Positions 1 through 64,000 of a stretch of 64,000 nucleotides of DNA are shown here, piece after piece. Positions within the stretch are counted from its first letter, which is position 1. Each line of letters starts with the position of its first letter. Below the pieces are notes generated by a model. It was given only the letters and a program-made list of their open reading frames with translations, had not been told where the DNA came from and did not search any database. The stretch is taken from assembly GCF_040054535.1 (NCBI RefSeq), contig NC_090785.1, positions 14,646,501 through 14,710,500 of the forward strand, written 5' to 3'. The position numbers and the translations under genes were made by a program. The stretch is from Antennarius striatus. Taxonomy: Eukaryota > Chordata > Actinopteri > Lophiiformes > Antennariidae.

Positions 1-77
1 AGGTGTTATGTCACACAGTTGTTGTCATGACCATGTCATGACGATGGTCCCTATAGATTCAAAAATACCGTGTCATC

Positions 78-78
<1 letters not shown>

Positions 79-155
<77 letters not shown>
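79..155. repeat. (TG)n microsatellite
   Basis: An almost uninterrupted run of TG dinucleotides, about 38 units. The long Cys-Val or His-Thr reading frames over it are artefacts of the repeat. Confidence 0.97.
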
Positions 156-158
<3 letters not shown>

Positions 159-181
159 AATGACAAGGTGTTGGTGTCCAA

Positions 182-360
182 TAAATTAGTAGATATAGTA
201 GTATGTATATACAGTATTTATATGTACAGTATATCCATACATACATATATACAAAGTATGTATGTATATATATAGTCTTTTTCTTCTTTTCATATATATA
301 TATATATATATATGTACGCACACACACAAAATAAATGTATGCATATATACAGACAAATAT

Positions 361-424
<64 letters not shown>

Positions 425-430
425 GAATGA
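182..430. repeat. TA-rich tract followed by (AC)n microsatellite
   Basis: A low-complexity TATG/TA segment (about 190-320) leads into an AC dinucleotide array (about 361-424, one interrupting AT near 400). Together with the TG array at 79-155 it forms a roughly 350-bp simple-sequence block in which TG and AC runs face each other and could pair with each other. Confidence 0.93.
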
Positions 431-1890
431 CGTTTTTTTTGAATCAATAGAAATTATTGGCATAACATGGTCCTGGCATCCACAGTGTGACATAACCCAT
501 AAATGAAACGCGTGCCGCCAGCAGGTATACCCCTCTGAACATATATTCTTTCTCTGGAAAAATATGTTTCACATAAACCCAGAAAAATCATCACTTTTTT
601 CTCCAAAACAAATTAAACCAAAGGAAGATGAGTTTTTTGAAAGCCTCTGATTGAATCAAATGGTACCAATGCAATTAGCATGATTCTGTTTAATGAGGTT
701 GCAGAATAGTCAGACGTTAAAGAGTATTTTCTATAGATGCTGTACAGACAAAATAATCTCTATTTATCCTATTAATTCAGCAGGAGATATTACACTCTGG
801 TAAATTGACTGAAAATCAACTAAACTTCAGCAAGTAGAATAATGAAAAGAGAGGATTTTTTGGGCAGGATTCCGGCATGACACACAATATTCCTTTCATG
901 AGGCAGACTCTGTACGAAAGTAGACTGCAGCTCTAATGACGCACCTTTAAACCAGCTGACTTCTGCTGATCACATTGCTTTCTCCATAAGTTTCCTTTAC
1001 CCTTTATAATAGTCCAGGTGTTCATGCCCCTTTGGAAAATTACATCCTATAACCAAATGATTGTGACAAAGCCATGTGCAATGACATTTTATTTTATATT
1101 GACGTAGCTACCAATGAGGTCTGGCTTCTTCATGGACACATATAGAACTACTTTTGTGCTAATAATCATCCTGTATTGAAGTATGTTTTTCCTTTTTGCT
1201 TAGATTTTCAGAGCACTCGCTTCTTCAACACAATCTTGGGTAATTGTCTTATAATTAGGTTGCAGTCTTTGCAGTATTATCTTCAGTGTTGCACGGTATC
1301 ATTTCCTCAAGTCGAATACTAAATGACTTTAATAGAACATTAGAACATTTACAATGCAATCAATACTTTCCAGGTGATATGTAGAGATTAATGAAGCAGC
1401 TGTGTATCAGTTCGGTTTAGTCAAACTCATTACAGGTTGGATTGAACATTGCTATCGCAGGTCAGATCCTGAAAATAACAGACATGTTTTTAAGCCCACT
1501 TGCAATGAATGTGTTGGATGGATTGCCCATAGTTCAATTTTTTCAATGACATGTTTTTATATTGATGTATTATGTAAAGAGAGGAAGAGAACCTGCCAGG
1601 AGATATTTAAATTAATGATTTAATTAATCAATTGTAAGTTCTAGCAGCAGTAGCTTTGGTTTAGTCAGGGATTCAAGTGAACAGGTGGAAGTCTGACAGT
1701 GGGAGGCCAGTGGGGATGACGTTCTAGTCAAGCATCAGCTACTTATAATGGTTGATTGATAGAAGGAATGCTTCATGGGGAGTGGTTGCACGACACATTA
1801 ACAGGAAATACAGATGTTGTGAAATCTAAATGTAAAATTGTACAAACATGTGCCAAGAAGTAATTCTATTTAATATTTTTACCTCCTCAG
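431..1890. other. Non-coding flank upstream of the NPY receptor
   Basis: AT-rich single-copy-looking sequence with no convincing ORF or recognised repeat. It ends in a pyrimidine-rich tract and AG at 1889-1890 that looks like a 3' splice site just before the receptor start codon, so part of this stretch may be an intron within the receptor 5'UTR. I see no clear promoter. Confidence 0.5.
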
Positions 1891-1927
1891 GCATCAGCCA
1901 AGCCTTGATCTGTCATCTCCTGCTAAG

Positions 1928-3043
1928 ATGAGCCCACCGGACTCATGCAACAGCAGCAGTGAAGGTGAGGCTGCCGAAACCAACCCCTGGTTTCTTCTGA
2001 ACGACAGCATGGGTTTATACTCTCCTGGTTTCCACACTGACATCACCAAGCACCTCGGAGTCCAGGCCACGCTTATCACCGCATACTCCCTCATCATCCT
2101 GCTGGGGCTGGTGGGCAATGCTCTGGTCATATACATGATTATTCGCTACAGAAACATGAGAACAGTGACCAACTTCTTCATAGCCAACCTGGCGGTGGCA
2201 GACCTCCTGGTTGACACTCTTTGCTTGCCCTTCACTCTGGTTTACACTCTGTTAGACGAATGGAAGTTTGGGGCTGTGCTGTGTCACATGGTGCCCTTTG
2301 CCCAGGCCCTGAGTGTGCATGTTTCCATCCTGACCTTGACTGTCATCGCTCTGGACCGTTACCGTTGCATCGTCTTCCATCTTGGCCGGCGCCTAACTTG
2401 GCACTCCAGCTTCCTCATCATGGCAGCCACCTGGACTTTGTCCGCCGTCCTGGCAGCCCCCATGGCCATCTTCAGAGAGTACCGCTACGAAGAGATCCCC
2501 TCCATCAACCTGCGTATCGCCGTCTGCTCTGAGAATTGGCCCCATGGGACTAGTAGGGATGGAGTTATTTACAGTTTCTCTATGCTGCTGTTGCAGTACA
2601 TCATTCCTTTAGCCATCATCAGCTATGCTTACATCTGCATCTGGGTTAAACTGAAGAATCACATCAGCCCGTCCAGCCGAAATGACAGTATCAGTCGCCG
2701 CAAAAAGGCCACCAAGATGTTGGCTCTGGTGGTTGTGGTGTTTGCAATCTGCTGGTTGCCATTCCATGTGATTCAGCTGGCCAGCGATTTGGATCTGGCA
2801 CTCAGGCTGAAGGAGTATAAATTCATTTACACAGTGTTCCATATCATAGCCATGTGCTCGACATTCACCAATCCCGTTCTTTATGGGTGGATGAATAAAA
2901 ACTACAGGAATGGCTTCCTGATGGTCTTCCGCTGCGAGGACAAGCCTGAGTCTTTCCACCCAGAGGGCTCCTTCAGGACACGTTCCTTGAGAAGGCTGAC
3001 ACTGAACGGTCGTAACGGCGGACACCCTCCAACTGCTGTATGA
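1928..3043 (+). CDS. npy7r: Neuropeptide Y/peptide YY receptor, Y2 subfamily, probably Y7
   Basis: Class A G-protein-coupled receptor of 371 residues in one uninterrupted exon. Receptors of this subfamily bind NPY and PYY at the plasma membrane and usually signal through Gi/o. Visible features: N-glycosylation sequon at Asn8; TM1 about 47-72 with the GN motif; TM2 about 82-106 with LAVAD; the Cys119-Cys200 pair expected to bridge TM3 and extracellular loop 2; DRYRCIV at the end of TM3 (143-149; mammalian Y2 has DRHRCIV); CWLPFH in TM6 (275-280); HIIAMCSTFTNPVLYGWMN in TM7 (305-323); and a Cys at 336 in the expected palmitoylation position. The first ATG is chosen because a likely acceptor AG lies at 1889-1890, giving a short leader. 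Y2 and Y7 are hard to separate by eye. Linkage to prelid1, mxd3 and ddx41 (a human 5q-like block) favours Y7, since NPY2R belongs to the 4q-like block. Family call is firm; the Y7 symbol is inference. Confidence 0.93.
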   Translation: MSPPDSCNSSSEGEAAETNPWFLLNDSMGLYSPGFHTDITKHLGVQATLITAYSLIILLGLVGNALVIYMIIRYRNMRTVTNFFIANLAVADLLVDTLCLPFTLVYTLLDEWKFGAVLCHMVPFAQALSVHVSILTLTVIALDRYRCIVFHLGRRLTWHSSFLIMAATWTLSAVLAAPMAIFREYRYEEIPSINLRIAVCSENWPHGTSRDGVIYSFSMLLLQYIIPLAIISYAYICIWVKLKNHISPSSRNDSISRRKKATKMLALVVVVFAICWLPFHVIQLASDLDLALRLKEYKFIYTVFHIIAMCSTFTNPVLYGWMNKNYRNGFLMVFRCEDKPESFHPEGSFRTRSLRRLTLNGRNGGHPPTAV

Positions 3044-4736
3044 GAGTAATACAAATTGAAAGCCTGTAGGATATAACTGAACACAGTGAACACACTTGTG
3101 GTTTCTGGCGCTTGCGGTTCAAACGCATCCCTGTGGCTTGAATGAGTTTGAGTATCTACTGCGTGCCACTGGACAAGACTCAAAGTGTTGCATGCAAATT
3201 GCTTTATTTAAGGTTATTCTTTCATTTGTGAATGGTACTTGTGAAATACATGTGCTGCTTAAGATATATGTATGTGGGGTGTTGATTAACTTTACAAAGT
3301 ATTGTGTTTCTTGTTAATGCAGAACTCCTGATGTTAAATAGTGCTTAATTAATGATGCGCACCATTGCACACACGGCCTAACTGAGGTTATTAATGTCTC
3401 CATCATCACTGAAGGGAAGGAGTTAATTGTAGCAGTGAGAACAAATGTAATTGTTGACTCTTTTTGTTCTGTTTGCTAGATACTTCAAACATTTTGATTA
3501 ATTCCACTGAGTTAATCTAAATGTTGTGTTTTTATTTAATTCAAGTATACTTGCAGGCCTCTGTGTCATAAAGAATGGAAATGAAAACCATTGACATGCC
3601 TGAAGTGTGATCAACAAGTTCTTGATGTCTTCATTACTGAAGGTGGGCAGCTGTTTTAGGATGTTAAAAGGGATTTGGAAAAGCAAGTGATTCTTCACTC
3701 AGCTGTTAAAGAGTCCTTAGTGGTTTTCTAATAATGAACAATTATTGAGGAACATAAATCAACCACAGACACTCAGGTAACACATTTTAAGCCACCGGTG
3801 TGCACCTAACTCCCAGAGCTGATTTGACCACAAGGACACATTGTGTTCTGTTCCTCCATCATAATCATAGCCTTAGCTTGGCTGTGAATTTCCCAGTCTG
3901 GAATCATTAAAGTATGCCTTAGTAAAGTATATCTACCTAAAGCTTTACACTATAATTGAATTGGGATAAGTGTAAAAATAATGCCTATCAGATTGTATCA
4001 GATGTAAAGCTGAAACTATATTGATCACAGACAGTTTATTAAGAAAATTTAAACTTTTGGGTGTAACCGTGTCTGAATGTGTTTTTTCCCATCCAAACAT
4101 TAGGGTCGTACAGGAAGGGTAATCTTGAACCTAACAGAAAATCTGTTAGGTTCAAGATTCTGTTAGGTTCAAGATTAAGACGAAGCACCGTATTTATTTC
4201 ATCAGAGAAAACTGAGGCTAATCCAACAAAAAACTTAAAGATAACATGATAAAATTAAAAAGGAGTCAGAATACTGTCCAATAAAGAATTTCGTGAACAC
4301 ATGGCCTACAAAGTGTGAGTCATTTTACTACAGAGAAAATATGTTCTCTGTATTACTTGTACTTGAAACCCACATTTCCTGACTGAGGCTGTATTGCTTA
4401 TGTTTTCAAGACAAGCGTTGAGCTTGATTGTATGGCATAAAATCAAGTAACATCAATGTTTGAAGGTTCGACTGAGGGGAACAATAGAAAGAAAGATAAT
4501 CCATCAAATCCTGAGTGTGTTTTCATGCAGGACACTGTAGGCCTTCACCATATTAAAGGTGTGCCTCACAATTGTTCTGGCAAATTTCTCGTTTTCTTAA
4601 TTCAAATTCACACCAAGAAGCATTTATGTGAAAGAACAAAGAAATACCATTCTTAAAACTGATATTAATGAGTTTGATTGACATTTCCTTCAGTGCAAAA
4701 AGATTTTTGAGATACTGTATATATACTGTATATATA
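3044..4736. other. Non-coding interval after the NPY receptor
   Basis: Probably the receptor 3'UTR followed by intergenic DNA. AATAAA occurs at 4280-4285, but I cannot tell whether the transcript reaches it. A notable hairpin plus direct repeat is at 4121-4176 (separate entry). No convincing ORF. Confidence 0.5.
4121..4176. repeat. Perfect 18-bp hairpin with third tandem arm
   Basis: Left arm AATCTTGAACCTAACAGA (4121-4138), a 3-nt loop, and its exact reverse complement (4142-4159). The right arm is then repeated directly at 4160-4176 (17 of 18 bases). Confidence 0.9.
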
Positions 4737-5774
4737 TATTAAAAAGTATTCTGCCACCTTCCTTGACTCGCATATGATGTCGGTCCACTTTTTACAGCTA
4801 TAACGGCTTTAGCTCTTCTGGGAATGCTGTCCACATGGTGTAGGAGTGTGTTTATGGGATTTTTCGACCATTCTTCCAGAAGCGCGTTTGTGAGGTCACA
4901 CACTGATGTTGGTCTAGAAAGCCTGGCTCTCAGTCTTCACTGTAATTCAAAGGTGTTCTAGGTCAGGGCTCTGTGCAGGCCAATAAAGTTCATCCACACC
5001 ACACTTGCTTTGTGCACTGCATTCATGTTGGAAGAGGAAGGGGCTGTTCCAGCAAAACTGGGAGCATGGAATTGTCCAAAATGTCTTTCACTGGAATTAA
5101 GGGGCAAATCCAGCCCCACAAAAAGAACCACGCACTATAATCCCCCGTCCACCAAACTTTACGCTTGGCACAATGCAGTCTAACAAGTATCGTTCTCCTG
5201 GCAACCACTAAACCGATTCTTCACTCCAGAGTGCTTCTCCATTGCTCTAGAGTCCACTGCATCCGAAGCTCTGCATTGCACTTCGTGATATATGGCTGAG
5301 ATGCAGCTGCCTGGCTATGGAAACCCAATCCATGAAGCTCTCTACACAATGTTCTTGAGCTAATCTGAAGACCTCATAAAATCGGGAGGATATAGCGATT
5401 GACTCTACAAAAAGTTGCCGACCTGTTTTCACTACATGTCTCAGCATTTTTTGACCCCACTCCATCAATTTAGGTGGCCTACCACTTTATGGCTGAATTG
5501 CTGTCGTTCCCACATCAATTTTTTTAGAATAAAGCTGACTGTGAAATATTTAGGAGCGAGAAAATGTCACTACTGAATTTGTTGCACAGATGGCTTCCTA
5601 TCACAGTTCCACGCTGGAATTCACTGAGGTCCTGAGAGAGACCCATTCTGTCACAGATGTTTGTTAAAGCAGTCTGCATTCCAAAGTGCTTTGATTTTAT
5701 ACATCAGTGGCCATGAAAGTGATCGGAACACCCAATCTGATTAATTGGATGGGTAAGCAAATACTTTTAGAATA
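4737..5774 (-). mobile_element. Tc1/mariner-type DNA transposon relic
   Basis: About 1.04 kb with imperfect terminal inverted repeats: TATTAAAAAGTATTCTGCC at the left end and, read inward from the right end, TATTCTAAAAGTATTTGC. The minus strand carries broken pieces of a Tc1-like transposase. Around 5468-5247 a segment includes GQKMLRHVVKTGRQLFVESI, and around 5208-5023 further pieces include DILDNSMLP. Frames are interrupted by stops and shifts and the middle is partly missing, so it cannot encode an active enzyme. Family assignment rests on my recognition of the transposase; the TIRs are directly visible. Confidence 0.85.
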
Positions 5775-6105
5775 TGATGTGCATGTATAAAATTAAAACA
5801 GAAAATATTCCAAATATGTTTTCACAATCGCACAATATCAATTTAATTAATATTTCCCAATAAAAATGATTTTATGGCCATTAAAAACAGGTTTATTTTG
5901 CCAAATGACCCCCTCATTTTCAGAGAAACTTTGCAGTCAGGTGCTGCCCTCTAGTGTTCAGAGTTGATATTGCATATGCACCACCTACCGGAAGTGTCGT
6001 CTGCAGTTGACCTTCTCTCCAGTCCGAACCACGTTTGACGTGGTTCACGGGGGAACGGGCGCTGAAGTTCATCCCGACAGATAATGCACATTCGTTCACT
6101 GCGAA

Positions 6106-6116
6106 TGACGTCGTCA
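6106..6116. promoter_or_regulatory. CRE-like site near the prelid1 5' end
   Basis: TGACGTCGTCA matches 7 of 8 bases of the CREB/ATF palindrome TGACGTCA. It lies just before a possible splice donor (CATACAG|gtaaca, 6120/6121). With the acceptor at 6511/6512 this suggests a non-coding first exon of prelid1. If so, the site is in or just downstream of the transcription start. Function is inferred from the motif only. Confidence 0.35.
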
Positions 6117-6541
6117 TACAGGTAACAATATCTGCTTTGGAAACGAAAACACCTGTTTATCGATTGAATATCTCCTCAATAAATGGGTATATTAATGTTC
6201 CGCCATTGATTCTTGACTACATGCTAACGCTAGTTTATGCTATCCAGAAAATGCAGGAACGCTTACGTGACAAACGTGACAGTAGCAGTTTATGGTATAC
6301 AGTTTAAAATATTCCTCACGTACATTAAACCCCGTGTTTCTCCTTAGCTATATCAGGGGTAAACGTGATTATTTTGTGTGATTTTGTGCTGCTAAGACCG
6401 ACAACTGTCACGTTTAGCCCTAATCCGTTAGATGTCCATTACGCCTGTGCCTGGAGTCCCGGTGGTTTTATTCTCAGGTTGAAGACAAACACATGTTTTG
6501 TGCTGCCTCCACAGGGACTGCCCGAGTAAACACAGGGAACA

Positions 6542-9500
6542 ATGGTGAAGTATTTCTGCGGTGCAGATCTGCTCAAAGGCACCTGGGACCAAGTCTGTGT
6601 TGCTTTCTGGCAGCGGTATCCGAATCCTTACAGGTGAGATCGGTGACTGCAGTCAGAAGCGAGGCTCAGCACTTGTGCATTTAGATTGTTAATCAGTATT
6701 GTAAAATTATTGACTGTATCTTAATCAAGAACTTTACAAATACTTCATTATGTACCTCATTTGAGAGGATCCTTCAGTTCTGGATGAGAGTACAAACGCC
6801 TAAAGAGAAATTTCTACGAGTCCAGTGGATTGATTTATACGTCTTTAATAATCACTAGTTTCATGACACATTCATTTGAATTGGGATTTTTATTTCTTGT
6901 TTTTTTTAAAAATCCTTTATCCTCTTTTTCCCTTATTTGACGGTCTTGTTTTAATGTCTATTGTCACAAAGATTAGGAATGAATGAAGTACTGTACAACT
7001 ATCCATACACGTGTCATGATAGTGGGGGAAACATGTCATTCTGTTCAGACATGCTGCGAACTGTAAACCACTAAGAACTCTTCAATACTATTGGGTTTTT
7101 TACGTGAAGTATGCCTGAGTGGTGGTTTTTTGTATTTTGGGATTTCTATCAGTTATTTTTTGTTGTTGTATTGTTCTTTGAGTATTAAATTTTTGTCTAT
7201 TGAATACATATTCACCAAGTTGTTAGGGGCCTTTTGTTCATTAGAAACGTTTAACTGTTTTTATTTTGTTATTATTGCCTCACCAACATATTCATGTTGT
7301 TAAGAAAAGGGTGGTTTATTATTTTTCCAGCTCAATATTTGTTTCATAGATGTCATATAGACATCTATGATTATATGTTTGTGATTATATGTTTGTACAG
7401 CAAAACCTTGAGATACGTGTTGAAAGTCAAATATTCTGCATTTAAAATACCTAAAGTCATTTTAATTTAAAAAACAACAAACATGTTTTCATCAACCAGC
7501 AGATATGCGTACTTTACCTGTGCATAATTAATTATATATGTTACATAAACAATACAGTTTGAAAAGAAATGCAGAAGTCACAAGAACACACGAGCTACGT
7601 CTTTACTCCATGAACGAGATCCGGTCTCAGCGGATGTTGTATCCATCTGGTAACTAGTGGTGGTGTCCTGAAGCACGGCTCGAATCTCAGATTTTCACTC
7701 GTATGTCGAACAAAAATATGGAGAGAGCGACAGCTCGTATCTCAAAAAACTTGTATGTCCGTGAGCTCGTATCTCAAGGTACTGCTGTATCTGCTAATGC
7801 TGTTTTAAACTACAGTGCATTTAGACAGTGATTGTGATAAGTGGATGTTGATAAATATATTAAATTTTATGTCTTTTGCTAATTGACTTTTTCCAAGATA
7901 AAAAAAAAACCTCAGGATGGGCTGTTGAATTGACTATTAAATGAGTTTTAGTGGCTTTTCCATTGGCAGCAATCAAACAAGTGAATCTCTACAAAAGGAA
8001 AAGGAATCGCCCCCTCAGTCATTTCCCGATGGCTCCATCGTTCAGTCTGAAGTTGTTAGTTCAGTTTTTTACTGCGCCAGCAGTCGCTGCTTTTACATCA
8101 AAATAGTTTTTCTCATATATTGAAAACGTGTAATGGGTCTTTCTTCCAAACCGTTGGCATCATGTACACTAATTGGTGTGATTTAATTTAAGAAAATAAA
8201 TGACAGAAGAATTTGTAATGAACATGAGCATTACTGCTGACACTTGTGTATTTGTTTTTGATTTTTTCCTGTTTTCCTACAGTAACCATGTTTTGACTGA
8301 AGACATCATTTTCCGAGAAGTTACTCCAACCAACTGCCTCATTTCCAGACGTTTGTTGACCAAAACTAGTCGAGCTCCTCGCTGGATGGAGCGCTACCTT
8401 CCGAAGCACATGGCCAGTTCAGCATACATCATCGAGGATTCCATTGTGGACCCTCAGAAAAGGACCATGACTACTTTCACCTGGAACATCAGCCACGCTC
8501 GCCTCATGGTACCAGTGTCTGCTTCAACAAGCACATAACTAGACGGTAATCAAAAACATGGCCTCATGATGCTTTGCTTTTGTTTCCAGTCTGTGGAAGA
8601 GAGGTGCAAGTACCGTATTAACCCTGAAAACTGCAGCTTTACGGAGATAAAAAGAGAGGCCTGGATTTCTTCCAACGTCTTTGGGCTCAGCCGAGCTATT
8701 CAGGTCAGTAGAGTAAAGGGGAGCGCTGCAATCTGCAGCTACCCTGGAAGAGCTGTGTGTGTTGTTTAATAGTGAAACATGACCCCCCCCCCCACCTCCA
8801 CCACGCTGCAGTCAGTAACATAAGGCACAGTGTTTGACCAACCAGCTTTAGAACATAGATTGGACGTGGGCCATGTGTCCTCATCAAAACATTCCATAAG
8901 ACCAACATTCTAATTTGCAAATTTGTCATCATATATTGTTTGTTCTCTTTCCATGTTGATAATTCCTCATTTAAGATTTAATTATTACTCTCTGGGGAAA
9001 TTCTTTTTACATCTTAGTACATATTGTTACATATATACACACACACAAAGGGCCTACAGACCTGTGGAGTGATGGGTAACCACGTAGCAGCGCCCTGGAA
9101 GTAGTTTTTGGGATGTGGTGCCTTGTCAGTCCACACTGGACTAAACCCGGTTCACTGGCCAGGTCCCTGAGATCTGAACTCTTGCTACACATTTCAAAAG
9201 AATAAATTAGCAATCACCCACATACTGTATCTCACATACTGTATGTCTAATGCACGACAAAAAAAAAGCAGATTCTTAGATTTGCACAATAGCAGGCTTT
9301 ATATTATATAGAATAGAGTACATGAGACAGAAGTGTGTGTAAACATGTTTTATTGTTGACTTTGTGTCTTCTCTCACCAGGAATTTGGTCTCGCGAGGTT
9401 TAAGACCAGCGTCACAAAGACCATGAAAGGATTTGACTTTGTGCTGGCCAGAATGCAAGGTACGCTGTCAGGAATGATGACATCAGTTTGTGTGGCAGAA

Positions 9501-9959
9501 GCTTCTTTCACTAAATAGACAGAAACAGAGACCACCTGCACTGTTCCTGTCAAAGCAATATATTCACTATGACGAAGGAACGACCAGGAAGCACACGTGT
9601 TCTGCTGCTCGTGGTGCTGAAGATTAGAAGTACTGTATTTTTCATCTGCGTGACTTCACTCTAAATACTTTGACTTCTAAAAGCTGAGAAGTATTTGGAG
9701 TGAATGAAGTGAAGCCAGACTTTAGTTACTGTTTATTACACTTCTTAGGGCTCTAGATTTTTAACACATTTTCTTGAACTAAAGAAGTATCCCAGTCTTC
9801 CAACTGATATTATAACTGCTGTGTTTTATTGTTGTAGGTGACACTCCATCACGAACCTTAGCAGAAACGGCTACGGAGCGAGCGAGAGAGACGGCACTGG
9901 CTGCCAAGGAGAAAGCCAAAGATCTCGCCTCGCACGCCCAGAAAAAGCAATATGTCTGA
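6542..9959 (+). CDS. prelid1: PRELI domain-containing protein 1, five coding exons
   Basis: Coding exons 6542-6633, 8283-8508, 8590-8703, 9381-9459 and 9838-9959 have GT-AG borders and matching phases and give 210 residues (human PRELID1 is about 219). The protein works in the mitochondrial intermembrane space with TRIAP1, carrying phosphatidic acid to the inner membrane for cardiolipin synthesis. The start MVKYFCGADLLKGTWDQV and the following WQRYPNPYSNHVLTED are the conserved beginning of the PRELI/MSF1 domain, which spans about residues 1-175. RRLLTKTSRAPRW and the amphipathic C-terminal Ala/Lys/Glu-rich helix (about 185-210) fit PRELID1 rather than SLMO/PRELID2-3. The ATG has a good context (gaacaATGG). 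A 5'UTR intron is likely (acceptor at 6511/6512). Intron 1 carries a MITE. It converges on mxd3, the same neighbour as in human. The zebrafish-style a/b suffix cannot be assigned. Confidence 0.95.
7398..7787. mobile_element. pogo/Tigger-like MITE with TA target duplication (prelid1 intron 1)
   Basis: A 390-bp non-coding element with terminal inverted repeats CAGCAAAACCTTGAGATACG at the left and CAGCAGTACCTTGAGATACG (reverse complement of the right end), flanked on both sides by TA (7396-7397 and 7788-7789). The CAG start, TA duplication and lack of an ORF fit a non-autonomous Tc1/mariner-superfamily element of pogo/Tigger style. It lies wholly inside the first coding intron of prelid1. Confidence 0.85.
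9035..9190. repeat. Probable diverged interspersed repeat (prelid1 intron 4)
   Basis: A short CA run followed by a GC-richer stretch with GCAGCGCCCTGGAAG and GGATGTGGTGCCTTG, which resembles a common fish SINE-like repeat. The rest is too diverged for a firm family call. Confidence 0.4.
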
Positions 9960-10544
9960 GCTGCAGAGATGTTCAGTTCTTCTGCCACCGATGTTGGAGC
10001 AGATTTTTATCCTCACTACCCTCACTCATTGTTCAGCAGGGGATAGGCAAACCGATCCCGGACATGGGTAGACACCGTCAGGAAGCATCCAACCGAAGTG
10101 GTGGGTGGACCATAAAAGGCCTGAGCTGGGTTCAAGAGCCTTCCAACCTCCATGCTTGAATTACACTGAAATCTAAACTTTGATTGTGGATCATCTCAGT
10201 TTTTACAACAGATAGGGATCTCAAAAAAGAAATGGGTGACTTGGATCTGAGTGCCAAACAATGGCAAGAGCACTTAACCAGTAATGATAGTTTGTCAGAC
10301 CTTGGTACCAATTAAGATTACTCGGGCACGACTGAAACATCTCATCTTGCTCCAAGTTGAATTTCATAACCTGATATATTTTTGGCAGTCATAACTTCTT
10401 ATAGAAGTTAGGATTCTGATATCATCCTAAGACTTGTTTGCAAAAGATTTGTCTTTATCTAAAGTCAGGATATGTTTAGAGGTAAAAATGACACTTTTAA
10501 TGCAACAATGTGCTCTTGTTCCAGCAATTAAAAATATCCTTGTC

Positions 10545-10550
10545 AATAAA
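10545..10550 (+). terminator. Poly(A) signal, prelid1
   Basis: AATAAA about 590 bp after the prelid1 stop codon, followed by a GT-rich stretch (TTCTGTGGTGTCTGTG) of the kind expected downstream of a cleavage site. Only about 280 bp separate it from the opposing mxd3 poly(A) signal. Confidence 0.7.
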
Positions 10551-10829
10551 CGGACAGCTTTTGTTACCATCATTCTGTGGTGTCTGTGATTATTTGGGAG
10601 ATGGGACACAAGGACGTTTGTGTAATTTTAGTCAAGACTGAATTATCTATGAACTAAAAAAAAATTCTTAAAGTTGTCCCTGTCTGAATAACACCCGAGT
10701 CCAGATTGTCAACACATGTGAGTGAATGCCATCAAAATCTATTCAGAACTTTGTGAGCAATCCTAACAACCAATACCGTAAAACCATGATTGTCTCAGTG
10801 GAAATGACAAATGGAAAATATAGAAAATA

Positions 10830-10835
10830 TTTATT
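10830..10835 (-). terminator. Poly(A) signal, mxd3
   Basis: AATAAA on the minus strand (TTTATT as written), about 1 kb beyond the mxd3 stop codon. This would give mxd3 a roughly 1-kb 3'UTR (about 10830-11826), which otherwise holds no ORF. Confidence 0.6.
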
Positions 10836-11826
10836 CAATTAAAAAAAAAGCTTACACCAGTATAAAAATGCTACATAATATTACTGGGTGGGGAGAGATG
10901 AATGCATACATAATAAGATAGTAAGGCATCTTGCATATACATAAGGGAAAGAAAAAAAGCACCTTCGATTATTAAATACATAGCAATGATTATGATACGT
11001 AAATGTAAAAAGCAGACGTGACCATAACATTAGCAGTTAATTAAACTGTACATGTGATTGAGTTTCTCTTAATGCCAGCATCACATTTCTTGTCCTTGAT
11101 TACACATCAGCTTGTGCACAAACACACCAAATGAATATTTGGCACAATTTCTTAATCGCAAGACACAAATGTGCAAATATGACCGGTTATTAGCTGTTTG
11201 GTTTTCTTTATGATATACCCACAATCTTTTTTTTAGACATAGCAAGTGCAATGTGTGGAAAACTTGTGCAACAGATGAATAAGATAAAAAAACAAAACAA
11301 CATGAGTGATCTTACAGAACAGGACAATAACAAAAATTTAAAAAAAGGCACAGATTACTGTTTAAGTGCCTGCTACGCATGACATGACTGACATGTGAAC
11401 TTGGTGCTGAGGAAAGCCGGTGGAGAATGCTAAACCCAATCTGATTTGAAGGCAGAATTCAGCCTAGCCACGCTGTAGTGAAGAATAAGTTAAGGGTTTT
11501 GAATGAAGAGCCTCGAAGGGTGAATAATAAGAGCAGATTGCATGACTGACGCCTCATGGATTTGGAAACGACTGATACCAAAAATATATGTGTAATGTTA
11601 AATCCACCCCAGCCCCAGTGACTTTAACTGCTATTCAGTGCATATTGACACAGCTTGTAGTATTACCATTTAGCTCGTGGTCTGACATGAAAAATTAATA
11701 CAAAAATGTGTTCATTTGTACAGTAACAACTCTGTCCTCTTCCTCTGTATCCTTGTTTTTTTTGGAATGTTTTCTCCTCCTGTCCACCTGGTGACATTGA
11801 ATGCATTATAGCGGGTTCTACTGGCG

Positions 11827-14214
11827 TCATAGCCAAGCTTTGTCCATGCTGGAGTAACAGTGGTCTGCCTCGGTGTGTGGAATTCTCAGTCCGTCAGAGT
11901 CCACACAGTCAAACACAATGCTCTCCACATCAACCTCCACGTCCTCTGTAACAATGAAACCATCAAAGCATTAGGAGAGGTAAATACAACACTAACACAA
12001 TGACTAAAAACATCACCATGTGCCAGGTTGTTCTTTTTGCAGCAAGCGCTGCACCAAATCAATGCAACTGTGCGCGAGTCAGTGCTGATCTTGTGTCGGA
12101 GTGACCTACCCCTGTCCGAGTCGGATCTTTCCGATGACATGGTCGACCCCTGGCTGTCGTTCCTCATCCTCTCCGAGCCCCTCTGCAGCTGCTCCAGCCG
12201 AACCCTCAGCTCTCTCTGCTCCCAGCGCAGGCGGCCCTTAAGCTGCTCTGCACGCTCGTCCTGCTCCTGCAGCTTCTAACAGGACAGAATCAAGAGACCA
12301 AACTGTCACCACAGCCAATCAGAGAAATCAAAGAAAACCCACATTAGAATATCGAGAAGATGCTGTGGATTTATTTATGTCCTGGCAACAGTGTGAAGCA
12401 TTTCTATCATATCAGTGAGACTTAGTGTCTACCTTTATGTGAAGCTGGGCTCGCCTCAGCAGGTTGAGGGTGGTGTTCCTCATGGAGTCAGATGACAGCG
12501 GGACCTGCTTCTTGAGCTGCTCCAGACAGTGTCTCAGCTGAGCCCGTCTATAAAGCACACGGAGCAAAAATCAATACCTTTTCATTCCAAATAGAAATAA
12601 CAGGATATCTATTTGTTGCTCACTCTTTCAAAAAAAAATTGCTCTGTATTTTGCTATGACAGACACAATGGTTACAAATTTATCATGCCAGTCTGGGAAT
12701 ACAGGAGAATATAGCTGGGCTTCTGCTAGCCATTCGCCACGTTGCCATAGAAGAAGTAAATTCCATATGGCTACAAGATTTCCAGCTTGTGTAGCCACAG
12801 TGGTGTTCTTATTTTAAGGAAAAAAACGGCTAAAACGTACAACTTCTTTGGACTCGCAAAAATCACTATAATAGTAATGGATTGGGACACAACTTCCACA
12901 GTCAGTAACCATATATGCATATATTACTATTTAGGGACTTTCAACATTTGCTTTTTTTCCATTCCACTGCTATGAGTTTCTCTGGCATGACTTACAACAC
13001 TTTTAGGGTTCTTTTAACTTTGTGCGTACATCCCTGTACAGGTTGAAATATATTTTGAGAATTTCGAGCCTTTTATTTATTTTGAAAACGAACCTATTTC
13101 TCAGTTATGTATTGAGCAACCTTTGCAATTGACAATGACAACTTGAATAAATTCTAATAAGAATTTATCCATTTAATCCAGCCACAGTGGGGGGATCCTA
13201 AGGCTTTCATTCTTATTGTATATTATTACAAAATCTTCATTACCTGTTCTTCTCCAGCTCGTTGTGAACCGACCTGCAATTACAGAAAGGCTGTTTAGCT
13301 GTAAAATGACAGAAACTGATGCTTCAGACAAACAGCAGCAGTTTGTGATGCGTTCATATTTAATATCCATCCACTCATCCATCTCCTGGAACTTATTACA
13401 TCAAAACTATGTCAAACTTTACAATTTCATTCTCTCTTGTGTGCTGTGTTCACCTATTGCCAACAGCAGATAACTTCTTCATCTTTTGTTTGCTTCTCTT
13501 GTCAGAGAGATCCGGACTGAGAGGCTGGACTGAGGCGTATCCATGTTCAGCCTCTGTGCAGGAAAAAAAAAATACACATCTATATTAGAAAATAGCCTCT
13601 CCATAATGGTTCGACTTTTCATTCTCGTTGGCCATCATCAACGTGCTACAGATTAACATACAGAACAAACTTTTCATGAAACTACACGACAGAAATAGGA
13701 CCCCTGTCATCAGCTGGACGCTCCGTTTTTGGTTTTGGCGCCATCACACACACCCTATTCGCACTTATGAAACTAATCTCTGTAGCCTCAAAAGAAATGC
13801 TCATCACAACGCCAACAATGTGAAGCTGCCGTCGGTTCTGTCTCACTTTCATCCGTCTCATCGAGCGCTCAAAGCGGCTCCGGCTCATTTTCAAATCGGA
13901 CCAGATTGGCGCCTTTGAGTACAATGATGAGCCCGATATGTAGGTCACTGAGTCAAAGAGAAAGATCGCCAAAAATAACCTACTCGCAAAAATCTCGATG
14001 GTTTTTTCGTGCATTTGCACTGGATTATGTTTGGGTATTGCGCGCATGCATCCTCTGTTTACTAATATTATATTTTGCATTTTGTTGTTTAAACAATAAC
14101 CAACTTCTTCCCTTGTAGGTTGACAGTAATCCCCGAAGACTTACCTCGTTCTCTTCTCTCCAGAAATTCAGCAGCCCGAAGAAGAACCTGGATATTGCAA
14201 ACGTGTCCTTCCAT
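11827..14214 (-). CDS. mxd3: MAX dimerization protein 3 (MAD family bHLH-zipper repressor), six coding exons
   Basis: Exons, in transcript order, are 14214-14145, 13553-13454, 13273-13244, 12547-12433, 12275-12110 and 11945-11827. Phases match and give 199 residues (human MXD3 is about 206). MXD3 pairs with MAX on E-boxes and recruits SIN3 corepressors, opposing MYC in the nucleus. Visible parts: an N-terminal SIN3-interaction helix ([16 protein letters not shown], residues 7-22); a Lys-rich basic linker; the bHLH from about 56 ([16 protein letters not shown], then [12 protein letters not shown]); a leucine zipper about 106-140; and an acidic tail with [10 protein letters not shown] and [10 protein letters not shown], which matches MXD3 rather than MXD1/4. 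It ends in AWL, as human MXD3 does. It lies tail-to-tail with prelid1 and head-to-head with fam193b, whose ATG is 1.24 kb away. The 30-bp third exon is easy for gene predictors to miss. Confidence 0.95.
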
Positions 14215-15451
14215 TGTTGTTTTTTTAAATCCAAAAACAAACAAAAAACCGTGGTAAACAATCTAAAGCGGAGTGTCAGGACCCTGAAGGAGATGGGGCT
14301 GTCTGTGCTACGTGCTCAATAGACAGGACTAGAAACACAGATGCAACCTTCAGGTGCTCCACACAAGCTCGGAAGTTTAAGACTGCAAAAGACAGGCGGT
14401 TTTGAATGTCAATATTTGACAAAGTTCACATTCTAAATAATGTACTACATCATTTATTTATGTTAGAAGGGTAATTAAATGGATGAAATATCAATACGTA
14501 AAATATAAATGTCAGAATTTCTCGTACAGCTACGTTTGTTTGTTAATATGAAAACATCCTAATAGTTGTGTGAACCTATGCAAAGTACCAAAATAATTTC
14601 CTTTTTTCTAAGCTAAATTTATTATTTATCTATGTCAAAGCACTATTTACTTTTCGTCCGTGTTCTAATTTGTCCACACCTGTCGATGTATTTGGTTAGA
14701 TTTGCAATTATCCAAAGACTTGAACGCGTCAGCGTGTAACATAAAACGTCATCCTCGGAACGGTTCAACCCATACCTCCTCTTTGCTGACAGCGCCGACA
14801 TTTCTCAAACCTTTATTGCATGATTTTTACCCATTAGTTTAGGACGTAATTGCAAACGGTTTTCAAAAGGGTCATATGTAACAAATTGCATTGATGTTTT
14901 TATTTATTTAACAACTATGTTGCTATATCACTCTTTTTTTTAACATTGGTTACCTTATATTAATGTCGGAAAAGAAAACACCTTACACATTTACGTTATT
15001 TCTCGTATACATGGAATACTATTTCAGTAAACCATAATCATAAGGGCTGATAAGGTAATTTTATATGTAAATATTTTGTGAACTTGCAGTGATTTTCTTA
15101 ACATATTTGTAATCTGAAATAATCTATTTAATGTTAGTTTGCATAGGCACATCGTAAATTTGCGTTTGAAGAAGTTCGGGGTGAGGGTTGCCCTTACTAA
15201 ATATGGCGCTACGTGGCTTCAGTGGACGCATGACATTTCAGTGATGATCAGCTTGCAACAGCGACGCCTCGTTGCCAGTAGTATCTTTAACCTATGAACT
15301 CCAGAGTGTACCAGTCATCCGCCATATTGGCTGTTGTCTTGACTGGAGAGGATAGAGAACATTTTGAGGACCGAGAAGGAACGAAAGTGTGCTCTCAGAA
15401 TTTCTGAAACTGGTGCAAACTTGGACAAAGCCCATTATAAACGCCGTTGTA
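14215..15451. promoter_or_regulatory. Divergent mxd3/fam193b promoter interval
   Basis: This 1.24-kb interval separates the two oppositely oriented start codons, so both promoters should lie in it. No TATA box is obvious near either start. On the fam193b side there are ATGGCG cores at about 15203-15208 (+) and CCGCCAT at 15319-15325 (ATGGCGG on the minus strand). These resemble YY1 sites common at TATA-less housekeeping promoters. Assignment is from motifs and position only. Confidence 0.45.
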
Positions 15452-25676
<10,225 letters not shown>

Positions 25677-27370
25677 CTTGGATGAGTGCCAGAAAAACTC
25701 CACACCACAAACTCTTCCAGTAGAGTCATATTTGGCCTGAGGCCTTCTCTCATTCCCTCATTTGTTCTCTTCCTTACTAAGCCAAGGGACCTTGGTTCAA
25801 AATACTCACATTCAGAAGACTGAAACACAACTTGTGGCTGACAAGCCAGGGGTCATTTTCAAGGGCACTTCTACCCTTTGCTATTGTTGCAATGTTCACT
25901 AAATGAGAGATGCAAAAATTATGAAAAAAACGTCTGTTGAATCCACTGCATCCATGTGCTGAAGTATGTAGTATGTAAACAAATACCTTACATGTAATAA
26001 ATGTTTTTATCACAAAGCTGAGAAATTTTAACGTTGTTAAAATTCTGAATTTCAATTACCTCAGTTTGATGTTCGATCTTCACATTCTGCATTGATAGTT
26101 TTCTGCCTGTGACAACAATGCCAGCTGACACCAGAACCTGTTTGATACTGTACAACTGTCTCGATCCCAAAATGAAATTAATGGAGCAGCACCTGAGCCC
26201 TCCAATTTGCTCCGTTCGAATATGGCAATAATTTCTCTGATGTTATTGATGAGCAGGGCATTTGGTGGTTGTGGCTCTCCTCAATTAGAATAGTATTTAT
26301 TTGTGATCCTTAAGTTATTTAGGGATCAGTGATGGAAGTCTGAGACAAACTTGACCTACCTGCTATAGTTATCGACTTGTATGGCGTGAAACCAAGTTTT
26401 GTGACTTTTGGCACTACTAACTTCACCTTTTGGTAAACTATCACTTGATGGATTATCAACATGATTCACAGAATGTATCTTTAAAAAATACAATTCGAAG
26501 TAAATGTCCATTCACAAAAAAGTCCCCATGCATGACCTGTAGTACATAAATACCTACAAACTCCTACAATCCTGTTTTACACAAAGATAAATTATTCTTT
26601 TGCTTCAATATCAATCCTCCCTTGGTGTTAGTGTTATTGCAAAAGATACCCAAAGTCATCTTTCTCAGCTGTTGTCATAAATCCATTGCATTTTTTTTAA
26701 TTCCACAATGTTCAACTGTTTATATCCCAACAGTGACAGGCACATCAGTATCCAACATTCGTTTTAGCTTGGAAACCATCACACAGTTTGCAGTTCGTTT
26801 TAATGCTTGTGCATATTGGGTGAATTTTTGAGCCCTTGTTGTGCAATTCTGGTGGTTGTGTGAGGTTAATTTCAACCATACTACCCTTTCCCCTGTACTG
26901 TGACCTTGGTAGCTCCTTGTACCTCACCTAGTCCACCTGAAGTCCTCATCTTGGTAGACTTTGGATGAGAAATATCAGTGAATTGATATCTTGAGACAAG
27001 GATCCTGAGATTTTCACAAGAACCCGTGTTTTTAGTTAATGGCTTTCACTGACCTGATTGATATCTTCATTGAAATGGTGCTGAGATTTTTGTTTTCACA
27101 TAACATCTCTGATGCTTTCCAGAGTGTATTCAATTAGATAAAAGTATCTTAATGTTTCGAATGTAGATTTATACTATATCGATAATAGCCAAGTGTATGT
27201 TGGCTTGTTTCTTTTTTTAAGGTTCACTTTTGATACTGTGAAAAATCTTTCGACCAGAAAGATTAAAAACAATACAATTTTGACAAAATTGAAGTGTGGT
27301 GTTTGCTTTCTACTATTGTTCACGACCTGATTCTCTAACTCGATCCGCGGTTTAGAATCGTTTGGACGCA
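25677..27370. other. fam193b 3'UTR and fam193b-ddx41 intergenic DNA
   Basis: AT-rich, no credible ORF. It probably contains the fam193b 3'UTR (AATAAA near 25997, another possible signal further on). No repeat family recognised. Confidence 0.5.
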
Positions 27371-27650
27371 GCGTAGGGATGAGGTTTAGCCCTTCGGTGT
27401 TCCGTACGGTATCGCTGTGATTACAGCGTATGGATAAGGTTTGGCCCTTCCGGTGTTCCGTACGGTATCGCTGTGAATACAGCGTATGAATAAGGTTTGG
27501 CCCTTCCGGTGTTCCGTACGGTATCGCTGTGATTACAGCGTATGGGTAAGGTTTGGCCCTTCCGGTGTTCCGTATGGTATCGCTGTGAATACAGCGTATG
27601 AATAAGGTTTGGCCCTTCCGTCGTTCCGTACGTTAGCGGTGGTGGCTATG
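27371..27650. repeat. 56-bp GC-richer minisatellite just upstream of ddx41
   Basis: Five tandem units begin at about 27371, 27426, 27482, 27538 and 27594 (periods 55, 56, 56, 56). Each carries GCGTATG, AAGGTTTGGCCCTTCCGGTG, TTCCGTACGGTATCGCTGTG and a closing ATTACA or AATACA. The middle units are nearly identical; the outer two have diverged and the last breaks down. The array lies 100-380 bp before the ddx41 ATG, so inside the expected promoter. Each unit contains a near-palindromic CCGTACGG. Confidence 0.95.
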
Positions 27651-27753
27651 CTGTAGTAATAGCAGTATCGTGAATAGCGATTGTATCGACGTACGTCGAA
27701 TATTTGGCCAGTGATCAACTGATATTTAGAACGTTATTGTATTCGGCAACAAA

Positions 27754-33279
<5,526 letters not shown>

Positions 33280-33511
33280 AAGAGCTTTTCATACATGGGC
33301 AGGTCCTCCAAAGGGAAATGAATGGAACAGAGACACGTCTGAGAAAACAGTGCATCATTGTACAGAGGAAGTGTATTTTGATCATTAACTAACATAATTT
33401 GAAGATCTGTCAGAATACATGGTTTTTTTATTTTATTCCATCTTTTTGCCCAAATTTTGTCATTCATTTGTAAGGTATATGTTTTTGTAAATTTTTGATA
33501 CTGGAATTGTA

Positions 33512-33517
33512 AATAAA
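33512..33517 (+). terminator. Poly(A) signal, ddx41
   Basis: AATAAA 233 bp after the ddx41 stop, followed by a T/GT-rich stretch (TCTGTGTTGATCTCCTGTG). A short 3'UTR is therefore likely. Confidence 0.8.
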
Positions 33518-33664
33518 ACATCTTTATCTGTGTTGATCTCCTGTGTTCTTCCTGAAAAAGAAAAGGTATAAGCCCAGTTTCGGTGGCTAATAAGTCGCTG
33601 AAATCTACAGACGAATGTAAAAGGAAGTTGGACTAAAAAAGGGCATGTTATAGTGTTAGGTTAG

Positions 33665-33691
33665 TGCCCCTACCACTTCAAGGTAGGGGCA
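33665..33691. repeat. Perfect 10-bp GC-rich hairpin after ddx41
   Basis: TGCCCCTACC, a 7-nt loop ACTTCAA, then GGTAGGGGCA. About 150 bp beyond the ddx41 poly(A) signal. No run of T follows and no other sign of an RNA gene is visible. Confidence 0.85.
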
Positions 33692-34928
33692 GTGTATCTT
33701 CAGGGGGTGAAGTTTAGAAAGGTAAATCTCAAGAGTTCCAAATCTGGAATATTTGAAAAAAGTAAATGTTTATTTCAAGTCCATGTGACCTATTAAGTTA
33801 GACGCAAACACAGTTTGCACCGTACATATTTGTCTGAGGTTCTCACCTGACTTGGAACAAATTCCATCAAGTCTGTGTGCAAATACTGATCAATTCATGA
33901 CAATATATTGAATAAGGCTGCAGTCCAAGAGTAACACCAATGATAACAAAACTGACCATTTTCATAGTGCTGTAAATCAAAGAGAATTTCATGTGGAGTA
34001 TGTTACACCTGTGTGGCATAGATTGAACTTGTTTCTAGTGAATTTAAGAAGCCACGCATCTTCAGACCGCTTGTAGGGTCGCTGTTTTCAACCCTTCACA
34101 ATTATATTGAGTGGAACCGACAACTACAAATTAACAGAAGTAAGCAATCTTCATACTCCATTAAGTTGAATTGTTCCTTAAATGCAAGTTGAAGCTTGTA
34201 GCCTTAGTTGAATTCTCTTCCACACAATTTAAGTAAGAAGAAATGACATACTATGAGTTAAGGTGGTATTATTGTACAGGTTACTATGGAGATGATTTTG
34301 TTTGACCAAATCTTGCAGAAAGGACACATATTTTCAGGAGCTGCAGCACTGCTTCCTCTCTGTCTGCTCTCAGGGCTTACCCTCAAAGATGTAAAGAAAG
34401 AGAAACTGATCCCATTTATTACCTTTATCCAAGATACTTGGTGATTCATAAGGTCCTTAGAATACAGAACCTCATAGAATATGGGCACCATCTCAAATCC
34501 TGCTGCTTCTGATCACCCTTCTAACAAATACTACATTTAGAAGCAAATACAGCACCTTGTCACTTTTTATACCGAGCGCTGGTTTTTGATGAAGGTAGAT
34601 GTGATTTGTGTAACATTAGAAACACATGCTGTGTTTGTTAATGTGAAACCATAACATATCAGATCCATTCATTCATTCATCACTTTTTTAATCTCCACCT
34701 CTTATACCTGCAACAGAAAATGTGGCAAAAAGTTTGAATGTTGATTTTCAAACCCAGCTCTGGGGGGATTGGGAGGTTGGAATTCTTCACTGCACACAAC
34801 AAAATTACTGTTACAGTCAACAGTCAGAAAACATAAGAAAAGCAGTGTGTTTGAGGGACTGCTTCAGTGTTGCCCTGGCTCTGGATGAGTCGTGCCCTCC
34901 TGAACCCATGGCCTTCTGCATAAACACC

Positions 34929-34994
34929 TTCCATCCATCCATCCATCCATCCATCCATTTTCTGCTGCTGTATCTGCCGTAGCGGGTCACCGTT
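34929..34994 (-). mobile_element. SINE family A tail inserted in the dok3 PH exon
   Basis: (CCAT)n followed by TTTTCTGCTGCTGTATCTGC and GTAGCGGGTCACC. Reversed, this is the GTGACCCGCT...GGCAGATA...GGATGG 3' end of SINE family A (compare 47650-47680). Flanks TGCATAAACAC and TGCAAATACAC differ at 2 of 11 bases and may be a decayed target-site duplication. Confidence 0.75.
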
Positions 34995-35754
34995 CAGTGC
35001 AAATACACTCTGACCTTTCCAGCGAGCCAGGACTGGCTCAGTGCCCCCTGCCTCCTGGCCTTTCAGGTATCACACATCTCTTGTTGGTAGCCTTCCCTTT
35101 CTCTTGTATCCAAAGGATTGTTTTCAGGAAATTTGGGAAAGGTTGGGATAAATCTTACTCACAATCAGAGATACATATGACAATGAGGAAGTTAAGATCA
35201 TATCTGTAACTTCTGTCATTTCACTTCTCTAATTCTTGCACTTGCACAAGCTCAGTTCTTCCTTGCATCTTGCTTCTGTAGTGTCATAAAACAGTGATAA
35301 GAGGACAGTGTACACTCCATGTACTGTTTACTGGGCCACTGTGTAAACAGAAAGATCCTGGAGGACAAACACAGAAAGGGGCTTTTGACAGAGGAAATAA
35401 CTTGATGATGGAGGACAATGACCTATACACATCTTGGAAACCTGGTAATGCTCCCTTACTTGCAAAAATAGCTGAACAGTCAGTAAGCAATCATAAAAAA
35501 AAACCCTAATGAGGTTGTCATTAACGGCATTAACTGTTGTCTGCACTACTGTGGTCTGATGTGTTGGACTTAAGGACAGAGATTTACGGACAAAAATCTG
35601 TTTTAATATTCATTAAATACTGAATGTGCAATTTGCTTCTTGCTTGACCATAATTTGTTTGCGTTTACTTTTATATAAAAATCTCATCGTTCTTTGGAAT
35701 AATTCTAAAAGTAAAGTTGGAGTAATTCTAAAAGTAAAGTACAAACACTGTGTA

Positions 35755-35784
35755 TATATATATGTGTGTGTATGTATGTGTGTG

Positions 35785-35872
<88 letters not shown>
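35755..35872. repeat. TG/TA microsatellite
   Basis: A short TATG/TG stretch changes into about 42 TA units. It lies inside the putative intron between the linker and PTB exons of the dok3 relic. Confidence 0.97.
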
Positions 35873-35876
<4 letters not shown>

Positions 35877-37211
35877 TTAATAAAGAGAAGGTAGGATTTT
35901 CAATCATAATTTTTGTTTGTGACAATTTCTTTGCTGTGCATTTTCTGTTTATTTTATTAAAAAGCAAAATTCTTCTGTCCTCTCATGTGTATTTCCATCT
36001 TCTCTTCCAAACCAGTACCAGGTAACTGTCCAGAGCACCGAGGCATCCAGAGTAGGCTGGGGAGTTTCTGGTGTCCCTAAAGAAACAGGTTGTGATGCTG
36101 ATCGCAGTCAGTACCAGTCATATCATCTCCCGCTGACCATACAACTCGTACGCAAATTTGGACAGGTTGAGGTAAGGTACTTCATTTCCTCTAATGTGAA
36201 AGGACACAAAAACAAACTGCATTCTTGAGTTCATGACAAACATGTTACACTTTTCCTTACTGACTGTTTGGGGAGAACTCTCAGTGTCTGTCAGCTTATT
36301 GATTAACATGTTACAGTATATCTAATTTATTCATTCTACAACTAAACATATAAGAGGAAAGCTGTGGGTTTGCTGTCCCCTCGGTCCGAACAAGACACAT
36401 TTTCTCCAGCCAATAGTCTCTGTAGTAAAGTAAGTTGAAGAGCAGGGGGCTCCGGCAAGTTGGAAGTTAAAATACTCAACCCCTGTTTTTGTTTTCAGTT
36501 TTAGAAACGTATGTATTTTATCAAACCAGACAGGAATGGTTGAATTACAACGTACAGTATGTATCCTCTATAAATGAGTGTTGTGAGTCTATTATTTTCA
36601 CGCTTTGACTTTGGCAGAAATTGAACCAGAATGGTACAATATGCAGTCCAAGTTACTTTCAGATTTACTTTCTATTTTCCATGTTTTTATGTTTATATGT
36701 AAATCTACCCAAATCATCTGCTGGTAGCTGCTCTCCAGATATAGAGTAACATTAATCTTTTCAGATGCACTTCCCCCTAATTAAGTCAGACTATTCCTCT
36801 AAGATCTGTATTAATGGCTGTGATTACAGGGTAGATTCAACATCGAAGCAGGCCGCCACTGTGAGTCAGGAGAGGGAGTGTTCATCTTTCTGTTCAGGCA
36901 CGGTCCCCGGTCCTCCGCCGGGTCCTCCGCGGAATGTCCACACGACATCACTCATTGATCAGTCAACTGGTAACGCTCCGACCACAACCAACCAGTCCAC
37001 TGGTTCCCCAGCAGATGTTTCTGCTGAAACAGAGGGTAAGTCTGTCAACCACTACCCTACTATTAATGACAATGACCCGCTGGAGGTAAAGCAGCCATCT
37101 GTTGTCAAACCTTATTTTACCCAAAGCAATGAGGCCACAAGCGAGGAAGATGAGGAAGACAAAGACAGGTGTCGTCCCCCGGCACCTCAGCCTCCACGCT
37201 GCACACTTTGA

Positions 37212-38072
37212 CAATTTGTTTCCTGCCTCCATGCATGGCACAAAGCACATGAGAAGTAATGGATGAGAAGAAAGAGATGGAGGCCATGGAGACCCATAGA
37301 AACCGCTGGAAGTTTTAAACACACGCTGGCAGAAATGATTTCCAACCAAAGTTACAGCTCTCTCTTCCCTCTGGAGTGAATAGTCCCAGTTTGTCCAAGA
37401 TTATTGGGGTATTTTCAGTATGATGTCATCATTATTGATAAACTGAATGAACATCCGACTATTGGACCTTTTTATCTTGGAAATATGTTTCCAAGATAGG
37501 AGCTTATAAAACATCTTTACTGGGTTAAAACTTAATTCTTGTACTTTATGTATTTTCTTCAAATTTCCATCAAAAATTCTCCACACTTCAATCCACTCAG
37601 GTTCTATCAAATCGTTCAGGTTTTTTTTTTGGCACAGTTAAAATTGTGGGGAAAAAAAAGAGAAAAACAAGAAGAAAACAAGCAAATACATATGAGGAGT
37701 ATATCTTTATTGTTACAAAACAATCCTCATAAAAATAGCTATACATAAATATTAAAATATGTTTAATTTAAAACAAACATCACTAAGGACACTGCAGATG
37801 CTTTCATGATGTTCAGGCCATAAAGTGCATTAAGAGGCCTGTAGGAGTTCATCGTGGCCTCACAGGAAGTAAAAATCAGTGTTTTTATGTATTTGACTTG
37901 CTTTCCAGTCAGCAGTGCAAAATCTGTAATTAACAATGGCATGAGGATAAAAAGAACCGTGTCATCATGTGTTCACCACTTGTACAAGCTGGGGGGGGGG
38001 GCCCCAAATATTTGGTTTTTCCACGTCCTCTGTTTTACACCCTTCGGAGAAGTCAGTCTCGTCAGTGATGCT
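37212..38072. other. Non-coding gap between dok3 relic and atoh1 stop codon
   Basis: No credible ORF. The part next to 38072 should be the atoh1 3'UTR (minus strand); a run of nine G at about 37991-38000 is the only notable compositional feature. TTTATT (AATAAA on the minus strand) does not stand out close to the stop. Confidence 0.4.
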
Positions 38073-38816
38073 CTATTTGTGACTTTCCTCCATGTCGCTG
38101 AAGTGGGAGGATTCCCCGTCGCTGCTGCTGGAAGTTACTGTCGACAAATTAGAGCCCAAGTCAGACGTGGATCCGAGGATTAAAAGATGACCCACGGAGG
38201 CGCAGGGGTCCCGCTGTTCTCCGCTCAGCGGGTCTGGGGGCTGCGCGGCGGGCACCGGTCGGAGACTGTGAATCAGACTCATCCTGGGGGGTTTGTCAGC
38301 TGAACCTGGTAGGGGGCTCATGCACTCAGAATGAACCACACCGGCAAGGAGGTCGGACAGTTCGGTGATGTAAATCTGTGCCATTTGGAGGGTGTCATAC
38401 TTGGACAACTTTCTCTCATTTTCCAGGGAGGGGATGACGCTCCTCAGCTCGTCAAAGGCTTTATTCAGGCCGTGCATCCTCCGCCTCTCCCTGGCGTTGG
38501 CAGCTACGCGCCTGTGTTTGTGGGGGCCAAAGTGGCTCGTCTTGTCTCCTTCTGCTGCCGTGTCTTTCTCTGTGACCCCTGCATCGGACACCCTGTCAGA
38601 AGGTTTACCCACCGCCCCCAGTTTCTCAAGCGAGAGGCCCGCTTCTGCCGCCGCCGCCGCCGCCGCCGCGCCGTGGACGTCCGTTCTGGAGAACGCGTGA
38701 AGAGAATCGGATGAAATCCACGTCTTAGAGTGGATGTGGGCCAGACTGCGCTGCTGCAGCAAAGTGAAATCCTCCGGGTAGTCCGTCCAGCTTGAAATGT
38801 CCGCTTTTGCTGTCAT
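38073..38816 (-). CDS. atoh1: Atonal-type bHLH transcription factor, atoh1 group, single exon
   Basis: Intronless gene of 247 residues on the minus strand. Atoh1 proteins are proneural E-box activators that pair with E proteins and specify hair cells, cerebellar granule cells and related neurons. The bHLH spans about 102-158: [40 protein letters not shown] and ELSDLL are diagnostic of the atonal/Atoh1 group ([12 protein letters not shown] basic region, [12 protein letters not shown] start of helix 2). Further marks are an eight-alanine run at 50-57, coded by a GCC-type repeat, and the Ser-rich C-terminus [17 protein letters not shown], which is Atoh1-like. The helix-1 end [11 protein letters not shown] differs from mammalian ATOH1 (SFNNDKKL), so this is probably one of the extra fish copies (atoh1b or atoh1c), not the direct ATOH1 counterpart; I cannot choose between them. 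A TATA box lies about 100 bp upstream. Confidence 0.93.
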
Positions 38817-38913
38817 CCCTGTGCGTGTCTAGGGTGGTTCACAGCAGAGAAAGGACGCACAGAAGACTGTGGCTGATGCGCACGTCTCTGGAGTGAGTTG
38901 CGCCGCGACAGCA

Positions 38914-38920
38914 TTTTATA
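38914..38920 (-). promoter_or_regulatory. TATA box of atoh1
   Basis: TATAAAA on the minus strand, 98 bp upstream of the start codon in a GC-rich context. This spacing fits a short 5'UTR of about 70 bases. A CCAAT pentamer at 38992-38996 (read on the plus strand) is a further 72 bp upstream, a usual distance for a CCAAT box, which can act in either orientation. Confidence 0.7.
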
Positions 38921-41020
38921 CCGTCTCCCGTGGGTCACCTGGGTGTCACTCCCAGCAGATCTGACAGCTCTGCAGGCCGAGGAGGCAGCAGCCAATCGGA
39001 CCATCGCCTCTGACCCTGTCAAGGAACAATCAGACAAAGCACGACCCTATTCTTCCATTGTGCTCTGTATCTCAATCACTACGCTGTTATTATCCTCAGA
39101 GGAGCAGAAAGTTTTAATCATGTAAGAGCGTGGCGTGTATGTTATAAGGAAGTAAAGACTTCATTCATCATGAAACCCTTTCTTGAACAAAAGCAAGAAG
39201 AACGATCGTCTGTTCCTTTATCTTTATTAGTCTTTATTGGACTCCCGACTTGTCTGATGCGGTTCACTCCTAAATTCATCTTTTTTCCCATAAGTTATTC
39301 CCTTTTTTCCAAGTTTTTTTCCTCTCAATTTAGTGTGCATATAGAAGTATGTGTCACCTATAATTTGCTGTGTTCATCGATTTCGGTCAAATATTTTCGA
39401 ATACTGATTCTTCATCACCATCATTATCACCTTACTTCTCCACCGCTGCTCCAGAAAATTAATCCGGATGTTTTTATTCTTTTTTTTTTTTTCCATGCGT
39501 AACAGAAGTGGTTGTGGCCCTGTCCGGGGGCCTCTAGCAGTGGGATTTGCTCACGAACACACAGTAAAAATGTGGACAATCTTTCGCGGATTATTTGCAG
39601 AAGAATAATAAAACGAACAGGTGGAAAGCAAGGCAGGGGACACACCTGTCCACGGCAGAACCGAGATAACTGATAAGTTGTCTGTGGTCGATTTATGACT
39701 CATCAGCAGGAAACGATGATCAAAACACGCAGAAATCATATTGCAAAGCGCAATGATGACGATGATGCTGATGATGAAGAGGGGTTTCTTTTTCTTCAAT
39801 TTTTTTTATTTATTTATTGTGATTATTATTCACTCGGGATCCTGTGCCTATCAGCTGTTGTCCCCTGGCACCGCACAAACACACACTAGCACACACTAAC
39901 ACACCTCTCTGTGTCACCCACGTCTCCCATATGCCACGCTGACACTCGCTGCTTTGACACGTGATAATTCGTCGTTTGGTCGTCAATTACAAGAGAGGAA
40001 CCGGGACGGACGCGTCCGGCGGGAGAGCTGACATGTCGCGATTATGGTGACTTGGATTCATTTGGCATTCAGTGCCCTTCATTCTTTCTCACTTCTCTCT
40101 GTGTGTGTGTGTGTGAGTGTATTTTGTGTGTGTGTAAAGAAAATCACCGTGCCCTGCCTCGCTGCCAGCAGTTTAATGAGGCCTGGTCTTAGTTGAATAA
40201 ATCGGCACGCTCTCCATCCCGGGGTGTCCATTCATTTTTGGACTCCATGAATATTTCATTCCTTCAGCCTCACTGCCAGAGCAACAGCCTGCAGCCCTGC
40301 GAGAAGGCTTAAAAAATTCTAGCACACCTCCCATCTGGTGCGGGGCGTGAGCTGGGGGAGGCCGAGGAGGTGTGGGGAACATTTCTAAGGTTAACTTCAG
40401 TGACCTCCTGCAACAGAAGAGAGAGAGATGGATGTGTCCCACCAGACAGGGAGGGAGGAGAACACAACATGATCCAACTTTCAATTGTCTGCAGCCCCCC
40501 CCCCCCCATCAAACAAGTAAAAGTCAGTGAGTCAACTGTAAGTAAATGTTAGTTATTACAGCAGGGGTGGAAGAAGTGTTTGAAAGACTGCTGAACACGA
40601 TGTCTGCATAAAATCACCTGTAAAGCGCACAGGTAAGTCCTCAACCTACCAACTCAATTGGTTACAAGAGGTTGTTCGTAAGAAAAATTGTTTGTAAATT
40701 GTTATTTATTAAATTGTGATCTACAGTATAATCACCGTTTGAGGTCATTTAGATACCATCATTACTGTAAATACGGAAGTACTGTACTATTCCCTAAAAC
40801 GTGCCAGAAACAATTCATGGCCATAATAACAACACATTTTAAAATAAAATACTGTAGTAGTGTAATGTAACTTAAACATCTCTACATCTGATGAATTAAT
40901 TCTATCCTCAGGTGTTGTAAAGACTGAGTCAAGCTTTAATCCACTGAGGTATTCCACTGCACTCAGTGAATGACACACTGATGCGCTTCCTGGTCATCAA
41001 AAGTCCGTCTCACGCCCAAA
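38921..41020. other. Upstream flank of atoh1
   Basis: No credible ORF. Contains T-rich tracts (39480-39495), a short TG run (40100-40135) and a C run (40496-40507). Proximal regulatory DNA of atoh1 is expected here, but I cannot point to specific enhancers. Confidence 0.45.
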
Positions 41021-41092
41021 CCAGCTGGGATCGGCTCCAGCTCCCCTTGACCAGCTACGGCGGATACAGCGGAAGAAGATCAATGAATGAAT
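41021..41092 (+). mobile_element. SINE family A, 3' fragment
   Basis: CCAGCTGGGATCGGCTCCAG, CTACGGCGGATACAGCGG and a terminal AATGAATGA repeat match the 3' end of family A. Confidence 0.7.
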
Positions 41093-41415
41093 AATTTAAA
41101 ATAACAGGCAGTTTGTGACCGAGTTTTCTTACAGGTATCCTGTAGTCTACATTGCTGACACTAACTTTCAACCTGACAGGAATTGTCTGCAGTCTCGATG
41201 TTTATGAAAGTCCCCATGCACATAAATGTAATGTGTGTTTGTTCTCTGCTCAGAAGTTCACAGAGAAGTGGGTAAAATTACTATTATTACTACTACATTT
41301 TCTACCTTGTTGATACAATTTTAGTAACATCTGATTCTTCTAGTTATGTAGCTAAATCCTTCAGGCGCTGGTGTAACATGCATGGTATTGATTTACTTTG
41401 CATGTGTCTCAAGTA

Positions 41416-41580
41416 GTGGGTCCATGTAAACTACATACATTTTGTTAGATGTAATTTACATGATTAATGTATTTCAATAATAAATCCATTTCAGGCTGAG
41501 GTTTAATTAAGAGCATATGAACATCATACAGTGTTCAATGATTCAAAACTCCCTACATTTTAAATTAATTATAAACTCAT
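41416..41580. repeat. AT-rich duplicated segment, copy 1
   Basis: Aligns by eye, in direct orientation, to 44476-44659. Shared words include TTTTGTTAGATGT, ATTTCAATAATAAAT / ATTTTAATAATAAAT, GGTTTAATTAA, CATACAGTGTT / TATACAGTGTT, AAAACTCCCT / AAAACCTCCCT and AATTATAA. Not a repeat I recognise. Confidence 0.7.
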
Positions 41581-41657
41581 TTGATAATTCACTCAAGGCT
41601 TTAATTTCAAGCTGTACTTCAGTGACTAATATTTAACACATGGAAAAATAATTTGCT

Positions 41658-43050
41658 ACAACAACCTTCTTCTTTTCCTTTCGGCTTTTCCCTTCAGGGG
41701 TTGCCACAGAGAATCAGTTGCCTCCATCTAACCCCGTCTTCTGCTTCCTCTTCTCTTACACCAACTACCTTCATGTCCTCTTTCACTACATCCATAAACC
41801 TCCTAGGCTTCCTGCCTGGCAATTCAAAACTCAGCATCCTTCTACCAATATATTCACTATCTCTCCTCTGGACATGTCCAAACCATCTCAGTCTGGCCTC
41901 TCTCACTTTATCTCCAAAACCTCTAACATGTGCTGTCCCTCTGATGTACTCATTCCTGACCCTATCCTTCCTGGTCACTCCCAAAGAGAACCTCAGCATC
42001 TTCATCTCTGCTACCTCCAGCTCTGCGTCCTGTCTTTTCCTTAGTGACACTGTCTCTAGACCAAACAACATCGCTGGTCTCACCAGTTTTGTACACCTTT
42101 CCTTTCCTTCTCATTCACACACATGTACTTTGTCTTACTGCGGCTAACCGTCTTTCCTCTCCTTTCCAGGACAAACCTCCACCTCTCTAGCTTCTCCTCC
42201 ACCTGTTCCCTGCTCTCACTACAGATCACAATGTCATCTGCAAACATCATAGTCCATGGAGATTCCTGTCTAACCTCGTCTGTCAGCCTGTCCATCACCA
42301 TAGCGAACAAGAAGGGGCTCAGAGCTGATCCCTGATGCAGTCCCACCTCCACCTTGAACTCCTCTGTCACACCTATAGCACACCTCACCACTGTCTTACA
42401 GTCCTCATACATGTCCTGCACCGCTCTAACATACTTCTCTGCCACTCCAGACTTCCTCATACAATACCACAGTTCCTCTCTGGGCACCCTGTCATAAGCT
42501 TTCTCCAGATCTACAAAAACACAATGCAGCTCCCTCTGGCCTTCTCTGTACTTCTCTATCAACATCTAGCTTCCACTACTCTTTCCCATAACTTCATTGT
42601 ATGGCTCATCAGCTTTATTCCTCTAGTTTCCACAACTCTGCACATCTCCGTTGTTCTTAAAAATGGGCACCAGAACACTTCTCCTCCATTCTTCAGGCAT
42701 CTTCTCACTATCTAAGATCCTGTTGAACAACCCAGTCAGAAACTCTACTGCCACCTCTCCTAGACACTTCCAAACCTCTACAGGTATATCATCAGGACCG
42801 ACTGCTTTTCCACTCTTCATCCTCTTCAATGCCCTCCTCACTTCATCCTGACTAATCTTTGCTACTTCCTGGTCCACAACAGTCACCTCTTCTAGTCTTT
42901 GTTCTCTCTCATTTTCCAAGTTCATCAACTCTTCAAAGTACTCTTTCTATCTTCCCATCACACTACTGGCACCTGTCAATAGACTTCCATCCCTATCCTT
43001 AATCACCCTGACCTGCTATGTCCTTCCCATCTCTGTCTCGCCAACCTGTA
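41658..43050 (-). mobile_element. 5'-truncated RTE-type LINE fragment with reverse transcriptase
   Basis: Reads right to left. Pieces of a reverse transcriptase cover 42928-42623 (KMKSGKAVGPDDIPVEVWKC, palm start) and 42565-42080 (VFVDLEKAYDRVPREELW, QGSALSPFLFAMVMD, the catalytic FADD in MMFADDIVICSES). The post-RT region follows at 42083-41694 (LRFSLGVTRKDRVRNEYIRG, RWFGHVQRRD). Frames are broken and the segment between the RT and the RWFGH region is shortened, so it is inactive. The 3' end (41658-41700) is the common fish form beginning CTTCTTCTTTTCC as written. The N-terminal endonuclease is absent. Confidence 0.88.
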
Positions 43051-44475
43051 TGTAATGTGATAAAACAATATTTTCCATTTTTAATTGTGAACTCATTGAC
43101 AGTATATACAAAAGTATTATATATGCATATACAGTACAAAATATATAATCTTTATTTTTACTGAAAACTAGCAGCCGTCTAGGCAAAAACACTTAATACA
43201 TCTCCATGGTTTTAGTAACTGTTTTTGCTCTTCCATTTTTTGGTCATCTCAATCATTTAAACTCGAACATCAAATCATCCCTGAACTTTTGAGAAACAAC
43301 ATGCAGCTGACCGTGACTAAATACACTACTGCTTCAGGTAAATATAATCCTACCTTTTCAAATGTTTGCCTTATTTTTTTATTTGTTTGACTTATTGATG
43401 ATCATTGTGTATGATAACCTCACAGGGAACGGATTTCATTATAATGTTAGTCATATATTAGGTTCTATCTTTTCTTTTTAAAGCGCAAAGGTCATGCAAA
43501 CAAAACGAACAGAGTGAGTAGCAAGATGGTAGGCAGGTTTATCAAGTTATCAGGATGAATTTATTGAGTTAAACCAATAAGTGAGGAACTTGGATGAGAT
43601 CTTGGGTTAAACACATTAAGATACCTCTGGATAAGTATGGACTACTGCAGCAGAAAAATACCAACGACCTGTGTGTCATTCGCCTTTCCTTGTAAACTCA
43701 TGGTTACAGCTGTTCACTTTGCTAATAGCTGTAACCTTTGTACCTGTCAGTCATGTTATATTTATTTCATTTTATATTCATTATTTGCAATGTCAGGTTT
43801 CAAATAAAGGCATGACACCCAAAACAACAAACCAGAACAAAATACCTTTGCAACATTTCAGCTATGGCCTCTAATGCTTTCACCAACCAAGCGTACCATA
43901 GAAAAGTGCAGTTGCCAGATGACGCTGGTGATAGAAGCTGGCATTGGTCCCAATATTGTTTCCTGACTATTAACTATTCAAACCTTAAATACAACCAGCC
44001 AACCACAGCAGAACCTAAGATGTTACATCACAAACTGATAGCATGCATGTTGCAGCAGGTGTGTGAATGTTTATGAGCTGATAATGAAAGTGTCTTGTTG
44101 TTTGAATTTTAGTATATGAAGCTGCTCTGATAGTGAAATTAAAGCAGTTCTCATTTCACCCCTGAGGGCTTTAGGATTCTAAATCATCCCTGGAGAAACT
44201 CAGTTGGGAAACCATTATCCTAAGCAATCTTTAATTAATTCTATTGTAGTTGAGAGGGTTTAGTTTGAAGCGTCTGTTTCATTGTCCACATGTTCAGTGC
44301 ATGACAGCCCATAATATATAATGCATCAATACAAACCACACAGGCTTCAGACGTAAGCGTATACAGTAACTTTATGGTTTATGGTAGGTTGCTTGCAAAA
44401 GGGCAATTTTGTTGATTACAAGGGAAATATGATGCTTATTATACTCATTTAATACATACAATTTTAATTAAACTA
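43051..44475. other. Gene-free AT-rich interval
   Basis: Several short ORFs of chance length; no recognisable domain or repeat. Confidence 0.5.
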
Positions 44476-44659
44476 GCGGGACCCATTTAAGTTGCACAGA
44501 TTTTGTTAGATGTCATTTAAACAATTAATGAGTATAACTTTATTGAAATGTATTTTAATAATAAATTCAGTTTATTTAAGGTTTAATTAAAGAAAACATT
44601 ATAAACATTATACAGTGTTATATGACGAAAACCTCCCTCCATGCATGAATTATAAGCTC
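44476..44659. repeat. AT-rich duplicated segment, copy 2
   Basis: Direct-orientation partner of 41416-41580, about 3.06 kb away, on the far side of the LINE fragment. The copies differ by many substitutions and small gaps, so the duplication is old or the two are members of an unrecognised repeat family. Confidence 0.7.
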
Positions 44660-46200
44660 TGCTATTATTCCACTCTTTTCTACTCTCTACTCTTCTACAG
44701 GTTCAAAATAAAATAAAATTAGACATTAAAATTTAATTGATTTTTTTGACAATAATTATAGAAGTACTAATAAATCAAAAACAACAGACATTGCAGGTGT
44801 TTTCATCCAAATAAAGAGCTGTTTTTGATCCACTGCATCATCTGAGTGATTCAACCTTTCTTGACAATCTTTTAAAAACGTTTTTTTTTGGTTTTTTTTT
44901 ACAAGTCATCCTTCAGTTGCTCTGACCTGCTGTTCAGTGGTACCAATATGTCTTGGCCATAGAGTTTTTATTTAAATATAGACTTCAACCTTAAAAACTA
45001 AATTTATGGAGTTTGGCGGCATTTAAACAAAACAAAATATCCTTCACAATAATGAAGGATGTCATGTAGGGGGTTGGATAATATTGAGACTGCATTAAGA
45101 GGAACGTTTATTTAGTACGAAATTTTGGAAACAAACATAAATTAGGAATTGTAATGCAACAGGTTACAATATTAGATATTCTCTATGCCTCCTTGTAACC
45201 CATCCACACCAAACCAGTGGGTGTCCTCAGACCGCTCCTTACTGGTGCCTGGTGTCTATCTAGTATTGTAATAAAGATTCTTTAATTTCCTAACAATGGA
45301 GTGTCTCATTGTTTTCTACAGAACCATCCATCAGGAACAGTGAACCTCTTGATGTTAGGAGCAGTCTCCGCTGTAATTACCCTCATTCAGCCAAAGCTAC
45401 CGGAGGTTGAGCTACTGAGCAAAGAAAGACGCAAATTTAGTCCAAATGAGGACAATTAACAGCCTCATTAATCTGGAAAAGGGGAAATAATATTCTAGTT
45501 ACAGTAGCGGTTCATTAAGTAAATGCAATGTGGTGAATGGCTCGTTGATGAACTCAGAGGGACTGAGGAACGCGTCACTGAGGTGACGTGACGTCACGGA
45601 CACGCTAGTTTACCTCACTGCAGGCTGTTTACGCGTGTTATCGCGAGAACACCCAAACGCCTCTACCTTCACACGTGCAGAGAGAAACATCGCGATGCCT
45701 GGATTGTCCACACAGCAAATCTTTTTTTTAACACTTGGTGCGGGTGATAGACGGGCCCCCAGGGTTAGGGGTGCACTCACCGTGACGGTACACAAAGCAG
45801 GATTTTAAAGTTCCTCTGGCACCGTTAATCATGCATGATATTCGACACATTGTACGTCACTCTTTACAAAATAATAAAAATAAATTGATGCCATGTAGTT
45901 CGAAAATTTACACTTCACATACAGAGCATTATATTTTACTCCATTACATGTATCTCAAACTTAAATGTTACAATTTTTGATTAAAAATATATGATCAACC
46001 ACTAAGATGATCATAAATTATATAACTACCATATTGCTTAGAAATGAGGCCATTCTGGTCTGTATATCTTCAAAAAAATTTGAGGTCCAGAAATGATAAT
46101 CAAAAAATCTATTTAAAAAACAGAGATAGGGACACAAGTGGTTTCGTTTGACATGCAAATTACAAAACTGAAATACAAAACGTTGTTCCCTCCAATGCTT
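44660..46200. other. Gene-free interval
   Basis: No ORF of substance and no recognised element. A GC-richer patch at 45560-45800 has ACGTGACGTCACGGACACG (45586-45604), a CRE-type palindrome TGACGTCA in an otherwise AT-rich region. Confidence 0.45.
45586..45604. promoter_or_regulatory. Consensus CRE palindrome in an isolated GC-richer patch
   Basis: GTGACGTGACGTCACGGAC contains a perfect TGACGTCA flanked by a second TGACG half-site. It stands within a roughly 200-bp CG-containing patch with no gene nearby. Possible distal element or orphan promoter; motif evidence only. Confidence 0.35.
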
Positions 46201-46204
46201 AAGT

Positions 46205-46790
46205 GGAATAGTGAAATTTAGAATGAGGATTTAATGTTTTAATGGTCTAATGATATAATTTTAGTGTTCTAATGACAGACTGACTGACTAATAATATAAT
46301 GTGTTCTAATGACAAATCTATTGACACAATTTTTAGTGTTCTAATGATCCATCGATCTTCTAATCACCGCTTTATTCGCCGTCGCGGGTCACGGGTTGCT
46401 GGAGTCTATTAGGGCTTAGGGCATTGGGCGGGGGAAACTCTGGGCCTGATGCCAGTGCACAGTGGAGCCACAAGTAGCCACAGACAACCACACACACACA
46501 CACACTCACACTACGGGCAATTTGGAAAGGCCAGTCAACCTGAAGCGCATGTTTTTGGAGGTGGGAGAACCCGGAGAGAACCCACGCAGACACGGGGAGA
46601 ACATGCAAACTCCGCACAGAGCGGGACGCGAACCCAGAACCGCATTGCTGTGTGGCGACAGTGCTACCCATTCTGCCAATGTGCCGCCCTGTTCTAATAA
46701 TAGATTGTTTAATGTTCTAATGACAAAATGTTAAAGTTACAATGATATAATGTTTAGTGTTCTAATGATAAGATGTTCAGTGTTCTCTTG
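46205..46790. repeat. Degenerate tandem array interrupted by a SINE
   Basis: Units around AGTGTTCTAATGAYAWAATGTT recur irregularly at 46205-46347 and continue at 46691-46785 on the far side of a SINE family A copy. The array existed before the SINE landed in it. Confidence 0.75.
46350..46690 (-). mobile_element. SINE family A, full copy
   Basis: On the minus strand it begins AGGGCGGCAC at 46690, passes through a tRNA-like head and a body with GTTTGCATGTTCTCCCCGTG and a CA/TG run, and ends with GTGACCCGCGACGGCGAATA near 46360. The same layout is present in the opposite orientation at 47364-47694. Confidence 0.85.
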
Positions 46791-47363
46791 AGATCCATTT
46801 GTGGAACAAAAATCAAATTACCAACAGACATAGAGATAGTTTAATAATTTACTGTCTTTCAGCTAGAAGTAAATATCCCTGTTTTAAGTTTTGAATCCAG
46901 AGTGTTCTGCACTGGTATTATTCTCCGTTGCCATGGGCATACTTTTCTATTCTGTGCAACTGAGGTAAAATTAGCAGAGCAATGCAAACTTGGTGTTTAA
47001 GCACTTGATTGATTTGAAAAGAGAAGAGCGTGTTTTCACAGATCATTTGTGGGTTCTCCTTTACGTATATAAAAATGAAGTTTCAAGTGAGCTGTTTTCT
47101 TGTACCAGCACACCATATGGCAGACCAGCTAACGTGGAATGGGTAGTATGGACCTATTCCTTCAAAGGGAGAAGAAAGACCTCCAGATATTTGAGCCTCA
47201 GGGACTACACTGCTCAGCAGTACATAAATCAATACAGTGTGTAATGGATGCTCAAGCGTTTCTTCCCATGATAACGTATTTACATGACATTTATATATCG
47301 ACCGTTAAGGAATATAAAAACAGCTACAATAGCACTTAATTTTTTATACTCACAGAGGATTAA

Positions 47364-47694
47364 GGGCGGCACGGTAGCGCAGTGGTTAGCGCTGTCGCCT
47401 CACAACACGGCGGACCCGGGTTTGAGTCCCGCTCTTTGTGTCTGCGTGGGTTCTCTCCGGGTTCTCTGGCTTCCTCCCACCTCCAAAAGCATGTGCTTCA
47501 GGTGATTGGCCTTTCCACATTGCCCGTAGGAATGAGTGTGTGTGTGCATGGTTGTATGTCTTTGTGTGTGGCTCCGCGGTGCACTGGCGTCGTGCCCGGA
47601 GTGTCCCCTGCCTCACGCCCTATGCCGCCAAGATAGGCTCAGGCTCCCTGTGACCCGCTGTGGCAGATATAGCGGTTGGTAATGACTGACTGAC
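47364..47694 (+). mobile_element. SINE family A, full copy with tRNA-like promoter boxes
   Basis: The head GGGCGGCACGGTAGCGCAGT carries box A TAGCGCAGTGG (47375-47385) and box B GGGTTTGAGTCCC (47418-47430), spaced as in tRNA genes. The body has TTCTCTCCGGGTTCTCTGGC, a TG run, and a 3' end GTGACCCGCTGTGGCAGATA followed by short TGAC repeats. A tRNA-derived Pol III SINE. Confidence 0.85.
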
Positions 47695-50600
47695 AAAGGA
47701 TTAGTATTTGACAGAATAGCACAGAGATCTTACAGTAATTATTAACTTCACTGCATGCAATTAAAAAGACAAGATAAAAACATATATAGATTGGAACCTG
47801 AAAGGAAACCGCTTTTCACTATTTCAACCCAACTAAAGTCATTATAAACGTGAGAAGTTCATTTCTGATTGCTGTTCACAGAGTGTTGGAGTGATGGTGC
47901 CATCTGGTGATTAAACCTCCACTTTGTGGCGCTGAACAAATGGATTGGATTAAATCTTTAGATGTTTCTAGTACTTTTGCTTCCATATTCGTGCAAATCA
48001 GGCCCACAAAATGTTGACAGTCCAACATTAAAGTGCCAACCTCAAAAGATATCACAGAAGTTAATGCACAAACAATCAGAGCAGCATTTCTTATTCTAAG
48101 TGTTACATATCATTTATTATAGCGCTCTTTATATTGCATCACATTGCATCATGTTTGGACTTGAAATTTTCATCTAAGAGTAAAACACTAGAGATATATT
48201 CCATATAATGGTTGAGTGTCAAACAGAATAACCACTGTTATTGCTCATGTCGCTACTGCTTGTTTTGGTTATTATATTATGGGATGCTATTCAATTTCAT
48301 TTTTACTCACCGTTGCTGAATTGAACTGAGTTCAGTTTGACAGATTTTGACTGGAACAGTGAAATTATAGCATCTCGTACTGTATATATCAATTTATTAT
48401 CACTATGAGAACTTTATGTTTTTACCTGCATGAATCGAAATAAATAGGTGTAATGTTACAGGAGACCACCAGAGGGAGACGACACAACATACGTCCATAT
48501 TATGAACCAAAGTCGCGATCTCACTAAAATTAGAGCTTTTTTATTTTCTCATCAATTGTACCCATATCACACCTTCACAAATCCCAACTAGTAAAAGGAT
48601 TATTTACAATCTATTTGCTAGGGTTAAATCCTGCAGGAGAAAGACAGTTGTCTGTATGAGGGATCTCTGGAGACCCTGGCAATGTTCAGCAATCCAAAAG
48701 CTATTTACTGTGAGGATAAAGATGTGTATCTTACCATAATAAGACCTTGCTCAGTTCACTGGGGATTACATCCCCTATGCTATGGGCCCCAGCAAGATGT
48801 GATCGTATCCTCAGTCCAGTAGCTGCAACTCTGAACCTTTTTTCTTGGAAAAGAAAAACCCAACAAACGAACAAATAAACGAACAAATAAACAAACAAAT
48901 AAACAAAAAAAAACCCCACACAGATTCTTTTGTGACTCATAAAAATGACTCATCAGTATTCTCCTGGCATTTACCTTTCCATTATTATTATTATAAATGA
49001 TAATAATGATCAGAGGGCCATTGTCACGTCAGTGTCACACAGCTATCAGTAGAGGGCAGTAGTACTCTGTGTTGCGCTGTTGTATTGAAACAGCATGTGG
49101 GTGTTCAGCTGAGACGAGCAACACTTTGTCCACTGACCTCTTTGACCTTGCAGGCTGAATTAAAACATGCTGCATAGCCAGAGCTTTTATGAAGTTATGT
49201 AGACATCGCCAAATCATGCAAGGCTGCTTTCAATGATTGATCTTCTAAAAGTGCATGACCTTCAATGTCTCTGGTGCCAGTGAAGTCACTGAACTGCCTT
49301 GAAAATGATGGCGGACTCGTCACATCTTTCTTCTGTCATCCTGTCTGACTTGATTGCCTCCCCTCGTATATTATACACTGAGATGTTTCGAAATTTTAGA
49401 GAGTTTGCAGACAGTCTCCGTTGTGGCAGGAGAGCAATGATGAATGAGATGAAAGAGATGAGTTATGGCTGTATTCATCATAGTCAGAGGGTTAGCTAAC
49501 AAGATTATTTCATAAGACCAACTAGTTACCATCACAACCAACTTAAATTCAAATCAATTATGATTTACAATCCTTCTTCTTTGGCAGTGAAGATTTCTCA
49601 TAACTTTCAGCATGGTTAATTAATGTAACAGGATTGGGAATCATGGATGTCTCAGTCTGAAATGACACATTGATGACAGCTATCCTCAGCAAAAGGGTTC
49701 ATTTTCATAATTTGTGGTATTGAATTATAAGCAGCCGGGTTATATTTGGGTATTTGATCTACACGTGTCTGTATTGGAGAAAAAAATGAAAAAGAGAAAA
49801 GAGCCTTGAGCATTTACAAGGTGACAGTGAGGAAGCACGTCCGGCCACATGAAGGGGCATGTATAAATAACCCCTCATTATGAAAAGAGCAATTTTCTGC
49901 ACCTGCCTTCTAATTATTCCCATGATGGCACTTTGAATTGGTGTGATCTTACCTTTTAAAGCACAAACTTTAGATGGAGGGTGGTGGTAATGGTGGTGGT
50001 GGGGGTGATAGAAGGGTGGTAAGGAGAGAAAAATTAAGGAAGGCATAGGGCGGAGACTGCTGATGGTGAACAGCATCTACGGATGAATGGAGCTGATTCA
50101 TGGTCTAATCCCTTGAGTGATTTCCATTTGTAATGTGGACTGACAGGGGTGCCAAAGGATTAGTAAAGGTAGTCCTGACTCCCTTATGTGCTCCATCCCT
50201 GTCCATCCCTGCTACCTACTTACCAGCTGACCCACTCTTAAAAGATAAAATGTTGATGCCATAAATCTTAGAATTTATCTGGGACACATGTAAGCCCAGA
50301 GGCTACAATGAACAGAAATTATTAGTACCTTGTCCTTCATTGTGATTTTTCAGTCTGCAAAGTGCAAGTAAGGGGTGGCGGGGGTAGGTGGCATAGGTGA
50401 GCATCTTGGCTGGGGTGAGCAGTGAAAAGAGATGGATGAGACCAGCTCGATAGGTGAGAGTTGAAAAAGAGTGGGAGACCAGTAGGAGCAGGAAAGTGTT
50501 GTCAAAGGGAGGTATAAAGGATGCTTTATTCCTGTGGTAGTTAATTCATTTGTAAACATGAACCCCCCACTGTAGTTTGAATAGCAGCCAGAGATCACTT

Positions 50601-53600
50601 ATAAACCAAATCATTTACCGGTACACTATGCTGCTGCTCTGCTGTAACAACAAAGAGACCACAAAGCTGTTTTCCTTATTCATTCCCAAAAGAAACATTT
50701 TGTATCAGGGACCTGCTGTGCTCACATTTGTGGCAGATAACAGGGCAAATTTTTTTTGTATGATTTATTTGGTTGGAGATGGTAAACTGACAACAGCGGT
50801 GTTCTCTGGATGTCCTAAACATCTTGCTCTGTGCTCCCAAAGTCAATATCAATAACTACAGGTAGGTTAAAAACTAGCACTCACACCAACACACTACACA
50901 CACAAACACACAACACCTACCTTTTAAAAACAAAACAAAACCCCGCTTTGTATGAAGCATTCATTCACCTTTTCTGAAAACACAAAATAGAATTTCTCGA
51001 TTTATTTCCCTGAATGCCAAGAAGAAAATGCGGACTTTTGGTACCCCTCTCATATTAGCACAACACTATGTAAATGGAGGCACAGATAGTTAACTTAGTG
51101 CTACAGGTAGAAGTGGAGAAGTGGCAAGTCTTTCTAAGTTTGAAAGTGTGACCTGAAAAGCACAAAAGTATTTAACAAATAATAATGTGTCTTATTTGTT
51201 AAAGACACATCTAAGGAGCTGTGCACACCTTGTTGTTTCTAGCTGTTTCCTAGTGTTTCCAGTCTACGCTATACTAACCACTGGTTGTCTATGAAACTAT
51301 AGTTATCTTTAGACATAATGGTGTTTTTGATCTTGGCAAGAAAGTGAAAAAAAAAGAAAGAAGTATTTTCATAAGTGTCGAACTATTCAATATTTCTTAC
51401 AGACTTTTTCCAGATATTTTTAAATTACAATTTTGAATGTAACACGAGTCATCATATTGCCTAACCCCCGTAAGCAAATTAGCGTAGTACATATCCTCCT
51501 TTCCTTTTATTGACTTAGTCCAGTGTAAAGTTTTAGCTATATAGAGCAGCCTCATGTAAATTAATTGGACCATGGAAGGAAAAAGTCAAAACATTAAAAG
51601 GAACAATTACTCATTAGGGTGATTGTAAAGTGTGGCAAAGCAAGAATGTAGAGTCTAATACAGATAGGCCCTGGACAGAATGTCCACCCTAGAGACTAAC
51701 CTAAAGAATATGTTTCTGTGAGGATAAAAATAGAGTACAATCCCAAAAAAACCCCAACAAATCTTGTCATGGTTAAGACATCTGAATTCAGTAAAGACAT
51801 TTACTTTATGTAGCAGAAACTACAACATTTTGAACAAATGTGCGTTGCCCAGGAATCAAACCCAGGTCACAAGAATGGGAATCTTAGATGACCATTACAA
51901 TGGCAACGCATTTGTGAGATGTACCAGAAAATCAGTAATTGTGGATGAATGGATGGACAGACATACAGAGACCTATGTCCCTTTCCTTCCTTTCAGCCTT
52001 TGTGGTTAAAGGCTGTTACAGTCTCAAATATCTGTTTGTTGTTTGAGTTTACTGAGATTCCATGATACCAACTGATAGGGGTTTTGTTTCTTTACATTTC
52101 AAGACATCAACGGCCATTTTTTCCCCCCCAAGTGAAAAATAAATTTTAAATTTTATTATCTTATATGTGCCACAACAAAAAGACTGGATTGAGCCTGTCA
52201 CCCACATGAAGGATCATGTACAAGATAAGCAACCAAACCTAAGGAGAGAACCACAACAAAAAAACATTACTTCAGATATAAAAAGAGTATCTGCTGATAT
52301 CTGTGGGGCATCAGTAAACAAGAAGTGAAGAAACGCTGAAATCGGGGCTCTATTGTTGCTGTGGGCAAAGCTTGTTTTCCCTCACTCTCATTCACTAACT
52401 CATTCTCACACACATTCTCCAACATAAAGTGTCCACAGTCAAAAACATAAGTGAATTCTACCTGATTGTAAATTTGTGTTAACTTTGACAGCCAATGTCA
52501 GGCTCTAAGCTTGCCCAGCAGTGAGCCACATCCCTGTGATGAGTAAAGAATGGTCATTAAAGAAAAAGACCAGGGAGTTGCTGGTGAAAGTAGAGCCCAA
52601 CATGCCTGGCAAGGTCAGGAACAATGCTCCCTGGCAGGAATCTCTGTGAGGAATGGCAATGTCAGTCAGAGACCTCCTTCACCCCTTTGGACCTGTCAAT
52701 TTGCCAGTGATAATTAATCTCTCTCTGGTTAAATATAAAGATTGTAAATCACAGCATGATCCCGCACCATTAGGGAACCTTCATCTGTCAGCTACAGACC
52801 TTGGTTAATGGCCCTTTGTGAGCAGAGCACTGGCTGAGGCAGCGTACCAGCCACCTACTGGTTCTACTCATCATTTATTTCTTGTGGAGTTCTCAACATA
52901 ATGACTTATTATAATAGACAAACTTTTATTAAATGAATGGAGCATGACCTCTTTTTATTCAACTTACATTATGGACAACTTAATGATCATTGATGTTCAT
53001 TACATATGTTTAAAACATGAACTACTACAACTAATGTTGAAGTAATTATTCATAGCTTTCAATCAGTTTTTAAAGAAGGCCTTATCCATATCATCCTTAT
53101 TTCTTGACATTCACTGTGTCTGTAAGCTATCTACTGTTTATGTGAGACTAGACCTTTAATTAATGCAAACTCAGCAAGACAGTAAACACATCTTCAGTGT
53201 CTCAGAGTTCACATTAGCCTCTTGACTCTACTGTAGCACTTGATTGGTCCATAAGTGTCTCCTGCAAAACAACAAGGAGGATTAAAATTACACTGAAGCT
53301 GACCCACAGAAGATTTAAGATTGTCTCAATGGATCAAATAATTTCTGATTAATAAGGATTATATAATGTGTAGCTCATGCCAGCAACTCTGCTTTCTTTG
53401 CCTTTTCAGTGCCATACAACTCTGGAATTTGAATACATTTTTGAAAGTAACTGGTATGAGGTCCTGGTCTTCTGTCCTAGCATCTTTGCTATTCTTTCAG
53501 TAGAAAGGCAGATCATCATTGCAGTATATGCAGTATCTTTCATTTTTGTCTAAACTTCCAGCTGGAAGCTTTTTATAACTGCTCAACACACCTGGGGTTG

Positions 53601-53870
53601 TCTTCTCACCTTCGTTTGCACGTTTTAGGGATATAGCCAGGAAATATGAACAGAAACTGGAGTCAAACTGATCTGATTTACTACTACTACTAAAATTGTA
53701 CTTAAAATTCATCAGCAATAATAAATATATCATTATAAGTGATGCATAAATAATAATTAGTCATAATGAAGAACTTTGGAACTGCACAGAATAATAAAGG
53801 TGAATCAATTCACGTTAAAAATACAGTACAGTACAATACACAGGCATAATTCACTTACAGTTGTATCAAA
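47695..53870. other. 6.2-kb gene-free interval
   Basis: No recognisable coding exon. Simple sequence includes an AAACAAAT/AACGAACA array at about 48858-48912 and purine- or pyrimidine-rich tracts near 49975-50030. Many ORFs of about 60-100 codons, none with a recognisable motif or splice pattern. Confidence 0.5.
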
Positions 53871-53871
53871 G

Positions 53872-53873
53872 CG

Positions 53874-53969
<96 letters not shown>
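53872..53969. repeat. (CA)n microsatellite
   Basis: About 48 CA units, followed by an A run at 53978-53989. Confidence 0.97.
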
Positions 53970-53970
<1 letters not shown>

Positions 53971-54078
53971 GCAATTTTAAAAAAAAAAAATACAAAAACT
54001 GGGGCTGTTTTGGTTTTTAAATTAAATTTTTTTTTTAGATTAATCCAGTGCATCTCAATTTTGTTAAGCCCCCCTCTT

Positions 54079-54210
54079 TGGTGTGTGTGCGTGTGTGTGT
54101 GTATACGTGGGTGTGTGTGTGCGTATGTGATTGTGTGTGTTTGTGTTTATACACATGTGTGTATTCAGTAAGTGTGTGCTTGTGTGTGTGTGTGTGTGTG
54201 CGCGCACATG
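54079..54210. repeat. Interrupted (GT)n microsatellite
   Basis: GT-rich low-complexity tract with many interruptions, ending in GTGCGCGCACATGC, an alternating purine-pyrimidine run of the kind that can form Z-DNA. Confidence 0.9.
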
Positions 54211-54215
54211 CGGAC

Positions 54216-55660
54216 GTGTGCTCAGTGAAAAGGGCCCTACACAATAACAGAGGACTACTTACTCCCTGCTCTAACTGTTGGACTTCATGTGGTTTTTTTG
54301 TCTTTCCTGTTGTCGTCATCTGCAGCATTTTGTCCTTCTTTTATCCACATCTCTGTGAACTTCTGAGCAGGGAACGAAGGCCCACTGGTTCATTGACAGC
54401 GATGAAAAGATGTCAGACATCCGCATTATTTCATATTCATGTTCCCTTGTACAAACTAAATGATGTACGGGGTCTCCCGGGGAAAATTGGTGATGAGGTG
54501 TAAGGAGGAACCAATGATTTTCGGTTAGGTTTCTGCCTGGAAGCATTAACAGTTTTCTTACTGCTGAAATCGGAATATTTTGCTGTTTGATGTCAGCTAT
54601 TGGTCAGTTAACTGAGAAACTTAATGGAAATAAAACAGAGTAATCAAACATAAAGCAGCATGTTGGACTTTTGATCAGTGCGTCATTCATTTAAGTGCTG
54701 TGGAATTCCTATGTAGATTTAAGCTTGGCTTAGTTTCTACACCCCTGAGGATAAAATTCATTCAACAGAGGTAGAGATGTAAAAACCAGAAGGGGTATGA
54801 TTCCCCCATCACCCCCACCAAATTGCACCCTGTATATATCTGAATGAAACACAAACCAGCATCAGAGCAGCTGTTTTGACTCCAAACAGTTTGGTTTTTA
54901 TCTCACATTGACAGTTGCAACATGAACTCAACAGCGAATATGTGAGGCATGATAGGTTATGGAATGAAATACAGAACGCTTCAAGCATCGACACAGCCTG
55001 TTCATGGTCAGCACTGATGGATAATGAGTATAAAGTATATTCAATGGGCAGAGTATTGACTGTGTTTGTCCTTCACTTTAACACACCTCTCTGAACATCC
55101 TTGTAAGCATAGAGTCAAGCTTTTAATTGCTTGTACACAGCCCTGTGACGCACTTCACAGTGATCATTATCTAATGGTTGCTTTCTGCTCAGCATCTTTA
55201 TTAAAAAAACAAACTGCCTTACATCCCTTTGGACACAGCATTATATCAACCAAAATAAAGTTGTTTGTGTATGTGCTTGTAGGAGGTAAACTCTGAGATG
55301 GTCTTTGAATGAGCTGCTAGCTTGTGTGCCGTCGTGTTTGTTAAATGCTTTGTTGGAAGTCAGACACTCAGCTTCCCAGGCTGCACTCAACACTACCGAT
55401 TGTATCCTTAAGTCATGAGGCTGTTTCATGCTGGGCCCCCATGGGTGAGGGAGGAATGACAGGATGGCAGAAGAGGCAAACAAATGTGAGCACACAAACA
55501 AACACACACAGAGTCACCTTTAAAGTGTGTGAGAGCTCCCTGATGCCAGTGCTACCATACTGCATGACTAATGCAGCCCTCCAGTCACTGTTTCTTCTCG
55601 CTCAGTCCCCGAGAGCTGAATTAATTGGCTGTCATCATGGTAGCTCTCACTCTTCTATGG
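54216..55660. other. Gene-free interval between microsatellites
   Basis: No credible coding exon, no recognised repeat. Confidence 0.5.
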
Positions 55661-55661
<1 letters not shown>

Positions 55662-55716
<55 letters not shown>

Positions 55717-55723
55717 ACACACA

Positions 55724-55809
<86 letters not shown>

Positions 55810-55820
55810 CACGCACGCAT
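55662..55820. repeat. (CA)n microsatellite, long
   Basis: About 145 bp of CA with two ACGTAC interruptions, then an imperfect ATGCACGCACGCATGTGCACG end. Confidence 0.97.
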
Positions 55821-58470
55821 GTGCACGAAATGATCAAGACAAATAAACCAAGCCAACATGGCATTTCAGTGACAGGTAACCATGAACACTTTGTGCAGCA
55901 TTCGATGATGGATTCGCACTTTGGGGTTCCCATCAAACAAACAGACCACCTCCTGAAATGCACAAAATAAGGCCACTAGATGGTAACGTTTAAATTGCTG
56001 AATACACTAAGTTTAATGTATATTTACAAACCACTAATGTTTCTCATCAAAACGTTCCACAAATTGCTACCAGATCATGTTCTCAGTGTTTTGAGATGGG
56101 AAGCATCATTTAATGCCATGGGCCAAGTTATGAACACCTGAGCTACTGGTTTGTCTACAATTAAAAATTAAACTGAGGAACTAGTTAATAAGTGATCTTT
56201 AGAAGTTTTTTTTATTTCTCTCACTTTGGACTTGTCATGCTAAGCTAAGCTAATCATCACCTGGCTGTTACACTTTCATGCAATCAAGTCAAAGAGCATT
56301 ATGATGCTTTAAATAACTACTGTTGTCATGTTTCATATTTGCAGCGACTTGCTAACACCTGAAACCTGCTAACATGCAAACAGTGTAGCCCGAGATTTCT
56401 TTTCCTGCATTTTGTTTCAATAAAGTATTGGATTTTCTTTCATAACAGGTGATGATGGTTTTACAGTCATGTTGCAATGACATGAGAAGTCTGTCCTCAT
56501 TTTCACCAGATGGAAGATGCTGTAGGTGTCTGAAATCCCCAAATTCTCAGACTCTGAAATTGCAGTTCTCATGTACTGTACTGAACTGTTCCTTTGACTT
56601 TTCTTCTCTGGAGCAATATCACAGTAATACAAACCAGCTTATGTTGAATATGTTTATTAATAGACCCATAGATATCAGTGATGGATGATATCACCCAGTT
56701 GCCTCTTTGCATACAGCACAATGAACAGATAATAAAATCTCTTTCATTTGAACGGTTTTGCCTTCCAGTTTTAGGCCACTTAAAAGAAAAAGACCTGCCT
56801 CTCCCCCCTTACTTGTGAATCCCTTGAACCACTAACAACATTTGTGTTTCCCAACTGTTCGCTCAAACTGAAATAATAATAGAGTGTCATAGTGACCCTC
56901 TGCCTTTGCATAAAACTGTTAGTAGTCATGCAGTATAATATCCTGTTTGTCTGTAAGCGATTTTCTTTTAAAGGATTTCATTTTCGTCTGAGGGATGATT
57001 ATCAGTTTAATATGGAAGCAGAAACAGATCTCATCAGACAGTGACCAGGATGTGTTGTGATCTGTACATCATCCCAGACAGAGGGGGCTTTATCTTTTAA
57101 TGACCTCAGACGTGTTTTACTCACGTTTGTGAGGGGAGGTCTGCGGAGGAGGGATCACTGTGCCTGTCTCTTGGTCCTTAGAGCTTTTCCTCTCTGTAAG
57201 ACTCCAGATGTTGCTGTCTGCTCATTTAGGATGAGGCTGAGCAGTCATGTGTGAGAGAGGTGCTCCACAACAGGATTTGAATTTAAAGTAAAGCTCTGTC
57301 ATGGCTCCTTACATTTTCATGTATTTGAAGCTATTTACCAAATTATCAGTATCATTGTCAGTTATTAAGTTGTGATGAACCTTAAGACAATCACTGCTTG
57401 TGTTGCTTGATTAGCGACGGCAGCTTAAATAGGTCTTATATTTTCATTGTTGAATAGCTGAATACACTAAATTATATATATTGTCTCCCACCAAAAACAC
57501 TTGAGACTAAAATACACTCTGGGTTTGCCATATAATCTACACTGGGTTAGATTTGTTTGAAATGTAGTCAACAAACAATATTACTTAGTAATTGCATGCT
57601 AGGTATTTGCATAATCCAATGGTTTAAAGAAATGTAGTATAATCAAGTAACATTTGCATCATATACTAAAAACAGATACTGCCACAAATATTTGAATTCT
57701 ACAATTATGCAGAAACATATGTAATGGTTATACAGTTTTTATAGTTAGCATTACAATCTGTCAGGTCAAATGTACCTTACAAAAACAGTACTTATATCTA
57801 CAACAAGTTCAGATCTTGGTTGAAAATATTTTTTATAATAAAGAAATATAAATTAATTTTAATTCTGTCATACATTATTCTAAATCTTGCTTCTAAAGTT
57901 GCTGATATGGAACAGTGATTTAAGTGGATGTTTTTGTATTCACTTGTGTAACATGCGAGCTTAATGCTGAAAATAATATCAACTAACATTTTCACACTGC
58001 ATTTGTTGCAGGCCCTAGGTGGCCGGGACAAACATTCAGACAATGTTGTCCTGTTAAACAGGAGAAAGAAGCACACAGAACGTTGTTGTTGTTATCAGAC
58101 TGGTTGCTCTCTTTAGAATGAGGGGTGAGCTTCCTATCTGCAGGTAACTTCTTCTTACCAAAGTGGAAGATAAGTGAAAACGCCCCTATACTGCCCCCTA
58201 CTGTCCCAGGTAAATTCCTATTAATTACAGACACATTGACAAGTGACAGCTCCCAAAATGAATTCAAAACACAAAATAAAATAAATAAAACAACACAAAA
58301 ATGTGACTACATTCTAGGTGTGTCACACAATAAACCTCACAAAACCCAAGGTCTTCTTTGACAAGATTCATTCATTCATTTATTTTCCTAATCCGCACAG
58401 AGACGTAGATAAACACGCACCTGATAAGTATAAGAAATGATAAATAATTTCCAAATTTCCTCAAAGGGTG
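55821..58470. other. Gene-free AT-rich interval
   Basis: Nothing recognisable apart from short chance ORFs. GCTGAATACACTAA occurs at about 55999 and again at about 57459 with similar AT-rich flanks, possibly two remnants of an unknown repeat. Confidence 0.45.
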
Positions 58471-58471
58471 G

Positions 58472-58572
<101 letters not shown>

Positions 58573-58671
58573 CAGATGAGATATTTCAGTCTGAAACTTT
58601 TGCCATTAAAAGCATGTTTTCCACAAGACATTTCACCTACAGCTGTGTTTACGTTTGCCTTTAGTTTCCAG

Positions 58672-58845
58672 GTAACATTGACTCAGCTTCAGGTAGAACT
58701 GGAGCCCGATGCCTTGCACAAGGATCCTTTAGCCGTTACGTTGGAATGGAGGACACTGGACCGACATCTAACTTTCACTATCCTAACGAACTGGCAGGCA
58801 CAGCACACCAAGCTCCAAGTGGCAGAGATCAAATGGACCATACCG
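58672..58845 (+). other. Candidate isolated exon, product unknown
   Basis: 174 bp between an acceptor-like tract (GCCTTTAGTTTCCAG) and a donor (ACCG|GTAATT). Two of the three forward frames are open across it. One contains VTLTQLQVELEPDALH and LQVAEIKWTIP; the other contains RYVGMEDTGPTSNFHYPNEL. Neither matches a family I recognise. The length is a multiple of three. It could be an exon of a gene running beyond the window, a non-coding RNA exon, or chance. Confidence 0.25.
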
Positions 58846-60084
58846 GTAATTGGGAGGTCTCTTTACCTCTTTGCCAAATCACCATCTCTCCTGTGTCACT
58901 ATGTACTAATCCACTTATTTCTGAAAATGATCATGGAGGGTGTTGATAACACTTGAGTGAAATCTAATCATAAAACATAATCTTGTTATCCTGGTAGGTG
59001 ACAAATGAAAATCCTTCTCATGTGCCAAGAAAATCATCTCTGCTTTCTATTTGTGTGACCTAGTGGAAGATTCAAGGTGCTTTGAGGATGAGCATGATGT
59101 ATTGTTGTGTCTTAGTTGTGAGAGGCAGAAAAATAATATCACATTAACACTTGATTTCCATTTTTCATAAATAATTTCTTTTCAGTTCCATTTTCAGGAA
59201 CATATTTCATTCTTCAGCATAACTGAAGACTATATAACACCAGTAATACTGCTTACCTCTAAATTATGATTTAGTGTTGAAATGAAACATGAAACATATC
59301 TGAGATATGCCCTCTGGAAATGTTTATACAACAGTACAGTGTGCTCACACAGCCTGACAAGCAGCTATTTCTGTTCCATTATCATCCACAACACAACCTT
59401 CCAACATGTCTGCTGAATGAGTTTAAATATTTATTTTACTGCTATATGTGCAGCAGCATCCTTGCTATATGCAAGTCAGTGTAGATACTTATTCACACTG
59501 TTACAGGAGACAGATTGTAAGAATTTAAGATAAATAATGAATGGTGGGTTATTTTCACACCATTTTGTTGACAGTGGTTTCCTCACAAATCAAAATTTAT
59601 GGCCTTCATAATTAATAGTGATGACTCCACTTCTGTCTGTTTAGCCTTTGTTAGGGCAAAACAAAATGAAAGGTTGACATTTCTCAGATTATTTCCGATT
59701 GATCTTGCACATCCCACTGAGAAGCTGCAAATAAGAAAGGGCAACTAGCTTTTCTTTTGAATGTGTGGACATCCACGGGATTTGCCATTCAGCAAAGTGC
59801 AAACCGACAAGAAAAAGTCTCATTAAATCTGTGTTTTGCTACAGAGCAGAGGGAGACACGCACGCACACATACACACACACACGCACGCACGCACGCACG
59901 CACGCACACACATACTGTATATAACATGGAAAAGTCATTGCTCATTTAATTTGAATTGGTATTAGTTATTTTATTTAATAGTTATTTGATTGCATTAATC
60001 TTTATTTGTCATATGATGTCATTATTCAGTCAAATTTCATGTGAAAATTAATCTGACATTTGACCAAAGCATAGTGGCAGATAT
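58846..60084. other. Gene-free interval
   Basis: AT-rich; only a short CACG/CACA run at about 59858-59910 stands out. Confidence 0.5.
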
Positions 60085-60423
60085 CTACACAGTCCCAGGT
60101 TTGAATCCTTTTACCACACTTTGCTGTGAGGAGTTTGTATGTTCTCCCCGTGTCTGTGTGGGTTTTCTTCAGGTTCTCCAGCTTCCTCCCACCACCAAAA
60201 GTAATATATTTTTTGCCAGCACTGTTATCCCCCATTGTTTTGTAGCCTGTAGTGCTGTTGCCTCAAAGCAAAATTGGTCTGATATCAATGCCTTTCTGTG
60301 TGGAGTTCTGTGTGTAAGTTCTCACCATGTCTGTGTGGTTCTCTCTGGGTTCTCCAGCTTCCTCCTACCTCTGAAAGCATGCAGCTGAGGTGAATTTATC
60401 ACTCCACATTAAATTATCCATAG

Positions 60424-60454
<31 letters not shown>

Positions 60455-60608
60455 ACTGGTTGCTTGTCTTTTGTGTGGCCTCGCAATGAGCTGGCATCTT
60501 ATCTGGGGTGTACCCCACCTTTTGCTCATAGTCATCTATGATAGACTTCCGCAGACCTGTGATAAGCAGCTGCTGGGACGACTGAAATTGTCTCAGCTAC
60601 AAGAAAAT
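60085..60608 (+). mobile_element. Two decayed SINE family A copies in tandem
   Basis: Two successive segments each resemble the family A body. First: TTTGAATCC, TATGTTCTCCCCGTGTCTGT and CTTCCTCCCACC (about 60085-60200). Second: CTGTTGCCTC, TGTGTGGTTCTCTCTGGGTT, CTTCCTCC, a TG run and CTGTGATAAGCAGCTGCTGG (about 60245-60600). Both are much more diverged than the copies at 46-47 kb. The second leads straight into the GGAT array. Confidence 0.75.
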
Positions 60609-60686
60609 GGATGGATAAATGGATGGATGGATGGATGGATGGATGGATGGATGGATGGATGGAGGGATGGATGGATGGACGGACAA

Positions 60687-60718
<32 letters not shown>

Positions 60719-60726
60719 ATGGATGG
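60609..60726. repeat. (GGAT)n microsatellite
   Basis: About 29 units, with a few substitutions. It lies at the 3' end of a SINE copy, as the (CCAT)n at 34930 does, so it probably expanded from the SINE tail. Confidence 0.97.
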
Positions 60727-61310
60727 AATGGGCCTCAAAAGTCTGCCATGTGTAAATCCAAACTAATAATTTGGGTGTAAGGGAAAAACCTAGTGTACAA
60801 GTGAGACAAGTCAAATCAAGTCCAGTTTATTCATAAAATGCTTTGAAAAGCTATTGGGTCAGACGGAAGCGCCTCACTACCCTCAGTCTAGAAGCTAGTG
60901 GAAAGATGCTAGCACAGGTGTGATGGTGCCTCACTTCCACTGCCAGTACTGCACCAGCAGATTTCCACATCAGGTGGCAGGTGTGACACAGATAGCTGGC
61001 TGCTTCCCAAGTTATTTGGAACGGTTACATCAAGGTGTGGCTTTTGTAATTGGATTTACTACCAAATGTCTAATGCACGAGGAAATAGAGCCATTAGGTA
61101 GACTGATGGTTGGGAAGAAGTTAATTGTAGGGCCTGACAAAACATGCTCTTCAACTGCAGAAATGACGGGGATCCTAAATGTGTGGGAGCATGTCTATAC
61201 AGTATGAGCAAGGGACACAAAGGTATTTGGGACAGCAGGGAGGGAGGGACAGTTGAGTGATTGTAGCCAGGTAGTGGAAAGTTAGATTAAATGTTGTGGA
61301 AATTTTACTG
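60727..61310. other. Gene-free interval
   Basis: A 95-codon ORF at 60920-61207 has no recognisable motif; nothing else seen. Confidence 0.45.
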
Positions 61311-61408
61311 TTTTTATTAACTGTTCTAATCCCAGAGGTGAAATTAAGAATCCACTCTACACACAGGTTAGTGGGTACATGCATACTGTATATAATGTGT
61401 ACAGACCC

Positions 61409-61499
<91 letters not shown>

Positions 61500-61750
61500 C
61501 TGTGGGCATGCAGGTGAGGGGGAGGTAGAGCGGCAGGCAGCTCCTTCATGGTACGCCTCCAGTGAGCAACTTGTAAAGGGGATGACGGATGACACCTTGC
61601 TCAAGGGCGCCTCAGCAGTGCTCGAGAGGTTAGCTGACACCTCCCCCTGTCAGCTCACACTCCGAGGTGATTGGGCGGGAGCGGGAGTCGAACCGCCGAT
61701 CTTGAAGCATTGGATGACCCGCTCTACCGCTGCTCTACTCGGCAGTGGCT
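61311..61750 (-). mobile_element. SINE family B, full copy with internal CA microsatellite
   Basis: On the minus strand the head at about 61750-61670 has box A CGGTAGAGCGGGTCATCC and box B CGGTTCGACTCCCGC. The body has CCTTGAGCAAGGTGTCATCC and GGAGCTGCCTGC, then a TG run (CA at 61409-61497 as written) and the GTTAATAAAAACAG tail. It is less decayed than the copy at 21657, especially in box B. Confidence 0.85.
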
Positions 61751-64000
61751 CAATTTGTGTAGTTTCTTCAACGAATTGCTGATAATTGATAGTTTATTGT
61801 CATGTCAAACTTTTTTCTGCTTTCTGTCCTCTTTCCTGCATTGTGTCCTCAGAGGAAGTAGACTTGGAGGTGAGTTTGGTTTTTCTGAATTCGAGTAGGG
61901 CAAGAACATTAGAGATGTCTACACAGCTTGAATTAGACCAGGTTATTAACTCCTCTGTGCTCAGGCAGGAGTAACAAGCTCCAAGTTAGCGAGATAGAGA
62001 GGAAGCTATAAAGCGCAGGAGACCTTGTTAGCTGACAGTTGGTTTATTGTACGGGAATAAGAGACAAGTAATTTAAGTTTGGGAACACTATGAAACGAGG
62101 TGGAAACCTATTCCACATATGACCTGAGATTTCCTCCTCAGCCAGAGAGAAAAAGGTCAGCCACAGTGTAAAAAACAAATTTAATGTGAGGGTGGGCTAG
62201 AAAAAACCCTGCACAACAATAAAAGAGTCCACAATACCGACAAATTCAGTGGTGACGACACTGGATGAGACATGAAAATGAATCACCGCAGATAAAGCAT
62301 TTGTCATGATTTATAACAAGTTAAGATATAAACACAGAGAACTGAGGAAGGACACATCCAACAGTACAACACAGTCAAACATCAAACCCAGAGTAATCAT
62401 CATTAATGAGCCCAACAAATCAGACGTAAATGTGACAATGTCTGAAAATGATAGCTAAGCCACCACCTTAGCCACGGGCATCAGGGGAAAGAAACAGTTC
62501 TGTTGATGTGGGAGCAGGTCGGTCTGCTGCTCTGACTACTTTACTCTGAAGCTGTGCTGTTATAAGGCAGCAGATGCTATTGAGGCTTCATTGTCTTGTT
62601 GAAATAAGCAGTGACTTTTTAGAAAAGTACATGATCTAGGTGGCAGCATGTTCTGTTCCAAGATGTTTATGCAATAATTGTTTCTGAAAAAGATGCGCAA
62701 GTAACTAATACCAAGGGTGCGTACACACCCCTATACCATCGATTATTGCACTTCACTAACAAACTGGATGCTCTTTTTTCTCTCTAGCCCTGAGGACATG
62801 ACATCCACGATTTCTAAAAACTTTTTGTAACGTGGATACTTTTCGGATACTTTTCCTCTTTATGTTCATCCATCGCATTTGAGCTCAGGTTCAAAGAAGA
62901 CAGGTGAAAGATTCTGTTAGGAACGGAGGGAGTTTAAGGAGGTTGAGAATATCATACTCTTCTCCAGATAGATGTTGTATTTAGGAGGAACACAATAGGA
63001 GCAACTGTCTTTCATATTACAAGCACCAACCAGGGGCCAGTGATGAGATGGAGTGGAGCAGACAAGTGCATTCGTCTTTGTACCAAGTTGCACTAAGGAA
63101 TCATGAAGGACTGCAGAACATGATGCTCTAGAGGATAGGGAGCATCATGCAGCTTCAGCAGCAGGCTGAAGAGCAGTATCAACAGGCATGATTGGGCAAT
63201 GGATCTGGTATGATTTGGATAATTTTGCTTCTAGCTGTGTAACATTATTTGGCAAGGGACACAGCTGGACGCAAAGGCAAGCAGAGCCAGTGATTGGAGA
63301 TGCAGGGGCTGGAGAGAAAAGGGAGGCCAGAATGGGGTTAAAACTACATGAAGTGTTTAGTAACAAGTTACAAAGGCAGTGGCAACTAACAGGAAGATCA
63401 GAGACAGTTCAGCAAGAAAAGTTGTATGAAGTATTTTGTGGCTCCAGAGGGAACTGTACAAAGGCTATTAAATGTCTTCAAGTGGAGTGTCTATGGAGAC
63501 AGTGTCAGCTGTGGCTCAAGACTACACGTTTGAACAGTAACTGTAGTCTGCTCCTCAGCCACGCTTGAGTTGAGGGACCAGAGGTGTCACTAACTGCAGC
63601 TTATATAACTCATTCATTGTTGATTATCTAAGCACAAGATTCCTCAGGGTGAAGGATGTAGAACTAAAAATCTGATATTGTTTATGTGTATTGTTGTAAC
63701 TCAAGCTTGCTTTTCAGGATTTCCTCATTTCTTTCCTTCGTAAACAGGCTGAAACATAATTGAAATACACACTTTAAATAATTAATAGATACGTGGCAAG
63801 AGTAGCACTGTGTAATCATTCAAGTGCTCTTTGGTGAGAGGATGAAACATTCACTGTTAACCAGGAGACGCCAGCCAAAGAAAGTGTCTTGCCAAGACAC
63901 AGCAACGAGATTAAAAAGCCTCCATTAAATGGTTCGTTCAAAGAGGAAACACGCTCCAGCTGCTGGCCTGCATCCAGTCAAAGAACTAGGCCACTGCACC
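61751..64000. other. Gene-free interval to the window edge
   Basis: A 126-codon ORF at 63188-63568 (+) is the longest non-repeat frame here, but its Trp/Gln/Cys-rich sequence matches nothing I recognise and no splice context supports it. No repeat family recognised. Confidence 0.45.

Follow-up and report, generated by a model that had tools for sequence, protein, structure and literature searches.

The window, i.e., the whole stretch of DNA analysed, covers 64 kb of contig C10 in a genome assembly of 548 Mb and 42 contigs, which we read as that of a fish from its genes and repeats. Between ddx41 and an atoh1-like open frame it holds what is left of a DOK gene: five exon pieces on the + strand. 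The match to ddx41 ends at position 33276 and the DOK remains follow downstream on the same strand; the atoh1-like frame (38076-38828) lies on the opposite strand. The order agrees with that of the human genes (fam193b-ddx41-DOK3, same strand). The neighbourhood is thus the one expected of a DOK3 orthologue, with ddx41 recognised by match and fam193b as open frames only, and no working reading frame was found at the locus. All but one of the five exon pieces carry disabling changes and the introns are still in place, as in a unitary pseudogene. A processed pseudogene was ruled out by the five exon pieces with their splice sites.

The original prediction, namely that dok3 is dead in place behind ddx41 among intact neighbours, was borne out in its first part by the lesions re-read below and by profile matches at three places. 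As for the neighbours, ddx41 matches human DDX41 over 599 of 622 residues, with stops only where the matches enter introns and no lesion inside any exon over the matched part. Residues 1-211 of prelid1 are matched (one match crossing an intron) and mxd3 is matched in six pieces between residues 1 and 206; neither has a lesion in its matched parts, although three of the mxd3 pieces match weakly (E 0.16, 0.16, and 0.013) and none of the six covers residues 48-58. The atoh1 gene is a single open frame. The claim of intactness thus stands for these four genes over the parts described; for fam193b, known here as open frames alone, it goes no further than those frames. The window also includes a long open frame at 1874-3040, a candidate single-exon gene that presumably encodes a neuropeptide Y receptor, to judge from its looks. 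At 42083-42565 there is a reverse-transcriptase-like open frame, and similar frames adjoin, by eye, both dok1 loci of this genome (L009, about 6154-6729; L035, about 113-565).

The five exon pieces and their disabling changes

The remnant of coding exon 1 (33665-33721, + strand) was an addition to the exons listed in the original prediction. Its 19 codons read CPYHFKVGAVYLQGVKFRK and are followed by a donor GT. In the dok1 gene on contig C23, exon 1 reads MDTHVKEGQLYVQHQKFGK, also followed by GT, and 8 of the 19 residues are alike; the remnant resembles the first exon of the DOK gene on C8 too. At the position expected for the start codon there is a TGC, and the remnant has no ATG. The exon 1 motif occurs once in the window, at the remnant itself, a post hoc count in that the motif was drawn after seeing the remnant.

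The exon of the PH domain (34717-35066, + strand) retains its AG and GT. It measures 350 nt with an insert and 284 nt without it, which is not a multiple of 3; the PH exon of the C23 dok1 has 324 nt. The TGA predicted in place of a Trp codon is present at 34735-34737 in the opening frame of the exon, where KMWQKV is followed by the stop and then by MLIFKPSSGGIGRLEFF (MLIFKPSSGGIGRLEFFTAHNKITVTVNSQK when read further). Four of the six compared DOK sequences have Trp at this position (human DOK1 and DOK3, and the genes on C23 and C3, but not human DOK2 or the C8 gene). The frame change announced between 34815 and 34836 was found upon re-reading as one net change at 34831-34832: one frame ends with NSQK at 34830, IRKAVCLRDC starts at 34833 in another frame, and the reading resumes as IRKAVCLRDCFSVALALDESCPPEPMAFCINT. 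The 66-nt insert (34929-34994, + strand) consists of (TCCA)n and a dispersed-repeat tail, with an in-frame TAG at 34980-34982. Within the window the repeat tail recurs near 41048, 46369, and 47650, and it is also found on C15 and elsewhere on C10, where longer repeat sequence follows it. The insert had been called a SINE tail. What stands is a repeat tail carrying a TAG; a tRNA- or 7SL/5S-derived head, as expected of a SINE, does not accompany it, and its source may be a SINE or another retroelement.

The linker exon (35351-35444, + strand), absent from the original prediction, is intact: it is open in the expected frame (KDPGGQTQKGAFDRGNNLMMEDNDLYTSWKPG) and has both splice sites. The intron preceding the next exon includes an array of 60 copies of the TA dinucleotide (35753-35872).

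The first PTB exon (36016-36171, + strand) has 156 nt, compared with 173 nt on C23, 170 nt on C3, and 173 nt on C8, all three being 2 mod 3. It has the two frame changes that had been described: its ends are DOK-like in frame 0 and its middle in frame 1. The second Trp-to-TGA change, in the WPY motif at 36134-36136, is likewise there, but it is a stop only in the local, shifted frame 1. Frame 0 runs through the whole exon without a stop, which makes this TGA a decayed codon and not the point at which translation would end.

The last exon starts with GRFNIEAGRHCESGEGVFIFL (36830-36892, + strand), in a frame that closes soon afterwards. The C-terminal part of the PTB domain, with its helix, was sought behind GRFNIEAGRHCESGEGVFIFL in the last exon and not found, in agreement with the predicted loss of this part. 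A stretch of 101 open codons in a different frame (36906-37211, + strand) is a putative last-exon tail of the DOK gene.

Could the locus still encode a truncated or rearranged protein, or give rise to a regulatory RNA? The splice dinucleotides are all retained (8 of 8: 4 GT and 4 AG), and the linker, frame 0 of the PTB exon, and the 101 codons of the last part are open. However, a transcript that leaves the linker exon, in phase 1, and joins the PTB exon at its present acceptor enters frame 2, which has a stop inside that exon; a protein started at the ATG of the linker exon and spliced at the present sites would end there. The core of the PTB domain is scrambled, and no C-terminal part of the domain was found. 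Moreover, the window holds 181 stop-to-stop frames of at least 75 aa, so an open stretch means little. We give this possibility very little credence, and the locus is expected to yield no PH-PTB protein.

That the gene is intact and its lesions are errors of assembly or sequencing seems hardly credible, even if the assembly contains N stretches elsewhere. The lesions differ in kind (nonsense changes, indels, an inserted repeat, loss of a domain end, and loss of the start) and are concentrated in a single gene, whereas ddx41, prelid1, and mxd3 alongside have none in their matched parts, which agrees with the earlier view that poor assembly is an unlikely cause. Furthermore, 11 of 42 invariant residues are replaced or turned into stops, which sequencing errors would not produce.

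Likeness to DOK genes and the name of the dead gene

We built one PH and one PTB profile, each from six DOK sequences (those of three loci in the same genome and of the three human proteins, DOK1-3, whose sequences are assumed to be right), and searched the six frames of the window, with the reversed window and three triplet shuffles as controls. The four best rows are all at the locus, on the + strand and in order, with 18.3, 17.3, 16.8, and 15.7 bits. They correspond to three places, the two PTB rows coming from a single place that was covered twice by overlapping chunks: PTB at about 36806-36916, and PH at 34767-34946 and 34720-34857. The next-best row in the window has 8.8 bits, and the control maxima are 4.8 bits in the reversed window and 3.3, 1.8, and 4.4 bits in the shuffles. 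By profile alone, two parts do no better than chance, namely the first PTB exon at 1.7 bits and the final stretch of PH at 0.8 bits; these two were assigned by their place, splice sites, and short motifs. PH and PTB signatures of the DOK type thus occur in order on one strand. The stitched PTB reading matches the Pfam IRS/PTB family (E 5.1e-08), and for the stitched PH reading Pfam gave no match; with the PTB exon in its plain frame 0, the PTB reading matches the solved DOK1 PTB structure (E 1.5e-4).

The dead gene retains 31 of the 42 assessable columns that are invariant in the other DOK genes, a flattered value given that its frames were picked for DOK-likeness. Against sets of five genes it retains between 31/42 and 34/50 of the invariant residues. 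When the six other DOK genes are left out one at a time, they retain 43/46, 43/46, 43/51, 43/43, 43/45, and 43/47. A crude hand estimate based on the 31/42, which assumes neutral decay, counts about 2.25 sites per codon at which a substitution changes the amino acid, and uses no calibrated rate, gives about 0.13 substitutions per site since the death of the gene.

The phylogeny gives the dead gene no firm position: its placement has a support of 25/0, and the alternative placements with DOK1 and DOK2 are not rejected (p-AU 0.376 and 0.435). In the PTB tree the closest row to it is human DOK3 (42% identity over 72 columns), and over PH and PTB together the highest identity is with human DOK2 (37% over 156). 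We named it dok3 because of the gene order, which is that of the human genes, the RKFG motif, and a gap of two residues ahead of the PH Trp, the motif and the gap being found in the dead gene and human DOK3 alone among the sequences compared. The SGEG motif, common to DOK2 and DOK3, counts for less. DOK3, a PH-PTB adaptor of myeloid and B cells, and the dead gene have in common a position behind ddx41 and on its strand, the PH domain, a linker with MEDN-LY, the PTB as remnants, RKFG, and the PH gap. The dead gene differs from DOK3 by the missing start codon, stops, frame changes, repeat insert, and missing PTB end; as read from its sequence, it cannot encode a DOK3 protein.

Other DOK genes in the genome

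The search of the whole genome for an intact dok3, which had been proposed as a check, revealed none. In the 548-Mb genome we found three other loci of the DOK1/2/3 type: two of dok1 type (C23 and C8) and one of dok2 type (C3). They share with the dead gene the first-exon motif, the PH and PTB signatures, and the places of the splice sites, and the C23 dok1 has the main part of the PH domain in one exon, as does the window gene. Unlike those of the dead gene, the exons read at these loci are open and keep their frame, with part of the dok2 last exon given as N.

Genome-wide, the search for the IRS/PTB family returned 25 matches, none of them the dead gene: 21 were read in place and four are long single-exon matches. 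By eye, and setting aside two of the four long ones, we take the matches to be IRS-like (4, two of them long), talin (6, at three loci), FRS (2), DOK4/5/6-like (2), myosin FERM (3), DOK type (two on C23, two on C8, and one on C3), and one unassigned on C16. Some DOK genes may escape this family search, since just two DOK4/5/6-like loci were seen. The C8 PTB exon, as protein, matches C8, C23, and C3 and nowhere else in the genome. The window PTB matches the window alone, the window PH protein matches the window and, weakly, C23 (E 0.058), and the DNA of the window PH exon is unique in the genome except for the repeat tail. No second dok3-like sequence was found in the assembly, which has N stretches, by protein, DNA, or family searches. 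A second dok3 elsewhere in the genome was rejected on these searches and on the tree of the C8 gene given below. Straight behind the PTB match in the last exon of the C3 dok2 there is a long N block (an assembly gap or a masked stretch), so a dok3 copy could in principle sit inside such a gap.

The C3 gene pairs with human DOK2 with 87% to 90% support, and the tree of PTB alone does not fix its position. A PDLIM-family match lies 1.1 Mb from it on C3, which fits dok2 by the human gene order.

The C8 gene (L009, C8:13858001-13867000) is a divergent second dok1-type gene and the single serious candidate for a living dok3. It extends over some 18 kb among retroelements (L009, L030, and L031), and its PH domain is split over three exons and lacks the second PH Trp (KWKAVLLSLF). 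Of two dok3 copies made by the teleost genome duplication, it might be the survivor and the window copy its dead twin. A prelid1-like exon of nearly equal extent is found on both contigs (C8:6759092-6759325 and C10:14654778-14655008), which suggests that C8 and C10 are partners from that duplication; with such a partnership, L009 might be a misjudged dok3 duplicate. The first half of its PTB aligns without gaps to human DOK3 (53.6%), its tail carries LYAQVCK and YENL and so resembles that of human DOK3, and once the dead gene is included the trees give L009 no firm position. Yet when the dead gene is left out, L009 pairs with the C23 dok1 (91/88) and with human DOK1 (93/91), values that are below the tool's star, and a clade of L009 with human DOK3 is rejected (p-AU 0.009). 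L009 and C23 have in common the tail pattern LYxxVxKxKP..IYxNLGxI and the stretch ENMxAFxVETxDKTxVFA, and L009 has neither RKFG nor SGEG nor the PH gap. The PDLIM-family search gave none beside L009, the nearest among the C8 matches listed being 10 Mb off. We consider it quite improbable that L009 is the living dok3. A LOX-family match 3.2 Mb from L009 on C8 is not informative on the identity of the locus.

Probable loss of an immune adaptor

Very probably, the locus in the window is dok3 itself, a unitary pseudogene with no other copy found in the genome, still at its ancestral place behind ddx41, and undone by ordinary decay. Selection on dok3 would have ceased, and its coding capacity would then have been lost through ordinary mutational decay. 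Unitary pseudogenes of immune genes are a known class in vertebrates, and they resemble the dead dok3 in being lost in place, with introns present and no working copy found. What is well supported is a clean single-gene loss of an immune adaptor in one fish genome, an event of a known and ordinary kind.

In mammals, DOK3 restrains Toll-like and immunoreceptor signalling. Judged by these mammalian pathways, the fish may be missing this brake, or it may be carried by dok1 (two copies) and dok2; by this analogy, the lineage has probably lost one known immune brake. The function of DOK3 in macrophages and mice is treated in PMC3384629, and a passage of PMC7873567 mentions DOK3 and TBK1 in general terms. 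An excerpt of PMC9917028 describes a positive role for DOK3 in TLR3 signalling, and the word brake therefore does not cover the whole of its function.

Other fishes appear to have dok3, because transcripts bearing the name are described, in excerpts of the respective reports, in the large yellow croaker (PMC9917028) and, as docking protein 3, in the turbot (PMC11659141), the orthology being by name alone in both. Passages of PMC2446394 put Dok2, Dok3, and Dok1 at separate Lbx/Tlx loci and report teleost Dok1 and Dok2 loci; in these passages, DOK3 is placed only on the human region bearing TLX3. In the literature searched, mostly at the level of listings, we found no report of the loss of dok3 in a fish.

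A single-gene loss in one genome is of moderate interest. A vertebrate without DOK3 would be a natural knock-out, bearing on how far Toll-like signalling depends on DOK3 and on whether dok1 and dok2 compensate. A further reading, which we hold to be unlikely as a whole, combines a complete loss of DOK3 from the lineage, a brake that is absent or rewired, and a role partly taken over by the divergent dok1 on C8, a gene with a split PH domain and a tail with LYxxV and a YENL motif.
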